Shown here: one piece after another, positions 1 through 64,000 of the stretch
Numbering within the stretch: the first letter of the stretch is position 1
Layout: each line of letters starts with the position of its first letter
Assembly: GCA_031459855.1 (NCBI GenBank)
Contig: JAVKHP010000001.1
Span: forward strand, 478,059-542,058
Source of the DNA: Armatimonadota bacterium
Lineage (GTDB): Bacteria > Sysuimicrobiota > Sysuimicrobiia > Sysuimicrobiales > Humicultoraceae
Length of the DNA stretch: 64,000 nt
Direction: 5' to 3'
Position numbers and translations under genes: made by a program
The notes under the pieces: model-generated
Told to the model about the DNA's origin: nothing
Databases searched by the model: none
The model's input: the letters and a program-made list of their open reading frames with translations, nothing else

Positions 1-441
1 CGGGCGGCGCCCCAGCGCGCTGCGCCACAGGCCGTCGTAGACGACCCACCCCACCACCAGCAGGCCGACGCCGGCGGCCACCGCCTGCTGGGGACGCAAC
101 AGCGAAACGCCCGGTTCGACCATCAATGCCTCGGCGCTCGCGTAGTACACGACGACGAGAAGGAGGGCGCCCGACAGCCACGTCGTCGTGGCCTCGAGCC
201 AGAACCACCGCAAGCGCGGGGGCAGGCGCCCGGGGACCAGCAGGCGCTTCTCGAGCTGGTAGTACCCGCCCCCGTGCAGCAACCACGTCACACCGGTGAC
301 GTCGCGCCGGCCCTGGGGGTCGGGCGCCAGGTGGCTGTCGATCCACATGAACAACAGCGAGTCGCCGATCCACATGATGCCCGCGATCACGTGGATCCAG
401 CGCAGGACCGCGTGCAGCCACTCCTGCCAGTAGGGGTCCAC
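1..441 (-). CDS. PuuD-like urate oxidase membrane domain (partial)
   Basis: Reads from GTG at 441 off the left edge: 147 codons without a stop. The start lies 13 bp after the sucD stop and has no clear ribosome binding site, so coupled translation is likely. Seen in order: RWIHVIAGIMWIGDS, LLHGGGYYQLEK and EATTTWLSG, with hydrophobic stretches between. This order matches the N-terminal membrane domain of PuuD-type urate hydroxylases (Urate_ox_N/DUF989), which in characterised members is followed by a cytochrome c domain. That C-terminus is outside the window, so catalytic function is inferred. It is oddly placed at the end of a TCA operon. Confidence 0.7.
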   Translation of the reverse strand, partial: MDPYWQEWLHAVLRWIHVIAGIMWIGDSLLFMWIDSHLAPDPQGRRDVTGVTWLLHGGGYYQLEKRLLVPGRLPPRLRWFWLEATTTWLSGALLLVVVYYASAEALMVEPGVSLLRPQQAVAAGVGLLVVGWVVYDGLWRSALGRRP

Positions 442-453
442 AGGCTGGCGGGG

Positions 454-1326
454 TCAGGCGCGCAGCAACGCCGCCAGCGCCTCGGGCACGCGGCCCGGCA
501 GGTCCACGACCCGCACGCCGGCCGCCTCGAGCGCGGCCACCTTCGCCCCGGCCGTGCCCTCGCTGCCGGAGATGACGGCGCCGGCGTGACCCATGCGTTT
601 GCCCGGCGGCGCCGTGCGCCCGGCGACGTAGCCGACCACCGGCTTGCGCACCCGCGCCCGGATGTACGCCGCCGCTTCCTCCTCGGCCGACCCGCCGATC
701 TCGCCCACCAGCACGATCGCCTCGGTCTCGGGGTCCTCGTTGAACAGGGCCACGGCCTCCTGGAAGGAGAGGCCGACCACCGGGTCGCCGCCCAGGCCGA
801 GCGCCGTGCTCTGGCCGATGCCGGCGCGGGTCAGCCCCGCCACGATCTCGTAGGTGAGCGTGCCGCTGCGGGACACCAGGCCCACCCCGCCCGGCCGGAA
901 CAGGTGGTTGGGCATGATGCCGATCTTGCAGCGGCCGGGCGACGTCACCCCGGGGCCGTTGGGCCCGATCACCCGCACGCCCTGCGCGCGCGCCGCGGCG
1001 ACGATCTGGATCGTGTCGTGCACCGGGATGTGCTCGGTGATGATCACCACGGGGTCCAGGCGTGCGGCGATCGCTTCCAGCGCGGCGTCCTTGGCCGCCC
1101 GCGCCGGTACGAAGATGCACGACGCCGTGGCGCCGGTGTGCTCCACGGCCTCGGCCACCGTGTCGAAGACCGGCACGCCCGCCACCGTGGTCCCGCCCTT
1201 GCCCGGCGTCACGCCGGCGGTGACCCGCGTACCGAACTCCAGCATCCGCCGGGTGTGGAACTCGCCCTGGTAGCCCGTGATGCCCTGGACCACCACCCGG
1301 GTCTGCTCGTTCACCAGGATCGCCAT
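454..1326 (-). CDS. sucD: succinate-CoA ligase alpha subunit
   Basis: ADP/GDP-forming succinyl-CoA synthetase alpha chain, 290 residues, the usual family length. An N-terminal CoA-binding Rossmann region is followed by [12 protein letters not shown] and SRSGTLTYE, then the ligase half with the phosphohistidine motif [12 protein letters not shown] (His near residue 247). With SucC it interconverts succinyl-CoA and succinate with substrate-level phosphorylation. Unusually, it is separated from sucC by an unrelated 888-bp gene. A malate-CoA ligase (MtkB) role is a less likely alternative because the neighbours are TCA genes. Confidence 0.95.
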
Positions 1327-1351
1327 TTGGGGCCTCCGTGTCGTCCTGGCG

Positions 1352-2239
1352 CTAGCGCGCCAGGGCTTCGCGGACGGGTCGGCCGTGCCAGTCCGCGGGG
1401 ATCGGCAGTCCCAGCGCCGCCAGCACCGTCGCCGCCGTGTCGTAGGTGACGACCTCGCGCGCGATCGTCACGCCACCGCGCGCTGCGCCGCCGAACGCCA
1501 GCCAGGGAATGGTGACGTCCTCGGGCCGATCGGTCCCGTGGGTCCGGCCGTGCCCGCCGTGATCGGCCGTGACCAGGAGCAGGCCGGTCTCCCCAGCCCC
1601 GGCGTCGTCCAGCGCGCGCAGCAGGCGCTCGATCAACGCGGGGATCCCCGCGACCACCTGGAGGTAGGCCGGGCTCATCCAGCCCGCGCGGTGCCCCGCG
1701 TCATCCGGATCGGCCACGTGCACGAACACCAGCGCGGGGCGCTGCTCGGCGACCACCGCCGCGGCCGAGGCCACGACGTCGGCCTGGCGGTACCGCGGGT
1801 AGACCAGGTGGCGTGCCACGGCCACGCTGCCCGGGGGTGTGAGCATCAGGAGCTTGGCCTTGGCGACCAGGGCCACCGCGCGTCGGCCCGCGCGCGTCAC
1901 CTCGGTGAAGACCGTGGCGCGCTCGAAGGAGGGCTGCCCGACCTGCCAGTCGTTGACCAGCACGCCGTGCACGCGCGGGGGAACCCCGGCGAGCATGGAG
2001 GCGTGCGCGGGCAACGTCAGGCTGGGCAGCGTCGTCTTCGCGGTCCACGAGATCGCACCCCGCGCGGCCAGCGCCGCGGGCATCGCCGCGCGCAGCGCGT
2101 CGGCCCGGGCACCGTCGAGGCTCAGCACCACCACGTGCCGCGCGGGCGCGGCCACCTGACCCCGGCCCGCGGGGGCCAGCGCCAGTGTCGCCAGCGCGAC
2201 GAGGACGACGACACGCGACGTCCGGGGCACCCGGACCAC
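1352..2239 (-). CDS. secreted alkaline phosphatase-superfamily phosphodiesterase
   Basis: 295 residues. GTG at 2239 follows the sucC TAG directly. Residues 1-30 form a signal peptide: basic start, hydrophobic core [16 protein letters not shown], Ala/Gly cleavage region. The mature protein opens with [12 protein letters not shown], then [16 protein letters not shown] containing the candidate Thr nucleophile, and later VTADHGGHG with Asp/His metal ligands. This is the pattern of type I phosphodiesterase/nucleotide pyrophosphatases. It should act outside the membrane on a phosphoester; the substrate is unknown. Its location between sucC and sucD is abnormal. Confidence 0.75.
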
Positions 2240-3346
2240 CTACGGCTGCGCTGCCAGCCGCACGGCCTCGCGGGCTGCCGCCTCGGGGTCGACGTGCGCG
2301 TGCACGCCGGCGGCCTGCAGGATCCTGCGCCCCTCGTCCTCGTTGGTGCCCGTCAGGCGCACGCTCATGGGCACGGCCGGGGGGCGTGCTGCGATGGCGC
2401 GGGCGATGTCGTCGCACCGCGTGATCCCGCCGAAGATGTTGACCAGCAACGCCCGGACCCCGGGCTTGCGCAGCGCGATGTCCATGGCCGCCGCCATGTT
2501 CTCGGTGGTGGCGCCGCCGCCGACGTCCAGGAAGTTGGCGGGCCGACCGCCGAAGTGGGCCAGCATGTCCAGCGTGGCCATCACGAGGCCCGCGCCGTTC
2601 CCGATGACCGCGATGTCGCCGTCAAGTTCGACGTAGGCCAGGTCCTGGGCCCGGGCGGCCGCTTCCAGCGCGGTGAGCTCCTCGTTGCGCGGCAGGTCGG
2701 GGTGCCGGTCGACGGCGTTGTCGTCGATGACGACCTTGGCGTCGATCGCCAGCAGCCCCTCGCCCACCACGGCCAGCGGGTTGATCTCCGCGAGCTCCGC
2801 GTCCATCTCGTGGCACAGGCGCCACAGGGCGGTGGCGATGCCGGCGAACTGCAGCAGCACCCTGCCGCGCAGGTCCAGCCGCCGTCCCAGCTCGCGGGCC
2901 GCGAAGGGCGGAAAGCCCATCCAGGGGTCGACGTGGCGCTTGACGATCCGGTCGGGCGCCGTGCGGGCGACTTCTTCGATGTCCACCCCGCCGGCCGCCG
3001 ACCCGATGGCCACCATCTGCCGGGCGCTGCGGTCCACGGTGAAGGCCAGGTAGTACTCGGCGGCGATGTCGACCGCTTCGGCTACCAGGAGCCGACGCAC
3101 CCGCTCGCCCTTGATCTCCATCCCGAGGATCTGCTCGGCCCGCTGGCGCGCCTCGGCGGGGGTCGCGGCCAGCTGGATGCCCCCGGCCTTGCCGCGGCCG
3201 CCCACCAGCACCTGGGCCTTCACCACCACGGGGTAGGTCAGCGCCACCTCGTCCACCTGCTCGGGCCGCTCGATGACGACTCCGCGCTGCACCGGGATCC
3301 CGTAGGCACGGAAGAGCTCCTTCGCCTGATACTCGTGGAGTTTCAT
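2240..3346 (-). CDS. sucC: succinate-CoA ligase beta subunit
   Basis: 368 residues. Starts MKLHEYQAKELFRAYGIPV, the hallmark N-terminus of the ATP-grasp beta chain; later KAQVLVGGRGKAGG (nucleotide loop), EINPLAVV and DVGGGATTENMA, and a C-terminal ligase domain with NIFGGITRCD. It pairs with SucD. GAGGG lies 6 nt upstream of ATG 3346. First gene of a minus-strand run sucC-phosphodiesterase-sucD-puuD-like. Confidence 0.95.
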   Translation of the reverse strand: MKLHEYQAKELFRAYGIPVQRGVVIERPEQVDEVALTYPVVVKAQVLVGGRGKAGGIQLAATPAEARQRAEQILGMEIKGERVRRLLVAEAVDIAAEYYLAFTVDRSARQMVAIGSAAGGVDIEEVARTAPDRIVKRHVDPWMGFPPFAARELGRRLDLRGRVLLQFAGIATALWRLCHEMDAELAEINPLAVVGEGLLAIDAKVVIDDNAVDRHPDLPRNEELTALEAAARAQDLAYVELDGDIAVIGNGAGLVMATLDMLAHFGGRPANFLDVGGGATTENMAAAMDIALRKPGVRALLVNIFGGITRCDDIARAIAARPPAVPMSVRLTGTNEDEGRRILQAAGVHAHVDPEAAAREAVRLAAQP

Positions 3347-3494
3347 GCACGCCCTCTGTGCACGCCCGCCCGATTGCGGCCCCTGGGACGCGCCCTCTCG
3401 CGTCCCGGTCGCGTGAGCGGACCCTCAGGACGCGCACACACGCTCAGCCCCATCCCGGCGACCGGACGCCGCCAGCGGACAGCCCGTGGGCAGG

Positions 3495-3716
3495 TTAGTG
3501 GACGTGCGCCCCCTGGAGCCGGCAGCAGCCCGGCCCGCAGGGCTCGACGGTCCCGGCGCGCGCGGTGGCAGCGGTCCGTCCCACCGCGAACGTGGAGACC
3601 AGCCGACGCGTCGGCGCGCCGCACGCCGCGCACGCCTGCGCGTCGGCCTCGCTGACGCCCACCAGGCGCTCGAACCGGTGGCCGCACTGCGGGCAGTGGT
3701 ATTCGTAGATCGGCAT
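3495..3716 (-). CDS. FmdB-type zinc ribbon protein
   Basis: 73 residues from ATG 3716, chosen over an in-frame ATG at 3740 because AGGGGGGAA precedes it and family members begin MPIYEYHC. Two CxxC pairs, CPQCG (about residue 8) and CAACG (about residue 29), build one zinc ribbon. The tail is Cys/His rich (CGPGCC). FmdB-family proteins are annotated as regulatory, but the function is mostly unknown. Confidence 0.85.
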   Translation of the reverse strand: MPIYEYHCPQCGHRFERLVGVSEADAQACAACGAPTRRLVSTFAVGRTAATARAGTVEPCGPGCCRLQGAHVH

Positions 3717-3822
3717 CGCGTTCCCCCCTGTCTTCCACATCGGTACATACCCGGCCCGTCCCGCTGCGCCCGCGCCCCGGCGTCGCGCCAGGCGTCCACG
3801 CGGAGGAGCCGCGGGTGACGCC

Positions 3823-4755
3823 CTAGACCCTCAATGCCGCCAGCATCTCGCGCACGGCCGCCACCGAGGCCCGAAACGCCTTCCACTCGGCGTCGTCCAG
3901 GGGGATCTCGACGATGCGCTCGACCCCCCGGGCCCCCAGGATCACCGGCACGCCCACGCAGACGTCACGCTCCCTGTACTCCCCGTCGAGGTAGACGCAA
4001 CAGGGGATGAGCCGGCGGGCGTCGCGCAGAATGGCCTCGACCATCTCGCAGATGGCCGCGCCCGGCGCGGTGAAGGCGCTGGCCTTCATCAGCTCGGTGA
4101 TCTCGGCGCCGCCCCGTCGGGTCCGGGCCACCACCGCCTCGAGGTCGGCCGGGGACAGGAAGTGCGAGACCGGAATGCCCCGCACCGTGGCGTACCGCGG
4201 CAGCGGCACCATGTCCTTGTCGGTGTGCGCGCCGATGACCAGGGCGTGGACGTCGTCGGGCGCCACGCCCACCGCCTGCGCCAGGAACGTGCGAAACCGG
4301 GTCGAGTCCAGGGCGCCCGACTCGCCGATCACCCGGTGGCGCGGCAGCCCCGCGGCCTTGTAGGTCAGGTAGGTGATGGCGTCCAGCGGGTTGGTGACGA
4401 CCAGCAGGATCGCGTCGGGCGAGGTGCGCGTGACCTGCTCCACGACGCCGCGCACGATACCGGCGTTGGTGTCGATCAGCTGCTCGCGGGTCATCCCGGG
4501 CTTGCGCGCCACCCCGGCGGTGATCACCACCACCGCCGAGCCCGCTGTGGCCGCGTAGTCGTTGGTGCCCGTCACCTGGACGTTGAAGCCGGCGATGGGC
4601 CCCGCCTGCTGCAGGTCCAGGGCCTTCCCCTGGGGCAGGCCCTCGATGATGTCCACCAGCACCACGTCGGCCAGCTGCCGGCTGGCGATCCAGTGCGCCG
4701 CCGCGGTCCCGACCGTGCCGGCGCCGATGATGGAGACTTTCGGTCGCGCGGGCAT
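3823..4755 (-). CDS. mdh: malate dehydrogenase (NAD-dependent)
   Basis: 310 residues, LDH-like malate dehydrogenase: malate + NAD = oxaloacetate + NADH. Seen: dinucleotide fold VSIIGAGTVGTAAAH at the N-terminus; ARKPGMTREQL carrying the two substrate arginines that favour oxaloacetate over pyruvate; VVTNPLDAITY; and STRFRTFLA with the third Arg. The catalytic loop reads GAHTDKDMVPL. His is kept, but the usual G-D after it is replaced by T-D-K and the loop is longer. Lies 12 bp downstream of icd and was probably co-transcribed. Confidence 0.93.
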   Translation of the reverse strand: MPARPKVSIIGAGTVGTAAAHWIASRQLADVVLVDIIEGLPQGKALDLQQAGPIAGFNVQVTGTNDYAATAGSAVVVITAGVARKPGMTREQLIDTNAGIVRGVVEQVTRTSPDAILLVVTNPLDAITYLTYKAAGLPRHRVIGESGALDSTRFRTFLAQAVGVAPDDVHALVIGAHTDKDMVPLPRYATVRGIPVSHFLSPADLEAVVARTRRGGAEITELMKASAFTAPGAAICEMVEAILRDARRLIPCCVYLDGEYRERDVCVGVPVILGARGVERIVEIPLDDAEWKAFRASVAAVREMLAALRV

Positions 4756-4767
4756 CGTCAGCCCCCT

Positions 4768-6015
4768 CTACGGCATGTTGTCGATCACGGCAGTGGCGAA
4801 CTCGCTGGTCTTCACTTCCCGGGCCCCGTCCATCAGCCGGGCCAGGTCGTACGTGACGATCTTCTGCCGGAACGTCCGCTCCATCCCCCGGACGATCAGG
4901 TCGGCGGCCTCCTGCCAGCCCAGGTACTCCAGCATCATGACCCCCGACAGCGTCAGCGACCCGGGGTTCACCTTGTCCAGGTTGGCGTACTTCGGCGCGG
5001 TCCCGTGGGTGGCCTCGAAGATGGCGTGGGCGTCCCCCACGTTGGCGCCGGGCGCCATGCCGATGCCGCCGACCTGCGCGGCCACCGCGTCGGAGAGGTA
5101 GTCACCGTTCAGGTTGCCCGTGGCGATGACGTCGAGGTCCTGGGGCCGCGTCAGCACGTGCTGGAACGTGACGTCGGCGATGTAGTCCTGGAGCAGGATC
5201 TTGCCCGCCGGCACCCGCCCGCCGTGCACCTGCTGGACCTCGTCCCAGGTGACGGTGACGTCACCGAACTCCTCCTTGGCCACTTCGTACCCCCACTTGG
5301 CGAAGGCCCCTTCGGTGTACTTCTGGATGTTCCCCTTGTGGACGAAGGTGACGCTGCGGCGCTTGCGCGTCACCGCGTACTGGAGCGCCTTGCGCACCAG
5401 GCGCTTGGTTCCGAACGGGCTCATGGGCTTGAGGCCGACGCCGGAGTCCGGCCGCACCTTCCACCCGAACTCCCTGGCGACGAAGTCGATGAGCTTGCGG
5501 GCTTCGGGCGATCCTGAGGGCCACTCGTACCCGACGTAGATGTCCTCGGAGTTCTCGCGGAAGATCACCATGTCCACCAGGTCGGGCCGCTTGACCGGAC
5601 TGGGCACCCCCTCGAACCACCGGACCGGCCGAATGCAGCAGTACAGGTCCAGCAGCTGGCGCAGGGCCACGTTCAGGCTGCGGAAGCCGCCCCCGATGGG
5701 TGTGGTGAGCGGTCCCTTGATCCCCACGACGTAGTACTGGAACGCCCGCAGGGTGTCCTCGGGCAGCCAGGTCTTGAAGGTCGCGAACGCCTTCTCCCCG
5801 GCGAAGACCTCGAACCAGACGATCCGGCGTCGGCCGCCGTAGGCCTTGCGCACCGCGGCCTCGAAGATCCGGCTGGCCGCCCGCCAGATGTCCGGCCCCG
5901 TACCGTCCCCCTCGATGTACGGGATGATCGGCTGGTCGGGCACCACGAGGCGCCCGTCGATGACCTCGATACGTTGTCCCTCCGCGGGAGGCGTGAACAG
6001 TTCCAGCTGGAGCAT
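4768..6015 (-). CDS. icd: isocitrate dehydrogenase (NADP-type)
   Basis: 415 residues, the length of E. coli-type Icd. Key motifs: [31 protein letters not shown] with the phosphorylatable/substrate serine, [29 protein letters not shown] (catalytic Arg/Tyr region), [26 protein letters not shown] (metal Asp region) and [11 protein letters not shown] (cofactor loop). Converts isocitrate to 2-oxoglutarate. The first gene of the icd-mdh unit, divergent from sdhC across 186 bp. Confidence 0.95.
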
Positions 6016-6201
6016 ACGTCACCGTCCTCTGGCGCCGTGCCGGCGTGGGCGATCTCGGTGGGAACGTCCCGCTTCACTGTACCCCAACGGTCCGGGGCGT
6101 TCAAGGCGCGCGCCTGTGGCGGCGTCGCGCCCGCATGACAGGAGCGGTGCGCGCCGATCCCGAATGTTCACCTCGCACACTCTGGACGACGGGAGGGTCC
6201 T
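6016..6201. promoter_or_regulatory. divergent control region icd / sdhC
   Basis: 186-bp gap between divergently transcribed TCA units, so it must hold promoters for both. A GGGAGGG ribosome binding site precedes GTG 6202. No convincing -35/-10 pair or operator was recognised by eye; the sequence is too GC-rich. Confidence 0.45.
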
Positions 6202-6558
6202 GTGTACCGTGGGTCGCCAGGCATGCTCGCCTGGATCCTGCACCGCATCACCGGCGTCGCCGTGCTCCTCTTCCTCTTCGCCCACATCGTGGAGACGTCG
6301 ATGCTCGGGCTCGGGCCCGAGGCCTACAACAGGACGCTGGAGCTCTACCGGCAGCCGTGGTTCAAGCCCCTGGAGTTCCTGCTGGTGGCCGCGGTGCTCT
6401 ACCACGCCGGGAACGGCATCGTGGTCATGATCCTCGACTTCTGGCCGGCCGCGGCCCGCGCCTACCGCCGCATCTTCTGGATCGGCGCGGGAGCCTACGT
6501 CCTGGTGCTGCTCCCGGTCGCCTACCTGATGCTCGGCAAGGTGGTGGGGCTCCGGTGA
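6202..6558 (+). CDS. sdhC: succinate dehydrogenase cytochrome b subunit
   Basis: 118 residues with three hydrophobic helices, the SdhC anchor fold. WILHRITGVAVLLFLFAHI carries the conserved SxxHRxTG-like quinone/heme motif, and a second His sits in VLYHAGNGIVVM. Starts at GTG after GGGAGGG. Overlaps sdhD by 4 bp (GTGA). Its catalytic partners sdhAB lie 5.8 kb downstream, beyond fumC and frdABCD. Confidence 0.9.
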   Translation: MYRGSPGMLAWILHRITGVAVLLFLFAHIVETSMLGLGPEAYNRTLELYRQPWFKPLEFLLVAAVLYHAGNGIVVMILDFWPAAARAYRRIFWIGAGAYVLVLLPVAYLMLGKVVGLR

Positions 6559-6944
6559 ACGCGCGCCCGCTTGCCCGTGGCGTCCGGCCCGCCGGTGGCC
6601 TGCCGCTGGTCCTGTGGTTCTACATGCGCCTCTCGGCCGTGGCGATGCTGGGGCTGGTCGTCGGCCACCTGTACATCATGCACGTCGTCAACTCCACCGA
6701 CGTCATCGACTTCGCGTTCGTGGCCCAGCGCTTCCGCGGCCCGTTCTGGCGGGCCTACGACCTGCTCATCCTCGTCTTCGCCCTCTCCCACGGGTTGATC
6801 GGCCTGCGGGGGATCCTCGACGACTACGTGCACCACCGCGGGTGGCGCGTGGCGGCCGAGATCGCGCTGTGGATCGTGGGCGCGGCCTTCGCCGGACTGG
6901 GCGCGCTGGTGCTCTTTACGGTGCAGTTCCCGCCCGGCACCTGA
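6555..6944 (+). CDS. sdhD: succinate dehydrogenase membrane anchor
   Basis: 129 residues from GTG 6555 overlapping the sdhC stop. Three transmembrane segments: RLSAVAMLGLVVGHLYIM, LLILVFALSHGLIGLRGI and a last one ending LGALVLFTVQF. His residues in GHLYIMH and SHGLIGLR are candidates for axial heme ligation. Forms the quinone-reducing base of Sdh with SdhC. Confidence 0.88.
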   Translation: MNARPLARGVRPAGGLPLVLWFYMRLSAVAMLGLVVGHLYIMHVVNSTDVIDFAFVAQRFRGPFWRAYDLLILVFALSHGLIGLRGILDDYVHHRGWRVAAEIALWIVGAAFAGLGALVLFTVQFPPGT

Positions 6945-6986
6945 GCCCGCACCCTGTCGGTCGGGAGATCGGGGAGGAGAGTTACC

Positions 6987-8408
<1,422 letters not shown>

Positions 8409-8498
8409 CCGCGGACCGGCAGGGCGGGCCGCGCCGGGCGCCGAACCCCGGCCGGCAGACAGACGCACGCGCGGGACGGACCGTGGGGGGCCCGGGGC

Positions 8499-10241
8499 GT
8501 GATCGAACGCGAGCACGACGTGCTCATCGTCGGCGGCGGGGGCGCCGGGCTGCGGGCGGCCATCGCCGTGGCCGAACGCGACCCGCGGCTCGACGTGGCC
8601 ATCGTCTCCAAGGTCTACCCCATGCGCAGCCACACCGTCGCGGCCGAGGGCGGCGCCGCGGCGGTGATCAAGCCCAACGACTCCCTCGACGCCCACATCG
8701 AGGACACCATCGCGGGCGCCGACTGGCTGGCCGACCAGGATGCCGTCGAGGTCTTCGTGCGAGAGGCGCCCCGCGAGATGGTGCAGCTGGAGCACTGGGG
8801 CTGCCCGTGGAGCCGGGCGCCCGACGGGACGGTCGCGGTACGCCCCTTCGGCGGGATGCGGATCGCGCGGACGTGGTTCGCGGCCGACAAGACCGGCTTC
8901 CATATGTTGCACACCCTCTTCCAGACCGCCCTCAAGTACGCGTCGATCACCTGGTACCACGAGTGGTTCGTCACCCGCCTGCTGGTGGAGGACGGCCGCT
9001 GCCAGGGCGTCACCGCCCTCGAGCTGCGGACGGGGCGGCTCCACCTGATCGCCGCCCGCGCGGTGATCCTCTGCACCGGCGGGGCGGGGCGTATCTACCC
9101 GTTCACCACCAACGGGGCCATCTGCACCGGCGACGGCATGGCGCTGGCCTACCGGGCGGGCGTCCCGCTCAAGGACATGGAGTTCGTCCAGTACCACCCC
9201 ACCGGGCTGCCGCCCACGGGCATTCTCATCACCGAGGCTGCCCGTGCGGAAGGGGGCGTGCTGATCAACAAGGACGGCTACCGGTACCTGCAGGACTACG
9301 GCCTGGGGCCGGCTGAGCCGTGGCCGCGGCTGCGGGCCATGGAGATGGGGCCCCGGGACCGCCTCTCGCAGGCGTTCGTACACGAGGTGCGCAAGGGCCG
9401 CACGGTGCGCGGCCCCTACGGCGACGTGGTGCACCTCGACCTGCGCCATCTCGGCGAGGCCACGATCCGCGAGCGGCTCCCCTTCGTGCGCGAGCTGTGC
9501 CTCCACTACGCCGGGCTCGACCCCGCCCGCGAGCTGATCCCGGTGCGACCCGTGGTGCACTACATGATGGGCGGCGTGGACACCGACGTCTCCGGGGCCA
9601 CGCCCCTGCCGGGGTTGTTCGCCGCCGGCGAGTGCGCCTGCGTCAGCATCAACGGCGCCAACCGCCTGGGGTCGAACTCGCTGCCCGAGCTGCTGGTGTT
9701 CGGCGCCCGCGCCGGTGCTGCTGCCGCTGCCTTCGCGCTGGAGCACCGCGACCTGCGGCTGTCGGCGCTGGCGGCGCAGGCGCGCGACGAGGAGGAACGC
9801 CTGGCCCGCCGGTTCCGGCGTGCCGCCGCGGGCAGCGAACGGCTGAGCCGGCTGCGGGCTGTGCTCACCCAGACCATGGAGGAGGGCTGCGGCATCTACC
9901 GCGACGCCGCAGGCCTGCGGGCAGCCTGCGCGACGCTGGCCGACCTGCGGGCGCGCTGCACGCGCGTCGCCCTCGACGACCCCTCGCACGTGTACAACAC
10001 CGAGCTCGTGGCGGCCCTGGAGTTCAACTTCATGCTGGACGTGGCCGAGGCCGTGGCGCACTCGGCACTGGCCCGGGAGGAGTCCCGGGGCTCGCACCAG
10101 CGCACCGACTTCCCCCGGCGCGACGATGCGCGGTTCCTCAAGCACACCCTGGCCTTTGCCACCGACGGCCCCCCGCGGATCGCCTACCGCGACGTGGTGA
10201 TCACGCGCTGGCCGCCGGCCGAGCGGGTCTACGGCGGGTAA
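8499..10241 (+). CDS. frdA: fumarate reductase/succinate dehydrogenase flavoprotein (Frd-type)
   Basis: 580 residues, GTG start. FAD fold [28 protein letters not shown] with the His expected to bind FAD covalently (about residue 47) and in the form typical of Frd/menaquinone-linked enzymes; active-site region [22 protein letters not shown]-terminal [19 protein letters not shown] and REESRGSH. The downstream Fe-S protein and FrdC/FrdD-like anchors identify a four-subunit quinol:fumarate reductase. Direction in vivo (fumarate reduction or succinate oxidation) cannot be read from sequence. Confidence 0.9.
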
Positions 10242-10244
10242 CCC

Positions 10245-10988
10245 ATGGCCGAGCCCACGATCACCCTGGAGGTCTGGCGCTACCACCCGGAGCAGGAGGC
10301 GGCGCCGCGGTTCCAGCCCTACCAGGTCCCCTACCGGCCCGACTGGGTCGTGCTGGACGCCCTGAACTACATCAAGGACCACCTGGACGGCAGCGTGGCG
10401 TACCGCTGGTCGTGCCGCATGGGCGTCTGCGGCTCGTGCGGCATGACCATCAACGGGGTCCCGCGGCTGTCGTGCGCCGCCTTCCTGAAGGAGTACTACC
10501 CCCGTCCCGTCCGGGTCGAGCCGCTGGCCAACTTCCCCGTCGAGCGCGACCTGATCGTGGACCTCACCGACTTCCTGGAGAAGCTGCCAGCGGTGCGGCC
10601 CTGGATCATCCGGCGCGACGCGGGGCCTCCCGACGCCGAGTTCCGCCAGACGCCCGAGGAACTCGAGACCTACCGGCAGTTCAGCATGTGCATCAACTGC
10701 CTGCTGTGCTACGCGGCGTGCCCGGTCTACGCCCTGGAACCGCGCTTCCTCGGGCCCGCAGCGCTGGCCCTGGCGGCCCGCTACACCCTCGATTCGCGCG
10801 ACCAGGGCCGCGCCGAGCGCCACCCGGTGGTGGCGGGCCCCGATGGGGTCTGGGACTGCACCTTGGTGGGCGAGTGCACCACGGTCTGTCCCAAGGACGT
10901 GGACCCCGCCGGCGCCATCCAGCGCCTGAAGCTGGCCAGCGCGCTGGCCTGGCTGCGCGACGTCGTGCTGCCGTGGGGACGCCGGTGA
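10245..10988 (+). CDS. frdB: fumarate reductase iron-sulfur subunit
   Basis: 247 residues. Electron relay from FrdA to quinol. Three cluster motifs are visible: [2Fe-2S] [15 protein letters not shown] with the distal Cys in [20 protein letters not shown] ([4Fe-4S]); and [17 protein letters not shown] ([3Fe-4S] with the final CP). Begins 3 nt after frdA and overlaps the following GTG by 4 bp. Confidence 0.93.
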
Positions 10989-11063
10989 GCGCCGGGGACC
11001 CGCGGCCCTATCGGCGTCCGCCGCACTTCGCCTGGTGGTGGGGCCACCGCGCACACCCTCTTC
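10985..11063 (+). other. frame-shifted N-terminal coding of frdC
   Basis: GTG 10985 overlaps the frdB stop (GTGA) and opens a frame reading [19 protein letters not shown], the expected N-terminus of FrdC, which in E. coli has RP followed by WW ahead of the LRE motif. The homology then jumps by one base to the frame used from 11064 (FVARELTSIF). Removing one G from the GGGG run at 11040-11043 would fuse the two parts. Either a real frameshift or a homopolymer sequencing error. Confidence 0.6.
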
Positions 11064-11384
11064 GTGGCGCGCGAACTGACGAGCATCTTCGTGGCGGCCA
11101 CGGCCCTGGTGCTGCTGGGGTTCGCCTGGACCGCGATGCAGGGGCCCGACGCGTACGCGGCCTACGTCGCCCTCATGACCCGGCCGGCCGCCACGGTCCT
11201 CCACGCCGTTGCGCTGGTGGCCGTGGTCTACCATGCCCTCACCTGGTGGATGCTCGCGCCGCGGGCAGCGGTGGTGCGGGTCGGCGGGCGACGGCTCTCG
11301 CCCCGGGTAGTGCTGGGTGGAGCGTACGCCGCGTGGGCCGTGGCGTCGGCCATCGTCGCCTGGTTCGTGCTGCGAGGGCCGTGA
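11064..11384 (+). CDS. frdC: fumarate reductase membrane anchor C
   Basis: 106 residues from GTG 11064; family members are about 130, and the missing N-terminus lies in another frame at 10985-11063. Contains ARELTSIFVAATALVLLGF (the FrdC Arg-Glu motif ahead of helix 1), HAVALVAVVYHALTWWMLAP in helix 2, and a third helix ending VAWFVLRG. Similar in layout to E. coli FrdC, which binds no heme. The stop overlaps the frdD ATG. Confidence 0.8.
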   Translation: MARELTSIFVAATALVLLGFAWTAMQGPDAYAAYVALMTRPAATVLHAVALVAVVYHALTWWMLAPRAAVVRVGGRRLSPRVVLGGAYAAWAVASAIVAWFVLRGP

Positions 11385-11779
11385 TGGCCCGCGCGCCGAT
11401 CCGGCCCACGCCACCGCCGCACGCCGGCGAGGTCGAGCGCTCCGCCGAGCCGCTGTGGTGGCTGCTCTTCGCGACGGGCGGCACCGTGGCGGCCCTGGTG
11501 CTTCCCATCCACGCGCTGCTGCACCTGACGCTGGCGCTGGGGCTCGCGGGCGAGGCGTTCGCGTACGCGCGGGTGGCGGGGCTGCTCGCACACCCGCTGG
11601 CGCGGCTGTACGTGACGGTGGTGGTGGGGCTGGCGCTGCTGCACTGGGCGCACCGCTTCCGCTACACGCTGGCCGAGGGCCTCCGGTTGAAGGCGTCGTG
11701 GGTGCCCATCCCGCTGGCGTGCTACGGCGCCGCCCTGCTTGGGGTCACGCTGACCGTCGTCCGGCTCTTCTTCCTCTAG
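11384..11779 (+). CDS. frdD: fumarate reductase membrane anchor D
   Basis: 131 residues, ATG overlapping the frdC stop. The N-terminus RSAEPLWWLLFATGGTVAAL parallels FrdD (DEPVFWGLFGAGG in E. coli). Three hydrophobic segments, with LLHWAHRFRYTLAEG between helices 2 and 3 corresponding to the family's LHRMHHAMHDL stretch. Completes the hemeless type-D anchor pair. Confidence 0.85.
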   Translation: MARAPIRPTPPPHAGEVERSAEPLWWLLFATGGTVAALVLPIHALLHLTLALGLAGEAFAYARVAGLLAHPLARLYVTVVVGLALLHWAHRFRYTLAEGLRLKASWVPIPLACYGAALLGVTLTVVRLFFL

Positions 11780-12056
11780 GCCTCCGGTCCTCTGCACCAT
11801 CCGGGTGCACCATGGGCGCGCGCAGGAGCGACGCGCCGCACGGCTGGCGGGCGCGCCGCGCATCCGGTGCGGCGACTGCCCCGGCGCCTGGCCTCCCCGG
11901 CGGTGTCCACCGCCTCGCAGGCGTTGGCGGCCCCGGGGTGGAATCCCTAACAGGAGCCCGCGTGCGAGAGTGCGAAGCCGGACGCAAGGCTCCCGAGAGC
12001 CGGGCGCCGCGGGTTCCGCTGCCGCGGCGTCGGTGCGGGACGAACGGGAGGAGGCC
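11780..12056 (+). other. 277-bp structured spacer between frdD and next gene
   Basis: No gene recognised. By eye there are several short inverted repeats: TGCACC/GGTGCA at about 11794-11810, GGAGCC/GGCTCC enclosing about 11952-11992, and GGCTC/GAGCC just after. GGGAGGAGG sits before the next ATG. The gap breaks an otherwise continuous operon, so a separate promoter or an mRNA structure is possible. Confidence 0.3.
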
Positions 12057-12413
12057 ATGCTGCGGGTGATTCATGCGTACAACGTGAAGCCGGGCGTTGA
12101 CGAGCGGGCCTTCGTCGAGTGGCTCGACAGCCAGCTCGACGAGATCACGCGCCGCTTCGGGTGTATCGGCCGCAAGACGTGGGTGTTCCTGGACGGCTTC
12201 GAAGGGCGCTACGAGCAGCCGCGCCCGGTGCGGCGTCCACGGTACCTCAACGAGGCGTTCTGGGTCGGCGAGGACGCCGCCAACAACTTCCGCACGTGGC
12301 TGCTCTCGCCCGAGGGCGCCGCGCTGCGCCAGCGCTGGTTCGACTCCATCACAGATCACACGGTGCTGCGCTACGTCGACTACGCACCGTCGCCGGTGGT
12401 GACCGATGATTGA
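12057..12413 (+). CDS. small dimeric alpha/beta-barrel-like protein in sdh operon
   Basis: 118 residues from ATG 12057 after GGGAGGAGG. The stop overlaps the sdhA ATG by 8 bp, implying coupled expression. N-terminal strand [14 protein letters not shown], helix [19 protein letters not shown] and later aromatic-rich strands ([23 protein letters not shown]) resemble the ABM/NIPSNAP-like ferredoxin fold in size and order, but no catalytic motif is seen. Function unknown; a role in Sdh assembly or electron transfer is only a guess from position. Confidence 0.65.
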
Positions 12414-14133
12414 GCACACCTTCGATGCGGTCATCGTGGGAGCGGGGGGCGCGGGCCTGCGCGCGGCCGTCGAGTTGGGCGGCGCGCGGGTGGCCGTGAT
12501 CAGCAAGCTGTACCCGCCCCGCTCGCACACCGGGGCGGCCCAGGGCGGCATCGGCGCGGCCCTGGGCAACATGGAGGAAGACCACCCGGAGTGGCACACC
12601 TTCGACACCATCAAGGGAGGCGACTACCTGGTCGACCAGGACGCGGCCGCGCTGATGTGCGAGGAGGCCGTGGAGACCGTCTACGAGCTGGAGCACTGGG
12701 GGTTGCCCTTCGACCGGACCCCGGATGGCCGCATCGCGCAGCGCCGGTTCGGCGGCCACACCCGCAACTTCGGCGAGGCGCCGGTGCGCCGGGCCTGCCA
12801 CGCCGCCGACCGGACCGGGCACATGATCCTGCAGACGCTCTACCAGCAGAGCCTGCGGCTGGGCGTGCAGTTCTTCGACGAGTTCCAGATGCTGGACCTG
12901 GTGGTGGCCGACGGGCGCTGCGGCGGCCTGGTGGCCTACGAGATCGCCCGCGGTGAGCTCCACCTCTTCCGGGCCAAGGCGGTGCTGCTGGCCACGGGCG
13001 GCTTCGGTCGGATCTACAAGGTCACCAGCAATGCGCACGCTCTCACCGGCGACGGCGTGGCCATCGCGTGGCGGTGCGGGGTCCCTCTGGAGGACATGGA
13101 GTTCTTCCAGTTCCACCCCACCGGCATCTACAAGCTCGGCATCCTGCTGTCGGAGGCGGCGCGGGGTGAGGGCGCGGTGCTGCTCAACGACCGCGGCGAG
13201 CGCTTCATGGAGCGCTACGCGCCCACGCTGAAAGACCTGGCCCCCCGCGACCTGATCTCACGCTGCATGTACCTCGAGATCCGGGAAGGGCGGGGCATCG
13301 GCGGCAAGGACTACCTCCACCTGGACTTTCGCCACCTGGGCAAGGAGGTCATCGATCAGAAGCTCCCCGACATCACCGAGTTCGTCCGGGTGTACATGGG
13401 GCTGGACCCCACGCGGGAGCCGGTGCCGATCCAGCCCACCGCCCACTACGCCATGGGCGGCATCCCCACCAACACCGACGGCCAGGTGATCGTCAACGAG
13501 CGCGGCGATCCCCTCTGGGGCCTGTACGCCGCCGGTGAGTGCGCCTGCGTCTCGGTGCACGGCGCGAACCGCCTGGGCACCAACTCGCTGGTGGACATCC
13601 TGGTGTTCGGCCGGCGGGCGGGCCGCCACATGGCCCGCTACCTCCGCGACGCCGAGCTGCCGCCCGTCCACGGCGACCCCGCCGGGCGCGCCCGCCGTGA
13701 GATCGACGCGCTGCTGGCCCGCGACCAGGGCGAGCCCGTGGCCCGCCTGCGGGACGAGCTGCAGCAGGAGATGATGGACAACGTCGGCGTCTTCCGCACC
13801 GCCGCCGGGCTCCAGCACGCGCTGGCGAAGATCCACGAGCTGCGGGAGCGCTACGGCCGCGCGCGCATCAACGACCACGGCCGGCGGTTCAACACCGACC
13901 TGCTGGAGGCGCTGGAGCTGGGCTTCCTCCTGGACCTGGCCGAGGCGACCGCCGCCAGCGCCCTGCACCGCACCGAGAGCCGCGGGGGCCACTTCCGGGA
14001 GGACTTCCCCCGCCGCGACGACGCCGCCTGGCTCAAGCACACGCTGCTCTACCGCGGGCCCGACGGCCGGCACGAGTTCCGGTACAAGCCGGTCGTGATC
14101 ACCCGATTCCAGCCGAAGGAGCGGACGTACTGA
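12406..14133 (+). CDS. sdhA: succinate dehydrogenase flavoprotein subunit
   Basis: 575 residues. [18 protein letters not shown] fold; [15 protein letters not shown] with the FAD-linking His and the Gln-containing form typical of SdhA, unlike the AAEGG form in the neighbouring FrdA. Active-site segment [21 protein letters not shown], the [19 protein letters not shown] region and [17 protein letters not shown] near the C-terminus. Oxidises succinate to fumarate with SdhB and, presumably, the distant SdhCD. Confidence 0.94.
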
Positions 14134-14135
14134 CC

Positions 14136-14834
14136 ATGACCGTACGCTTTCGCATCAAGCGGTTCGACCCCGAGCGCGATCGCGCGCCGCACTGGGAGGA
14201 GTACGACGTGCCGGCCGAGCCCACCGACCGGGTCCTGGACGGCCTGCACTACATCAAGTGGTACCTGGACGGCACCCTGACCCTGCGCCGGTCGTGCGCC
14301 CACGGCATCTGCGGCTCCGACGCCATGATGATCAACGGCCGCAACCAGCTGGCGTGCAAGCTCCTCATCAGGGATGCGGGGCCGCGCATCACGGTGGAGC
14401 CGCTGCGCGGCCTGCCGGTGATCAAGGACCTGGTGGTGGACATGGAGCCGTTCTTCGCCAAATACCGGGCCGTGATGCCCTGGCTGGTGGCCCACGATCC
14501 GCCGCCGGACCGCGAGCGCCTCCAGAGCCCGGCGGAGCGCGCCCGCTTCGAGGACACCACCAAGTGCATCCTGTGCGCGGCGTGCACCACCTCGTGTCCG
14601 ATCTTCTGGGCCGACGGCGCCTACCTGGGCCCGGCGGCCATCGTCAACGCCCACCGGTTCATCTTCGACAGCCGCGACCAGGCCGCCGACGACCGGCTGG
14701 CGATCCTCGCCGAGCGCGCGGGCGTCTTCAAGTGCCGGACCACGTTCAACTGCACCGACGCCTGTCCCCGCGGCATCGAGGTGACCCGCGCGATCCAGGA
14801 GGTCAAGCAGGCGATCCTGTTCCGCCGCGTCTAG
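14136..14834 (+). CDS. sdhB: succinate dehydrogenase iron-sulfur subunit
   Basis: 232 residues. [2Fe-2S] ligands in CAHGICGSDAMMING (Asp at the third ligand position, as in many SdhB) and LACKLLI; [4Fe-4S] CILCAACTTSCP; [3Fe-4S] CRTTFNCTDACPRG. Starts 2 bp after sdhA. Closely resembles its FrdB paralogue in architecture but differs in the first cluster (GSD against GSC). Confidence 0.94.
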   Translation: MTVRFRIKRFDPERDRAPHWEEYDVPAEPTDRVLDGLHYIKWYLDGTLTLRRSCAHGICGSDAMMINGRNQLACKLLIRDAGPRITVEPLRGLPVIKDLVVDMEPFFAKYRAVMPWLVAHDPPPDRERLQSPAERARFEDTTKCILCAACTTSCPIFWADGAYLGPAAIVNAHRFIFDSRDQAADDRLAILAERAGVFKCRTTFNCTDACPRGIEVTRAIQEVKQAILFRRV

Positions 14835-14837
14835 GCC

Positions 14838-15317
14838 GTGGCCGGGGTCTTCGCGCGCATCTACGCGGCCGTGCGGGCCATCCCGCGCGGCCGCGTCGCC
14901 TCCTACGGCGAGGTCGCCCGGCGCGCCGGGCTGGGGCACGGCGCCCGCACCGTGGGCTGGGCGCTGGCCGCGCTACCGCCCGAGGCGGCGGTCCCCTGGT
15001 GGCGCGTCGTCCGCGCCGACGGCACCATCGCCCCCCGGGAGGGCGCGGCCCACCAGGGGGCACGGCTGGCCCGTGAGGGCGTGCAGGTGCGCGGGGGCCG
15101 CGTGGCGCTGCGGCGCGACGGCCGGACGGCTACGCGCCCCCGCCGGCGCGCGGTGTCGGCGACGGGCCCGGCGCGTCCGTCACGCCCGCGCGCGGGTCGG
15201 GCGGGCGCACGCGCGCGCGCTGCCGGCTCCGCACCGCGAGCCAGGCCGCCCCGCAGACGGCCGCGCCCGCGGCGACGGCGACGCGGGCGCCCGCGGCCTG
15301 CGCCAGCGCACCCATGA
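14838..15317 (+). CDS. alkyltransferase-like (ATL) DNA repair protein
   Basis: GTG 14838, 3 nt after sdhB. The first 95 residues are an O6-alkylguanine transferase-type domain: IYAAVRAIPRGRVASYGEV, ARTVGWALAAL (helix-turn-helix Arg finger) and PWWRVVRADG where active transferases have PCHRV. The catalytic Cys is Trp, as in ATL/YbaZ proteins that flag O6-alkylguanine for excision repair without methyl transfer. The remaining 65 residues are Arg/Pro/Ala-rich and overlap the opposite MFS gene by 188 bp, so the true end may be non-homologous read-through. Confidence 0.8.
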   Translation: MAGVFARIYAAVRAIPRGRVASYGEVARRAGLGHGARTVGWALAALPPEAAVPWWRVVRADGTIAPREGAAHQGARLAREGVQVRGGRVALRRDGRTATRPRRRAVSATGPARPSRPRAGRAGARARAAGSAPRARPPRRRPRPRRRRRGRPRPAPAHP

Positions 15318-16434
15318 CCAGGCCGCCCAGCGGCGCCGTGCCGAAGAACGCCAGGATGTAGAGGCTCATCACGCGGCCGCGCAGCGCGTCGGGCACGAGG
15401 GCCTGGATCGTGGTGTTGGTCGCCGAGAGGTACGCGGTCATGGTGGCGCCCACCCCGACGATGAGGGCCAGCGAGACGGGAAACGCCGGGCTGGCGGCGA
15501 AGGCGGCCAGCAGCACCGTGAACGCACCGTGGAGCGCCAGGATCACGGGCTCCAGGCGCTGCGGGCGGGCCGTGGCCAGGGCTAGCACGCCGGCGGTGGC
15601 CCCCAGCCCGCTGGCGGTCAGCAGCAGCCCGTAGCCGCGCGCCGCGACGTGCAGCACGTCGCGGGCGAAGACCGGCAGCAGCACGGTGTACGACAGCCCG
15701 AACACACCCGTGACGGCCATCAGGCCCAGCAGGGTGCGCAGCACCGGCTGCCCCAGCGCGAAGGTCAGCCCCTCCCGCACCGCGCGGACCAGGTGCTGGC
15801 GCTCGTCGGCCGGCGGACGCGAGTTCACCGGGATCGTGGCCAGCGCCGCCAGGACGGCGAGGTAGGAGACGGTGTTGAGGGCGAAGCTCAGTCCGGGCCC
15901 GGTGCGGTCGCCGAACCGGTCGATGATGACGCCGGCGATGACCGGGCCGACGATCCGTGAGCCGTTGAAGACCGCCGAGTTCAGCGCGATGGCGTTCATC
16001 AGGTCGTCGCGGTCCACCAGGTAGGCCAGCAACGACTGGCGCGCCGGCATGTCCAGGGCCGCCGCCACACCGCTGGCAGCGCTCAGCGCCAGGATGTGCC
16101 AGACGGCGATGCGGCCGGTGAGGGTGAGCGCCGCCAGGATCGCCGAGACCAGCATGAATGTGCCCTGGGTGGCCAGCAGCAGGTGGCGTTTCTCGGAGCG
16201 GTCGGCCACGGCACCGCCCACCACCCCCAGCAGCATGGTGGGCACGGTGTTGACCATGGTCACCGTGCCCAGCATGAACGGCGATCCCGTCAGGTCGTAG
16301 ACCAGCCATCCCTGGGCCGTGATCTGGATCCACGACCCGATCAACGACACGAGCCCGCCCCACCAGAACCGTCGGTAGTGCGGGTGGCGCAGCGCCCGGA
16401 ACGTCTGCGCCGGGGCCAGGGTCCGAACGGTCAC
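15130..16434 (-). CDS. MFS transporter (EntS/MFS_3-like)
   Basis: 434 residues with about 12 hydrophobic segments. Near the start is LRHPHYRRFWWGGLVSLIGS and then TAQGWLVYDLTGSPFMLG, the usual opening of MFS_3 exporters; the loop between helices 2 and 3 reads GAVADRSEKR. The C-terminal 30 residues are Pro/Gly-rich. It overlaps the upstream HTH gene by 4 bp, so it is the last gene of a regulator-HTH-transporter operon. Export substrate unknown. Confidence 0.85.
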   Translation of the reverse strand: MTVRTLAPAQTFRALRHPHYRRFWWGGLVSLIGSWIQITAQGWLVYDLTGSPFMLGTVTMVNTVPTMLLGVVGGAVADRSEKRHLLLATQGTFMLVSAILAALTLTGRIAVWHILALSAASGVAAALDMPARQSLLAYLVDRDDLMNAIALNSAVFNGSRIVGPVIAGVIIDRFGDRTGPGLSFALNTVSYLAVLAALATIPVNSRPPADERQHLVRAVREGLTFALGQPVLRTLLGLMAVTGVFGLSYTVLLPVFARDVLHVAARGYGLLLTASGLGATAGVLALATARPQRLEPVILALHGAFTVLLAAFAASPAFPVSLALIVGVGATMTAYLSATNTTIQALVPDALRGRVMSLYILAFFGTAPLGGLVMGALAQAAGARVAVAAGAAVCGAAWLAVRSRQRARVRPPDPRAGVTDAPGPSPTPRAGGGA

Positions 16435-16706
16435 GCCCTTTCCCTGCCGGCGTCGGGTGGATCGACGGCTCGTGCCCTGTCGGCGTCCCGTGCTCCGCCG
16501 GCGCGCCGGGCCGCATCGGTGCGTCGCCCGTCGAGAAACGCGTCCACGTCACGGCGGAACAGCCGATAGACCTTCCCCAGCTGGGCGGCCGGCAACTGGC
16601 CCTCGCCGATGTAGCGGTAGACCGTGTGGCGATGCACCTGGAGGTAGGCCGCCGCCTGATCCACCGTGAGCACCTCGGGCCAGAGGGTGTCGTCAGCGCA
16701 TGCCAT
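16431..16706 (-). CDS. excisionase-family helix-turn-helix protein
   Basis: 91 residues. LTVDQAAAYLQVHRHTVYRY (residues 13-32) is an HTH_17/MerR-like recognition unit followed by LGKVYRLFRRDVDAFLDGR, the canonical ending of excisionase-type DNA-binding domains. The C-terminal 25 residues are charged and low complexity. Overlaps genes on both sides, so it is probably a small DNA-binding regulator of the operon and not a phage excisionase. Confidence 0.8.
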   Translation of the reverse strand: MACADDTLWPEVLTVDQAAAYLQVHRHTVYRYIGEGQLPAAQLGKVYRLFRRDVDAFLDGRRTDAARRAGGARDADRARAVDPPDAGRERA

Positions 16707-17778
16707 GGGTCTCCTCCCCCGACGTGGCCCCTGCCGCGGTGAGGAACGCCAGCGCCTGGTCTGCGGCCTCGCGCAGGCGGTCGGGCCGCAGCCGGTAGTA
16801 CTTGAGCGCGCCGCGGTCGACGACCCGCACCAGGTGCGCTGCCCGCAGCAGCGCCAGGTGGTGCAGCGCGGTCACGTGCGAGACGCGCAGGGCCCGGGCC
16901 AGTTCCTGCAGGTACATCTCGCGCTGCGCCAGCAGGCGCAGGATGCGCAGCCGCGTCTCGTCCCCCAGCGCCTTGTAGACCCGCACCAGGTCCGGCGGCG
17001 GCCCCTCGGCCGCGGCGGGGAGCTCGATGGGGTAGATGAAGACCCGCACCTGGCGGTAGGCCGTGATCAGGTTGTAGGGGCGGAAGTAGTACGTGGGGGC
17101 CAGCACCACGCCGTCCAGAGCGGCATCGGGGCCGATGACGAACCCGCCGGTGGCCCGCTCCACTAGCGCCGCGGGTGCCAGCGCTGTCGCCTGCCGTGCC
17201 AGCCTGGCGGCGTTGCGCGCCAGCAACGGGACGACCGCGGGGGCCTCGGGCGCGTAGACGCGCGCGTGGCCCTCCCGCAGCAGGCGGACCAGCCGCGCCT
17301 GTACCTCGTCGGGCGGCAGCGCCAGCAGCCGGCGCACCCGCCGGCGGTCGACGTCCGGATGGACGGCATCCAGCAGCGCCTCGACGGCCCGGCGATCGCC
17401 ACCGATGGCTGCACGCAGCCGCGGCAGGTCGTGGGGCGTGGCCAGCGTCTGGGCCAGCATCAGCTCCAGCAGCGCAGCGGGCGGGGTCGCCGCCACACGG
17501 TCGATGAACGCCTCGACCGGGGCCCCGGTCGTCCCGTCGAGGACGCCCACCATCCCCAGCGTGCGGCCCCGGGGCGGGAGGAGCAGCGCGAGCTCGGCCC
17601 GCAGGTCGCGCCCCAGGCGCTGGCGCGCCCGTTCCACCCACGCCGCCGGCACCTCGTACCCAAACCGGGGATCGTACGCCCCCACCAGGTACAGGCAGGC
17701 GAGGAAATCGTAGGCAGGCGACGGGTCGATACGCACCCGCAACGCCTGCCGGGGAGCGGTGAGGTCGATGGCCTTCAT
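16693..17778 (-). CDS. ArsR-type regulator with large N-terminal domain
   Basis: 361 residues. The last ~100 residues are a winged helix: VYKALGDETRLRILRLLAQ, LQELARALRVSHVTALHHL (recognition helix) and VRVVDRGALKYYRLR, i.e. the ArsR/SmtB fold. The first ~240 residues (start LRVRIDPSPAYDFLACLYLVG) are the type often found before such HTH domains in actinobacterial and Chloroflexi regulators; the ligand is unknown. No metal-binding CxC is visible. First gene of the operon, with a perfect palindrome directly upstream. Confidence 0.85.
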   Translation of the reverse strand: MKAIDLTAPRQALRVRIDPSPAYDFLACLYLVGAYDPRFGYEVPAAWVERARQRLGRDLRAELALLLPPRGRTLGMVGVLDGTTGAPVEAFIDRVAATPPAALLELMLAQTLATPHDLPRLRAAIGGDRRAVEALLDAVHPDVDRRRVRRLLALPPDEVQARLVRLLREGHARVYAPEAPAVVPLLARNAARLARQATALAPAALVERATGGFVIGPDAALDGVVLAPTYYFRPYNLITAYRQVRVFIYPIELPAAAEGPPPDLVRVYKALGDETRLRILRLLAQREMYLQELARALRVSHVTALHHLALLRAAHLVRVVDRGALKYYRLRPDRLREAADQALAFLTAAGATSGEETHGMR

Positions 17779-17781
17779 GGG

Positions 17782-17799
17782 TGTAGAACTCTATCTACA
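17782..17799. promoter_or_regulatory. palindromic operator before ArsR-type gene
   Basis: Perfect inverted repeat: arms TGTAGA and TCTACA around a 6-bp centre, ending 4 bp before ATG 17778. It lies in a short AT-rich island inside GC-rich DNA, as expected for an autoregulatory ArsR-family site. The 300 bp beyond it (to 18103) hold no gene I can support; GTCCAGC occurs three times at about 17823-17855. Confidence 0.6.
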
Positions 17800-18103
17800 G
17801 TCTAGTAAATCGACCATTACACGTCCAGCGCACGTCCAGCTCCATGTCCAGCACCGGGACGCACGACAGCCGCGGCCCACCTGTGGGGCGCGGGCTCGTC
17901 GGCGATGGCTGTGCTACCGACAGCGGCTGCGGCTGGGGACGGTAGGACCAGGACCGGCAGGCTGAGACGCGAGCGAAGCGCGCGGGCAGGAGCATCTCCC
18001 TGCGCAGGCCGATCCGCGCTCAGGCCGAGGAGGATGGGTCCAACACCAGCGGGTGGGCCACGTGGTACCTGCGCCTGCTCGGAACTCCCCCGGGCTCGCA
18101 GCG

Positions 18104-18427
18104 CTAGACCCGCGGCTTGGCGGCGCGCGGTGTACGCGGGGGCAGCTCAAGCGCCTCCAGCGCCGCACGGGCGTCCTCCCAGGTGACGTTGCCCAACGCG
18201 CCCGCGTCGGCCAGCCGGTCCATGGCGACGCGCACCGGGACGCCGAGCCAGTCCGCGGCCTCGCGGAGCGAGATCCTGCCGGCGGCGTAAAGCTCCGCCA
18301 CGTAGCGGTCGAGCCCGGCGGCGACGATCCGCCGCAGGATCGCCGAGCGGTCCAGGTTATCGCGCCGCGCTGCCCGGTCGATGGCCCTGACCAGCGCCTT
18401 AGGCAGGCGCACGGGAACCACTTCCAC
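18104..18427 (-). CDS. ribbon-helix-helix/UPF0175-like antitoxin
   Basis: 107 residues from GTG 18427 with GGAGGG upstream. VVPVRLPKALVRAIDRAARR and RSAILRRIVAAGLDRYVAEL give a short beta strand plus two helices like RHH proteins. ISLREAADWLGVPVRVAMDRL follows as a UPF0175-type helix-turn-helix. Starts 3 nt after the PIN toxin gene, so toxin precedes antitoxin, the reverse of the common order. Confidence 0.75.
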   Translation of the reverse strand: MEVVPVRLPKALVRAIDRAARRDNLDRSAILRRIVAAGLDRYVAELYAAGRISLREAADWLGVPVRVAMDRLADAGALGNVTWEDARAALEALELPPRTPRAAKPRV

Positions 18428-18430
18428 CCG

Positions 18431-18952
18431 TCATCCCTCCCTCTTGTGCACTGCCGCAAGCGCGGCTCTGCACACCTCGTATTCCGCCGTGCTGATGGTT
18501 CGCCGCAACGCGTCCAGCCATCCGAGAGCCTCCCGGGCGGTGGCGAGGCCCTCGCGGGCAAGGAGCACGAGCACGGCGCCCGGCGTGATAGGGCGCGTGC
18601 CGAGCAGCCGAAGCCGGTGCAGCAGCCGCCGGTCGTCGGAGACGATGAAGACCCGAGCGCCGCCCGACGCGCTCACCCTGCGGAACAGGCGGTAAACCTC
18701 ACGCTCCCCACCCGCCGGGAGCACGTCCTCGGCATCCGCGGGCTCGTCTCCCGCGTGTGCCACCTGGACCCGTCGAGCCTGCACGTTCCTCTCCAGCACG
18801 AGGGCATCGTCGTAACCATGCGCCTTGCCCTCCACCACGGCCTCGCGGTAGACCGCCTCTGGTATCAGGACCTGGAAGGCTCCGACCACGGCCTCTTTGG
18901 CCCCGGCCAGCGTGAGCTTTAGCAGCGCGTCCGTGTCCATGACGAGACGCAT
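18431..18952 (-). CDS. PIN-domain toxin (VapC-like)
   Basis: 173 residues. Acidic PIN residues are visible: MDTDALLKL (Asp5/Asp7), IPEAVYREAV (Glu in helix 2) and VSDDRRLL (Asp in strand 4). Expected to be a Mg-dependent endoribonuclease blocked by the downstream RHH protein. ATG 18952 is only about 10 nt from a good -10 box, so its mRNA is probably leaderless. Confidence 0.78.
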   Translation of the reverse strand: MRLVMDTDALLKLTLAGAKEAVVGAFQVLIPEAVYREAVVEGKAHGYDDALVLERNVQARRVQVAHAGDEPADAEDVLPAGGEREVYRLFRRVSASGGARVFIVSDDRRLLHRLRLLGTRPITPGAVLVLLAREGLATAREALGWLDALRRTISTAEYEVCRAALAAVHKREG

Positions 18953-18953
18953 C

Positions 18954-18990
18954 GTATACGAATTATATCATTCGTATACAGATATGTCAC
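18954..18990 (-). promoter_or_regulatory. toxin-antitoxin promoter and operator
   Basis: On the minus strand GTGACA (18990-18985), 17-bp spacer and TATAAT (18967-18962) form a near-consensus sigma-70 promoter. A perfect 10-bp inverted repeat, GTATACGAAT (18954-18963) and ATTCGTATAC (18970-18979), covers the -10 box. Transcription should begin about 18955, right at the ATG. The arrangement fits autorepression by the toxin-antitoxin complex. Confidence 0.8.
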
Positions 18991-19203
18991 GAGGTCCGCC
19001 CGCAGCCTGTCGTCCTCCGCTCCGGTGACCCACGCTGGCGGCTCCCTCAGCCGGTCCGCTCCCAAACCTCCCGCACGTGCTGGCCCTGCCGGCTGGGAGT
19101 CTCGAGTCGCCCGTCCCCGCTTTGCCGGGGCCTGGGCGAGGGTTGCCTCCGCAAGTTTTAACAGACACAGAGGTGCCCGCTGGCAACGTGTGGCGTCGTG
19201 CCC

Positions 19204-19209
19204 TATACT
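19204..19209 (+). promoter_or_regulatory. -10 box ahead of riboswitch
   Basis: TATACT, one mismatch from consensus, lies about 15 bp before the riboswitch begins. The -35 (TGGCAA, 17 bp upstream) is weak. Confidence 0.45.
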
Positions 19210-19221
19210 TGAAAACGCACC

Positions 19222-19400
19222 ACCAACTCCATAGCCGCCCGACGCCGAATCCCTGCCCAGGCAGGGAGCGGGGGAACCACCCCGGGGTTCTATGGCCCCG
19301 GGCGCGTTCGTGGGGCGAAGGTCGCAGCCGCGACCGGGGGCGCTCTCGACCCCAGCCCGTCAGCTAACCTCGCAGGCGACCGAGAGAGGGCTCCCTGGCA
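19222..19400 (+). ncRNA. c-di-AMP riboswitch (ydaO/yuaA leader)
   Basis: Conserved blocks of the ydaO-yuaA class occur in the right order: GCCGAATCC, GCGGGGGAACCAC, GGGGCGAAG, then CCCGTCAGCTAACCTCGCAG and GGCGACCGAGAGAGGGC. Variable hairpins (CCCTGCCCAGGCAGGG; a GGCC-rich stem) sit between them. Boundaries are approximate. This class binds two c-di-AMP molecules and usually turns genes off by termination. Here it leads directly into a strong hairpin and the trehalose biosynthesis gene. Confidence 0.9.
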
Positions 19401-19403
19401 TCA

Positions 19404-19445
19404 CGCGACGGCCCGGAGACCTTCTCCGGGCCGTCGCGCATCGTT
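19404..19445 (+). terminator. riboswitch-coupled terminator hairpin
   Basis: Perfect 16-bp stem, CGCGACGGCCCGGAGA (19404-19419) with its complement 19423-19438, loop CCT, followed by CATCGTTTCCC (weak T run). It begins 4 nt after the riboswitch and ends 47 bp before the otsBA start, the expected site of an expression platform. Confidence 0.75.
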
Positions 19446-19484
19446 TCCCGCCGGCGCGGGTGTGCTCAGCGGAGCCGTGATCCC

Positions 19485-21887
19485 ATGGCGGACATCGGAC
19501 CTGCAACGGGGACTTCGGAGACGGCGGGCGCACGCCCCCGCGAGGAGATCCGCCAGGCGCTGCGCGGCCGACCGCTCGTGGTCGTCAGCAACCGCGAGCC
19601 CTACGTTCACCGACGCACCGCACGGGGGCTGGACGTCGAACGCCCGGCCGGGGGGTTGGTGGCTGCCCTGGACCCCGTGCTGCGGCAGGTCGGCGGCGCG
19701 TGGGTCGCGTGGGGCAGCGGCGACGGCGACTTCGACGTCACCGACACGCAGGGCCGGGTGGCGGTGCCCCCCGAGGCGCCCGGGTACGTGCTGCACCGCG
19801 TGCGCCTCTCGGGTACCGAGGTCGAACGCTTCTATCACGGCTACGCGAACCAGGCGCTGTGGCCGCTGTGCCACATGGCCACCGACAAGGCCCGGTTCTC
19901 CCGTCGCTTCTGGCGCGCCTATTGCGCGGTGAACGAGCGCTTTGCCGACGCCACGCTGCAGGCAGCCGACGCCGACGCCGTGGTCTGGGTGCACGACTAC
20001 CACCTGGCGCTGCTGCCCCGGGTGCTGCGGGAGCGACGCCCCGATGCGTTCCTGATGCACTTCTGGCACATCCCGTGGCCCGCGTGGGACGTGCTGCGCA
20101 TCTGCCCCCAGCGCGGCGACCTGCTGGACGGCCTGCTGGGGAGTAACCTCGTGGGCTTCCACCTGCCGCGTCACGTCGAGAACTTCCTCGACTGTGTCGA
20201 GCGCGAGCTCGGTGCCGCCGTCGATGCGGCCGCCGGCACGGTCACCTACCGCGGCCGGCAGACCCTGGTCGCCGCCCTCCCCATCAGCATCGACGTGGCG
20301 GCGTGGCAGGCGCTGGCCACCTCGCGCGCGTGCGAGCGGTGGATGGCCCATCTCCGCCGCCGGTTCCGGCTGGCCGACCGCCAGGTGATCGTCGGCGTCG
20401 ACCGGCTCGACTACACCAAGGGCCTGCCCGAGCGCTTGCGGGCGCTGGACCTGTTCTTCCGCCGCCATCCGACGTTCCAGGGGCGCGTCGTCTTCGTGCA
20501 AAAGGCGGCGCCCAGCCGGACGCGCATCCGGGCCTACCGCGAGCTCCAGGAGCACGTGGAGGCCGAGATCGCGCGCATCAACCGGCAGTACGGCACCCCC
20601 GACTGGCAACCCATCGTCTACGTGCCGCGCCCGCTGCCCGCCGCGGGCATGGCCGCCCTCTACCGGCTGGCCGACGTGTGCCTGGTCACCTCGCTGCTGG
20701 ACGGCATGAACCTGGTCGCCAAGGAGTTCGTGGCATGCCAGCACGACCTGCGGGGCGTGCTGCTGTTGAGCGAGCTGGCCGGCGCCATCGAGCAGGCGCC
20801 GTGGTCGGTGGCGATCAACCCCTACGACCCCGAGGGCATGGCGGACGCACTGGCCGACGCCCTGGCGATGCCGCCGGGGGATCGCGCACGGCGCATGGAG
20901 CAACTGCGGGCGCAGGTGGCCCGCCACGACGTGTACCACTGGATGGCGCAGCACGTCCGGACGGCGGCGCGGCTGCTGGAGGCCCGCACCCAGACCGGGT
21001 GGCTCTTCGCCCACCTGGATACTGTCAGGGCGCACGTGCAGGCCCGGGCCCACCTGGTGGTCGTGCTCGACTTCGATGGGACGCTGGCGCCCATCGTCGA
21101 CCGCCCCGAGGAGGCGGCAATGGTCGATGGCGTGCGCGAGCTGCTGGTGGCACTGCACGCCCCACCGCGGTCGCGCGTGGCGGTCATCAGCGGACGCGCC
21201 CTGGCCGACCTGTGCGCACGCGTGGGCCTCGACGGCGTGCACTACGCCGGCAACCACGGGCTCGAGCTGTCCGACCCGGCATGGGGCACCGCCCCGCCGG
21301 CAGACGGCGCGACGGGTGCTCTCCTCGCGCGCTGCGCGAGGAGGCTGCGCGAGCGGCTGGCCCCCGTGCCCGGGGTGCTCGTCGAGGACAAGGGCGTGAG
21401 CGTCGCGGTGCACCTGCGGCTGGTGCCGCGGGAGGCCGTCGGCCCGGTGGTCAACGAGGTGCTGGACGCGGTGGGCGCGTGTCCGCCCGGTCAGCTCGAG
21501 GTGCGCCGGGGGAAGATGGTCGTGGAGATCCGTCCCGCCGTCGACTGGGACAAGGGCCGTGCGGTGCGCTCGCTGCTGGAGACCGTGGTCGGAGCCGACT
21601 GGCCGGCACAGGCCGCGGTGATCTACGTGGGCGACGACCAGACCGACGAGGACGCGTTTGCGGCCCTGGGCCCCGGCGGCATCACCGTCCGCGTCGGGAC
21701 GGACGCCGTGCCCACCGCGGCGCGGTATCGCCTGCGCGATCCGCACGAGGTGGGTCGGTTCCTGACGATGCTGGTGCACTGGCAGGCCCCACGGACGCCG
21801 ACACCGGACCCCGACCACGTCGGCACGCCCCCGTACGGGCGCACGGGCGCGGCGACCTTGACGGTCCCCCGCGCGCCGGTAAGGTAG
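19485..21887 (+). CDS. otsBA: trehalose-6-phosphate synthase/phosphatase fusion
   Basis: 800 residues in two domains. Residues about 20-500 are GT20 synthase: VVSNREPYVHRR, PAGGLVAAL, VWVHDYHLALLPRVLRER, HIPWPAWDVLRICP, GVDRLDYTKGLPERL and LLDGMNLVAKEFVACQ. Residues about 525-770 are a HAD phosphatase: VVVLDFDGTLAPI (nucleophile Asp), VISGRAL, YAGNHGLEL and YVGDDQTDEDAF. Makes trehalose from UDP-glucose and glucose-6-phosphate in one polypeptide. The last ~25 residues come from a 69-bp tandem repeat. Glucosylglycerol synthesis is a possible alternative for GT20 members. Confidence 0.93.
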   Translation: MADIGPATGTSETAGARPREEIRQALRGRPLVVVSNREPYVHRRTARGLDVERPAGGLVAALDPVLRQVGGAWVAWGSGDGDFDVTDTQGRVAVPPEAPGYVLHRVRLSGTEVERFYHGYANQALWPLCHMATDKARFSRRFWRAYCAVNERFADATLQAADADAVVWVHDYHLALLPRVLRERRPDAFLMHFWHIPWPAWDVLRICPQRGDLLDGLLGSNLVGFHLPRHVENFLDCVERELGAAVDAAAGTVTYRGRQTLVAALPISIDVAAWQALATSRACERWMAHLRRRFRLADRQVIVGVDRLDYTKGLPERLRALDLFFRRHPTFQGRVVFVQKAAPSRTRIRAYRELQEHVEAEIARINRQYGTPDWQPIVYVPRPLPAAGMAALYRLADVCLVTSLLDGMNLVAKEFVACQHDLRGVLLLSELAGAIEQAPWSVAINPYDPEGMADALADALAMPPGDRARRMEQLRAQVARHDVYHWMAQHVRTAARLLEARTQTGWLFAHLDTVRAHVQARAHLVVVLDFDGTLAPIVDRPEEAAMVDGVRELLVALHAPPRSRVAVISGRALADLCARVGLDGVHYAGNHGLELSDPAWGTAPPADGATGALLARCARRLRERLAPVPGVLVEDKGVSVAVHLRLVPREAVGPVVNEVLDAVGACPPGQLEVRRGKMVVEIRPAVDWDKGRAVRSLLETVVGADWPAQAAVIYVGDDQTDEDAFAALGPGGITVRVGTDAVPTAARYRLRDPHEVGRFLTMLVHWQAPRTPTPDPDHVGTPPYGRTGAATLTVPRAPVR

Positions 21888-22024
21888 CAGGTGCAGCAGG
21901 CGAGCGCGCAGCAGGGCGCGGCGACCTTGACGGTCCCCCGCGCGCCGGTAAGGTAGCAGGTGCAGCAGGCGAGCGCGCAGCAGGGCGCGGCGGCCTTGAC
22001 GGCCCCCCGCACGCCGGTAAGGTA
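21845..22024 (+). repeat. 69-bp tandem repeat, about 2.6 copies
   Basis: Units begin near 21845, 21914 and 21983. Copies 1 and 2 are nearly identical; copy 3 has a few substitutions and runs into the next gene's start. Each holds ACCTTGACGG and CCGGTAAGGT, which can pair imperfectly, and CAGGTGCAGCAGGCGAGCGC. The otsBA stop codon lies in copy 1. Because 69 is divisible by 3, the same stop recurs in frame in every unit. Confidence 0.9.
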
Positions 22025-22029
22025 GAGGT

Positions 22030-23109
22030 ATGACGGCGCTCACCGCAACCCGCCCGACCGTCGACCTCGCCGACACGCCCGTCGTCACCATCGACCTCGA
22101 CCGCATGGAGCGCAACATCCAGCGCCTGCAGGCCTACTGCGACGCGCACGGCATCGCCAACCGCCCGCACATCAAGACCCACAAGATCCCGGCCATTGCG
22201 CACCGGCAGCTCGCGGCCGGCGCGCGGGGCATCACCTGCCAGAAGCTGGGCGAAGCGCAGGTGATGCTGGACGCGGGCATCACCGACATCTTCCTGACCT
22301 TCAACGTGCTGGGCGAGGCCAAGCTGGCCCGCCTGCGCGCGCTGGCCGACCGCCCCGGCGCCCGCATCACCGTGGCGTGCGACAACCTGCCCGTGGCGCA
22401 GGCGCTGTCGGGAGCCTTCGCCGACGCCGCCGCGCCGCTGGGGGTGATCGTCGAGTGCGACACGGGCATGGGCCGCACCGGCGTGCAGACGCCCGCCGAG
22501 GCCGTGGCGCTGGCCCAGGCCATCGCCCGTCTGCCCGGGCTGCGGTTCGCCGGCATCATGACCTACCCGATCATGCCCGACACGCGGCCGTTCTTCGAGG
22601 CGACGCTGGCCATGCTCGAGCGCGCGGGCCTGCCGGCGACGGTGGTCTCCACCGGAGGCACGCCGGTCTACCGGCAGGCCCACGAGGTGCCCGGCGTCAC
22701 CGAGCACCGCGCCGGCACCTACGTCTTCAACGACCGCGCCACCGTCGCCGCGGGGGCTGCCACCTGGGACGACTGCGCCATGCGGATCCTGACCACGGTC
22801 GTGAGCCGGCCCACGCCCACCCGCGCCATCCTCGACGCCGGCTCCAAGACGCTCTCCTCCGACCTGCTGACCCTCCAGGGCTACGGCCACATCGTCGAGT
22901 ACCCCGAGGCGGTGATCGTCCGCCTAAGCGAGGAGCACGGCCACGTGGACCTCAGCGCCTGCGCCCGGCAGCCCGAGGTGGGCGAGATCGTCACCGTGAT
23001 CCCCAACCACACGTGCGTGGTGACCAACCTGCATGCCCAACTCGTGGGCGTGCGCGGCGGCCGCGTCGAGGAGGTCTGGGACGTGGCCGCGCGGGGACTG
23101 GTGCGGTAG
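22030..23109 (+). CDS. D-threonine aldolase-like PLP enzyme (fold III)
   Basis: 359 residues. RPHIKTHK (about residue 55) carries the PLP lysine of the alanine racemase-type barrel; VECDTGMGRTG and VVSTGGTPVY bind cofactor. The C-terminal PNHTCVVTNLH supplies His/Cys metal ligands of the D-threonine aldolase/D-serine dehydratase-like family. Cleaves or dehydrates a D-hydroxyamino acid; exact substrate uncertain. ATG 22030 follows GGTAGAGGT at the edge of the tandem repeat. Confidence 0.87.
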   Translation: MTALTATRPTVDLADTPVVTIDLDRMERNIQRLQAYCDAHGIANRPHIKTHKIPAIAHRQLAAGARGITCQKLGEAQVMLDAGITDIFLTFNVLGEAKLARLRALADRPGARITVACDNLPVAQALSGAFADAAAPLGVIVECDTGMGRTGVQTPAEAVALAQAIARLPGLRFAGIMTYPIMPDTRPFFEATLAMLERAGLPATVVSTGGTPVYRQAHEVPGVTEHRAGTYVFNDRATVAAGAATWDDCAMRILTTVVSRPTPTRAILDAGSKTLSSDLLTLQGYGHIVEYPEAVIVRLSEEHGHVDLSACARQPEVGEIVTVIPNHTCVVTNLHAQLVGVRGGRVEEVWDVAARGLVR

Positions 23110-23187
23110 AAGGTACGGTACCGCCAGCACCGTGCGGGACGCGGCAATCGCGTTGGTGGTCGCTCGCCGCGCGCCGCGCCGGGCGCG

Positions 23188-23898
23188 TCAGCCCCGTCGG
23201 CCTTCCCAGAGCACGTCGCCCCGGCCCTCGCGGTGGTTCAGCCAGCGCGCGAGCACGAACAGGGCGTCGGACAGGCGGTTCAGGTAGCGCAGGATCTCCG
23301 GGTTGACGGGCGTCGTGCGCGCCAGGGTCACCACCCGGCGCTCGGCGCGCCGCACCACGGCCCGCGCCAGGTGGCAGGCGGCCGCTGCCGGGCTGCCGCC
23401 GGGTAGCACGAACTGGCGCAGCGGCGGCAACGCGGCGTCCCAGGCGTCGATCAGCGCCTCGAGAGCTGCCACGTGCTCGGGCCCCACGACGGGGCGGGAG
23501 CCAGGCGCAGACGCTGGGCCCGGGCCGGCATTGGTCGTGCCGCCGGAGGCCGAGCCCTGGCCGGCGCCGGTCGCATCACCGGAGGCCGAGCCCGGGCCGG
23601 AACCAAGCGCATCGCCAGGCGAGGGTCCCGCGTCGGGGACGGAGCCGGCCGCGGAGCCGGGGCCAGCGCCAGGAGCGGGCGTCGCGAGTTCCGCGCCGAT
23701 CACAAACAACGTGCGCTGCATCGCCCGCACCGCGTCGGCCACGTCGCCGTCGAGGTGGGCAGCGAGCAGGCCGAGCGCGCTGTTGGCCTCGTCCACCGTC
23801 CCGTAGGCTTCGACCCGCGGATCGTCCTTGGGCACGCGGCCACCACCCAGCAGGCCGGTGTCGCCGGCGTCGCCCGTGCGGGTGTAGATGCGCGGCAT
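23188..23898 (-). CDS. pduO: cob(I)alamin adenosyltransferase, PduO type
   Basis: 236 residues; family members are usually about 180-190. The N-terminus MPRIYTRTGDAGDTGLLGGG forms the ATP site; VDEANSALG and the C-terminal RTTPVNPEILRYLNRLSD and LFVLARW are conserved. Residues about 74-139 are a Gly/Ala/Ser/Pro insert of repeated GPGSASG-like steps in a loop that is normally a few residues long. Transfers adenosyl to cobalamin in coenzyme B12 synthesis. No other cobalamin genes are adjacent. Confidence 0.92.
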   Translation of the reverse strand: MPRIYTRTGDAGDTGLLGGGRVPKDDPRVEAYGTVDEANSALGLLAAHLDGDVADAVRAMQRTLFVIGAELATPAPGAGPGSAAGSVPDAGPSPGDALGSGPGSASGDATGAGQGSASGGTTNAGPGPASAPGSRPVVGPEHVAALEALIDAWDAALPPLRQFVLPGGSPAAAACHLARAVVRRAERRVVTLARTTPVNPEILRYLNRLSDALFVLARWLNHREGRGDVLWEGRRG

Positions 23899-23946
23899 CG
23901 CCGATCAGTCGGGGGACCTGGCCCAGACGAGGGGCGCGCTCACCAC

Positions 23947-26130
23947 CTAGGGCCCCTCCGTTCCCTCGGCCGGCGTGCCCGCAAGCGCGCGATCCGGCGC
24001 GACCGCGGGCGCGGCCGCGGCCAGGTGCCGGTCGAACCAGTCCAGGATTAGGTGCAGGCGCTCTACCCGGTGGGCGGGCTGCCCGCTGCGCGAGAGATCG
24101 TGGCTCTCGTTGGGGAAGCGCACGAAGACGACCTCCCGGCCCAGCTTCTTCAGCGCGGTGAAGAGCTGCTCGGCCTCGCCGATGGGGCAGCGCAGGTCCT
24201 GCTCGCTGTGCAGGATCAGCAGGGGCGTCGTGATGCGCTGCACGTACGCTAGGGGGGAGCGCTCCCAGTAGAACGTGGGGTGCTCCCAGGGATCGCCGGG
24301 AAACTCCCAGTAGCCCTTGAAGTACGCCAGGTCGCTGGTACCCCACTGGCTCAGGCAGTTGGCGATGGACCGCATCGTCACCGCCGCCTTGAACCGGTCC
24401 GTGTGCCCGATGATCCAGTTGGTCATGAACCCCCCGTAGGAGCCGCCCTGCACCCCGAGGCGCTCGGGGTCGAGGAACGGAAAGCGGGCGAGCGCCGCGT
24501 CCAGGCCTGCCAGGATGTCCTCGCAGTCCTTCCCACCCCAGTCGTGGTGCGTGGCGGCGGTGAAGGCCTGCCCGTACCCCTGGCTGCCACGCGGGTTGGT
24601 GAACACCAGGGCATAGCCCTTCCCGGCCAGCACCTGGAACTCATGGAAGAACGTCTCGCCGTAGGCGGCGTGCGGCCCGCCGTGGATGCACAGAATGGTC
24701 GGCACCCGCGCAGCGGGCGTCGCGCCTGCGGGCGCCATCACCCACCCTTCGATCGTCCAGTCGTCGGCGCCGCGATAGGCGAAGCGCTGCGGCACGCTCA
24801 GGATGACGCCTGCCAGCAGGTCCTGGTTGACGGCGGTCAGCCGGCGCAGGCGCCCCGCCGCCGGCTGCCCACTGGCCAGCCCGTGCACGTCGGCGAGCCA
24901 GACGTCTCCCGGCTCCGTGGGCGTCGCCACCGCCACGGCCACCTGCGCGCAGCGGGCGTCGTAGGCGACCGCGTAGATGTCGTGCCGCCCCGTGGTCATC
25001 AGGCGCACGGTCCCCGTGGCGACCTCCACCGCGGCCAGCTGCGTGGTCCCGCCGTCGGCGACCAGCACGAACACGAACCGCCCGTCCGGCGACCATACCG
25101 GCGTGCCCACGTGCGGGTGCGCCCGCATGTCCGACAGCAGGTGGTGCGCCAGCGACCGGTCGTAGTGCCGGGTCAGACACCGGGGCGCGTCCGACCCATC
25201 AGCCGGCACGACCCACAGCATGACGTTCGAGGCGCCCATGCAGACATTCTCGTGCCCGAGGTAGGCGATGAGCGTGCCGTCAGGCGACCACGCCGGGGCG
25301 AAGACCGGCCCCACGCTGCGGGTGAGCCGCCGCGGCTCACCACCTGCCGCGTCCACCACCCAGAGGTCGGTGACGTTGGTCGTATCGGCGTCGTCTGAGC
25401 GGTTGGCGACGAACGCGAGATGCCGCCCGTCCGGGCTCCACGCGGGCTCGTGGTGATCGTAGGGTCCGTCGGTGAGCTGTCGGGCCGGCCCACCCGTGGC
25501 CGGCACCACGAAGATCTGCCGGTAGCGGCCGTCCCAGAACCCCTCGCCGTCGGTCTTGTGCCGCAGGCGCGTGATGACCTTCACGTCACTGGCGGGCGGG
25601 GCGGTCACCGGCGGCTTGCCCGAGAACGCGATCTGCCCGCCGTCGGGCGCCCACGCGGGCTCGGCGGGGCTGTGCTCGGCCTGGGTGACCCGTCGTGCCT
25701 CCCCGCCGGTCGCGGGAATGAGCCACAGGTGCACTGGCGGCTTGGACGCGGTCCCCGCCCCGCGGCCGCGGTCCGACAGGAACAGCACCGCCCTACCGTC
25801 GGGTGCCCAGACCGGATGGCGATCGCGGTGGTCGCCGACCGTGAACTGCCTGGCCTCGCCTCCGGCGGCGTCGACGATCCACAGGTGCGACCGGTACTCC
25901 GGCCGCCCGCTGAGGGCCTCGGACCCCGATGCCTCGGGCCCCGACGCCGTCGTCGCCGGTGCTGCGCCCGTTGTCCGAACGTCTGGTCGGTACCCGCTCG
26001 CGGCCTCGGACGGTGGGGCCACGTGCTCCAGCGTGTAGACCACGGTGCGGCCGTCGGGCGCGATCGCCACGTCCCGCACCCATCGCAACGCCAGCAGGTC
26101 CTCAGGGATCATCGGACGACGGCCGGTCAT
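23947..26130 (-). CDS. S9-family serine peptidase (acylaminoacyl/dipeptidyl type)
   Basis: 727 residues from ATG 26130, preferred over an upstream TTG because GGGAG precedes it. The N-terminal ~430 residues have beta-propeller WSPDG/FSGKP-like repeats (WAPDG, WSPDG several times). The C-terminal alpha/beta hydrolase holds GGSYGGFMTN (Ser about 563), EQDLRCPIGEAEQL (Asp about 642) and NESHDLSRSG (His about 678). No signal peptide is seen, so it is probably cytoplasmic peptide turnover. Confidence 0.92.
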   Translation of the reverse strand: MTGRRPMIPEDLLALRWVRDVAIAPDGRTVVYTLEHVAPPSEAASGYRPDVRTTGAAPATTASGPEASGSEALSGRPEYRSHLWIVDAAGGEARQFTVGDHRDRHPVWAPDGRAVLFLSDRGRGAGTASKPPVHLWLIPATGGEARRVTQAEHSPAEPAWAPDGGQIAFSGKPPVTAPPASDVKVITRLRHKTDGEGFWDGRYRQIFVVPATGGPARQLTDGPYDHHEPAWSPDGRHLAFVANRSDDADTTNVTDLWVVDAAGGEPRRLTRSVGPVFAPAWSPDGTLIAYLGHENVCMGASNVMLWVVPADGSDAPRCLTRHYDRSLAHHLLSDMRAHPHVGTPVWSPDGRFVFVLVADGGTTQLAAVEVATGTVRLMTTGRHDIYAVAYDARCAQVAVAVATPTEPGDVWLADVHGLASGQPAAGRLRRLTAVNQDLLAGVILSVPQRFAYRGADDWTIEGWVMAPAGATPAARVPTILCIHGGPHAAYGETFFHEFQVLAGKGYALVFTNPRGSQGYGQAFTAATHHDWGGKDCEDILAGLDAALARFPFLDPERLGVQGGSYGGFMTNWIIGHTDRFKAAVTMRSIANCLSQWGTSDLAYFKGYWEFPGDPWEHPTFYWERSPLAYVQRITTPLLILHSEQDLRCPIGEAEQLFTALKKLGREVVFVRFPNESHDLSRSGQPAHRVERLHLILDWFDRHLAAAAPAVAPDRALAGTPAEGTEGP

Positions 26131-26262
26131 GGCATGGCTCCCTGCCCTCCCGGGCAATCCACGAATGGCACGTGTGCCTCCTTCCGATGTATGCCGATGC
26201 TGAACATCGCTTCGCGCATCCTGCCGGACCTCCTGCCGCGTCGGGAGGGGTGCGCGTGATGT

Positions 26263-27003
26263 CTACAGCCCCAGGGCCAGCCGTTCGATGAGCGGCGTGG
26301 GCAGGCCAGCAGCCTCCATCTTGCGCTGCACCTCGCCGATGGGGTAGACCACGCGGAAGAGCGTGACCTCCCAGCGGTCGGTGTCCAGCAGCACGTACGC
26401 CGCGCGCGGATCGCCGTCCCGCGGCTGCCCGACGCTGCCGACGTTGATGATGTACCGGCGCTCCGCATCCAGCCGCAGCGGCACCTCCGGCAGGAAGCCC
26501 ATCGCACCCACCCGGTGCCGCGCCCACGTGAAGACGGCGGGCTGGTGGGTGTGGCCCACCATGGCCAGGCGAAACCCCGCGGCGGCGAAGCTGGCGCGCG
26601 CCGTGCGCACGTCGAGGATGTACTCGTCGGCTGGCGCGCGCGGGCTCCCGTGCACGAACAGCACGTCCGCCAGGTCCGCCAGTTCCGCGCGTTCGGGAAG
26701 CGCCGCCAGGTAGGCGCGGGTGCTCGCGGTCAGCACGCGCTGCGTCCAGACGATGGCCTCCTGCGCGAACAGGTTGAAGTCGGTGATCGGGCGTGCCCCG
26801 AGCGCCGCCAGGTCATGGTTGCCCACCACGGCTGCACGCACGCGGCCGGCCAGCAGGTCCACGCAGGCGTTGGGATCGGGACCGTAGCCGACGAAGTCAC
26901 CCAGGCAGACGAGGACGTCGGGGGCCTGCGTGCCCGCGTGGTCGAGCACCGCGCGCAGCGCCTCCAGGTTGGCATGGACGTCGGAGAGGACCGCCAGCCG
27001 CAC
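26263..27003 (-). CDS. calcineurin-like metallophosphoesterase (YfcE/MJ0936-like)
   Basis: 246 residues. Metal ligands in order: LSDVHANLEAL, CLGDFVGYGPDPN, VVGNHDLAAL, VHGSP and MVGHTHQP. All five blocks of the phosphoesterase fold are present. The short C-terminus matches cyclic phosphodiesterase-like members. Ends 133 bp from the S9 peptidase. Confidence 0.9.
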   Translation of the reverse strand: MRLAVLSDVHANLEALRAVLDHAGTQAPDVLVCLGDFVGYGPDPNACVDLLAGRVRAAVVGNHDLAALGARPITDFNLFAQEAIVWTQRVLTASTRAYLAALPERAELADLADVLFVHGSPRAPADEYILDVRTARASFAAAGFRLAMVGHTHQPAVFTWARHRVGAMGFLPEVPLRLDAERRYIINVGSVGQPRDGDPRAAYVLLDTDRWEVTLFRVVYPIGEVQRKMEAAGLPTPLIERLALGL

Positions 27004-27010
27004 CGCGCGC

Positions 27011-27583
27011 TCACTCCCGCGCCTGCCGCCCCGCAGGGCCCTCGGACGCCGACCGACCAGGGGGCGCGTCGCCGGCGTGGTGTGCTACGGCGCGCCGGAT
27101 GCCGGCGCTGCCCGGCGGCGCGCCGCGAGCCGGCGGCAGGTGCGCCCGGAGGAACGCCCACACGACCGCTGCGCCCGCGGCGAGGGCCAGCCCCGGGAAG
27201 ACCCACAGGAACAACCCCAGCCCCCGCGCCGGCGGCGCAGCCAGCACCCCGTCGCCGAACTGCGCGACAAAGTACGCGATGATCTCCTCGCGTGACTGCC
27301 CCCGGGCCAGCCGCGCGCGGATCTCCGCGCGCATCTGCCGCGCGAGCTCGGCGTCGGACTCGGCCACCGTCTGCGCCTCGCACACGGGACAGCGCAGTTC
27401 GCGCGCGATGGCGTAGACCTGATCGTCGAGCGTGGGCGCGGCCCAGGCCGGCCTCGCCTCCCACGTCAGCGCGCCTGCAACGCCCAGGCCCACCGCCACT
27501 GCTGCCACCACCGCGACGGGCAGTCCAAGTGGCAGCACCCGCCCCAGGCACGCGCCGGCCCGCCCGCGCACCCGCGCGCCCAT
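27011..27583 (-). CDS. ccmH: cytochrome c maturation protein CcmH
   Basis: 190 residues from ATG 27583; an in-frame GTG at 27595 overlapping the previous stop is an alternative. A signal/anchor segment (PVAVVAAVAVGLGVAGAL) precedes ELRCPVCEAQTVAESDAELA with the CxxC that reduces the apocytochrome heme site, then IRARLARGQSREEIIAYFV and FGDGVL, and a second membrane helix. Component of System I heme ligation; other ccm genes are not in the window. Confidence 0.85.
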   Translation of the reverse strand: MGARVRGRAGACLGRVLPLGLPVAVVAAVAVGLGVAGALTWEARPAWAAPTLDDQVYAIARELRCPVCEAQTVAESDAELARQMRAEIRARLARGQSREEIIAYFVAQFGDGVLAAPPARGLGLFLWVFPGLALAAGAAVVWAFLRAHLPPARGAPPGSAGIRRAVAHHAGDAPPGRSASEGPAGRQARE

Positions 27584-27591
27584 CGCCGCCG

Positions 27592-28422
27592 TCACCGCAG
27601 CACCTGGGCGCGCCGCTGCTCCCACCGGCACCCCAGCCGGCGGTACAGCTCCACGGCCGCCGCCTGCTCGTCGAACGCCTCCGACCGGTCGAGTGCGTAC
27701 AGCGCCCGCGCCAGGGCCAGGCGCGCCGCGGCCTCGTGGTAGCGATCCCCCTGCCCCGCCAGCACGGTGACCGCCTCGCGGGCGACGAGCTCGGCCCTGG
27801 CAGCGTCTCCGGCTCCCACCAGCGCCTCCGCGTACCCGATCGCGGCCTGGGCGCGTCCGGCGCGATCCTCCGCCGGCCAACGGGCCCTGGCGTCTTTGTG
27901 CAGCGCCACGGCCCGCAGCCGCTCGCGACGGTCGGCCGCCCTGCGGCGGAGCAGCTCGGCGCGACTGGCCTGGGCGAGGGCGAGCCATACGTCGCGCCCC
28001 GCGGCACGGGCGAGCCGCAGCGTGCGCTCGGAGTAGGCCAGGCCCTGGTCCAGGTACCGTGCGGCGTCCTGCGGGACCACGTCGGCCAGCTCGGCGCACA
28101 GGGCCTCCACGAGCGTGCGGTGGGGCACGGCCGCCTCCTCGGACTGCGCTCGCGCGGTGACGTTCACCAGCTCGCGGGCGCGGATCAGCCCGGTCTCCAT
28201 CGCCTCCGGCTGGCGCGTGTAGCGCAGCGCCGTGGCCAGCCCCAGCAGCCAGGCCTCCAGCCGGGCGGGGTCGTGGGCGGCACGCACGGCAGCCTCGGCG
28301 GCCCGGAAGGCCGCAAGTGCCCGCGCCAGCGCATCGACGCCCTCGGCGAAGAACGCGCGCAGCGCCGTCCAGCCTTCCACCAGCGGATCGGCGGGCGGTC
28401 CTGGCGACGGCTGCACGGCCAT
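27592..28422 (-). CDS. TPR-like helical protein, unknown function
   Basis: 276 residues, Ala/Arg/Leu-rich and predicted all-helical, with alternating A-x-A-L-x-x-A patterns such as AALRAFFAEG and AIGYAEALVGAGDAARAELV that resemble degenerate tetratricopeptide repeats. No catalytic motif or membrane segment. The stop is 8 nt before ccmH ATG, so co-expression with cytochrome maturation is likely. Confidence 0.65.
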   Translation of the reverse strand: MAVQPSPGPPADPLVEGWTALRAFFAEGVDALARALAAFRAAEAAVRAAHDPARLEAWLLGLATALRYTRQPEAMETGLIRARELVNVTARAQSEEAAVPHRTLVEALCAELADVVPQDAARYLDQGLAYSERTLRLARAAGRDVWLALAQASRAELLRRRAADRRERLRAVALHKDARARWPAEDRAGRAQAAIGYAEALVGAGDAARAELVAREAVTVLAGQGDRYHEAAARLALARALYALDRSEAFDEQAAAVELYRRLGCRWEQRRAQVLR

Positions 28423-28431
28423 CCGCGGGCG

Positions 28432-29124
28432 TCAGTCGACGGCGACCGCAGGGCGTTCCGCGCGCAGGCGCACCCGCCACAGGACGGTGACGAGGGCGAC
28501 GGCCAGCGCCGCGCCCAGCGCGCGCCCGACCGGAATCCCGCCGACCAGCGGCAGGCGGGCCGCCAGGCCCGAGGCCACCTGTAATGCCCAGGCCAGCAGG
28601 AACGCCGCGCCCAGCCCGCCCCGCACGCCGGCGCGCGCCACGTACGCGGTCGTACCGGTGTGCAGGAGCACCGGAAACAGGTAGCCCGTCACGGCCAGCA
28701 CCGTCGTCAGCGGCGTGGTGATCGGCGACCCGACGAGCCGCAGGGCCCCGGCGAGCCCCTGCTCCAGGTGCGTGATCACCACCGCGAACCCCGCGCCCGC
28801 CCCGGCGCCGTAGGCCATCGCCGCCACACCGTCGGACGGCACGACGCCGACCAGGGCGAGGGGGACGGTGGCTTTCACGAGCTCGCCGATGGCCGCGGCC
28901 AGCATCGTCTGCGCGGGTGTGGCTGCTACGCTGCGGTAGAGCGCGCCCACCGGGCTCACCCACTCCCACGCGAGATGCGCGCCCTCCCGCGCGATCACCC
29001 CGCCGATCGCGCCGGCCGCCACGCACACCCACAGGACGGCACGCGCCACCATCCGTCGCCCCGCGAGGACGCCCATCCCGACGAGGGCGAAGACGACGGC
29101 GATCGCGACGGCAACGCCATCCAT
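28432..29124 (-). CDS. multi-pass membrane protein, PrsW-like
   Basis: 230 residues from ATG 29124 with about 6-7 hydrophobic helices. AAIGELVKATVPLALVG and AYGAGAGAGFAVVITHLEQ resemble the EExxK and GxGFAxxE elements of PrsW/CPBP-type intramembrane proteases, but the first acidic pair is reduced to Gly-Glu, so protease activity is doubtful. Starts just after the stop of the preceding gene and 10 bp before the TPR-like gene. Confidence 0.5.
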   Translation of the reverse strand: MDGVAVAIAVVFALVGMGVLAGRRMVARAVLWVCVAAGAIGGVIAREGAHLAWEWVSPVGALYRSVAATPAQTMLAAAIGELVKATVPLALVGVVPSDGVAAMAYGAGAGAGFAVVITHLEQGLAGALRLVGSPITTPLTTVLAVTGYLFPVLLHTGTTAYVARAGVRGGLGAAFLLAWALQVASGLAARLPLVGGIPVGRALGAALAVALVTVLWRVRLRAERPAVAVD

Positions 29125-29128
29125 CGCC

Positions 29129-29515
29129 TCAGGACTCCTGCACCAGGGGACGGGGAATCGGTGGCCGCGGCACCGGCGCACCCACGCGCGCGGCCCACAG
29201 GCCGGACAGTAGCTCGCGCAACTCCCGCTGCCCCCGCTGCGTGTGCTGCAGCACGCGGCGGCCCAGGCGTACCCGACGGGGCGCCTCCACGTAGAACCGC
29301 GTCCAGAAGGTCGCTGCAGATTCGTCGAGGAGCACGACGATGCGCCAGCCCACCCGCACCTCCAACCGGCAGCGGTTGCCGGCGTGCACGATCCACGCGT
29401 CGTCGGCACCGAACTCGCGACGGAGGAGCTCGCGTAGTCGGGCGGCGAGTTTCGCGCGGCCTGGCCAGGGGCGCCGCGCCGGCACGGCGCGCGGCGGGCG
29501 GATCGACTCAGTCAT
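29129..29515 (-). CDS. hypothetical protein, 128 residues
   Basis: From ATG 29515. Pro/Arg-rich tails flank a compact core, FGADDAWIVHAGNRCRLEV then WRIVVLLDESAATFWTRFYV, read as alternating beta strands. No family recognised. Operonic with the PrsW-like gene. Confidence 0.5.
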   Translation of the reverse strand: MTESIRPPRAVPARRPWPGRAKLAARLRELLRREFGADDAWIVHAGNRCRLEVRVGWRIVVLLDESAATFWTRFYVEAPRRVRLGRRVLQHTQRGQRELRELLSGLWAARVGAPVPRPPIPRPLVQES

Positions 29516-29613
29516 GCGGCAGCCGGTGCTCGCGTACTCGGGCCGGCCTTCACGCTGCCGCCACCTCCCTGGCGTGTCACAACAGGTTGCGCGGGTGTCG
29601 CAGGCGGCGGCGT

Positions 29614-30015
29614 TCAGCGCCCGAGCCCCGTCATCCACGCCCTGGCCAGCAGGCCGAGCTCGGTGAGGCAGACCAGCGCCAGGACCCGGGCTTCCCGACC
29701 GGCCAGCGCGCCTGCATAGCGCCGACGCAAGCCCCCGCCAGGGCGCAGGGCCACCTGCACCACCGCGCCGGCGCCTGCGAGCGGCCCGTAGAGCAGGTGG
29801 AGGCCCCTGCCCGGCTGACCGCCGTCCAGATACGCCCCGAGCCCCGCGACGGCCTGCACGACGACCAGCACCGCCACCAGGTGCACCGTGCCCCAGAACC
29901 ACCCGCCCAGCGGGCGATTGCCCGGAATGGCGAGCGCCGCGGCCACGACGAGCACCAGATTGCCCGCCAGGGCGCCATAGAGCAGGAGAGGACTGGCGTG
30001 GATCGCTCCCAACAT
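29614..30015 (-). CDS. four-helix membrane protein, unknown
   Basis: 133 residues from ATG 30015, preferred over an upstream ATG at 30069 because the extra 18 residues are polar. Four hydrophobic segments: LLLYGALAGNLVLVVAAALA, TVHLVAVLVVVQAVAGLGAY, LLYGPLAGAGAVVQVAL and VLALVCLTELGLLARAW. Conserved-looking His residues (AIHAS, TVHL, GLHLLYG) could bind heme, but this is speculation. Confidence 0.55.
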   Translation of the reverse strand: MLGAIHASPLLLYGALAGNLVLVVAAALAIPGNRPLGGWFWGTVHLVAVLVVVQAVAGLGAYLDGGQPGRGLHLLYGPLAGAGAVVQVALRPGGGLRRRYAGALAGREARVLALVCLTELGLLARAWMTGLGR

Positions 30016-30095
30016 GCACGCGCTCCGGGAACCCTGACTGCCGGGGCCCGGGTGTTCGTTCCACGTCACACCAGTACGCCCCTGCCACTGCAGCG

Positions 30096-30194
30096 CCCCG
30101 GCGCCCCGCCGGCCCGTGAGGAGCCCCGACTACCCTGACTACTCGACTGAAAGCGTGAAGCAGCGTCCCCGGCGCCCCGCCGGCCCGTGAGGAG
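30096..30194 (+). repeat. 28-bp direct repeat, 71-bp period
   Basis: An identical 28-mer (starts CCCCGGCGCCCC, ends CCCGTGAGGAG) occurs at 30096-30123 and 30167-30194, just upstream of the FAD oxidoreductase gene. Each copy ends in GTGAGGAG, so the ribosome-binding-like element is duplicated. Confidence 0.7.
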
Positions 30195-30231
30195 GGCACC
30201 GACCGGCACCGGCGAACACCCGTGGAGGCCG

Positions 30232-31635
30232 ATGCGCGGGCTTGTCCTCGTCGTCACCGTCAGCTTCGTCGTGGTCCTCGTCGTCGCGGGCGCAACAGCG
30301 CCCACCACGCCCGCGATGCTGCCCGTCGAGCGCGTGGACGTGCTGGTCGTCGGCGGCACGCCGGGCGGGGTGGCTGCCGCGGTGGCGGCTGCCCGTGCGG
30401 GCGCGTCGGTGCTGCTGGTGGAGCCGGCCGACCGTCTGGGCGGCATCCTCACGTACGCGTGGCTCACCACCTTCGATCTGAGCCTGGGACCCAATGGCGA
30501 GCCCCTCGTCCGCGGCATCTTCCTGGAGGTGCTGGATGCGCTCGGGATCTCCTTCGACCCCGAGGCGGCCCCGCGCGTGCTCGGGCGCTTGCTGGCGCGC
30601 CATCCCGGGGCGCGCGCCAGCCTCGCAACGTCCGTGGCGGGCGTCCACGTGGTGCAGGGCCGGATCACCGCCGTGGACCTCGTGGCACGCCCGTGGCGCC
30701 GCGCCACACGTATCCTCCCGCGCCACGTCGTGGACGCGACCGACGACGGCGACGTCGCGGCCGCGGCGGGCGTGCCGTTCGAGGTCGGGCGCGCCGGCTA
30801 CCAGGGCGGCGAACGCTGGATGCAGGCCGCCACGCTGATCTTCCGCGTGGCGGGCGTCGACTGGGAGCGCCTGCGGACGGACATCGCCGCCCGTACCGAT
30901 GACGGCGACAGCGTGACCTGGGGCGTGGCCGAGCGGACCGCCTGGGGCTACCCCGACGTCGCGGCGGACTACCGGCCCGGCCACCCGCGGGTGGTGCTGT
31001 ACCCGCTGAACCTGGCCCGGCACAGCGACGGCACGGTCCTGATCAACGCCCTGAACGTCACCGAGGTCGACGGCCTCGACCCCGCGTCGGTGGCCGCGGG
31101 GCTACAGATCGCGCGCGACGAACTGCCGCGCCTGGTGGCATACCTGCGGGCGAGCGTACCCGGATTCGAAGCCGCGCGCCTGGTGGACCACGCGCCGGCG
31201 CTCTACGTGCGCGAGACGCGGCACGTGGCCGGCCTGTACACGCTCACCGCGGACGATATCCGCACCGAACGCGTCTTCGACGACCGCATCGCCGTGGCGT
31301 CCTATCCGATCGACCTGCATCCCTACCACGCCAACTGGCGCAACCCGTTTCTGCCGGTGGCCCGCGTCTACACGATCCCCTTCCGGGCCATCGTCCCCCT
31401 GGGCGTCGAGAACCTGCTGGTTGCCTCGCGGGCGTTCTCCGCCACCAGCGAGGCGCACGGCTCGGCGCGCGTGGTGCCGACGGTCATGGCCCTGGGACAG
31501 GCGGCCGGCGTGGCCGCGGCCCTGTGCGCGCAGCACGCGTGCACACCCCACGCCGTGGCCGCGACCCCGGCCCTGATGCGGCAGGTGCAGCTCTCCCTGG
31601 TTGCCCAGGGCGCCTACCTGGCCGGACGCCCGTAG
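30232..31635 (+). CDS. FAD-dependent oxidoreductase (FAD_oxidored family)
   Basis: 467 residues from ATG 30232 after GGAGG; an earlier in-frame GTG at 30187 lies in the direct repeat. An N-terminal hydrophobic signal/anchor (GLVLVVTVSFVVVLVVAG) suggests export or membrane attachment. Then VDVLVVGGTPGGVAAAVAAA (FAD fold), GGILTYAWLTTFDL, VVDATDDGDVAAAAG, YVRETRHV, and NLLVASRAFSATSEAHGS with VPTVMALGQAAG at the C-terminus, diagnostic for PF12831. Substrate unknown. Confidence 0.85.
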   Translation: MRGLVLVVTVSFVVVLVVAGATAPTTPAMLPVERVDVLVVGGTPGGVAAAVAAARAGASVLLVEPADRLGGILTYAWLTTFDLSLGPNGEPLVRGIFLEVLDALGISFDPEAAPRVLGRLLARHPGARASLATSVAGVHVVQGRITAVDLVARPWRRATRILPRHVVDATDDGDVAAAAGVPFEVGRAGYQGGERWMQAATLIFRVAGVDWERLRTDIAARTDDGDSVTWGVAERTAWGYPDVAADYRPGHPRVVLYPLNLARHSDGTVLINALNVTEVDGLDPASVAAGLQIARDELPRLVAYLRASVPGFEAARLVDHAPALYVRETRHVAGLYTLTADDIRTERVFDDRIAVASYPIDLHPYHANWRNPFLPVARVYTIPFRAIVPLGVENLLVASRAFSATSEAHGSARVVPTVMALGQAAGVAAALCAQHACTPHAVAATPALMRQVQLSLVAQGAYLAGRP

Positions 31636-31645
31636 GCAGCAGGCG

Positions 31646-32794
31646 TCAGTCCAGCAGCGCGCCCGCCCAGGCGCGCTCGTACAGACGCAGCAGCGCTTCA
31701 CGTTCCAGCGGCCGCGGGTTGTTCGGCCGCGGGTACCGCGTCAGGCACTCGTCGACCATGGCAGGGAGGTCGGCGGTCCGCACGCCCACGTCGCGCCATG
31801 CCGTCGGAATCCCCACGTCGGCCTCGAGCCGGAGCACGTCGCGGAGCACCGCGGCAGGGTCGTCGGGGACGCCCAGGGCACGGGCGACCCCGTGCAGCCC
31901 CGCCGCCGCTGCGTTGTAGGCGATGCACGCCGGCAGCGCCAGCGCGCACGACAACCCGTGGGCCAGGTGCAGACGGTTGGCCAGCGTGTAGGCGATCGAG
32001 TGCCCCAGCACCATGCCGGCGTTCAGGCTCAACCCGCCGAGGAACGCGGCCACCAGCATCCGCGCCCGCGCCGCCATGTCGGCACCGTCGGCGTACGCGC
32101 GGGGCAGGAAGGTGCGGACGAGCTGCAGGCCCTGGGCAGCCACGGCATCGGTCAGCGGGGTGGCGTTGGTGGAGAGCATCGCCTCCAAGCAGTGGCTCAT
32201 GGCGTCCATCCCGGTCCACGCCGTGACCGCGGGCGGGAGGCTCACCGTCAGGTCGGGGTCGAGGATCGCCGCGCGCGCGACCAGCTGCGGGCCGCCGGTG
32301 AACACCTTCACCCCGCCGCGGGTGACGACGGCGTTGCGGCTGGCCTCGGCGCCCGTGCCGGCGGTGGTCGGGACGAGCACGAGGGGCACCGGGGGCGCGC
32401 CGAACGCGCGGCCGGTGAAGTACTCCACCATCGCGCCGGGGTTCGTCGGCGCGACCGCGGCCAGCTTGGCCACGTCCAGCGCGCTGCCCCCGCCGACGCC
32501 GATCACCGCCACCGGGTGGACCTGCCGCGCACGGGCGGCTGCGGCCTCCGCGACCTCGTCGGTGGGCTCGCCGGTGATGTCGCTGAAGACGCTGCCCTCG
32601 AAGCCTGCCGCGGTGAGCAGGTCCATCACGCGCGTGGGCAGACCCAGCCGGGCGAGCGTCGCGTCGGTGACCACCAGCACGCGTCCCGGCGCGATCCCCA
32701 GCCCGCGGAGGACATCGGCCAGGCGCTCGAGCGCCCCGCGGCCCATGGTGACCCACGAAGGGCCGTAGAGCACCTGGGGCGGAGGCACGTCCAT
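31646..32794 (-). CDS. iron-containing alcohol dehydrogenase
   Basis: 382 residues from ATG 32794. VIGVGGGSALDVAKL binds NAD(P); PTTAGTGAEASRNAVV; metal ligands in the DAMSHCLEA, GMVLGHSIAYTL and LAHGLSCALALP blocks (Asp plus three His). Group III alcohol dehydrogenase acting on an alcohol, diol or hydroxybutyrate; the substrate is not deducible. Starts 4 nt after a tiny zinc-ribbon gene, implying coupled translation. Confidence 0.9.
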   Translation of the reverse strand: MDVPPPQVLYGPSWVTMGRGALERLADVLRGLGIAPGRVLVVTDATLARLGLPTRVMDLLTAAGFEGSVFSDITGEPTDEVAEAAAARARQVHPVAVIGVGGGSALDVAKLAAVAPTNPGAMVEYFTGRAFGAPPVPLVLVPTTAGTGAEASRNAVVTRGGVKVFTGGPQLVARAAILDPDLTVSLPPAVTAWTGMDAMSHCLEAMLSTNATPLTDAVAAQGLQLVRTFLPRAYADGADMAARARMLVAAFLGGLSLNAGMVLGHSIAYTLANRLHLAHGLSCALALPACIAYNAAAAGLHGVARALGVPDDPAAVLRDVLRLEADVGIPTAWRDVGVRTADLPAMVDECLTRYPRPNNPRPLEREALLRLYERAWAGALLD

Positions 32795-32798
32795 GCGA

Positions 32799-32909
32799 TC
32801 AGTCGCCGCAGGTGCCCATGATCCGCCGGCACCGCCGGCACAGCAGCCTGCACGACCCGAGGGGCTCGGCGGGATGGCCGCAGAAAGGGCAGCGAATGGG
32901 TTCCGGCAT
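32799..32909 (-). CDS. 36-residue zinc-ribbon microprotein
   Basis: ATG 32909 to TGA 32799. Reads MPEPIRCPFCGHPAEPLGSC and continues RLLCRRCRRIMGTCGD: six Cys in CPFC, SC, CRRC and TC spacing, enough for one zinc ribbon. The frame ends 4 nt before the alcohol dehydrogenase ATG. Codon choice is GC3-rich like real genes. The start has no strong ribosome binding site. Function unknown. Confidence 0.6.
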   Translation of the reverse strand: MPEPIRCPFCGHPAEPLGSCRLLCRRCRRIMGTCGD

Positions 32910-32966
32910 CGGCCAAAGGCTTCGCCGGGAGCGTGCCCCTCCCTGCCCTGTCCCCGGCCGCCCCGC

Positions 32967-32989
32967 GGCCCACGCGCCCGGCGTGGGCC
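32967..32989 (-). terminator. hairpin after sigma-factor gene
   Basis: Perfect 9-bp stem GGCCCACGC/GCGTGGGCC with a 5-nt loop, about 110 bp downstream of the sigma-factor stop. No T run follows, so termination is only possible. Confidence 0.35.
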
Positions 32990-33098
32990 CGCCGTCACGC
33001 CCGCACGTTGGAGCGGTCGTCGTCCCAAACCGATGGATGGGGCACGGACACCCGCGCGTGGAGGGAGCCCGGACCCGCCTGCCACGATGTGGCTCGAC

Positions 33099-33848
33099 TC
33101 AGGGTGGCGCGAGGTGCTGGCGCAGCCGCCTCAGGGCCGCTGCCAGCGCCCGCGACACGTGCTTCTGCGAGATGCCCAGGCGCGCCGCCGCCACCGTCTG
33201 GGTGAGGTCGTGGAAGAACAGGTAGTAGATCACGCGGCGCTGCAACGCGCTCAGCCGGTCGATGGCGTCGTACAGCGCGATACGGTCCTCGATGGGCAGC
33301 TGGAACGACGCGTACGCCCGGTGGCGGATCAGCCGGCGGTCGATGTCGGGCTCGTCCTCGTCTTCCTCCTCCGCGTCCAGCGAGGTGGTCCGGACGGCGG
33401 CGCGGGCGCGCAGGATCTCCAGCAGACCCGCCTCCGTGACGTTGAGGGCCGCGGCCAGCTCCTCCAGACTCGGGTAGCGGCGATGGGTGGCCACGAAGCG
33501 CTCCACGTGCGCGGCCAGATCCCGCTCGATGGCCCGCAGCCAGCGCGGCTTTCGGATGGTGCCGGTCATGTCGCGCAGGTAGTGACTGAGGTGTCCGCGG
33601 ATGATCGGGCGGGCGTACGTGGCGAAGTGCACCCCGCGGGTGGGATCGTAGGTCTCCAGGGCCTGCAGCAGTCCCAGGTAGCCCACCTGGCGCAAGTCCT
33701 CGGCCTCGCTCGGTATCCGCCGGAACCGCGCGGTCAGGGCCTCCACCAGCGGAACGCAGGCGTCCACCAGGTGCGCCCGCACATCGGGCGCGCGCGTGCG
33801 AGCGTACAGGGCGGCCAGTTCGTCGATTGACGGCAGCGACGCGGTCAT
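33099..33848 (-). CDS. sigma-70 family RNA polymerase sigma factor (SigB/SigF-like)
   Basis: 249 residues. Region 2: AEDLRQVGYLGLLQALETYD and FATYARPIIRGHLSHYLRD; region 3: YPSLEELAAALNVTEAGLLE; region 4: ALQRRVIYYLFFHDLTQTVA and LGISQKHVSRALAAALRRL (HTH). An acidic linker EEEDEDEPDID separates regions 3 and 4. The four-domain layout fits group 3 stress/sporulation-type sigma factors. No anti-sigma gene is adjacent. Confidence 0.92.
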   Translation of the reverse strand: MTASLPSIDELAALYARTRAPDVRAHLVDACVPLVEALTARFRRIPSEAEDLRQVGYLGLLQALETYDPTRGVHFATYARPIIRGHLSHYLRDMTGTIRKPRWLRAIERDLAAHVERFVATHRRYPSLEELAAALNVTEAGLLEILRARAAVRTTSLDAEEEDEDEPDIDRRLIRHRAYASFQLPIEDRIALYDAIDRLSALQRRVIYYLFFHDLTQTVAAARLGISQKHVSRALAAALRRLRQHLAPP

Positions 33849-34151
33849 CGATACCCCTTGGGAGGCGTTCCCCGCCGGACAGCCGGCTAGACACCCGCGG
33901 TGACGCCTCTACGGTGGCGGCCAGGGCCACACCCCAGTGGCGATCGCCCCGAGACAGCGCAAGAAGCGCCTCAACGATGGATGCGGTCGCGCAAGAACAC
34001 TGCGTGCCCCAGCGACCAACGTCGCCGGTGCCGTAATTGATGTCCAGTGCCACTAAGAATTTCGCAAGCGCAGCCGGCGATCCTGCACGGAACGGCGTCC
34101 CAGAAGACGCCAGGGGCATCGGAGGAAGCCGGGGGCCGCCGGGGACGGCCT
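33849..34151. other. 303-bp intergenic region, nothing recognised
   Basis: Lies upstream of the sigma factor and downstream of the SPW gene. Mixed GC; contains a short AT-richer stretch (about 34035-34070) that could hold the sigma-factor promoter, but no clear -10/-35 or RNA structure. Confidence 0.3.
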
Positions 34152-34499
34152 TTACGCGTGGACCTCTTTCGGCAAGACGCTGAACGCCAGCCAGGCGCTG
34201 AGCACCAGCGCGATCAGCCCGCCCACCACGGAGGTCCAGGTGACGTTCGGCCGCGCGGTCAGGGCAAGGACGTAGGGGAAGATGATGAACCAGATCCCCA
34301 CGAGGCCGTTGACGTACTGGATCCACCGCTGTTTGCGGGCCGCCTCGTTGACGACAGCCCACCCGGCCAGCACCAGGAGGATCGCACCGCCCAGCACGCT
34401 GAGCCAGAGTGCGGCGCGCTGGTCGCTGTACGCGAGGACGAACGGTGCGATGATGAACCAGATCCCGACCAACGCGTTGACCACGTTAGCCCAGACCAT
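34152..34499 (-). CDS. SPW repeat membrane protein
   Basis: 115 residues with four helices in two homologous halves. NALVGIWFIIAPFVLAYSD and NGLVGIWFIIFPYVLALTA align, each followed by a second helix (LGGAILLVLAGWAVV; VGGLIALVLSAWLAF). This is the PF03779 SPW-repeat pattern. GGGAGGTG precedes the start. Role unknown. Confidence 0.85.
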   Translation of the reverse strand: MVWANVVNALVGIWFIIAPFVLAYSDQRAALWLSVLGGAILLVLAGWAVVNEAARKQRWIQYVNGLVGIWFIIFPYVLALTARPNVTWTSVVGGLIALVLSAWLAFSVLPKEVHA

Positions 34500-34744
34500 C
34501 CCTCATCACCTCCCGTGCGTCCCGGCGACCCTCGCGGCCTCCCCCGTCCATTGGAAGCACACCGCGCGGCGTTCTGCAAGCCCACCGCCCTCATGGGTCG
34601 TCGATCAGGCAATGCCTCCCGCCGCTGGCCCGGATTCCGGTGAAGCCCGGGCCCCACGGCCTCACGTCCTGGCCGCAGCCCGGCCGCTACTCGTTGGGAC
34701 ACACGGGGAACATGCGGTAGCGCCCTGCACGCGGTGCAGGATAC

Positions 34745-34820
34745 TGGCGCGCCCGGAGGGACTTGAACCCCCGACCTACGGCTCCGGAGGCCGCCGCTCT
34801 ATCCGCTGAGCTACGGGCGC
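34745..34820 (-). tRNA. tRNA-Arg (CCG)
   Basis: 76 nt including an encoded CCA. Acceptor GCGCCCG/CGGGCGC; D-arm GCTCAGCGGATAGAGC; anticodon stem CGGC/GCCG with loop CTCCGGA giving anticodon CCG; T-arm GGGGGTTCAAGTCCCTC. A perfect CCTGCAC/GTGCAGG hairpin follows 4 nt after the 3' end (34724-34740). Confidence 0.96.
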
Positions 34821-34898
34821 ATCACTGGTCATTATAGCACCCGCCACTTCTGGAAGACACGTGCACGCACGCACGCCCGCCCGCGGCAGGTGCGCGCC

Positions 34899-37800
34899 TC
34901 ACGTACCCTCGTCGCCGCCCGCCACCGGGACCGGCGGCCGCTCGTGCTCGTCTGGCACCGGCTCCCGTCGGCGGCGCACGCGGCCGACCAGATCGTCGAC
35001 GAGCGCGTATACCGCGGGGATCACGAACAACGTCAGAAACGTCGAGGTGGTCAGCCCGCCCAGCACGGCCATCCCCAGCGGCCGGCGCCACTCGGCCCCG
35101 CTCGTGCCCAGCCCCAGCGCCACGGGCAGCCCGCCCAGGATCGTCGTGACCGAGGTCATGAGGATCGGCCGCAGGCGCGTCGCGCCGGCCTCCAGCAGGG
35201 CATCGCGCCGGGGCAGGCCGCGCGCCCGCAGCCGGTTGGTGTAGTCCACCAGGATGATGGCGTTGTTGACCACGATGCCGGTGAGCATGATGATGCCCAG
35301 CAGCGACATGATGCTCACCCGGATGCCGGTAGCCGCCAGCAGCGGGAAGACCCCCACCGCGGCCAGCGGCAGCGTGAACAGGATCACGAAGGGGTGCAGC
35401 AACGACTCGAACTGCGCCGCCATCACCATGTAGACGAAGACGATCGCCAGCGCCAGCGAGAGCAGCAGGTCGCGGAACGACTCGGCCTGGAACTGCGCCT
35501 CGCCGGCGAAGTTGACGGCGAAGCCCGGGGGCAGCGCCAGGGCCGCGGTCTGGCGGGCGATATCGTTCACCACCGCGCCCAGCGGGCGGCCGGTCAGGTC
35601 GGCGGTGACGAGCGCCATGCGCACCCGGTTCTTGCGCATGATCGACGCCGGCCCCCGCGCCTCGCGCACGGCGGCCACGTCGCGCAGGCGGATCGGCGTG
35701 CCGTCGGGCGCCACGCCCACGGCCAGTTCGCCCAGGCGCGCGGCGGCGGCGCGGTCCTCCGGGCGGGCGCGCACGGTGATGTCCACCTCGTCGCCGCCCA
35801 CCCGGTAGCGCGTGACCGCGGCGCCCTCGACGGCGGTGCGGATCGCGCTGCCCACCAGCGCCGCGTTCAGCCCCAGCCGCGCGGCGCGCTCGCGGTCGAG
35901 GACCACCTGGAGCTCGCCTTTGCCAGGAGCCAGGGTGTTGTCCACGTTGATGGTGCCGGGCGTGGCACGCACGATCTGCTCGACGCGCGCGGCCAGTGCC
36001 GCCAGCTGCGTCCCATCGGGCCCCACCACCTCGACCTGGATCGGGGCCTGGCCGCCCATCTCGCCGCCCGGTGACACCTTGACCTTGGCCGCGGGCAGAT
36101 CCCGCAGCCGGCTGCGGACGTCGTCCATGACCTCCTGCAGCGAGCGCTGACGCCGGCTGCGGTCGACGAGGCTCACGAACACCTCGCCGATCTGGGCGCC
36201 GGGCGTCTGGAACCCGAAGCCCGCCTGCTGCCCGCCCACCAGCGTGAAGAAGGTCTCGACCTCGGGCACCGTGGCCAGCACGGCCTCGACGCGCCGCACG
36301 GCGCGGTCGGCCAGGGCCAGCGACGAGCCCATCGGCATCTCGATCCGCACCCGGAACTCGCCGGTGTCAGCGGTCGGGAAGAACTCCTTGCCCACCAGTG
36401 GCGATGCCAGGAGCGCCAGGCTCGCCACGAAGGCGGCTGCCGCCGCGCCCAGGGTCAGCCCGCGGTGGCGCAGCACCCAGGCGAGCCCGCCGCGGTAGCG
36501 GGTCGCCAGGTTTGCGTAGGCCGCATCCCACCGGTCGAAGAGCCGCGCCGGGCGGCCGCGGGACCGCGCGGGGGGCCGCAACCACCGGGCCGAGAGCATC
36601 GGGGTCAGCGTGAACGCCATGAACAGCGACAGGAGGTTGGCAAAGACCACCGTTAGCCCGAACTGCCGGAAGAACTGCCCGACGATGCCCCGCGTGAACG
36701 CGATGGGCACGAAGACCGCCACGTTGGTCATGGCGCTGGCCATGACTGCCGCCTCGATCTCCCCGGCGCCGACCCGCGCCGCCTCGGTCGGCGTCGGCGC
36801 CAGCGCCAGGTGCCGGTTGATGTTCTCGGTCACGACGATGGCGTTGTCCACCAGCACGCCCACCGAGACCGCCAGCCCCAGCAGCGACATGATGTTGAGC
36901 GTGAACCCCGAGAAGAACATGGGCAGGTACGTGGCCACCACGGCGGTGGGCATGGCCAGGGCGATGATCAGGGTGCTGCGGGCGTTGTGGAGGAACAGGA
37001 AGACCACCACGGCCACCAGCACGGCGCCCAGGGCCAGGTTGCTCTGCACATCGGCGACCGACGAGCGGACGAACTGCGACTGGTCCTGCGCCACCCCGAA
37101 GGTCACGTCGCCGGGCAGCCCGCGGCGCAGCTCGGCCAGCGCCTTGCGCACGCCATCGGCCACCGCCACGGTGTTGGCCCCCGCCTGCTTCTGGATGCTG
37201 ATCCCGACGCTGTCGCGGCCGTTCAGGCGGGTGAACTGCTCCGGATCCTTGGTCACGTCGCGCACGGTGGCCACCTCCCCCAGCCGCACCGTGGTGCCGT
37301 CGCGACGCAGGATGCGCAGGGCGGCGATCTCGTCGAGGCTGGCCACCTGCCCGGTGAGGCGCACCAGGACCTCCCGGGGCCCTTCGGTGATCTTGCCGCC
37401 GGGCACGTTGAGGTTCTCGGCCCGCAGGGTGTCCTCGACCTGGGCCAGGGTCAGCCCGTAGGCCCGCAGGCGGTCCAGGTCCACCTCGACCCGGACCTCG
37501 CGCACCAGCCCGCCGGTCACGCTCACGGCCGCCACGCCCGGGACGCGCTCCAGGCGCGGCTTCACCACCTCGTCGGCCAGCCGGCGCAGCTCACGGGACG
37601 AGCGCGCACCGCCCATGCCCAGGTTCATCACCGGTTGCGCGCCGATGTCGAGCTTCTGGACGATGGGTTGCTGGACGTCGCGGGGGAAGCGGGCCCGGGC
37701 GATCTCGACGCGCTGCCGCACGTCGGCGGTGGCCGCGTCGAGGTCGGTGCCGAGTTCGAACTGCACGCCGACGATGGTGGTGCCTTCGCTGGCCAGCGTG

Positions 37801-38042
37801 CGCACCTCGCGCACGTTGGCCAGGCTCGACAGCTGCTCCTCCAGTGGCTTGGCGACCAGCTGCTCGATCTCCTCGGGGCCCGCGCCGGGGTAGACGACCG
37901 TCACCGTGACGTAGGGGAACTGCACGTTGGGGAACAGCTCCACGGGCAGGCGCGTGTAGGACACCAGCCCCAGGACCATCAGGGCGCTGGTGAGCATCAG
38001 CGTGAAGACCGGCCGGCGGACGGCAAGTGCCGACAGCGACAT
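34899..38042 (-). CDS. RND efflux transporter (AcrB/HAE1 family)
   Basis: 1047 residues, full length. N-terminus LAVRRPVFTLMLTSALMVLG; porter motif VYPGAGPEEIEQLVAKPLEE; helix 4 SVGVLVDNAIVVTENINRH with the proton-relay Asp; helix 10-11 region LTGIVVNNAIILVDYTNRLR; RPILMTSVTTILGGLPVALG near the end. Proton-driven export of drugs or lipophilic compounds with the adaptor encoded upstream. No outer-membrane factor gene is adjacent, so one encoded elsewhere would be needed in a diderm cell. Confidence 0.95.
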   Translation of the reverse strand: MSLSALAVRRPVFTLMLTSALMVLGLVSYTRLPVELFPNVQFPYVTVTVVYPGAGPEEIEQLVAKPLEEQLSSLANVREVRTLASEGTTIVGVQFELGTDLDAATADVRQRVEIARARFPRDVQQPIVQKLDIGAQPVMNLGMGGARSSRELRRLADEVVKPRLERVPGVAAVSVTGGLVREVRVEVDLDRLRAYGLTLAQVEDTLRAENLNVPGGKITEGPREVLVRLTGQVASLDEIAALRILRRDGTTVRLGEVATVRDVTKDPEQFTRLNGRDSVGISIQKQAGANTVAVADGVRKALAELRRGLPGDVTFGVAQDQSQFVRSSVADVQSNLALGAVLVAVVVFLFLHNARSTLIIALAMPTAVVATYLPMFFSGFTLNIMSLLGLAVSVGVLVDNAIVVTENINRHLALAPTPTEAARVGAGEIEAAVMASAMTNVAVFVPIAFTRGIVGQFFRQFGLTVVFANLLSLFMAFTLTPMLSARWLRPPARSRGRPARLFDRWDAAYANLATRYRGGLAWVLRHRGLTLGAAAAAFVASLALLASPLVGKEFFPTADTGEFRVRIEMPMGSSLALADRAVRRVEAVLATVPEVETFFTLVGGQQAGFGFQTPGAQIGEVFVSLVDRSRRQRSLQEVMDDVRSRLRDLPAAKVKVSPGGEMGGQAPIQVEVVGPDGTQLAALAARVEQIVRATPGTINVDNTLAPGKGELQVVLDRERAARLGLNAALVGSAIRTAVEGAAVTRYRVGGDEVDITVRARPEDRAAAARLGELAVGVAPDGTPIRLRDVAAVREARGPASIMRKNRVRMALVTADLTGRPLGAVVNDIARQTAALALPPGFAVNFAGEAQFQAESFRDLLLSLALAIVFVYMVMAAQFESLLHPFVILFTLPLAAVGVFPLLAATGIRVSIMSLLGIIMLTGIVVNNAIILVDYTNRLRARGLPRRDALLEAGATRLRPILMTSVTTILGGLPVALGLGTSGAEWRRPLGMAVLGGLTTSTFLTLFVIPAVYALVDDLVGRVRRRREPVPDEHERPPVPVAGGDEGT

Positions 38043-38066
38043 GGCCTGCTGCTCCTCTCCCCGTGG

Positions 38067-39404
38067 CTACCGCTGCACCACGCGCACGCGGGTGCCGTCG
38101 GGCAACGCCTCGGGCCCCAGCACGACCACTTGCTCGCCGGGTGCCACCCCGTCGCGGACCTCGATCCGGTCGGCCTGCACGAGCCCCAGCACCACCGGAC
38201 GCACCTCGACCCGGTCGCCCGCGACCACGCGCACCACGGGCCGCCCGTCGACGACCACGGCGGTCCTGGGCACCAGTACCGCGCGCTCCCGCCGCTCGAC
38301 CACGATCTCACCCCTGGCGAACGTCCCCGGGGGCGCGTCCACGGCTCCGTGCAGCCGCAGTCGGACCGTCGCCGTGCGCGTCGTCGGGTCGGCGGCCGGA
38401 GAGATCACGCGGACCACCGCTGGCACCGGCGTTCCCCGGGCGGCCTCCAGACGCAGCACCGCCGGCTGGCCCGGGGCCAGCAGCGGCAGGTCGCGTTCCC
38501 CGACCTTCACCTCCACCTCCAGCTGCCGGTCGTCGTAGACGATGGCCACGAAGCCCGCCCGGCCGGCGAAGTCGCCCGACACCAGGTAGTCGCCGACACT
38601 CGCGGTGAGCTGCGACACCCGGCCGGGAAACGGCGCCCGGATGACCATGTTGGCCAGCCGCTGCCGGGCGAAGGCCAGCGCGGCCTGCGCCTGCGCCACC
38701 TGGGCGCGCGCCGCGCGGATCTCCTCCTCGCGTGGCCCCTCCTCGACGATCGCCCGCTGCTGGCGCGCGGAGTCGAGGGCAGTGCGCGCGGCGTCGAGCT
38801 GGGCCTGCGCGGTGCGCACCCGCGCCCGCGCCTCCTCGGCCTGCAGCCGCGCCTGGTCCACCTGCACCTGGGCCACGGCACCGTCCCGGTAGAGTTGCTC
38901 CTGGCGGCGCAGGGTGTCTTCGGCAAGGCGCGCGGCGGCCTGGGCCAGGGCGAGTTGGGTCTCGGCCATACGCACCTGTTCCTCCGCCTGGGTGACGGCG
39001 TTGCTGGCGACCTGCTTCTCCTGCGGCCGCGGCCCCGCCAGGAGGGCAGCCAGCCGGGCCTGGGCTGCGGCGACCGCGGCCTCCGCCTGGGCGACCTCGG
39101 CTCGCTGATCGGCGGCGTCCAGCGCGACCAGCGGCTGCCCGGCGGCCACCCGCGCACCATCCTGCACGTACACCCGGACCACGCGACCGCTGGCCTTGGG
39201 GAAGACTTCGGCCAGCCGCGCGGACGTAACCGTCCCCGTGACCTCGACGGTCCGGGCCACAGGGCCCACCGCCGCGGGGGCCACCTCCACCGGCACCGCA
39301 GCCGGCTCGGCCACGACGGGCGCGACTGCCGGCTGGCGGCCCCGCAGCGCGATCAGCCCGACGACAGCACCCACGAGCACCACCACGATCCACCAGCGAC
39401 GCAT
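38067..39404 (-). CDS. RND periplasmic adaptor (membrane fusion protein)
   Basis: 445 residues. N-terminal membrane anchor WWIVVVLVGAVVGLIAL; lipoyl half AEVFPKASGRVVRVYVQDG; a long coiled coil (about residues 100-250) rich in AQAEAAVAAAQARLAAL-type heptads; then IRAPFPGRVSQLTASVGDYL and beta-barrel segments. Couples the RND pump to the envelope. Ends 24 bp before the pump gene. Confidence 0.93.
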   Translation of the reverse strand: MRRWWIVVVLVGAVVGLIALRGRQPAVAPVVAEPAAVPVEVAPAAVGPVARTVEVTGTVTSARLAEVFPKASGRVVRVYVQDGARVAAGQPLVALDAADQRAEVAQAEAAVAAAQARLAALLAGPRPQEKQVASNAVTQAEEQVRMAETQLALAQAAARLAEDTLRRQEQLYRDGAVAQVQVDQARLQAEEARARVRTAQAQLDAARTALDSARQQRAIVEEGPREEEIRAARAQVAQAQAALAFARQRLANMVIRAPFPGRVSQLTASVGDYLVSGDFAGRAGFVAIVYDDRQLEVEVKVGERDLPLLAPGQPAVLRLEAARGTPVPAVVRVISPAADPTTRTATVRLRLHGAVDAPPGTFARGEIVVERRERAVLVPRTAVVVDGRPVVRVVAGDRVEVRPVVLGLVQADRIEVRDGVAPGEQVVVLGPEALPDGTRVRVVQR

Positions 39405-39549
39405 CGACGTCGTCCCTCCTCACCTCGCTTGAGGCCGACCGGCGAGACCGCGCGGTACTTGAGCGCGCTCACGCATCGCCGTCCCGCCTCCTCGCCTCCC
39501 CTGGACGCCCTGCCCGCAACGGCCGGCGCGCCGGCGGGAACCCGCCGGG

Positions 39550-40203
39550 CTAACCGCGGGGCAGCAGCCCGTGCAGCAGCAGGTCGACGATGTGCGCCCG
39601 TCGCGCTGCCAGGAACGACGGCGTCCGCGGATCGAGTCCCAGGGAGCGTGCCAGCGCATCCGCGTGAGCGTAGGGGAACCAGCACATGCCCATCACGCTC
39701 AGCAGCAGGTGTACCGGATCTGCCGGACGAAGCGCACCGCGCGCGAGTTCCTCCTGGGTCAGGGCCAGCGCGTCCCGCAGGCCACCGATGTGCGCGGGCG
39801 AGGTGCCGAGGAACCGGGCCCCAGACAGCGTCTCCCATTCGATCAGGCGCACGAACGTCGGCCGGGCTGCCAGGAACTCCAGGTAGCTGGCGATGCCCTC
39901 CCCCAGCAGCGCCTCGGGCCCGCCACCTGCAGCCGCTGCCCGCGCCCGCGCCCGGGTCAGGACCTCGCGGGCGGCGCCGAGCGCGCGTTCCAGCACCGCG
40001 CGGTAGAGCCGTTCCTTGGAGCCGAAGAAGTAGCCCGGCGTCCCGCGCGAAACCCCGGCGGCACGCCCGATCTCGCCCAGGCTGGTCGCTTCGTACCCCT
40101 TCTGTGCGAACAGGCGCTCCGCCGCGTTGAGGATGGCCTCGCGCGTGGCTGCCGGATTCCGCCTGCGCCCCGTTGGCCGAGACCCCGTATGGACGACCGA
40201 CAT
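39550..40203 (-). CDS. TetR-family regulator of RND operon
   Basis: 217 residues from ATG 40203, chosen because AGGAG sits 7 nt upstream; an earlier ATG at 40275 adds a non-conserved leader. HTH: REAILNAAERLFAQKGYEAT then LGEIGRAAGVSRGTPGYFFG and KERLYRAVLERAL, the TetR_N signature. The C-terminal helical ligand domain is unspecific. It is upstream of and co-oriented with the pump genes, with a palindrome in front. Confidence 0.92.
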   Translation of the reverse strand: MSVVHTGSRPTGRRRNPAATREAILNAAERLFAQKGYEATSLGEIGRAAGVSRGTPGYFFGSKERLYRAVLERALGAAREVLTRARARAAAAGGGPEALLGEGIASYLEFLAARPTFVRLIEWETLSGARFLGTSPAHIGGLRDALALTQEELARGALRPADPVHLLLSVMGMCWFPYAHADALARSLGLDPRTPSFLAARRAHIVDLLLHGLLPRG

Positions 40204-40283
40204 CGTTTGCTCCTGGGAGGCTCTGCACCAGAGGGCCTGCACGGCACGCCCGCACAGAGCCCTCGCGGTTTCCACAGCGTCAT

Positions 40284-40309
40284 AACTTGCTAAACGTCTA
40301 GTAAGTTAC
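40284..40309. promoter_or_regulatory. TetR-type palindromic operator
   Basis: 26-bp dyad in an AT-rich patch: TAACTT-G-CTA, six central bases, TAG-T-AAGTTA, symmetric except the single G/T step. Lies about 80 bp upstream of the regulator start. Size and symmetry match operators of TetR proteins that repress their own efflux operon. Confidence 0.75.
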
Positions 40310-40338
40310 ATCCTCAAGGCGCGAGCGTCAAGGGCCAC

Positions 40339-40379
40339 GCGCTCGGCACGCACGCTCGGCACGCACGCTCGGCACCCCC
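40339..40379. repeat. 14-bp short tandem repeat
   Basis: CGCTCGGCACGCAC-like unit repeated about three times in the 239-bp gap before the M48 gene's 3' end. No gene seen in that gap. Confidence 0.55.
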
Positions 40380-40548
40380 GTACTTCCCATGCACACTCGG
40401 CGTGCGCGCCCGCCACTCCCGAGGTAAGAGGCGGCAAGACGGAGACGGTCCGTCGGCTGTAGCGGGCGGGGAGTGGATCACCCTATGTGCCGACCATGCA
40501 CGACGTGAGAGGCGGGCAGGGCGGAGATTTCGCCAGCGTCGGGGGAGC

Positions 40549-41715
40549 TCAGCCCGAGAGCTTACGGCGGCGGATGTCGTCCTCGATCGCGGCGCGCAGG
40601 CGAAAGTGCACCGCCGCGGCGAGCTCACGCGCCGACCCGCCTGGCGCATCGGCGGCGGTGAAGCGGAGCACCGGCCATCCCCGCGCGACGATCGACCATC
40701 CTCCCGGCGATTCGCGCAGCAGGACCTCGTACGGCTCCAGGTCCTGGTCGAACAGCCGGTCGAGCAGGTCGGCCGCCTCGCGGACCCGCGCCACCTCCGG
40801 CAGCCGCACGATCGACCGGTCGTTGACGAACAGTTCGGCGTAGGTCACCCCGCCCTCGCTCGTCTCCTTCACCGTGAGGGCCAGGTAGTTGGCGGCCAGC
40901 CGGCGGTTGATCGGAATCCCCCGGGCGCGGAGTTCGGCCTCGATGTAGCGGATGCGTTCCTCGACGGTGGGGTGCTCGGCGAAGGCGCCCAGCGAGGGCC
41001 TGGGGCTCAGCTGCTCGAGCCGGCGGAGCCGCTCCATCACCGTGAGCACTCCCACGGGGGTGTAGGACGTCCGGGTCAGGTACGCGATCGACGCCAGATC
41101 GGCGTCGCGCTCGAGGTCGCGGGTGTAGCCCGCCAGCAAGCCGGTCGCCACCACCTGGGCGCCGGCACCCAGGGCTGGATCGCCGGTGAACACCGCCACC
41201 AGGATGGTCACGAAGGCCGCGCGGTTGGCCCGGCGCATCATCTCCAGCCCGTGCCCCCGCGCCGCATGGGCGACCTCGTGGGCGATGACCGCCGCCAGCT
41301 CGTGGTCGGTCCGGACGAACTGCAGCAGGCCGGTGGTGACGTAAACGAAGCCACCGGGCAGCGCCACCGCGTTGACCTGTGGCGACTGGACGGCCTTGAA
41401 CGTGTAGGGCAGACGCGGACGTTCGGTATGGGGCGTGATGGCGCGGCCGATGCGGGTCAGCCGCTCCACCACCGTCTGGTCGGTGACGACCGCAAACCGG
41501 CTCTCGAGCGCCGCGGCGCCCTGGCGGCCGATGCGGACCTCGTAGTCGTCGGCGGACGCGCCGCCCGCGGCAGACGGCCACGCGGCTGGCAGCATCAGGG
41601 CGGCGAGCAACACGACGCAGAGGCGTCGCAGGGCCCTCCCGCTTCGTCTCCGATGGCCGGATCGCAACCCGGCGGCACCGGCGGCGCGCGGAGTTGTGCA
41701 CCCCATCGCGAGCAC
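40549..41715 (-). CDS. M48-family metalloprotease
   Basis: 388 residues from GTG 41715, which directly follows the tatD TGA; ATG 41706 is an alternative. Arg-rich N-terminus, then signal-like LCVVLLAALMLPAAWPSAAG. Zinc motif AVIAHEVAHAARGHG (HEVAH about residue 143) with a later Glu in YTRDLERDADLASIAYL. A BepA/YfgC-like or HtpX-like periplasmic quality-control protease is the likely role. Confidence 0.88.
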   Translation of the reverse strand: MLAMGCTTPRAAGAAGLRSGHRRRSGRALRRLCVVLLAALMLPAAWPSAAGGASADDYEVRIGRQGAAALESRFAVVTDQTVVERLTRIGRAITPHTERPRLPYTFKAVQSPQVNAVALPGGFVYVTTGLLQFVRTDHELAAVIAHEVAHAARGHGLEMMRRANRAAFVTILVAVFTGDPALGAGAQVVATGLLAGYTRDLERDADLASIAYLTRTSYTPVGVLTVMERLRRLEQLSPRPSLGAFAEHPTVEERIRYIEAELRARGIPINRRLAANYLALTVKETSEGGVTYAELFVNDRSIVRLPEVARVREAADLLDRLFDQDLEPYEVLLRESPGGWSIVARGWPVLRFTAADAPGGSARELAAAVHFRLRAAIEDDIRRRKLSG

Positions 41716-42504
41716 TCACTCCCGCACGGCCGGCCGCCCCAGCCCGAACGCCACACGGGCGTTGGCGCTGGTGAGCTCGGCCACCGTGCCGGGGGCCACG
41801 TCCCGCGCGCGGGCGACCGCCTGCGCGATGAGCGGCAGGTACGCTGGTTCGTTGCGCCGCCCCCGGTGCGGCTCCGGGGGCAGGTAGGGCGCATCGGTCT
41901 CCAGCAGCAGGCGGTCGGGCGGCACGTACCGGGCCACCTCCACCGCCCGCCGCGCGTTCCGGTACGTCACCGGCCCGCCCAGCCCGAGGTAGTAGCCGCG
42001 GTCCAGACAGACGCGCGCCACCTCGAGCGACCCCGAGAAGCAGTGCATGATCACGCATAGGTCCGGGTAGGCCGCCAGCACGTCCAGCGCGTCGGCGTAC
42101 GCCTCGCGGCAGTGGACGATGACGGGCAGGCTGTGCTGACGGGCGAGGTCCAGGTGTGCGCGCAGCGCGCCAAGCTGCGCGTCCCGCGGCGCGAAGTCAC
42201 GGTACCAGTCGAGCCCGGTCTCGCCTATGGCGACGACCTTGGGGTGCCGCGCCAGGTCCGCCAGCGCCGCCAGCGCCTCGGGCGTGGCCTCCGCGGCGTC
42301 GTGGGGGTGAATGGCCACCGCCGCGTAGATGTCGCCGTGCTGGGCGGCCAGGGCTACAGCGCGACGGCTGGAGGCGACGGAGGTGCCCACGCTGACGAAC
42401 CCCCGGACCCCGGCGCCGCGCGCCCGCGCCAGCACCGCGTCGAGATCCGGCGCGAACGCGGCGTCGTCGAGGTGCACGTGGGTATCGACGAGATCGAGGG
42501 TCAC
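41716..42504 (-). CDS. tatD: TatD-family metal-dependent hydrolase
   Basis: 262 residues. DTHVHLDD (metal HxH), AIHPHDAAEATPE, AIGETGLDWYRD, VIVHCREAYADAL, VIMHCFSGSLEVA and LLLETDAPYLPP mark the TIM-barrel metal site. A magnesium-dependent 3'-5' nuclease/deacylase. The metG-tatD order is widespread, supporting the call. Confidence 0.94.
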   Translation of the reverse strand: MTLDLVDTHVHLDDAAFAPDLDAVLARARGAGVRGFVSVGTSVASSRRAVALAAQHGDIYAAVAIHPHDAAEATPEALAALADLARHPKVVAIGETGLDWYRDFAPRDAQLGALRAHLDLARQHSLPVIVHCREAYADALDVLAAYPDLCVIMHCFSGSLEVARVCLDRGYYLGLGGPVTYRNARRAVEVARYVPPDRLLLETDAPYLPPEPHRGRRNEPAYLPLIAQAVARARDVAPGTVAELTSANARVAFGLGRPAVRE

Positions 42505-42601
42505 CGTTTCAGTCTACCAGATCGGACGGCCTCAGGCCGGGGGCGTTCCGGCTACCGCAGGGGTGAAGTCCGCCCGCCGAGCCATGGCCGGTTGGTGGCC
42601 G

Positions 42602-44707
42602 TTAGGTGACCCGTGCGCCCTTGGGCGCCCGGGTGTCCACGCCCACGAGCGCGACCTCGTCGTCCCCCCAGGTGGCCGCCAGCAACATGCCGCGCGACTC
42701 CACGCCACGGACGCGACGCGGCTGGAGGTTGGCGACGACGACGATCTTGCGGCCGAGCAGGTCGGCGGGCGCGTACTGCGCCGCCACGCCCGCCACGATC
42801 GTGCGCACCTCGTCGCCCAGATCGACAGTGAGCCGGAGGAGCTTGTCGGTGCCCGGCACGCGCTCGGCGGCGGTCACCTCTGCGACCCGCAGGTCGATGC
42901 GGCGGAACTCCTCGATGCTGATCTCGGGCATCCCACGTCCTCCTTCGTCCGGCAGGGCCACATGGCGGCCAGACGGCTCGCCTCCGGTGCCCGGGCTGCG
43001 ACCGGGGGTCCTGCCCTCGGCGGGGCGGCCGGCCTCCGCGCCAGGCAGTGCTGCGCCTGGCCGCGCGGCGCCGTCTGGCACCGTCCCGCCGCGCCGGGGC
43101 GGACGGGCGGCGTCTGCGGGTACGGACGTCGTGGCAGCCGCCGCGGACCCGCGCACGTCGATCCGCGGGAACACCGGCGCACCCGGCGCCACGGGCCGGC
43201 CCGCCTCCAGCCCGCCCCAACGGCGCGCGTCGTCCAGGCGTTGGGCCTCCAGCGACGCCGCCACGCCCAGCTGACGCCAGACCCGCTGCGTGGCCACCGG
43301 CAGGACCGGGTGCAGCAGGATGGTCACGACGCGCACCGCCTCCAGCGTGTTGTAGAGGATGGCACCCGCACGCACGGCTCGCCCCTGCCGGATGGCCGCC
43401 CACGGGGCCTCCTCGTCCAGGTACTTGTTGGCCGCTGCCAGCAGCCGCCAGACGTCGGCGAGCGCCAGCGAGAGGTTGGCCCGCGCCACGTGCCCGGGCA
43501 CGGCGTCGACCACGGCCCGGGCCAGCGCCCGCAGCGCGCCGTCGCCGCCCTCCTCGGCACCGGGGGCGGGCAGGCGGCCGTCGAAGTGCCGCGTCACCAG
43601 GGCAAGGGTCCGGTGCAGCAGGTTGCCGTAGTCGTTGGCCAGGTCGGCGTTGAACCGCTGGATCAGGCCGGCCCGGTTGTAGTCGCCGTCCTCGCCGAAC
43701 GGGATCTCGCGCAGCAGGAAGTAGCGCAGGGCGTCGGCGGCCACTGCCGTGTCGGTGCCAGCGCGCGCCGCCAGCTCGCGGATGGCGTCGGCGGGGTCCA
43801 CGACGTTGCCCAGCGTCTTGCTCATCTTCTGCCCCTCGACGGTGAGGAAGCCGTGCACCAGCACCTGACGGGGCGGCTCCAGGCCCGCCGACAGCAGCAT
43901 GGCCGGCCACAGCAGCGAGTGGAACCGGTTGATGTCCTTCCCGATGAGGTGGTGCGCCGGCCACCACTGGCGGAAGCGCGCCTCGTCGCCGCCGAAGCCG
44001 ATGGCCGAGATGTAGTTGGTGAGCGCGTCGAACCACACGTAGACGACGTGCCCGGGGTCGCCGGGGACGGAGATGCCCCAGGCGAGCTTCTCCACCGGCC
44101 GCGAGACGGAGATGTCCTCGAGGGTGTCGATGAGGTGCAGCATCTCGGCGTGGCGAGCGGCGGGGACGACGAAGTCGGGCCGGTCCTCGAACAGGCGGCG
44201 CAGCTGCGGTCGATACTTGGACAGGCGGAAAAAGTAGTTCTCCTCTTCGATCACCACCGGCTCGGTGCCGTGGTCGGGACAGCGGCCGTCCACCAGGTCG
44301 CTGAGGGTGACGAAGGCCTCGTGCCCCACGCAGTAGAGCGCGCGGTAGTTCTTCTTGTACAGGTCGCCGGCGGCCGCCACGCGGGCCCAGAGCGCGCGCA
44401 CGCCGGCCGCGTGGCGCGCCTCGGTGGTGCGGATGAAGTCGTCGCACGAGAGGTGCAGCAGGTCGATGAGCGCCCGGAAGCGGGCGGCGTTGGCGTCGAC
44501 GAACGCACGCACGTCCTGACCCGCGGCCTGGGCCGAGGTGACGTTCTTCTGCCCGTGCTCGTCGGTGCCGGTCAGGAAGAAGACCCGCCGGCCGAACAGG
44601 CGGTGGTACCGGGCCAGGGCGTCGGCCACGATCTTCTCGTACGCGTGCCCGATGTGCGGGCTGGCGTTGACGTAGTCGATGGCCGTGGTGATGTAGAACG
44701 CGTCCAT
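42602..44707 (-). CDS. metG: methionyl-tRNA synthetase
   Basis: 701 residues from ATG 44707 with GAGGAGG upstream. Class I HIGH variant ASPHIGHAYEK near the N-terminus and KMSKTLGN (about residue 298) are both present; YFFRLSKYRPQLRRLF and VYVWFDALTNYISAIG are typical. Residues about 593-701 form an EMAP/Trbp111-type tRNA-binding domain (DLRVAEVTAAERVPGTDKLL; GRKIVVVANLQPRRVRGVES). About 80 residues of Ala/Pro/Gly/Arg linker join them, with a complete internal ribosome binding site before residue 593. Confidence 0.96.
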   Translation of the reverse strand: MDAFYITTAIDYVNASPHIGHAYEKIVADALARYHRLFGRRVFFLTGTDEHGQKNVTSAQAAGQDVRAFVDANAARFRALIDLLHLSCDDFIRTTEARHAAGVRALWARVAAAGDLYKKNYRALYCVGHEAFVTLSDLVDGRCPDHGTEPVVIEEENYFFRLSKYRPQLRRLFEDRPDFVVPAARHAEMLHLIDTLEDISVSRPVEKLAWGISVPGDPGHVVYVWFDALTNYISAIGFGGDEARFRQWWPAHHLIGKDINRFHSLLWPAMLLSAGLEPPRQVLVHGFLTVEGQKMSKTLGNVVDPADAIRELAARAGTDTAVAADALRYFLLREIPFGEDGDYNRAGLIQRFNADLANDYGNLLHRTLALVTRHFDGRLPAPGAEEGGDGALRALARAVVDAVPGHVARANLSLALADVWRLLAAANKYLDEEAPWAAIRQGRAVRAGAILYNTLEAVRVVTILLHPVLPVATQRVWRQLGVAASLEAQRLDDARRWGGLEAGRPVAPGAPVFPRIDVRGSAAAATTSVPADAARPPRRGGTVPDGAARPGAALPGAEAGRPAEGRTPGRSPGTGGEPSGRHVALPDEGGRGMPEISIEEFRRIDLRVAEVTAAERVPGTDKLLRLTVDLGDEVRTIVAGVAAQYAPADLLGRKIVVVANLQPRRVRGVESRGMLLAATWGDDEVALVGVDTRAPKGARVT

Positions 44708-44777
44708 GCTCGGTCCTCCTCGCGGGTCGGACCACCGGGCTCCGCCAGCCCCCGCCCGCCTCAGCGCGCCCGGCGCC

Positions 44778-45890
44778 CTACGCGCCGGCGCCCACCGCCT
44801 CCCGGGCCAGCCGCGCACCCTCCACCAGGTTGCGTAGCTTGGCGAAGGCCACGTCCCAGGTGCGCGTACGCAGGCCGCAGTCGGGATTCGCCCAGAGCCG
44901 TTCCGGACCCAGCACGCGGGCGGCCTCCAGCAACCGGTCCCGGATCTCCTCGGGTGTCTCGATCACGTCCGAGTGCACGTCGAGCACGCCCAGGCCCAAC
45001 TCGCGCGTGTCGCCGTAGTCCTTGAAGATCGAAACGATGTTGTAGTCGCCGGTGTTCTTGAACTCCAGCGCCAGGTGGTCCACCCGCATCCCGAGGATGT
45101 GGGGGTAGAGCAGCCGGTAGTCGCTGTAGCAGACGTGGATGCTGAGCTTGGCCGGGACGTCGCGCACGGCCTCGTTGAAGGCCTCGACCAGGATCGGCAC
45201 CTCGTCGGCGTGGGTGGTGGCTGCCGGCTCGTCCACCTGGATCCAGTCGGCGCCCGCCGCGGCCAGCGCCCGCAGCGTCGGGTTCACGACCTCCCGCGCC
45301 AGGTCCAGCGTGAGGGCGCGCTTGGCTTCCCACGCACGACGCTTGAGGTCGCGGGTCCCGCCGCCCTGGGCCTGCAGGTAGTACTCGTTGAACGACCAGT
45401 CGGCCAGGGTGTAGGGACCGGTGACCGGGACCTTCACGGGGCGGCGCGCCACCGCCTTCACGAACCGCAGCTCGTCCACGTGGAAGGGCGCGGTCAGGCG
45501 CACCCGGTCCACCACGGCGGCCTTGCGGTAGTACTTGTTGTCGAACGACCGCACGTGGCCGTAGAAGCGGAACCCGTGGATGCGCCGCGCCGCGTACTCG
45601 TACATCTCCACGCGGCGGGCCTCGCCGTCGTACACCACGTCGAGCCCGGCCGCCTCCAGGAAGCGCACGGCGAACAGCGCGGCCCAGTCGCGCACGCGTT
45701 CGCGGTCGGGCGCCGGCGAGCGCAGTAGCGCCTTGAGGTCGTCGACGCCCTCGATGCCCAGCACCCGTGCCCACCGGTCGATCTCCGCCAGGTCGGCGTC
45801 GGTCGCGGGCTGCCCGCGGGTCGCCCGGACCAGCCACCCGGGCTTGGCCAGGCTGCCGATCTCCTGGGTCGGAAACAGCTTGGTCGCCAC
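44778..45890 (-). CDS. cobalamin-independent methionine synthase, core type (catalytic)
   Basis: 370 residues from GTG 45890, which has GGGAGG 8 nt upstream; GTG 45899 overlapping the previous stop is the alternative. LFPTQEIGSLAKPGWL start; TGPYTLADWSFNEYY; IQVDEPAATTHADEVPI; zinc ligands IHVCYSD (His and Cys), LEF (Glu) and NPDCGLRTRTW (Cys). Matches the C-terminal catalytic half of MetE or archaeal core-MetE, lacking the N-terminal MetE half. Probably methylates homocysteine from a corrinoid protein or folate. Confidence 0.85.
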   Translation of the reverse strand: MATKLFPTQEIGSLAKPGWLVRATRGQPATDADLAEIDRWARVLGIEGVDDLKALLRSPAPDRERVRDWAALFAVRFLEAAGLDVVYDGEARRVEMYEYAARRIHGFRFYGHVRSFDNKYYRKAAVVDRVRLTAPFHVDELRFVKAVARRPVKVPVTGPYTLADWSFNEYYLQAQGGGTRDLKRRAWEAKRALTLDLAREVVNPTLRALAAAGADWIQVDEPAATTHADEVPILVEAFNEAVRDVPAKLSIHVCYSDYRLLYPHILGMRVDHLALEFKNTGDYNIVSIFKDYGDTRELGLGVLDVHSDVIETPEEIRDRLLEAARVLGPERLWANPDCGLRTRTWDVAFAKLRNLVEGARLAREAVGAGA

Positions 45891-45895
45891 CGCCG

Positions 45896-46852
45896 TCACC
45901 TCCCGCGGGCCCGCAGCGCCGCCGCGGCCTCCCCCAACCGGCGCGTCTTGGCCACCGCCACGTCCCAGGGCAGGAACTCCAGGTCGCAGTTGGGCACCAG
46001 GGCCACGTCGTCGGCGTCCACCGCCCGCCACAGCCCCACCGCCTGGTCCACCAGCAGGTCCACGTCCTCCAGCAGGGAGTTGCGCCCGTCCAGCGCGCCG
46101 GCCAGCACGGTCTTGCCGCGCGCGACCGGACGGCCACCGTCGGCGTCCCAGGCGTAGAGGTCCACGCCGACCTCGTCCACCGGGAACCGCACGAGCTCGT
46201 CCAGCAACGCCGCGGCGTCGCCGAAGAAGGTGTGCAGCGCGGTGCGCGCGCCCAGCCCGTCTGTGACCGGCTCCAGCGCCCCCCGCGCGCGTTGGACGTC
46301 CGCGCGCGTCGCGCGGGTCACCAGCACCGGATCGCTGAACTGCACGTAGACGCAGCCCGCCGCGACCAGCGCACGCGCCTCGGCCCGCACCACGGCGCTG
46401 CAGTCGGCCAGCACCTGCTCGAAGGAACGGCCCGACTGGTTGTCGGCCAGAGCAGCCAGGGTAAACGGCGACGGCAGCACGGCCTTCCACCGCAACCCCG
46501 CCAGGGCCGGCAGGTTGAGGACCGCCAGGACCGCGCGCCCGGTCGGCTCCAGGGGCCCCGTGATCACCGGGCGCCGGTAGAACGTGTTGTTGTCGAACCA
46601 CCGCGCGATGCCGCCCGGCGCCATACCCGGCGTGCCGCTGGCGATCGGCCGCAGCAGGTCCTGCCAGCGCAGCAGGCCGTCCAGCACGTAGTCGAGCCCG
46701 GCCTCCTGCTGCAGCGCGATCACGGCCCGCTCGTCGGCGGCCACCGCTGCCGCCAGCTCGTCGGGCGTGGCCCGGCCGCGGTCGACCGCGCGGCTCAGTT
46801 CGACCACGCGCTCCGAGCGCGGGAAGATGCCCACGAGATGCGCTGCCGGCAT
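45896..46852 (-). CDS. core-MetE paralogue with altered zinc site
   Basis: 318 residues from ATG 46852 after GGAGGAG. Same barrel as its neighbour: LVGIFPRSERVVELSRAVDR, PSPFTLAALADNQSGRSF, VYVQFSDPVLVTRA. At the zinc site it reads ALHTFFGDAA (His kept, Cys replaced by Phe) and VPNCDLEFLPWDVAV (last Cys kept). It may therefore be a non-catalytic or differently specific partner, perhaps forming a heterodimer with the downstream protein. Behind a Met T-box. Confidence 0.75.
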   Translation of the reverse strand: MPAAHLVGIFPRSERVVELSRAVDRGRATPDELAAAVAADERAVIALQQEAGLDYVLDGLLRWQDLLRPIASGTPGMAPGGIARWFDNNTFYRRPVITGPLEPTGRAVLAVLNLPALAGLRWKAVLPSPFTLAALADNQSGRSFEQVLADCSAVVRAEARALVAAGCVYVQFSDPVLVTRATRADVQRARGALEPVTDGLGARTALHTFFGDAAALLDELVRFPVDEVGVDLYAWDADGGRPVARGKTVLAGALDGRNSLLEDVDLLVDQAVGLWRAVDADDVALVPNCDLEFLPWDVAVAKTRRLGEAAAALRARGR

Positions 46853-46920
46853 GCTCTCCTCCCTGTCCTGCCCTGTCCTGCTCCATGTCGTTGCCTGTCG
46901 CCCCCGCCCGTGGGCCCGGC

Positions 46921-46956
46921 AAACAAACACCCTCCCGCCCGAACTGGACGGAAGGG
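46921..46956 (-). terminator. T-box terminator hairpin
   Basis: 11-bp stem (46956-46946 with 46940-46930; two G-T pairs), 5-nt loop, then TGTTTGTTTG. It shares its left arm with the 3' side of the T-box antiterminator, as required for the switch. About 70 bp before the MetE-paralogue ATG. Confidence 0.85.
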
Positions 46957-47195
46957 CTCCGTGGTACCACCAGGATGCGCGCCGGCCTCGCGGCAGACGC
47001 CTCGATGGGTGGTCATCGACCACCCGTGCCCGGTCTCGGGGGCACGCCGTTCGGACTACAGGCGTCGTGCGTTCGCCCGAAGGCTCGGAAGCCATGTTCG
47101 GCGACGTCCCGCCACCGGCTCACACCCGTCCCGGCTCGCTCCGGCCGGCCCGCCGCCTACTCCCGCTCCGTCATCGCCGTCACGATATCGGACTG
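46921..47195 (-). ncRNA. T-box leader, Met specifier
   Basis: Reads toward the MetE-like genes. Stem I begins with GATGACGGAGCGGGAGTAGG (about 47175-47156); distal arm has AGCGAGCCGG and GGTGTGAGCCGG; specifier loop GAAC-ATG-G with codon ATG at 47095-47093; antiterminator holds the T-box core TGGTGGTACCACGG (46972-46959). An ATG-specifying T-box senses uncharged tRNA-Met. The ATG at 47095 is a specifier, not a start codon. Boundaries are approximate. Confidence 0.9.
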
Positions 47196-47200
47196 GCCTC

Positions 47201-47230
47201 ATTCTAGGGACGCGGGTCAGCGCGTGTCAA
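47201..47230 (-). promoter_or_regulatory. sigma-70 promoter of T-box operon
   Basis: TTGACA (47230-47225), 18-bp spacer, TAGAAT (47206-47201). Transcription should start about 47194. The -35 box overlaps the stop codon of the upstream methyltransferase gene. Confidence 0.82.
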
Positions 47231-48000
47231 CGACGCGTGCGCGTCGCGACGAACACCGCCGCCTCCGCGTCCATCGTGTAGGGCTCCCCGTCCAGACTGC
47301 CATACACGGCCACCCGCTCGAACCCCGCCGCCTCCAGCATCCGCCGCACCTCGACCACCGTGAAGGCCCGGATCGAGTGGGCCCAGGTCTCCCGCCGGCC
47401 ATCGGGGAAGATGACGGTGTTGGTCCAGTTCAGCCGCCCGCCCAGGGCGTCGAACGACCAGTCCTCGATCTCGATGATCCCGTCGGCGCGGCGGTCGACC
47501 ACGACGGGCTGGAAGGTGCGCAGCTCGTACTCGCGGTTCCAGAAGTCGATGAGCAGCCGGCCACCGGGGCCCAGGGTCCGGGCGATGCCGTCGAGCATCG
47601 CCTGGTGCTCCTCGTCGGTGGCGAAGTAGCCGAACGACAGGAACATGTTGATGGCGGAATCGAACGGCCCGCGCACCGGGAGCGCGCGCGCGTCCCCGAC
47701 GACGAAGCGCGCTGGCGCGTCCGCCTCGACCGCCCGGCGCCGGGCACGCGCGATCTGCACCGGCGAGACGTCGACGCCGGTGACGGCGAACCCGCGCCGT
47801 GCCAGCTCCACGGCGTGCCGGCCGTAGCCGCAGCAGACATCCAGGATGCGGGCCGGGGGCCGCAGCGGCTCGCCCTCGCCCAGCAGCCGGAGGACCTGGT
47901 CCACCTGGCGGCGCGCGCGCTCGACGTCACCGCGCTCGTAGAGCTCGAGGAACGCAGGGCGGTCGAAGACGTCGCGCCACCAGTCGCGGGGGCGGGTCAT
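47227..48000 (-). CDS. class I SAM-dependent methyltransferase
   Basis: 257 residues. ILDVCCGYGRHAVELARRGF (motif I), VTGVDVSPVQIARARRR (motif II), FVVGDARALP (motif III) and GPGGRLLIDFWNREYE. Typical of Methyltransf_25/11 small-molecule enzymes; substrate unknown. The start overlaps the upstream DUF2007-like gene by 4 bp. Confidence 0.85.
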   Translation of the reverse strand: MTRPRDWWRDVFDRPAFLELYERGDVERARRQVDQVLRLLGEGEPLRPPARILDVCCGYGRHAVELARRGFAVTGVDVSPVQIARARRRAVEADAPARFVVGDARALPVRGPFDSAINMFLSFGYFATDEEHQAMLDGIARTLGPGGRLLIDFWNREYELRTFQPVVVDRRADGIIEIEDWSFDALGGRLNWTNTVIFPDGRRETWAHSIRAFTVVEVRRMLEAAGFERVAVYGSLDGEPYTMDAEAAVFVATRTRR

Positions 48001-48362
48001 GGCCGTGCGTCGTCCGACGGAGGCCGGAGCACGTCGCTATCGTCCGCAGGCCGCAGGGACGCCAGGTACTCGGCGACCACGCGGCGCGCCTCGTCTTCGT
48101 CCTCGGCGCGCACCAGGACCTCGGCCCAGATGCCCGCCTGATCGCCCCGCATGGTCGGCACCTCGTACCCCGGAATGCGCCGCGACCGCACCATCGCCTG
48201 CAGGCCGGCGGCTCGCAGGGCATCGCGCACGGCGACCGCTTCGAACTCGCCGGTGGCCCCGTGCACGCTCACGAGATCCCGTGGCGGTCGCCACAGGCCG
48301 GCGGGGCCGGCAGGCACGGCACGCACGAGCCGCTGGCACCAGGCGAGGACGGTCCGGAGCAC
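47997..48362 (-). CDS. DUF2007-like putative signal-transducing protein
   Basis: 121 residues from GTG 48362; GTG 48389 is an alternative start. Core: FEAVAVRDALRAAGLQAMVR then YEVPTMRG and AEVLVRAEDEDEARRVVAEY, the compact alpha/beta fold of DUF2007 proteins (sequence-diverse, function unknown). In a dense minus-strand row with the methyltransferase. Confidence 0.55.
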   Translation of the reverse strand: MLRTVLAWCQRLVRAVPAGPAGLWRPPRDLVSVHGATGEFEAVAVRDALRAAGLQAMVRSRRIPGYEVPTMRGDQAGIWAEVLVRAEDEDEARRVVAEYLASLRPADDSDVLRPPSDDARP

Positions 48363-48537
48363 GCCGTGCGCGTGGCGCGTGTCACTCACCTCGCCCCGAG
48401 GCCTCTGGCAAAGCCCCGCGCTGTTCTGCCGGCCCTTTCTCTTGAAACAGCAGGGTCCGCGTGACGCTCGCGTTCCATGGCAAAGCCCTGCGCTCCTCGT
48501 GCTGACCCTATTTCTCCGGCGTTCTCCCGGCCTCGGG

Positions 48538-49524
48538 CTACCCCTCAGGCGCCCCCGGGTCGCCATCGGTCTGTGCCGCCAGACGGTACGCCGCACGCGC
48601 CGGCAGGCGGTAGGCCACGGCAGCCGCCCGTGCGGCGTCCCGGCGCGAGAGCCCGGCCTCCCGCAGACGCCGGATGAACTCTGTGGGGGACATCGTCGCA
48701 TCTACGCCCCTCACATCAGGCCCTGCCACGCCGCCCCCTACCGACACGCCTCCCAGATCGCCCGGGCCTTCCCCGCTGGTCTCCGTGCTCCCCGGCGCGC
48801 ACCCCTCCGCCGTGACGCGCGTCGCCGCGTCGGCGGCCAGACGACGGCGCTGGGCCGGCGCGCCGGCCACGACCAGCGTGATCTCGCCCCGCACGCGCGC
48901 CGGAAGCCGGGCGAGGAGTTCCTCCGCGGTGCCGCGCAGCACCTCCTCGTGGACCTTGGTCAGCTCCCGCGCCAGCAGCAGGCGGCGCGCGCCCAGCACC
49001 GCGGCCAGGTCGCGCAGCGTGGCGTGCACGCGGTGGGGTGCCTCGAAGATCACCAGCGCCATCGGCAGGGATGCCAGGGCCGCCAGCGCGCGTCGACGCT
49101 CGGCGGCGCGCGACGGCAGGAAGCCCACGAACGCGAATCGCTCCACCGGGAAGTCGGCCAGGGCCACGGCAGCCGTCACCGCGCTCGGCCCGGGGACGGC
49201 CACCACGGGCAGGCCCTCGGCCGCCGCCGCAGCCACCAGGCGCGCCCCGGGGTCGGCGATCGTCGGCATGCCCGCGTCGGAGACCACCGCGACGTCGGCG
49301 CCCTGCCGCAGCGCCGCCAGCAGCTGGGGGATGCGCGCGCGCTCGTTGTGCTCGTGCAGGCTGACCAGCCGTGCGGCGATGCCCAGGTGCGCCAGCAGCC
49401 CGCGGGTGCGACGGGTATCCTCGCAGGCGATCAGCGCGGCTTCGCGGAGCACGCGGGCCGCGCGCGGGGTCAGGTCCTCCAGGTTGCCAATGGGGGTGGC
49501 GACCAGGTAGAGCGTCCCGGGCAT
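48538..49524 (-). CDS. rsmI: 16S rRNA (cytidine-1402) 2'-O-methyltransferase
   Basis: 328 residues from ATG 49524. PGTLYLVATPIGNLEDLTPR, LHEHNERARIPQLL, VVSDAGMPTIADPG and PGPSAVTAAVALADFP are all signature RsmI blocks; KVHEEVLRGTAEELLARL follows. Residues about 225-275 are a Gly/Ser/Thr-rich insert before a C-terminal helix-turn-helix (SPTEFIRRLREAGLSRRDAA). Modifies the decoding centre of the ribosome. Confidence 0.94.
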   Translation of the reverse strand: MPGTLYLVATPIGNLEDLTPRAARVLREAALIACEDTRRTRGLLAHLGIAARLVSLHEHNERARIPQLLAALRQGADVAVVSDAGMPTIADPGARLVAAAAAEGLPVVAVPGPSAVTAAVALADFPVERFAFVGFLPSRAAERRRALAALASLPMALVIFEAPHRVHATLRDLAAVLGARRLLLARELTKVHEEVLRGTAEELLARLPARVRGEITLVVAGAPAQRRRLAADAATRVTAEGCAPGSTETSGEGPGDLGGVSVGGGVAGPDVRGVDATMSPTEFIRRLREAGLSRRDAARAAAVAYRLPARAAYRLAAQTDGDPGAPEG

Positions 49525-49528
49525 GAGG

Positions 49529-50002
49529 CTACGCGCCGGCGGCGCCCAGCGCCGCCGCCACCGCCTCCTCCGCCGTGCGGACGCGCAGCACCGGCGCGGC
49601 CTGCCCGGCGATGCTGGCCTCCCAGGTGCGCAGCCCCACCACACGCCGGCCCGCCCGCAGGGCGTGCCCGATCTCCGACAGCGTGCCCGCGCCGCCACCG
49701 ATGGCGATCACGGCCCGGGCCGACAGCACGATGATCACGTTGCGCATCTGGCCGCTGCCGGTGGCGATGGCCACGTCCACGAACGGGTTGGCCTCGCGCG
49801 GATCGTCGCCGGGCAGCACGCCGATGGTGAGGCCGCCGGCGGCGCGCGCCCCGCGACAGGCGGCCTCCATCACGCCGCCCAACCCGCCGCAGATCAGCCC
49901 GCAGCCGGCCTGGGCGATCCGCCGCCCCACCTCCTCGGCCAGGACCCCGTGCGCGGGGTCGGCGAGGCGGCTCTCCCCGATGACGGCAATCAGCGTTCGC
50001 AT
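49529..50002 (-). CDS. TIGR00725/LOG-like nucleotide-binding protein
   Basis: 157 residues. RTLIAVIGESRLADPAHGVL, CGLICGGLGGVMEAACRGA and IIVLSARAVIAIGGGAGTLS: the PGGxGTxxE-like element (GGGAGTLSEIG) and CGGLGGVM are LOG/lysine-decarboxylase-like Rossmann features. Possible nucleoside 5'-monophosphate phosphoribohydrolase, but catalytic residues are not fully matched. Confidence 0.8.
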   Translation of the reverse strand: MRTLIAVIGESRLADPAHGVLAEEVGRRIAQAGCGLICGGLGGVMEAACRGARAAGGLTIGVLPGDDPREANPFVDVAIATGSGQMRNVIIVLSARAVIAIGGGAGTLSEIGHALRAGRRVVGLRTWEASIAGQAAPVLRVRTAEEAVAAALGAAGA

Positions 50003-50135
50003 CCTACTGCATCAGCGGCGGGCGTCCCGCGGCGGCCGCGCTTGCAGTGGGCGGAACCGGCCTCCGCCTCCCACCGCAGCCGCGGCCACATCGGGCGACA
50101 CCGGCGCCGGCCTCCACCGTACCACCAGCCGCATC

Positions 50136-52427
50136 TCACGGACGGGGCGTGGCGGCGGCCGGCGCGGGCGCCAGCAGGCCGTCCAGCACGAGCAGGGCGG
50201 CGCGCTTGTCGAGCGGTTCGTTGAGGTTGCCGCACTTGGGCGACTGGATGCACGCGGGACACCCGCCGGCGCAGGGGCACGCCTCGATCACCTCGCGGGT
50301 CGCGGCCATCAGCGCGTCGATCAGCCGGTAGCCGCGCTCGGTGATGCCCACCCCGCCGGGGTGCCCGTCGTAGATGAAGATCGCCGCACCGCCCACCTGC
50401 GGGTGGTGCGGGTAGGACACGCCGCCGAGGTCCCACCGGTCGCACATGGCGAACAGCGGCAGCACCCCGATCGCCGCGTGCTCGACGGCGTGGATGGCGC
50501 CGGCGACGTCGCCCCCCGTGTCGCGCACCCGGTGTTCGAGGTCCTCGGGGATCGGTATCCACAGCGCCGTCGTGGCCAGCGTCCGGGCAGGCAGGTCCAG
50601 CGGCACTACGTCGATGGTGGTATCGGTGAAGAGCTGCTTGCGCGCGAACCCGATGACCCGGGTCGTGACGTCCACGTCGCCGAAGTGCAGCATGGTGGGC
50701 CCCCAGGGCCGGGCCGCCCGCACGGCGCGGATCGTCAGGTCGATGGTGGTGCGCGGCTGGGTGTAGTAGTCGGCGGCTGCGGGCTCGACCTCCACGATGC
50801 GGGCCTCCAGGTCGAGCGCGCGCACCAGGTAGGTCTCTCCCTGATGGAGGTAGATCGCCCCGGGGTGCGTCTGCTCGAAGACGCGGGCTTCGTCCACGGT
50901 GCCGAGCGTCACCCGCCGCGGCCCCACGATGCGGAACGTGGCGCCCGAGGCCGTGCGGACGTCCACGTCCTGGGCCGGGTAGCGCTGGCGCCCCACGTAG
51001 TACCACCGCCCCCGCCGCGCCACCAGCTCGCCGGCCTCGACGAGCAGCGGGAGCAACTCGCGGGTGCGCTCGCCAAACAGCGCTGTATCGCCGTCGACCA
51101 GGGGCAGCTCGGCCGCGGCGCACCGGAGGTGGCGCGCCAGAACGTAGGGGTTTTGCGGGTCCACGATGGCCTGCTCGCACGGTCGCTCGAAGAGGTAGTC
51201 GGGATGGCGGACGAGGTACTGGTCGAGCGCGTCGTCCTGGGCGATCAGGACGGCCAGCGCCGGGGCGGTCCCCCGCCCCGCCCGCCCGGCGCGCTGCCAG
51301 GTCGACGCGATCGTGCCCGGGAAGCCCACCAGCAGCGCCGCGTCCAGGCCGCCTACGTCGATCCCCAGCTCCAGCGCGCTGGTCGCCACGACGCCCAGCA
51401 GCTCGCCGCTGAAGAGCCGGCGTTCGATCTGCCGGCGGTCCGCCGGCAGGTAGCCAGCCCGGTAGGGGCTGATCCGCGCGGCCACCTCCGGTGCCGTCTC
51501 CCGCAGCCGGCGGACGGCGTAGCGCGCGATGAGCTCGGTGACCTTGCGCGCCTTGGTGAAGGCGATGGTGCGCACCCCGCGCGCCACGAGCTCGCAGAAC
51601 AGCGCCGTGGCCTCGCCGAGCGCGCTGCGCCGGCCCGCGCCGTCGACCAGCGGCGGGTTCCACAGCGCGAACCACCGCGGGCAGGTGGGCGCGCCGTCGG
51701 CGACGATGAGCGTCACCGGCACGCCCAGCAACCGTTCGGCGAACTCCTGGGCGTTGGCCACCGTCGCCGACGTGCAGATCACCCGCGGGTCGGCACCGTG
51801 GAACCGACAGACCCGGCGCAGGCGCCGGAGCACGTTGGCCACGTGCGAGCCGAAGACGCCGCGGTAGACGTGCATCTCGTCCACGACGACGAACCGCAGC
51901 CCTCGAAGGAAGCGCCGCCACCGGAAGTGTTGCGGGAGCATGCCCACGTGGAGCATGTCGGGGTTGGTCAGGACGATGCGGGCGCGGTCGCGGGCGGCCG
52001 CACGCTGCCGCGCGGGGGTGTCGCCGTCGTAGGTCGCCACCACCAGCTCGTCGAGGCCGAAGGCCCGCAGGCCATCCAGCTGGTCCTGGGCCAGCGCCTT
52101 GGTGGGGAAGAGGAAGAGGGCGCAGGCCGCAGGGTCGCCGAGCAGGGCCTCCAGGACCGGCAGCGTGTAGCACAGCGTTTTCCCGCTGGCGGTAGAGGTG
52201 ACGACGGCCACGTGCTCGCCGCGCCGGGCGGCCTCGAGCGCCGCCACCTGGTGGGTGTACAGACGCTCGATGCCCTGCTGGCGCAGCCGTGCCGCGAGCG
52301 GCGGCGGCAGCGGCGGCGCCGGTTCGGCGAACCGCGCGGGCCGGGGTGGGAGGAACCGGGCATGGGCGATCTGCCCACGGTAGCCGGGCCGCGCGCGCAG
52401 TTCGTCGAGGAACGCTCCGAAGTCCAC
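50136..52427 (-). CDS. DEAD/DEAH helicase with C-terminal DUF1998 (MrfA-like)
   Basis: 763 residues from GTG 52427. Walker A VTSTASGKTLCYTLPVL (near residue 75), VVVDEMHVYRGVFGSH (DEMH box), CTSATVANAQEFAERLLGVP, TKARKVTELIARY, and GTIASTWQRAGRAGRG (motif VI). The C-terminal CPCAGGCPACIQSPKCG forms the four-Cys zinc site of MrfA, a DNA-damage repair helicase. An upstream open frame to 52877 is read-through and not part of this gene. Confidence 0.9.
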   Translation of the reverse strand: MDFGAFLDELRARPGYRGQIAHARFLPPRPARFAEPAPPLPPPLAARLRQQGIERLYTHQVAALEAARRGEHVAVVTSTASGKTLCYTLPVLEALLGDPAACALFLFPTKALAQDQLDGLRAFGLDELVVATYDGDTPARQRAAARDRARIVLTNPDMLHVGMLPQHFRWRRFLRGLRFVVVDEMHVYRGVFGSHVANVLRRLRRVCRFHGADPRVICTSATVANAQEFAERLLGVPVTLIVADGAPTCPRWFALWNPPLVDGAGRRSALGEATALFCELVARGVRTIAFTKARKVTELIARYAVRRLRETAPEVAARISPYRAGYLPADRRQIERRLFSGELLGVVATSALELGIDVGGLDAALLVGFPGTIASTWQRAGRAGRGTAPALAVLIAQDDALDQYLVRHPDYLFERPCEQAIVDPQNPYVLARHLRCAAAELPLVDGDTALFGERTRELLPLLVEAGELVARRGRWYYVGRQRYPAQDVDVRTASGATFRIVGPRRVTLGTVDEARVFEQTHPGAIYLHQGETYLVRALDLEARIVEVEPAAADYYTQPRTTIDLTIRAVRAARPWGPTMLHFGDVDVTTRVIGFARKQLFTDTTIDVVPLDLPARTLATTALWIPIPEDLEHRVRDTGGDVAGAIHAVEHAAIGVLPLFAMCDRWDLGGVSYPHHPQVGGAAIFIYDGHPGGVGITERGYRLIDALMAATREVIEACPCAGGCPACIQSPKCGNLNEPLDKRAALLVLDGLLAPAPAAATPRP

Positions 52428-52789
52428 CGTGTTCAGTATAGCCGGCGCAGACGCCCGACGGTCCCCGAAGCGCCCCTCGGCCTGCCGTCGGCACCGGAGC
52501 CCCGCCGAGCCCACCGTGCTGTGGCCGCCTCCGGACTCCCGGTGCGGCGAGGGCGCCCGTCGGCCTGCGACGCTCTCCCGTGCCGGTGAGCGGGGACCTC
52601 CCCGTAACCCGCCGGCCGGGCGGCGATCTGTCGTCTGCCTCACGGTGGTCCCGGGACGGGTCCGCGTGGCGGTGCTGCGCAATGCCTTCGCGGAAGAGGC
52701 ATGGTGAGACGAAGCTGGGGGTGAGCAGGAATTACCGGACCGGGTGATCAACTTGAATAACCAGCAGGGGACCGCCAGTCCCCGTTCCG
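52428..52789. other. intergenic, GC-rich to AT-richer transition
   Basis: About 360 bp without a gene I can support. Hairpin ATGCC...GGCAT near 52681-52704. Base composition falls toward the right, where foreign-looking genes begin. Confidence 0.3.
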
Positions 52790-52877
52790 GTCTCTGCAGG
52801 ATTCCCGCGACCTCCTTTTTGGCAATACCCTCGAGGTCCCTGGCAACGGAGGCCTTGTACTCGATCTTATAAGCCAA
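52790..52877 (-). pseudogene. RelE/ParE-type toxin, truncated
   Basis: TTG 52877 opens a frame whose first 27 residues, starting MAYKIEYKASVARDLEGIAK, match the N-terminus of RelE/ParE toxins, including the expected overlap with the antitoxin's end. After about residue 27 similarity is lost and the frame runs on into GC-rich DNA. The catalytic C-terminal half is missing. Confidence 0.6.
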
Positions 52878-53046
52878 GGCGCTTTCTCAATTCGGCACTC
52901 GAGATGACGGCATCGCCCCTGTCGCGGACTTGATCCAAGGCGATCTGATAATCGGCATACTCGGCGAGATACGCTTCCAGCTCCTTGCGGATCAGGAAGC
53001 TCTTGGGACGCTCCGTGATCCTGGCGAGTTCGTCCAAGGCCCTCAC
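52867..53046 (-). pseudogene. ribbon-helix-helix antitoxin, N-terminally truncated
   Basis: 59 residues from GTG 53046. ERPKSFLIRKELEAYLAEYA and VRDRGDAVISSAELRKRLGL match CopG/RelB-type antitoxins, but the DNA-binding beta strand that should precede RALDELARIT is absent. The gene instead abuts a GTTAGGC recombination core 16 nt upstream. Overlaps the toxin fragment by 11 bp. Probably inactivated on cassette insertion, or a short start variant. Confidence 0.55.
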
Positions 53047-53061
53047 GAGATCCTCAGTTCC

Positions 53062-53118
53062 GCCTAACGCTCTGGTTCAGCGGCGGCGCGTAGCGCCGTC
53101 CGCTGGATGCTGCTGCTC
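53062..53118 (-). mobile_element. attC-like recombination site 1
   Basis: Minus strand: GGCTAAG (degenerate R''), AGCAGCAGCATCCAGC, palindromic centre GGACGGCGCTACGCGCC, GCTGAACCAGAGC (L'), GTTAGGC (R' core). The order, GTTAGGC end and central dyad fit an integron attC site. Lies between the methyltransferase stop and the truncated antitoxin. Confidence 0.55.
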
Positions 53119-53985
53119 TTAGCCTTGCCCTTCTGTCGACAGATGAGGCTTCCGTGCCCAGGCGGCAATCAGCGGTGGGGTCATCAACGTGCAGTCTTTC
53201 TCCACCGCCTCCCGGCGCATGCGTTCGGCCAGAGTATCCACCTGCACCTCCTCAGCGGTCGCCACGCCGGTCTGCTGCATGAGGGGCAGCAGGGTGCGCG
53301 TAGTCTGGGCTATCCATTCATAAATGGACGCATCCGCCCCTCGTTCGACCCGTTGCAGGGCCAACATCTGGGGCGCCGGCAGGCCGGCTCGCTGGAAAAT
53401 CGGACTGAGTTTAACCGCCGTCCTGACGTCGACACCAGCACGAGCAAACGTTTGAATGATGCGCGTGCCGGCGGCGACGTACGTCTCGCAAACAGGCTGG
53501 GACAGGAGATCCGGCGGCGGCGACGGCAGCAGGTCAAGCTCTTGAAACACGACAATGCCGCCAGCCTTCACGAAGGCCAGCAGCCGGCGCAGCACGCCCG
53601 CAGGGTCAGGGAAGTACATCAGCACTAGCCGGCCGGTCAGGGCATCCACCGGCTTACCTTCAAGCTGAAAGTCGGCCAGGTCGGCAGCGATGAACTGCAC
53701 GTTGCTCAGCCCGGCAGCTTGCGCCCGCTGTCGTGCGAAGGCGATGGCCTCTCCCGATTTGTCCACGCCGATAACCGCACCCTCTGGCCCGACTAATTTG
53801 GCGGCCAAGAACGAGACATCGCCAGCGCCGCAGCCCGCGTCTAGCACGCGCATCCCGGGGCCTATGCCCGCCTGGCGCAGGACGTATTCGGTTAAATCAC
53901 CGAAAAATCGCCCCTGCTGGACCAAACGGTCGAGTTCGTCTCGAGTGTGACTCAGAGGGTACTCGTTGAATTGCTGCGATCCCAT
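53119..53985 (-). CDS. SAM-dependent methyltransferase (cassette-borne)
   Basis: 288 residues from ATG 53985 with GGAGGTG upstream. MRVLDAGCGAGDVSFLAAKL, GAVIGVDKSGEAIAFAR, QFIAADLADFQL and LTGRLVLMYFPDPAGVLRRL are motifs I-IV of Methyltransf_31-type enzymes; a helical C-terminal extension follows. Codon use is less GC3-biased than neighbouring core genes, suggesting transfer. Flanked by attC-like sites. Substrate unknown. Confidence 0.82.
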   Translation of the reverse strand: MGSQQFNEYPLSHTRDELDRLVQQGRFFGDLTEYVLRQAGIGPGMRVLDAGCGAGDVSFLAAKLVGPEGAVIGVDKSGEAIAFARQRAQAAGLSNVQFIAADLADFQLEGKPVDALTGRLVLMYFPDPAGVLRRLLAFVKAGGIVVFQELDLLPSPPPDLLSQPVCETYVAAGTRIIQTFARAGVDVRTAVKLSPIFQRAGLPAPQMLALQRVERGADASIYEWIAQTTRTLLPLMQQTGVATAEEVQVDTLAERMRREAVEKDCTLMTPPLIAAWARKPHLSTEGQG

Positions 53986-54017
53986 GTTCCATACACCTCC
54001 TGGATACCCAAGTACAA

Positions 54018-54155
54018 GGCTAACACCCGCGCTTCAGCGGCGGGCGACTTCTGAACGTATAAAAAACCTACCCTTCCACAGCGCGCCATCGGAGTACTGT
54101 TGCGAGCCGGCGGTTCGCGCGTTTGGCGCCCGGCCGCTGGAAGCACTAGTTATGT
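54018..54155 (-). mobile_element. attC-like recombination site 2
   Basis: Minus strand begins ACATAAC (54155-54149) containing the RDD gene's TAA stop, then TAGTGCTTCCAGC (L''), a long variable centre, GCTGAAGCGC (L') and GTTAGCC (54024-54018). L'' and the complement of L' pair except for one extra base, the extrahelical base typical of attC. Confidence 0.55.
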
Positions 54156-54749
54156 GGCGTGGTCAACCACGATGGCGTCTCGGACGATGGATCGCGAGAG
54201 CCAATCATTAATAGTGCGTCGGCTCCTTGAGAACAGGGTGGCCAAGAGATTTCCACCTACTACTACGAGGGCCACTGGAAGCCAACCGAGGCGAACCGTG
54301 AGGAGTATGAGGAACGCTGGTATGACGAGAACCCAATAGCGAAGGCTGGTCTGCGCAAAGGAGGCCCGATGTTGCTCGTCTCCGGATACAATCAATCGCA
54401 ACAGTCTTTTCCCGGGAGTGGCTTGTAGCCGTGAGGCCTCGAAGCCAGCGAAGTACAACCAGAACAGAATGAGATGTGCTGCTGCTAAGAGGTATCCCGC
54501 AAGCACCGTATCAGCGAATAGGGCCTCGAGCGGACTGTGACTGAATTGCAAACTCGTCCTCGCCTGCTGCAAGAGCATGGGAACATCGTAGGTGGAAACG
54601 AAAAGATTCAACCAGAGCCACTGAAGGAGGACAAGCGCGCCGAGTGGGGACAGAACAGCGGCGGTGATAAGGAGAGCGCTCGCAAGTAAAATTGTTGCGT
54701 CCACAAAGGTCGCGAAGGCCCTTCTGCAAAGGAGATGACCGCTCGGCAT
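54150..54749 (-). CDS. RDD-family membrane protein (cassette-borne)
   Basis: 199 residues from ATG 54749; GTG 54806 is an alternative. RRAFATFVDATILLASALLI opens the RDD domain, RLQATPGKRLLRLIVSGDEQ holds the conserved TPGK element and RRTINDWLSRSIV ends it. Four hydrophobic segments. Clearly lower GC than the rest of the window. The function of RDD proteins is mostly unknown (ion transport reported for some). Confidence 0.78.
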   Translation of the reverse strand: MPSGHLLCRRAFATFVDATILLASALLITAAVLSPLGALVLLQWLWLNLFVSTYDVPMLLQQARTSLQFSHSPLEALFADTVLAGYLLAAAHLILFWLYFAGFEASRLQATPGKRLLRLIVSGDEQHRASFAQTSLRYWVLVIPAFLILLTVRLGWLPVALVVVGGNLLATLFSRSRRTINDWLSRSIVRDAIVVDHAT

Positions 54750-54857
54750 CGAGCCCTTTCCGTCTGGCGCGCCTGTGTTAGGGGAGCCCGACCTGTGAGT
54801 ATTCACGGTACAGCGGTGGTGTGAAAGTCGTATTGCTCGATTCGAGATTCTCTCGCC

Positions 54858-55022
54858 ACATAACTCGTGTTTAGGCCGACCTGTCTAACACCCCGGCCTG
54901 CGCAGCCTAACACACATAGCCCCACGGACCCCTTCGCGCGCGACTGCCCGACCCGTCCTAACCTCCGCCATTCTGCGTGCACTGCTTATCGCACATTGTA
55001 CTGCGCCGCGGGTCAGTCTAAC
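54858..55022 (-). mobile_element. cluster of attC-core-like heptamers
   Basis: ACATAAC at 54858, the complement of the GTTATGT at 54149, borders the RDD gene's 5' side. Beyond it CTAAC/GTTAG heptamers recur (minus-strand GTTAGAC, GTTAGGC, GTTAGGA, GTTAGAC) within about 160 bp. Likely remnants of further cassette junctions; full attC folds were not resolved. Confidence 0.4.
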
Positions 55023-55683
55023 ATCCCATCTCGCGGGTTCCTCTCACCATGTGGCGGAAGGCGCATGGCGGAGGATCCCTCGTCGGCGGAGAGGTCGGGG
55101 ACCGCGGATTCGACGGGTCCGGCGGCCGCGTCCTCGACCCGCTCCGAGGGCGGCGCCCCCACCTCCTTCGGAGGCTCTGCGGGCAGGGGAGGCTCAGGAC
55201 GCTGAGCTGGAAGCGCTTCCGGCAGAGGTGGCTCAGGACGCTGTGCTGGCTGGGTTTCCGGCAGAGGCGGGGTCGCAGGCGGCGCATGGAGCGTCACAGC
55301 GGCCGGTGCCATCGCCGCTACAGGGCGGATGCGGTCGGCCCGGGCGCGACAGCCCAGTCGGCGAAGGCAAAGGCTAGAGGGTCGTTCCAAAAGGGGTCCC
55401 CGCCTGCGACTGGTCCGGCCGCGGCATCGGCGCCTTCCTGCTCCTCGTCGGCGGCCGGGACCGCCGGGAGGGTCTGGCGCCGCGCTTCCTTGAAGACCCG
55501 CTCTACCAGGTTGACCGTGCGGATCCGGCTCCAGGGGTTGGGGGTGGAAACCGCAGTTTGGCCGGCGGGTGGTGCTGTTCGGTCGGGGAGCGACGTGGTG
55601 GGGACTGTAACTGAGATGGTAGGGTCGGCAGGCGGAGTGAAGAAGCTCCATTCAGACGCCCGCAGGAAGTACTGTCGTGCCCG
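55018..55683 (-). pseudogene. frameshifted proline-rich gene remnant
   Basis: Two adjacent minus-strand frames look coding. One (55683-55318) reads [18 protein letters not shown] and later [18 protein letters not shown] before a stop. The other (to 55018) has repeated [11 protein letters not shown] units ending in [13 protein letters not shown]. An imperfect 45-bp tandem repeat underlies the Pro-rich part. No start codon; probably one gene broken by a frameshift. Confidence 0.35.
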
Positions 55684-55806
55684 GAGTTGTCGTCTCCCTG
55701 CACATCGCCCCTACCGCAGCCGCTGCGATGCAGAGGGTAGAGATGGTGCGGGCGGCCCCGGGCCGCGGTCTGGAGGGGGACCGGTACTGGAGGGTCAGCG
55801 GGACCT
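55677..55806 (+). pseudogene. MOSC-domain gene fragment
   Basis: Reads [20 protein letters not shown] then [20 protein letters not shown], the N-terminal signature of MOSC sulfurase domains (GxGlxGDRY). Similarity ends abruptly after about 45 residues, where ComM-like sequence starts in another frame. The rest of the domain, including the sulfur-carrying Cys, is absent. Confidence 0.65.
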
Positions 55807-55816
55807 ACTCGCGCAG

Positions 55817-55951
55817 AGTGCCGCCCTGGTCGGGGTTGACGCGGTCCCGGTGGACGTCGAGGTTGACGTCTCCCCCGGGCGTCCGGCCTTCGCCATCGCC
55901 GGCCTGCCCGATGCAAGCGAGCAGGACGCCGAAGAGCGGTGCAGGTGGTAG
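55817..55951 (+). pseudogene. ComM/YifB Mg-chelatase-like gene, N-terminal fragment
   Basis: [20 protein letters not shown] and [20 protein letters not shown] match the first ~45 residues of ComM/YifB, then a stop. Must be a remnant: the family is about 500 residues. Confidence 0.65.
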
Positions 55952-56016
55952 AGGGTGCGCGCCCGCCTCGGACGGTGGCGCTACCGGCGGTGTCACCCCG
56001 CCGCCACGACCACGGG

Positions 56017-56094
56017 GACTTCGCGGAGGTGAAGGGCCAGTCCCATGCCAAACGCGCACTGCTGGCGGCCGCCGCCGGAGGGCACCACGTGCTG
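56017..56094 (+). pseudogene. ComM/YifB internal fragment
   Basis: DFAEVKGQSHAKRALLAAAA followed by GGHHVL matches the segment just before the ComM Walker A motif, in a different frame from the fragment at 55817. About 150 residues between the two are deleted, and the ATPase core is missing. Ends 90 bp before tRNA-Leu. Confidence 0.65.
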
Positions 56095-56184
56095 AGCCAG
56101 TACAGCGCCTTGACGCCGTCCCGCCGCTCCGGCTATCTTGAAAGTGCGCTGCGGGCCGTGCTGCACGCGGCTCTCGTGCGTCGC

Positions 56185-56272
56185 GCGGAAGTGGCGGAAC
56201 TGGCAGACGCGCAGGCCTCAGGAGCCTGTGGGCCACAAGCCCGTGGGAGTTCAAATCTCCCCTTCCGCACCA
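56185..56272 (+). tRNA. tRNA-Leu (CAG)
   Basis: 88 nt with encoded CCA. Acceptor GCGGAAG/CTTCCGC; D-arm TGGCGGAACTGGCAGACGC; anticodon stem CAGGC/GCCTG, loop CTCAGGA (anticodon CAG); long class II variable arm TGGGCCACAAGCCCGT; T-arm GGGAGTTCAAATCTCCC. Sits at the boundary of the eroded foreign region, a usual integration site. Confidence 0.96.
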
Positions 56273-56326
56273 CACGACGCTGGCACTCCGTGTCATCGGG
56301 CAACCACTTGCTGACGCGTTGACGAC

Positions 56327-57241
56327 ATGCGTGCACCCGTGACGCTCTCGCGTGCCGACGAGGCGGTCGCTCCTAGCGCCGCGGCACGCCCGGCTGCCTC
56401 CCAGGCCGCCATCGCCTGGCGCAGCCTGCGCCGCGACCGTGTCGCGCTGGCCGGGCTCGCCGTCGTGGTGCTGGCCGTCCTGGGTGCGGTCTTCGCCCCC
56501 CACCTGGCCCCCCACGACCCTTACCGGGTGAACGCCGCCGCACGCCTGCTGCCGCCGGGCACGCCGGGACACCTGCTTGGCACCGACGACATCGGTCGCG
56601 ACATCGCCAGCCGGCTGCTGTGGGGCGGACGGATCTCCCTCTGGGTGGCCGTGGTGCCAGTGCTCATCTCGGGGACGCTGGGTCTGGTCCTGGGGCTGAC
56701 CTCCGGATACGCGCGCGGCTGGGTCGACCAGGTCGTCATGCGGACCCTCGACGTCGTGCTGGCATTCCCCTCGATCCTGCTCGCCATCGGGATCGCGGCC
56801 GCCCTGGGACCCGGCCTGCAGAACGTCGTCATGGCGATCGTGGTGGTCTCGGTGCCGATCTTCGCACGGCTGGTCCGCGGCCTGGTGCTGTCGGTGCGCG
56901 AGCGGGAGTACGTCGAGGCCGCCCGCTGCCTGGGCGCCAGCACCGCGCGCATCGTGCTGCGCCACGTGCTGCCCAACGTACTCCCCGCGGTGATCGTCTA
57001 CGCCACCCTCGAGACCGGACGGGTGGTCATCTTCGCCGCCGGGCTCAGCTTCCTCGGGCTGGGCGTGCAGCCGCCCGCCGCCGACTGGGGCGCCATGCTC
57101 GCGGCCGGCCGGCAGGTGCTGGGCGTGGCGCCGCACGTCGCCACGATCCCAGGGCTGGTGATCTTCGTGGTGACCCTCGGCTTCAACGTGTTGGGCGACG
57201 GGCTGCGGGACGCGCTCGACCCGCGGCTGCGCGGCACGTGA
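56327..57241 (+). CDS. dppC: dipeptide/oligopeptide ABC permease (DppC-like)
   Basis: 304 residues. WRSLRRDRVALAGLAVVVLA is the OppC N-terminal helix, HLLGTDDIGRDIASRLLWG the DppC loop, and EYVEAARCLGASTARIVLRH the EAA coupling motif to the ATPase; five to six further helices. Imports peptides or related solutes with DppB. Its 3' end faces the dppB 3' end 4 bp away, a highly unusual convergent pair. Confidence 0.92.
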   Translation: MRAPVTLSRADEAVAPSAAARPAASQAAIAWRSLRRDRVALAGLAVVVLAVLGAVFAPHLAPHDPYRVNAAARLLPPGTPGHLLGTDDIGRDIASRLLWGGRISLWVAVVPVLISGTLGLVLGLTSGYARGWVDQVVMRTLDVVLAFPSILLAIGIAAALGPGLQNVVMAIVVVSVPIFARLVRGLVLSVREREYVEAARCLGASTARIVLRHVLPNVLPAVIVYATLETGRVVIFAAGLSFLGLGVQPPAADWGAMLAAGRQVLGVAPHVATIPGLVIFVVTLGFNVLGDGLRDALDPRLRGT

Positions 57242-57245
57242 CCGC

Positions 57246-58196
57246 CTACGCGTACCGAATGCGCGGGTCCAGCAAGGCGTACAGCAGGTCCACCACCAGG
57301 TTGATGACCACGAAGGTCACCGCGATGAGCAGCACGCTGCCCTGGATCAGCGGGATGTCGCGGGTCGAGATCGCGCGATAGAGCTGCAGACCCACCCCGG
57401 GCCACGAGAAGACCGTCTCGGTCAGCACGGCCCCACCCAGCAGGAATCCGACCTGCAGCCCCACCACGGTCACCACGGGCAGCAGGGCGTTGCGCAGTGC
57501 GTGGCCCAGCACCACGCGCCGCTCGACGAGGCCCTTGGCCCGCGCCGTGCGCACGTAGTCCTGGCGGATGACCTCCAGCATGCTGGAGCGGGTCAGCCGC
57601 GCCACGATGGCGGTGGTAGCGCCCCCCAGGGTGATGGCCGGTAGGACCAGGTGGTGCAGCAGATCGGCAAGACCGCCCTCGCCGCGGATCGAGTACATGC
57701 CGCTCACCGGGAACCAGCCCAACCGCAGCGAGAAGACGAAGATCAGCACCAGCCCCAGCCAGAACGCCGGCATGCTGTTGGCGAAGAGCGCGGCGACCAT
57801 GGTCAGCCGGTCGAACAGGGACCGCGGGCGTGTGGCGCTCACGATCCCCGCGGTCAGCCCCAGCGCCAGCGAGAACAGCACGCTGGCCAGGGTGAGGATC
57901 GCGGTGTTCTTGAACCGGGTCAGCACCAGGTCGGCCACGGGCACCCGCTGCTCCAGCGAGAGGCCGAGGTTGCCGCGGAGCGCGTGGCCGAGCCAGGTCA
58001 GGTACTGCTCATGCACCGGGCGATCGAGCCCCCAGGCCCGCCGCAGCATCTCGATATCCCGCGGCTCGGCCTGGGGGCCCAGCAGGGCCACCGCCGGGTC
58101 GCCCGGGACCAGTTTCAGCATGAGGAAGACGACGACGGAGATCCCCAGCAACACGGGGACGGCCAGCAGCAGTCGATGGACGACGTACCGGCCCAC
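57246..58196 (-). CDS. dppB: dipeptide/oligopeptide ABC permease (DppB-like)
   Basis: 316 residues. YVVHRLLLAVPVLLGISVVV first helix, LVPGDPAVALLGPQA periplasmic loop, RLTRSSMLEVIRQDYVRTAR and AKGLVERRVVLGHALRNALL (EAA motif). Complements dppC and follows the binding-protein gene in the same direction. No ATPase genes (DppD/F) lie nearby. Confidence 0.93.
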   Translation of the reverse strand: MGRYVVHRLLLAVPVLLGISVVVFLMLKLVPGDPAVALLGPQAEPRDIEMLRRAWGLDRPVHEQYLTWLGHALRGNLGLSLEQRVPVADLVLTRFKNTAILTLASVLFSLALGLTAGIVSATRPRSLFDRLTMVAALFANSMPAFWLGLVLIFVFSLRLGWFPVSGMYSIRGEGGLADLLHHLVLPAITLGGATTAIVARLTRSSMLEVIRQDYVRTARAKGLVERRVVLGHALRNALLPVVTVVGLQVGFLLGGAVLTETVFSWPGVGLQLYRAISTRDIPLIQGSVLLIAVTFVVINLVVDLLYALLDPRIRYA

Positions 58197-58245
58197 CGTC
58201 TGTCCCCCGCGGCTGTCTCCCGGCGCGGCCCGCCCGGTGCCTGCC

Positions 58246-59907
58246 TTACCGCAACCAGACCTGGCGCAGGTCGAAGTTCCACGAGGGCGGCGCCACGAAG
58301 TTCTGTACCTTCGCCCGGTAGGCGATCGGGCTCCGATCGTGGCAGACGAAGATCCACGGCGCGTCGTCGGTGATGAGCTTCTCGGCCTGGCGGTAGAGCT
58401 GCAGCCGCCGGGCCTCGTTCAGCTCGCGTCGGGCCTGATCCAACAGGCGGTCCACCTCGGGGTTCTTGTACCAGGTGCGGACGTTGCCCTTGGGCGGGTG
58501 CAGGTCGGAGTGGAACATGCTCTCCAGCCACCACGGGTCGTTGCTGCTCCACGACGTCTGCAGCGCCGACGTCTCGTCGTCGAGCCCCAGCCGCGCCTTG
58601 GCGATGAACGCGCCGAACTCCAGCACCTCGAAGGACACGCGAATGCCCACGTCCCGCAGGTTGGCCTGGATGTACTCGTTCATGGGCGTCGGTACCATCA
58701 TGCCCGTGCCGCTGGCGGGGTAGAAGCACTTCATCTCGAACCCGTTGGGGAAGCCCGCTTCGGCCAGCAACCGGCGGGCCCGGGCGGGATCGTAGGTGTA
58801 GCCTGCGACGTTGTCCTTGGCGTAGCCCGGGTTGCCGGGCGGGAACGGTCCCTTGGCCACCGTCGCCGTGTTCCGCAGGATGTCCTTCACCAGCCCCTCG
58901 CGGTTGACGGCGTAGTTCATCGCCTGACGCACGCGCTTGTCCTTCGTGGGCGTCGCCCGGCAGTTCAGCATCCAGAACCAGATGTGCGGCGGGCCCGCAA
59001 AGGCCACCTGGATGCTGCGGTTGAACCGCAGCTGGTGCACGGAGTCGGGTGGGATCACCACCATCACGTCGACCTCCCCGGCGACCAGGGCGGCCACCCG
59101 TGACGCCGCCTCGACGATGGGGCGGATGACCACGCGGTCCAGCAGTGGCGCGCCGCCCCAGTAGTCGGGGTTGCGCTCGAGCACCACCTTGACGCCGCGC
59201 TCCTGCTCGACGAACTTGAACGGGCCGCTGCCGACCGGCGCCAGCGCGAACCGATCCTTGCCCAGGCGGCGCATCGCCGTGGGGCTCACGATGCCCGTGG
59301 TGCGGGTCGCCAAGTTGCGCAGCAGCGACGGGAACGGTTCGCTCAGGACCAGCTGGAACGTGTACCGGTCGACGACCCGGGTCTCCTTGATGACGCGGTA
59401 GCCCACCAGGGAGAAGTTGATCGACCGCAGGGTGGCGTCGAAGAAGGGATGGCGCTCGTCGATCGCCCGGTCGAAGTTGAACTTGACGGCCTCGGCATCG
59501 ACCTCGGTGCCGTCGTGGAACTTCACCCCCCGGCGTAGGAAGAACGTGTAGGTCATGCCGTCGGGCGAGATGGTCCAGCGCTCGGCGAGCCCGGGGGTGA
59601 TCGGCGGTGAGTCGACCTGGCCTGCGGGCTTGGTGAGGTCCTCGTGGACCAGGCTGTCGTACAGCAGGACCAGGGCGCGCACCGTCGCCCCGCCTGTCGA
59701 GAGCCCGGGCACCAGCACGCCCGGGTCGGCCTCCCAGGCGATGACCAACGTGCCCCCCTTCTTGGGCTCCAGCACGGGCTGGGGACCGGCCGCGGCCAGT
59801 CGCGTCCACGCGGGCGCGGTCAGGAGAGCGCCGGCACCCGTCGCGCCGTAGCGCAGGAGGTCCCGGCGAGTAAGGGCTGTGGCACGGTCGGCTCGCTCGT
59901 CGGTCAT
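58246..59907 (-). CDS. peptide ABC substrate-binding protein (family 5)
   Basis: 553 residues from ATG 59907 (GGAGGTGG upstream). Twin-arginine-like N-terminus TRRDLLRYGATGAGALLTAP suggests Tat export. KKGGTLVIAWEADPGVL opens the SBP_bac_5 fold; LAERWTISPDGMTYTFFLRR and GVKFHDGTEVDAEAVKFNFD are the family signature. Delivers ligand to DppB/DppC; specificity unknown. Confidence 0.93.
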   Translation of the reverse strand: MTDERADRATALTRRDLLRYGATGAGALLTAPAWTRLAAAGPQPVLEPKKGGTLVIAWEADPGVLVPGLSTGGATVRALVLLYDSLVHEDLTKPAGQVDSPPITPGLAERWTISPDGMTYTFFLRRGVKFHDGTEVDAEAVKFNFDRAIDERHPFFDATLRSINFSLVGYRVIKETRVVDRYTFQLVLSEPFPSLLRNLATRTTGIVSPTAMRRLGKDRFALAPVGSGPFKFVEQERGVKVVLERNPDYWGGAPLLDRVVIRPIVEAASRVAALVAGEVDVMVVIPPDSVHQLRFNRSIQVAFAGPPHIWFWMLNCRATPTKDKRVRQAMNYAVNREGLVKDILRNTATVAKGPFPPGNPGYAKDNVAGYTYDPARARRLLAEAGFPNGFEMKCFYPASGTGMMVPTPMNEYIQANLRDVGIRVSFEVLEFGAFIAKARLGLDDETSALQTSWSSNDPWWLESMFHSDLHPPKGNVRTWYKNPEVDRLLDQARRELNEARRLQLYRQAEKLITDDAPWIFVCHDRSPIAYRAKVQNFVAPPSWNFDLRQVWLR

Positions 59908-60318
59908 CAGACCACCTCCCACGGGAACTACCTAACCGGTTGGCTGCGCGCAGGCACTTCCCTGCTGCCGGCGTGTCCGAGGGGCATGGCGTCCTCGCTG
60001 GCGCGACTGGTTGACTGGATTCGCTCGCACGCTCACGAGTGGTCGGCGACGTCGCCGCAGGCAGCTACGATAGGCCGCAGGCACATCACCACACCCCGTG
60101 ACCCCGCTGAATGCTCGCGCGGCGGCACGTTTGAGCTTGGCCTGGCCGTCGGCGTCGCGGTGGGACCGTGACACCGCTGATTGCCCCCGCGACGGCGGTA
60201 CGGCAGGAACCCTGGGGGTGCAACCCGAAGACTACCGTGGCTCCCCTCTCCTCCCACTCCAACGTGTTCCCTTTCCTCGGCGTTGCTCCCGGGAGCACAT
60301 CGACTACAGGAGGCTCTT
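59908..60318. other. 411-bp gap, no gene seen
   Basis: Between divergent genes. The segments CCGTGACCCCGCTGAATG and CCGTGACACCGCTGATTG (60096 and 60166) are near copies about 70 bp apart. No promoter motif recognised. Confidence 0.3.
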
Positions 60319-60645
60319 ATGCCCAAGTACCTGTACCACGGATCGTACACGCTGGACGGGATCCGCGGCGTGCTCGCCGACGGCGGTTCGAAGCGCCGCG
60401 ACGCCGCGCGCCAGGCGATCGAGAGCCTGGGCGGGAAGATGGACGCGTTCTACTTCGCGTTCGGCGCCGACGACGTCGTCGTACTGGTCGACGTCCCGGA
60501 CAATGTGTCGGCGGCGGCGCTGTCGCTGGCCATCGGGGCGGCCGGCGCGTTCCGCGGCACCACGACCGTGCTCCTGACGCCGGACGAGTTCGACAGCGCG
60601 GCCAGCAAGGCCAGGAACGTCAAGTACGCGCCCCCAGGACGCTAG
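60319..60645 (+). CDS. GYD-domain protein
   Basis: 108 residues from ATG 60319 behind AGGAGG. KYLYHGSYTLDGIRGVLADG, ESLGGKMDAFYFAFGADDVV and TVLLTPDEFDSAASK match the GYD family (PF08734), a small ferredoxin-like fold of unknown function. Monocistronic. Confidence 0.88.
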   Translation: MPKYLYHGSYTLDGIRGVLADGGSKRRDAARQAIESLGGKMDAFYFAFGADDVVVLVDVPDNVSAAALSLAIGAAGAFRGTTTVLLTPDEFDSAASKARNVKYAPPGR

Positions 60646-60749
60646 GCAGATCGCCGGCTGGGGCCGCGGCGTCAGGCCCCAGCCGGCACTCCGCCACCCA
60701 CCCGAGGCCGCAGGCTGAAGATATAGTTTGTCTCCGCAGGAGTTCCCAC

Positions 60750-60805
60750 TAGACTGGCGAACGTAAAATTCATATAGTGAAATTAGTATCCCAAGAAAAG
60801 GGATA
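60750..60805 (+). promoter_or_regulatory. IclR gene promoter and possible operator
   Basis: TAGACT (60750-60755), 17-bp spacer, TATAGT (60773-60778). Downstream an inverted repeat TATCCC/GGGATA (60787-60805, 7-nt spacer) overlaps the ribosome-binding AAAAGGG, suggesting autoregulation. Confidence 0.6.
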
Positions 60806-60809
60806 TTCG

Positions 60810-61670
60810 GTGCCCAGACCACGCCGCGGATCCGAGGCCAGCCGTCTCAAGACCGTCGGGCGCGCTCTGTCGCTGCTGGAGTTGTTCGACGACGGACGCC
60901 GGTCGGTGGGGCTGCCCGAAGTCGCAGCCCTGCTGCAGCTACCACGGAGTACCGCCCACCGCTTGCTGGCGTCCCTGGAGGAAGGCGGCCTGCTGGTGTA
61001 CGACCGTCGCGCCCGCGAGTACCGTCTCAGCCTGCGCGTGGCGCGGCTAGGCGACATCGCCCGGCGCAGCATCGACCTCCGGGCGGTGGCGCGCGGTTAC
61101 CTGGAACGGCTGGTGCGCGACACGGGCGAGTCGGCGTTCCTCCTGGTAGTCCAGAACACGTCGGCGATCGTGATCGACGTGGAAGAGAGCGGGCATCCGC
61201 TCAAGCTCACGTTGCCCATCGGCAAGCCCTGGCCGCTGCACGCCGGCGCGTCGAACCGCGTCCTGCTGGCCTACCTGCCCTCCGACCAGATCCAGGCGTA
61301 TCTGGCGCGGCCGCTGGAGCAGGTCACCCCGCAGACGATCACGGATCCGGGGGCGCTCGCAGCCGAGTTGGACATGACCCGCCAGCGCGGGTACGCCTAC
61401 AGTGTCGGAGAGCTGACGCCCGACGTGGCGGGCGTGGCCGTGCCGATTCTCGCCCACGGTCTCCTGGTCGGCGGGCTGTCCGTCGCCGGGCCGGCCTCGC
61501 GGCTGCGCGAAGAGCGCGTGGCCCCCATCGTGGCCGCCCTCCACCAGGCGGCGGCGGAGATCGCCCGGACCCTGGAAGGCGAGCGGTCGCGGGACGTGGG
61601 AGTCGCCCTGGCCGCAGACCTCGCCCGCATGCGACCGAGCTGGCAGCCCCGCGATCCCGCGGGAGCGTGA
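60810..61670 (+). CDS. IclR-family transcriptional regulator
   Basis: 286 residues from GTG 60810; GTG 60777 overlaps the promoter -10 box and is unlikely. HTH: LKTVGRALSLLELFDDGRRS, LPEVAALLQLPRSTAHRLLA and YRLSLRVARLG. The C-terminal effector domain has LHAGASNRVLLAYLP and GYAYSVGELTPDVAGVAVPI. Probably controls the transporter genes that follow; the effector is unknown. Confidence 0.93.
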   Translation: MPRPRRGSEASRLKTVGRALSLLELFDDGRRSVGLPEVAALLQLPRSTAHRLLASLEEGGLLVYDRRAREYRLSLRVARLGDIARRSIDLRAVARGYLERLVRDTGESAFLLVVQNTSAIVIDVEESGHPLKLTLPIGKPWPLHAGASNRVLLAYLPSDQIQAYLARPLEQVTPQTITDPGALAAELDMTRQRGYAYSVGELTPDVAGVAVPILAHGLLVGGLSVAGPASRLREERVAPIVAALHQAAAEIARTLEGERSRDVGVALAADLARMRPSWQPRDPAGA

Positions 61671-61739
61671 CCCGAGGTGCTGGCGGCAGTAGCAAGGGAC
61701 GCACGGCACGTATCATCGCTGGAGGAGGTGGCGTTGACG

Positions 61740-62807
61740 ATGCGATCTGCACTCCGTCGTGGGCCGATCGTCGTCGCGGCCCTGCTCGTCGCCCTGACCC
61801 TGGTGGGCGGTCCGCTGCCCGCGCCCGCCCAGCCGCGCTTCGCCGGCCAGACCCTGATCGTGACCAGCTACGGCGGCACCTGGGAGCAGTTCATGCGCAA
61901 GGAGATCGTGCCCGGATTCGAGGCCGAGACCGGCGCCAAGGTCGAACTGGCCGTCGGTCTCTCGCGCGACTGGGTGGCGAAACTGCGCGCGGCCGGCCGC
62001 GGGAACCCACCCTACGACGTGGTGATCGCCAACACCACCTGGGTCTCGGCCGTACGGCGGGAGGGGTTCTTCGAGAAGCTCACCGTGCAGAAGGTGCCCA
62101 ACCTCGCCGACGTCTGGCCCGACCTCCGCTACAAGGACGACGTGGGCGTCATCACCCTGGTCGGGCCGTTGGGCATCGCGTACCGGACCGACGTGATCCA
62201 GACCCCGCCCAAGAGCTGGAAGGACCTCTGGAAGCCCGAGTACAAGGGCAAGCTGGTCATCTACAGCATCGCCAACTCGGCGACGCCCATGTTCCTCATG
62301 CTCATCTCGCGGATCTACACCGGTTCCGACACCAACATGGACGTCGCCTTCCAGAAGATCCAGGAGCTCAAGCCCTTCCGCCAGACCGACTTCTCGGGCG
62401 ACATGGAGATCATCCTCACCCGCGGCGAGGCGGCCATCGGCATCCTGGACGCGCCGGCGGCGGCGCGGCTGAAGCGGCAGGGGGTGCCCATCGAGTGGGT
62501 CTTCCCGCGGGAGGGCGTCTTCATGTTCGAGCAGGACACCAACGTGACCGCCGGCTCACGGGTCAAGGACCTGGCCTTCGCCTGGGTCAACTACTTCCTG
62601 TCGGTACCGGTGCAGGAGAAGTGGGCGCGCCAGTACTTCTGGACGCCCGCCAACCGCAAGGTCAAGATCACGGGCGAGCTGGCCCAGGCGATCCCCGTGC
62701 ACACCCAGGCCCAGATCCGGCAGATCATGAAGTGGGACTGGGACTGGGTCAACGCCGGCAACCGCGAGCGGATGATCGAGCGGTGGAACCGGGAGATCCT
62801 CCGTTAG
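61740..62807 (+). CDS. ABC substrate-binding protein (PotD/Fe-binding-like)
   Basis: 355 residues from ATG 61740; TTG 61734 is closer to GGAGGAGG. Signal peptide RRGPIVVAALLVALTLVGG. TLIVTSYGGTWEQFMRKEIV, GLSRDWVAKLRAAGRGNPPY, GPLGIAYRTDVIQTPPKSW and MEIILTRGEAAIGILDAPA place it in the SBP_bac_6/8 polyamine-iron cluster. Confidence 0.9.
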   Translation: MRSALRRGPIVVAALLVALTLVGGPLPAPAQPRFAGQTLIVTSYGGTWEQFMRKEIVPGFEAETGAKVELAVGLSRDWVAKLRAAGRGNPPYDVVIANTTWVSAVRREGFFEKLTVQKVPNLADVWPDLRYKDDVGVITLVGPLGIAYRTDVIQTPPKSWKDLWKPEYKGKLVIYSIANSATPMFLMLISRIYTGSDTNMDVAFQKIQELKPFRQTDFSGDMEIILTRGEAAIGILDAPAAARLKRQGVPIEWVFPREGVFMFEQDTNVTAGSRVKDLAFAWVNYFLSVPVQEKWARQYFWTPANRKVKITGELAQAIPVHTQAQIRQIMKWDWDWVNAGNRERMIERWNREILR

Positions 62808-62875
62808 TGTAGCGCCGGGAGGTCCGGGCCTGACCTGACGAAACGGGCCGGGGTGAGATCGCTGGGAGCGCACCG

Positions 62876-63928
<1,053 letters not shown>

Positions 63929-63932
63929 CGCC

Positions 63933-64000
63933 AATGGCCCGCGTGGCGACCACCGTCCTCCGTCCGCTCCCGCAGCCGGCCCGGCGCCGGGGTGCGTGGA
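63933..64000 (+). CDS. ABC permease, N-terminal start (partial)
   Basis: ATG 63933, 4 nt after the potA-like stop. Reads MARVATTVLRPLPQPARRRG then leaves the window. Too short to classify; position implies the PotB-like permease. Confidence 0.5.

Follow-up and report, generated by a model that had tools for sequence, protein, structure and literature searches.

At the locus described here, a riboswitch-like leader directly precedes a gene for trehalose synthesis on the forward strand of the window, that is, the whole 64-kb stretch of DNA that was analysed. Its features, read from upstream to downstream, are the following.

19180-19209 (+): promoter-like site CTGGCA-18-TATACT, from a consensus scan (9/12 matches)
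19233-19393 (+): c-di-AMP (ydaO/yuaA) riboswitch aptamer, RF00379, from a covariance-model match
19280-19306 (+): GC-rich insertion of about 27 nt within the aptamer, from alignment A1 and a large insert in the RF00379 alignment
19343-19348 (+): pseudoknot 5' strand CUCUCG, complementary to 19381-19386
19381-19386 (+): pseudoknot 3' strand CGAGAG, with which the proposed switching strand begins, from complementarity
19384-19390 (+): putative antiterminator, 5' side of the outer helix, GAGAGGG, pairing with 19420-19426 and overlapping the pseudoknot 3' strand, from covariation
19391-19394 (+): putative antiterminator, 5' side of the inner helix, CUCC, pairing with GGAG at 19415-19418, from growing-transcript folds
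19404-19438 (+): 16-bp hairpin, proposed terminator stem-loop, from folding energy and a position conserved in relatives
19420-19426 (+): putative antiterminator, 3' side of the outer helix, CCUUCUC, covering hairpin loop and start of the 3' arm, from complementarity, covariation and the core CCCGGAGACCTTCTCCGGG
19439-19450 (+): weak U-tract CAUCGUUUCCCG, 4 U of 12, from the sequence
19471-19474 (+): likely Shine-Dalgarno sequence GGAG, from the sequence, 10 nt before the ATG at 19485
19485-21887 (+): otsAB, fused trehalose-6-phosphate synthase (GT20) and trehalose-6-phosphatase of 800 aa, from NF011071, PF00982 and PF02358

The aptamer, the trehalose gene and their host

An earlier note, made from the letters of the DNA, had assigned the leader to the ydaO class, and the covariance search that it called for bears this out: RF00379 matches the plus strand at 19233-19393 over the full length of the model (1-134), with a score of 62.7 bits where the gathering score is 38, and with E = 3.7e-12. 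It is the only copy in the 3.19-Mb host genome. The conserved core motifs are retained, with the core block CAGCTAACC at 19361-19369, and the insertion of about 27 nt is not found in the aligned relatives; among the 20 matches to RF00379 in the phylum, the window copy scores lowest. The promoter-like site, a consensus-scan match that is by itself no evidence of function, ends 23 nt upstream of the aptamer match, and a TATAAT-like hexamer occurs at the same spot in the leaders of many relatives.

The downstream open reading frame is an equivalog-level match to NF011071 (bifunctional trehalose-phosphate synthase/phosphatase; 687.8 bits against a cut-off of 634) and contains both Pfam domains, PF00982 and PF02358 (trehalose-phosphatase). 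The fusion that had been proposed therefore stands, but its name otsBA does not, as OtsA precedes OtsB. The closest public relatives of this protein come from metagenome-assembled genomes (MAGs) labelled Armatimonadetes. A near-perfect 69-bp tandem repeat (21845-22029; 2.7 copies, 96% match) covers the 3' end of otsAB and reaches as far as the start of the following gene. On the other side of the leader, the minus strand at 18104-18952 encodes a ribbon-helix-helix protein and a small open reading frame without a family match, in a toxin-antitoxin-like layout divergent from the riboswitch, and an AT-rich inverted repeat, GTATACGAAT-TATATC-ATTCGTATAC, at 18954-18979 lies over the promoter region of the divergent gene and is a possible ribbon-helix-helix operator.

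The host genome (four contigs, 97.7% complete) encodes a single DAC domain (PF02457), in a protein that also has CdaA_N, so that the search for a cyclase suggested in the earlier note returned one of the CdaA type. A GlmM-like phosphohexomutase is encoded downstream in the same region. The arrangement cdaA-cdaR-glmM is a known one, and the host region resembles it, as judged on the cdaA and glmM parts alone. Four TrkA_C domains are also encoded in this genome.

Distribution across the phylum and beyond

The phylum sample consisted of 43 genomes belonging to one class and one order. CSP1-3/Sysuimicrobiota, formerly placed within Armatimonadota, has been described as comprising one class and one order (PMC11604079), which fits this sample, and the phylum sampled is thus probably Sysuimicrobiota/CSP1-3. 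The DAC domain is present in 39 of the 43 genomes and RF00379 in 17, with 20 copies in total. In every one of these 17 genomes, one copy heads a trehalose operon, which in one case (G015) is cut by the contig end. The first gene after the riboswitch encodes OtsAB in 12 genomes, BrkB in three and TreT in two. Two of the BrkB cases (G016 and G018) continue from BrkB into OtsAB; in G015 the contig soon ends, and this genome is not an independent case because its leader is identical to that of G018. These identical leaders (L012 in G015, L011 in G018) come from genomes that have been assigned to different genera, yet their identity suggests that the same DNA was placed in two bins. The order in G017 is TreT, a BrkB-like frame and a truncated OtsAB, while the riboswitch-led operon of G001 (L132, 2002-7487) comprises TreT, an MscS channel, a BrkB family protein and OtsAB. 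Three genomes contain a second RF00379 copy; the genes behind these second copies encode a protein of unknown function, a solute-binding protein and a G8-domain protein. At G003:C34:1495-3629, the homology to OtsAB falls into two overlapping parts, one for OtsA and one for OtsB, reflecting either a MAG frameshift or two genes.

OtsAB-like genes also occur in 12 genomes of the phylum that do not have the switch. The possibility that weak riboswitches had been overlooked there was rejected, since RF00379 was found at E 0.1 or better before none of these genes at the 14 loci scanned, and the switch is accordingly not obligatory. Five changes of the switch label suffice on an OtsAB tree, whereas shuffled labels need 10.3, which indicates that the switch is clustered, with gains or losses. 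The hairpin is missing from one leader (L017, in G008), and there a likely Shine-Dalgarno sequence, a few nucleotides before the ATG, shares bases with the pseudoknot strand GAGAGAGGGG, which suggests translational control in that case.

Beyond the phylum, RF00379 was found before an OtsA-type gene at one of 49 loci scanned (L081:2024-5372; Omnitrophota UBA10174, DOGZ01000014.1). That copy scores 53.6 bits and is accompanied by a hairpin with a long U-tract; downstream of it lie an OtsA whose GT20 domain is preceded by a long, membrane-like N-terminal extension and then a separate OtsB. In Verrucomicrobia UBA693 (DBMR01000092.1), the gene for an OtsA that carries a dCache-like sensory region at its N-terminus is preceded, on its own strand, by an nhaA-I RNA (L070:1940-1993; RF03057, 48.2 bits, GA 37), which is a candidate ion-type riboswitch before a trehalose gene. 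This genome also contains a copy of RF00379, which stands upstream of a gene for a Kup-like K+ transporter (L139, read from sequence).

Taken together, it appears rather likely that in this phylum the c-di-AMP riboswitch has trehalose synthesis as its core output, through OtsAB, BrkB-OtsAB or TreT-(MscS)-BrkB-OtsAB, that the pseudoknot 3' strand can be reused either in an antiterminator or over a ribosome-binding site, and that the OtsA case in Omnitrophota may represent an independent recruitment.

Hairpin, antiterminator and the proposed switch

The perfect 16-bp hairpin claimed in the earlier note is present at 19404-19438 as CGCGACGGCCCGGAGA-CCU-UCUCCGGGCCGUCGCG (-36.3 kcal/mol; z = -8.4 against dinucleotide shuffles), and among the perfect inverted repeats of this kind in the window no other is as long. 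The spacing of 4 nt given for it had to be revised, as the hairpin begins 10 nt from the end of the Rfam consensus and 17 nt from the end of the pseudoknot strand (19386). Its stem has the GC-rich character and the length, at least 8 bp, of an intrinsic terminator stem-loop, and the window hairpin, with its weakly U-rich tail, did not pass a terminator consensus scan. The 12-nt tails that follow the hairpin in 18 leaders contain 5.8 U on average (a single U in the relative L010), against 1.6 expected from the base composition of the window, which makes the hairpin family look like an intrinsic terminator with the window copy at its weak end. The core of the hairpin arm and loop, CCCGGAGACCTTCTCCGGG, occurs once in each of nine of the 43 genomes, in all nine directly after RF00379; the view that the hairpin is a repeated genomic terminator element was rejected on the grounds of this single copy per genome, always behind the aptamer.

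As the RF00379 class requires, the 3' strand of the pseudoknot (CUCUCG.CGAGAG) pairs with a CUCU loop, and the helix measures 6-11 bp in all 18 aligned hairpin-bearing leaders, across several sequence versions. In these leaders this 3' strand has a second complement in the loop and 3' arm of the hairpin. When partners were permuted among the 18 leaders, none of 20,000 permutations matched the helix score of the leaders' own strand/terminator pairs; when the register was fixed, 91 of 98 cells paired, permutation gave a mean of 83.3 and 18 of 20,000 permutations reached as high, although, the leaders being related, neither figure is an exact probability. Compensatory changes on both sides occur at pair 5 (A-U, G-C, C-G) and pair 6 (G-C, C-G), and since the covarying pairs fall mostly within the hairpin loop, conservation of the stem does not explain them. 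The outer helix reads GAGA(A/G)GG.CCUUCUC in most leaders, GAGACGG.UCGUCUC in L013 and GAGAGC.GCUCUC in three f3 members.

Folds of the transcript segment that begins where P1 ends and stops where the 3' arm begins gave a nested antiterminator in most of the 18 leaders. For the growing transcript of the window, folding energies, which exclude the pseudoknot and tertiary contacts, make the antiterminator the minimum-free-energy structure from base 19424 to base 19433 (-27.9 kcal/mol), whereupon the terminator is favoured, from 19434 onwards; blocking the pseudoknot strand brings this change forward to 19427. By computation, then, the leader has an antiterminator that uses an aptamer strand and is mutually exclusive with the terminator. 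Its early formation, and its loss once the strand is blocked, fit a kinetic control in which the ligand removes the antiterminator.

It might be supposed that the window copy works chiefly at the level of translation or of mRNA stability, through a ligand-dependent fold that hides the ribosome-binding site of otsAB or shields a decay site. The weak U-tract, the hairpin-less L017 with its strand over a likely Shine-Dalgarno sequence and the translational c-di-AMP riboswitch at nlpC of C. glutamicum (PMC9960051) would agree with this view, as would the complementarity between the window linker GGCUCC (19389-19394) and the Shine-Dalgarno region GGAGCC (19471-19476). However, this last pairing is unconserved (mean z 0.16 in 11 leaders) and is equalled in 14% of window shuffles, so that it was rejected as a conserved second control layer, while the relatives that share the hairpin have U-rich tails and the antiterminator covaries; such a mode of action is therefore considered unlikely in the window. 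Even less credit is given to the view that the aptamer is a degenerate relic and that the hairpin merely ends an upstream transcript: the lowest score in the phylum, the insertion and the poor U-tract could be read in this way, but the core motifs and the pseudoknot and antiterminator complementarity are intact, a promoter-like site lies directly upstream and the upstream neighbouring open reading frame is on the opposite strand.

The locus is thus likely to be a ydaO-class c-di-AMP riboswitch that turns trehalose synthesis OFF at the level of transcription. At the level of sequence, this reading is carried by the aptamer, the pseudoknot/antiterminator complementarity, its covariation, the gene linkage across the phylum and the cyclase encoded in the genome. 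c-di-AMP is a turgor signal. In the mechanism proposed, the nascent leader would fold the aptamer; when c-di-AMP is scarce, at low turgor or low K+, the pseudoknot would be released and the freed GAGAGGG could pair with CCUUCUC, with CUCC.GGAG nested inside, so that the antiterminator would form first and RNA polymerase would read into otsAB. With c-di-AMP bound, the 3' strand would be locked in the pseudoknot and the antiterminator crippled, the 16-bp hairpin would form early, transcription would stop and no trehalose would be made. An ON switch, by which c-di-AMP would raise otsAB expression, is scarcely to be expected, for although such an arrangement is invertible in principle, no evidence in its favour was found, the strand held by the ligand is the one that the antiterminator needs, so that binding should favour termination, and the studied members of the class are OFF switches that terminate transcription on c-di-AMP binding (PMC6488665, PMC9960051).

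The direction of the proposed OFF switch would follow from these studied members by analogy, and the leader at this locus is expected to bind the ligand, to terminate transcription and to respond to an osmotic signal. Control by RNA termination, as the earlier note had it, is supported by the linkage in 17 genomes and by a covarying antiterminator predicted to compete with the pseudoknot, and its "direct osmotic circuit" can reasonably be inferred. As the aptamer stands directly before the trehalose gene and this pairing recurs across the phylum, these bacteria probably switch trehalose production off at high c-di-AMP.

Comparison with known systems

In Bacillales and Clostridia, the known targets of ydaO include transporters of ions, osmoprotectants and amino acids, and in Actinobacteria they include cell-wall genes (PMC9960051); a review counts ydaO among the riboswitches with an expression platform that docks with the aptamer (PMC10907184). 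Within the open literature, to which the full gene lists of the original ydaO surveys are external, no report linking trehalose or otsA with a c-di-AMP riboswitch was found; the class is known, and trehalose is apparently a new, phylum-conserved target. If this reading is true, c-di-AMP gains a directly testable target in the compatible-solute synthesis of an uncultured phylum, and trehalose joins beta-lysine (ablA) among the osmolytes whose synthesis is under riboswitch control. Together with the conserved antiterminator, the hairpin-less L017 would also form a natural pair for studying how a single aptamer strand might drive transcriptional control in one case and translational control in the other.

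With kimA (ydaO) of B. subtilis and kdpFABC of B. thuringiensis, the window leader shares the RF00379 aptamer, a hairpin in the position of an intrinsic terminator and the expected OFF behaviour, whereas its target is trehalose synthesis rather than K+ transport, its U-tract is weaker and its host comes from an uncultured phylum that is neither Bacillota nor Actinomycetota. For ablA, whose product makes beta-lysine, an osmolyte precursor, a c-di-AMP riboswitch is already known (PMC9337991); there, in Dehalobacter sp. CF, as is proposed here, synthesis of a compatible solute or its precursor is shut off, but solute and enzyme differ, and the ablA riboswitch stands in tandem with a Na+ riboswitch, in contrast to the single aptamer of the window. 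C. glutamicum nlpC (PMC9960051) shares the aptamer family and in its translational mode resembles L017; its target, however, is a cell-wall peptidase and it has no canonical terminator. Finally, compared with fused OtsA-OtsB proteins (NF011071), the window protein is a full-length, equivalog-level match, and what would set it apart is its predicted control by a c-di-AMP riboswitch.

Follow-up and report, generated by a model that had tools for sequence, protein, structure and literature searches.

A methionine-specific T-box leader probably governs an archaeal-type split MetE gene pair and metG in the phylum CSP1-3 (Sysuimicrobiota)

Organisation of the locus

The window, by which we mean the whole 64,000-nucleotide stretch of DNA that was analysed, carries on its minus strand a leader region followed by two methionine synthase-related genes, designated metE-N and metE-C, and then by metG, a tatD-family gene and a gene for an M48 peptidase (Table 1). 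Direct reading of the minus strand from 47230 to 46853 reveals all the elements of a transcriptional Met-specific T-box leader, and the promoter, stem I, ATG specifier, core and terminator were each found where an earlier reading of the sequence (the original prediction) had placed them. The -35 box of the promoter overlaps the TGA stop codon (47229-47227) of a methyltransferase gene that lies upstream, and a promoter-like box is also present 5' of the orthologous leaders. The T-box core, TGGTGGTACCACGG (46972-46959), occurs only once in the window when both strands are searched. The bulge of the antiterminator (46969-46963) contains the sequence UGGU, which is complementary to the A73-CCA end of tRNA-Met, and the terminator hairpin (46957-46929) has 12 pairs that are followed by GTTTGTTT (shuffles: mean 0.0, sd 0.2).

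Table 1. Coordinates of the leader elements, genes and additional RNA features (window positions unless a locus is given)
Feature	Coordinates	Strand	Evidence or remark
Sigma-70-type promoter, TTGACA-18-TAGAAT	47201..47230	-	Sequence reading and promoter search
T-box leader RNA, full span of model RF00230	46941..47183	-	38.2 bits, E 7e-7
Stem I, including specifier-loop strands AGTA (47161-47158) and GAA (47099-47097)	47083..47177	-	Rfam match and covariation
Specifier codon ATG (Met), ending six bases before GAGC	47093..47095	-	In-genome register, invariance and TBDB +0 frame
Antiterminator, CTGG-[TGGTACC]-ACGGA...CCGT-CCAG	46944..46973	-	Fold (-8.5 kcal/mol) and covariation
Intrinsic terminator with U-run, exclusive with the antiterminator	46922..46957	-	Terminator search, fold and covariation
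metE-N, Meth_synt_1-type (putative folate-binding) half, 318 aa	45896..46852	-	PF08267, 66.2 bits
metE-C, catalytic half, 370 aa, GTG start at 45890	44778..45890	-	Meth_synt_2, 159.5 bits
metG, methionyl-tRNA synthetase with C-terminal tRNA-binding domain	42602..44707	-	NF008900, 723 bits
tatD-family DNase gene, next in the same gene run	41716..42504	-	Gene order kept in relatives
M48 peptidase gene, after tatD	41715-40549	-	
c-di-AMP riboswitch	19233-19393	+	62.7 bits
Putative fused trehalose-phosphate synthase/phosphatase gene	19485-21887		Named from sequence
tRNA-Ala(GGC) embedded in the ilvE T-box leader	L005:1682-1756 (G000:C1:2531652-2531726)		Also in L127, L130, L135, L142 and L219-L228

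Detection and conservation of the leader

The search with the Rfam T-box model RF00230 that had been proposed with the original prediction returned a full-span match (47183-46941, model positions 1-219) in an E-value scan of 701 bases, at a score below the Rfam gathering score of 93 for this model. A default Rfam scan of the window, which applies the gathering score, reports no T-box. When the whole genome was searched with RF00230, eight T-box matches including the window leader were obtained, all of them below the gathering score. As this holds for every T-box in the genome, the low score is a property of the GC-rich genome (the window has a GC content of 72%) and not of this leader. Nearly all T-boxes in the family to which the genome belongs also fall under the Rfam cut-off, a warning that default annotation overlooks T-boxes in GC-rich genomes.

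The terminator has a folding energy of -22.8 kcal/mol (z -4.6); it has one strand in common with the weaker antiterminator, and the two structures are thus mutually exclusive. The fold of the whole leader is not decisive (z -1.5, with stem I absent from the minimum free energy structure) and covariation was therefore used instead, in an alignment of 24 orthologous leaders from the phylum. In stem I, 93.7% of cells are paired, double-sided changes are seen at 11 of the 20 pairs, and there are 57 compensatory cells, whereas shuffles give 22 and sliding of the partners gives no more than 28. The antiterminator is 94.3% paired with 15 compensatory cells (6.2 in shuffles) and the terminator 97.0% paired with 29 (11 in shuffles). 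Since compensatory change exceeds that obtained with shuffles and slid partners, the match of the leader is not due to chance. The features that characterise T-boxes are present, namely a stem I with AGUA and GAA strands and a specifier, a UGGN bulge, and a terminator that overlaps the antiterminator.

Specifier codon and tRNA specificity

The codon register was calibrated on the seven other T-boxes of the genome. The specifier is TTC in the pheS leader (GAAG-TTC-CCTCCG-GAGC), GGC in the glyQ leader (GAAC-GGC-GCTCCC-AAGC), GTC in the valS leader (GAAC-GTC-GCCCCT-GAGC), CCA in the proC leader (GAAC-CCA-CCTCCA-GAGC), CTC in those of both ilvB and ilvE, and TCC in the leader of a serC-like gene. 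In all eight T-boxes of the genome it ends six bases before GAGC or AAGC, and as the ATG of the window leader (GAAC-ATG-GCTTCC-GAGC) sits in the register of these T-boxes of known genes, we assign it as the specifier. According to the rule used by TBDB, the specifier comprises bases 2-4 from the end of the specifier bulge, the “+0” frame (PMC7778990), and application of this rule to the window leader gives the same codon. The Met specificity originally proposed is therefore upheld by the register of the pheS, glyQ and valS leaders and by the TBDB frame, and when alignment of the specifier to another codon was checked, the in-genome register still gave ATG.

In the ilvE and serC-like leaders the codon follows directly after GAA (GAA-CTC and GAA-TCC), and if the window leader were read in this way its specifier would be a different codon, for example CAT (His), and another tRNA would be sensed. 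We find this barely credible, as the position counted from the 3' side is constant in all eight leaders, the extra base after GAA recurs in the pheS, glyQ and valS leaders, only 5% of the His specifiers recorded in TBDB are CAU, and all 25 leaders of this kind identified in the phylum (see below) stand before Met genes. With ATG as the specifier, GAACATGG and the GAGC that comes after it are invariant across the 24 aligned leaders. The tRNA-Met genes of the family, of both the initiator and the elongator type, have A73 and end in A-CCA. When the T-boxes of the genome are compared, the glyQ leader alone carries UGGA, as expected for U73.

The two methionine synthase genes

The metE-N product scores higher with PF08267 (Meth_synt_1) than with PF01717 (Meth_synt_2, 39.6 bits) and its zinc ligands have been lost, with HTF present where HxC is required. 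The metE-C gene starts 5 nt after metE-N, and the zinc ligands HVC, E and C are all in place in its product, the E being read within LALEFKN. An N-type gene directly adjoins the catalytic gene in nearly all relatives, which are mostly archaea, and is usually located just upstream. This arrangement of adjacent Meth_synt_1-type and Meth_synt_2-type genes has been described as split MetE (Price et al. 2021, PMC7857596). Since a preference for Meth_synt_1, lost zinc ligands and a catalytic partner are the published signs of such enzymes, the pair is, as judged by sequence, a split MetE of the type seen in archaea (Thermoplasmatota-like), which comprises a folate-binding-type half and a catalytic half. 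As in the systems of that study, the domain content suggests that a methyl-pterin would serve as methyl donor.

The original prediction had instead regarded the two genes as core-MetE paralogues. Core-MetE (MesB) is a folate-independent enzyme fed by a corrinoid, and consists of a stand-alone catalytic domain that has no N-type partner. Both proteins are indeed single-domain and of approximately 320-370 aa, like core-MetE (PMC7005905), and some members of the phylum possess the Wood-Ljungdahl pathway (PMC11604079). Nevertheless, we reject this identity as very improbable on the basis of the domain scores, the lost zinc ligands of metE-N and the adjoining N-type partner. The two genes, moreover, adjoin each other in almost every relative, and many of these relatives are archaea known for split MetE (PMC7857596). 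The designation of the first gene as Meth_synt_1-type and of the second as the catalytic half of a split MetE accordingly replaces that part of the prediction.

Within family f1 the metE-C proteins share 71-80% identity, falling to 50-57% with several Thermoplasmata and 39% with one Thermococcus (L087). Phylogenetic analysis places the f1 clade inside an archaea-rich clade, the wider split being supported at 100/99 and the forks near f1 at 83-92%, and the f1 pair is far removed from another split MetE of families f2-f7, which belong to the same order, that is located elsewhere in their genomes. In this second, distantly related pair (L015-L036) no T-box core motif was found in loci that include a few hundred upstream bases, and no Rfam match was obtained before it at the gathering score, which misses real T-boxes in these genomes. 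The genome that contains the window also encodes a homocysteine S-methyltransferase/MTHFR fusion, a corrinoid methyltransferase cluster and a PRK06520-type MetE-like gene, as well as other homocysteine methyltransferase homologues, and the split MetE may therefore not be its sole methionine synthase.

Linkage of metG and downstream genes

As originally predicted, metG and tatD follow the pair. The metG gene starts 70 nt after metE-C, and no promoter- or terminator-like site was detected within these 70 nt. Control of metG by the leader, which had been put forward as probable, is strongly supported by the finding that the same leader directly precedes metG in 19 other genomes. It could be argued that control by the T-box ends with the split MetE pair and that metG has its own transcript, given the 70-nt gap and the fact that in three relatives metE-C and metG are further apart, with another gene between them. 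In these relatives (G004, G005 and G007) the intervening gene encodes an acetyltransferase, so that co-transcription there must span approximately 0.6 kb more. We consider separate transcription improbable in view of the lack of such sites in the 70 nt, the leaders that stand directly before metG, and the location of metG within approximately 20 nt in G006 and G001.

Distribution in the phylum and evolutionary history

When 43 genomes of the phylum CSP1-3 (Sysuimicrobiota) were searched with a pattern for the specifier region, 26 of them gave a match, each at one place. Of these matches 25 are T-boxes; the other (L238 in G029), which is not surrounded by a T-box, was discarded as a chance match. 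In 19 of the 25 genomes, representing families f2, f3, f4, f5 and f7, metG is located directly behind the leader. The remaining six, all from family f1, have metE-N, metE-C and then metG behind it, and it is only in this family that the split MetE pair lies between the leader and metG. As the leader directly precedes metG in all the other families that have it and the pair is inserted only in f1, metG is very probably the ancestral target of the leader, the synthase pair having been captured by the switch.

Genus g3 of family f1 (G002 and G008-G010; L150-L153, L173 and L174) lacks the MetE pair, and metG is preceded by a promoter. In G009 and G010 all that remains of the leader before metG is the opening bases of stem I, which are likely to be the fossil of a lost Met T-box. 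The simplest reading of these patterns, from which we infer the direction of the historical steps, is that an archaeal-type split MetE was captured in f1 by an old unit of Met T-box and metG, and that g3 has lost the switch, and also the pair if it was once present. The metG genes found behind the leaders (L229-L254; 44707-42602 in the window) are of two types, approximately 50% identical, which are mixed among the families. It thus appears that one synthetase has been replaced by another behind a leader that remained in place, unless both MetG types once coexisted. On balance we favour the view that a single Met T-box, with the same location and codon, has persisted across CSP1-3, that the synthetase behind it has switched between the two widely divergent MetG types, and that an archaeal methionine synthase obtained by horizontal transfer has been placed in between. 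If this is correct, two enzymes of archaeal origin are now under the control of a bacterial switch that senses tRNA.

The bulge sequence UGGUACC is present in 2 of the 6 f1 leaders versus 18 of the 19 metG-type leaders (Fisher p 0.005, a guide only, as the leaders compared are related by descent), and in the f1 relatives G006 (UGGG) and G005 (UGGC) it no longer matches A73. This drift in four of the six f1 leaders, together with genus g3, which no longer has MetE and retains no more than the initial portion of stem I before metG, could signify that the T-box of f1 is decaying and no longer regulates tightly. Such decay seems unlikely, since stem I, the specifier, the antiterminator helices and the terminator are kept in all six f1 leaders and the bulge of the window leader itself is intact and canonical.

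Proposed mechanism and comparison with known systems

The component parts, codon register, conservation with covariation and gene order are all read directly from the sequence. They lead us to conclude with considerable confidence that the leader is a transcription-attenuating Met-specific T-box that would raise expression of the split MetE and metG, with metG as its original target and the pair inserted in f1. From these features we infer a response to tRNA and co-transcription, as follows. RNA polymerase would start just after 47201 and make the leader, in which the CAU anticodon of uncharged tRNA-Met would pair with the AUG at 47095-47093 and its ACCA end with the UGGU of the bulge. The antiterminator (46973-46944) would thereby be held, and transcription would continue into metE-N, metE-C, metG and probably tatD. 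Charged tRNA-Met would be unable to hold the bulge, and the stronger terminator (46957-46929) would then form and stop transcription. Low methionine would consequently lead to more methionine synthesis, via the two-part MetE, and to more of the enzyme that charges the tRNA.

Met T-boxes are known from several Firmicutes. The metICFE-mdh operon of Staphylococcus aureus has a Met T-box leader for which the initiator tRNA is preferred and which is combined with CodY (PMC3771891). It resembles the window operon in that a transcriptional Met T-box precedes methionine synthesis genes including metE, but it contains other met genes and no metG, is subject to the initiator tRNA preference and CodY, and belongs to a low-GC Firmicute. 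In Bacillus cereus, metS has a Met T-box (Table 1 of PMC3771891), and this location before a methionyl-tRNA synthetase gene is the arrangement seen in the other families of the phylum, although the B. cereus operon is from a different phylum and does not include a methionine synthase. Lactobacillus plantarum and L. johnsonii, also Firmicutes, have Met T-boxes on methionine synthase, that is, on 5-methyltetrahydropteroyltriglutamate-homocysteine methyltransferase, and as far as the survey concerned shows (PMC2494555) the synthase is not joined to the synthetase. The split MetE of archaea (PF1268/PF1269 in Pyrococcus) and of Sulfobacillus has the same adjacent Meth_synt_1-type and Meth_synt_2-type genes (PMC7857596), but the window pair differs in lying behind a bacterial T-box and in being joined to metG.

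The 2008 survey of T-boxes by phylum gives none for this lineage (PMC2494555), the main paper on the phylum makes no mention of T-boxes or riboswitches (PMC11604079), and in the literature searched we found no description of a T-box combined with split MetE and metG. Each half of the system has a precedent in the Firmicutes, and what appears to be new is that the two are combined and that the enzyme pair has come to lie between a long-established switch and the synthetase. The system extends Met T-box control to a phylum without a cultured strain, and would join methionine supply and tRNA charging, known separately in Firmicutes, in one transcript. It would also offer a clear case of a foreign enzyme placed under a pre-existing RNA switch.

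Other RNA elements

During this analysis we observed a complete tRNA-Ala(GGC) gene with an encoded CCA inside the Leu(CTC) T-box leader of ilvE, on the same strand. It is positioned in the stem III loop, between stem I and the antiterminator and just before the latter. In the literature searched we found no report of a tRNA gene within a T-box leader, and no second GGC tRNA-Ala was seen among the typed tRNA matches in G000. Ten of the 43 genomes analysed, from three families of the phylum, have the embedded tRNA-Ala(GGC), with leuS replacing ilvE in G014. The flanking stem III arms vary in sequence yet still pair in most cases, G014 being the least clear. G001 (L134) and G007 (L123), which belong to one genus, have an ilvE T-box without the embedded tRNA; upstream of this T-box, at a distance of roughly 0.2 and 1.4 kb, respectively, they have a different tRNA-Ala(GGC) gene. 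It is possible that the terminated leader doubles as a tRNA precursor, or that the embedded tRNA acts on the switch in cis, and the arrangement seems to us more surprising than the Met T-box itself. A c-di-AMP riboswitch is also found in the window, immediately 5' of a gene whose sequence suggests a fused trehalose-phosphate synthase/phosphatase (Table 1).
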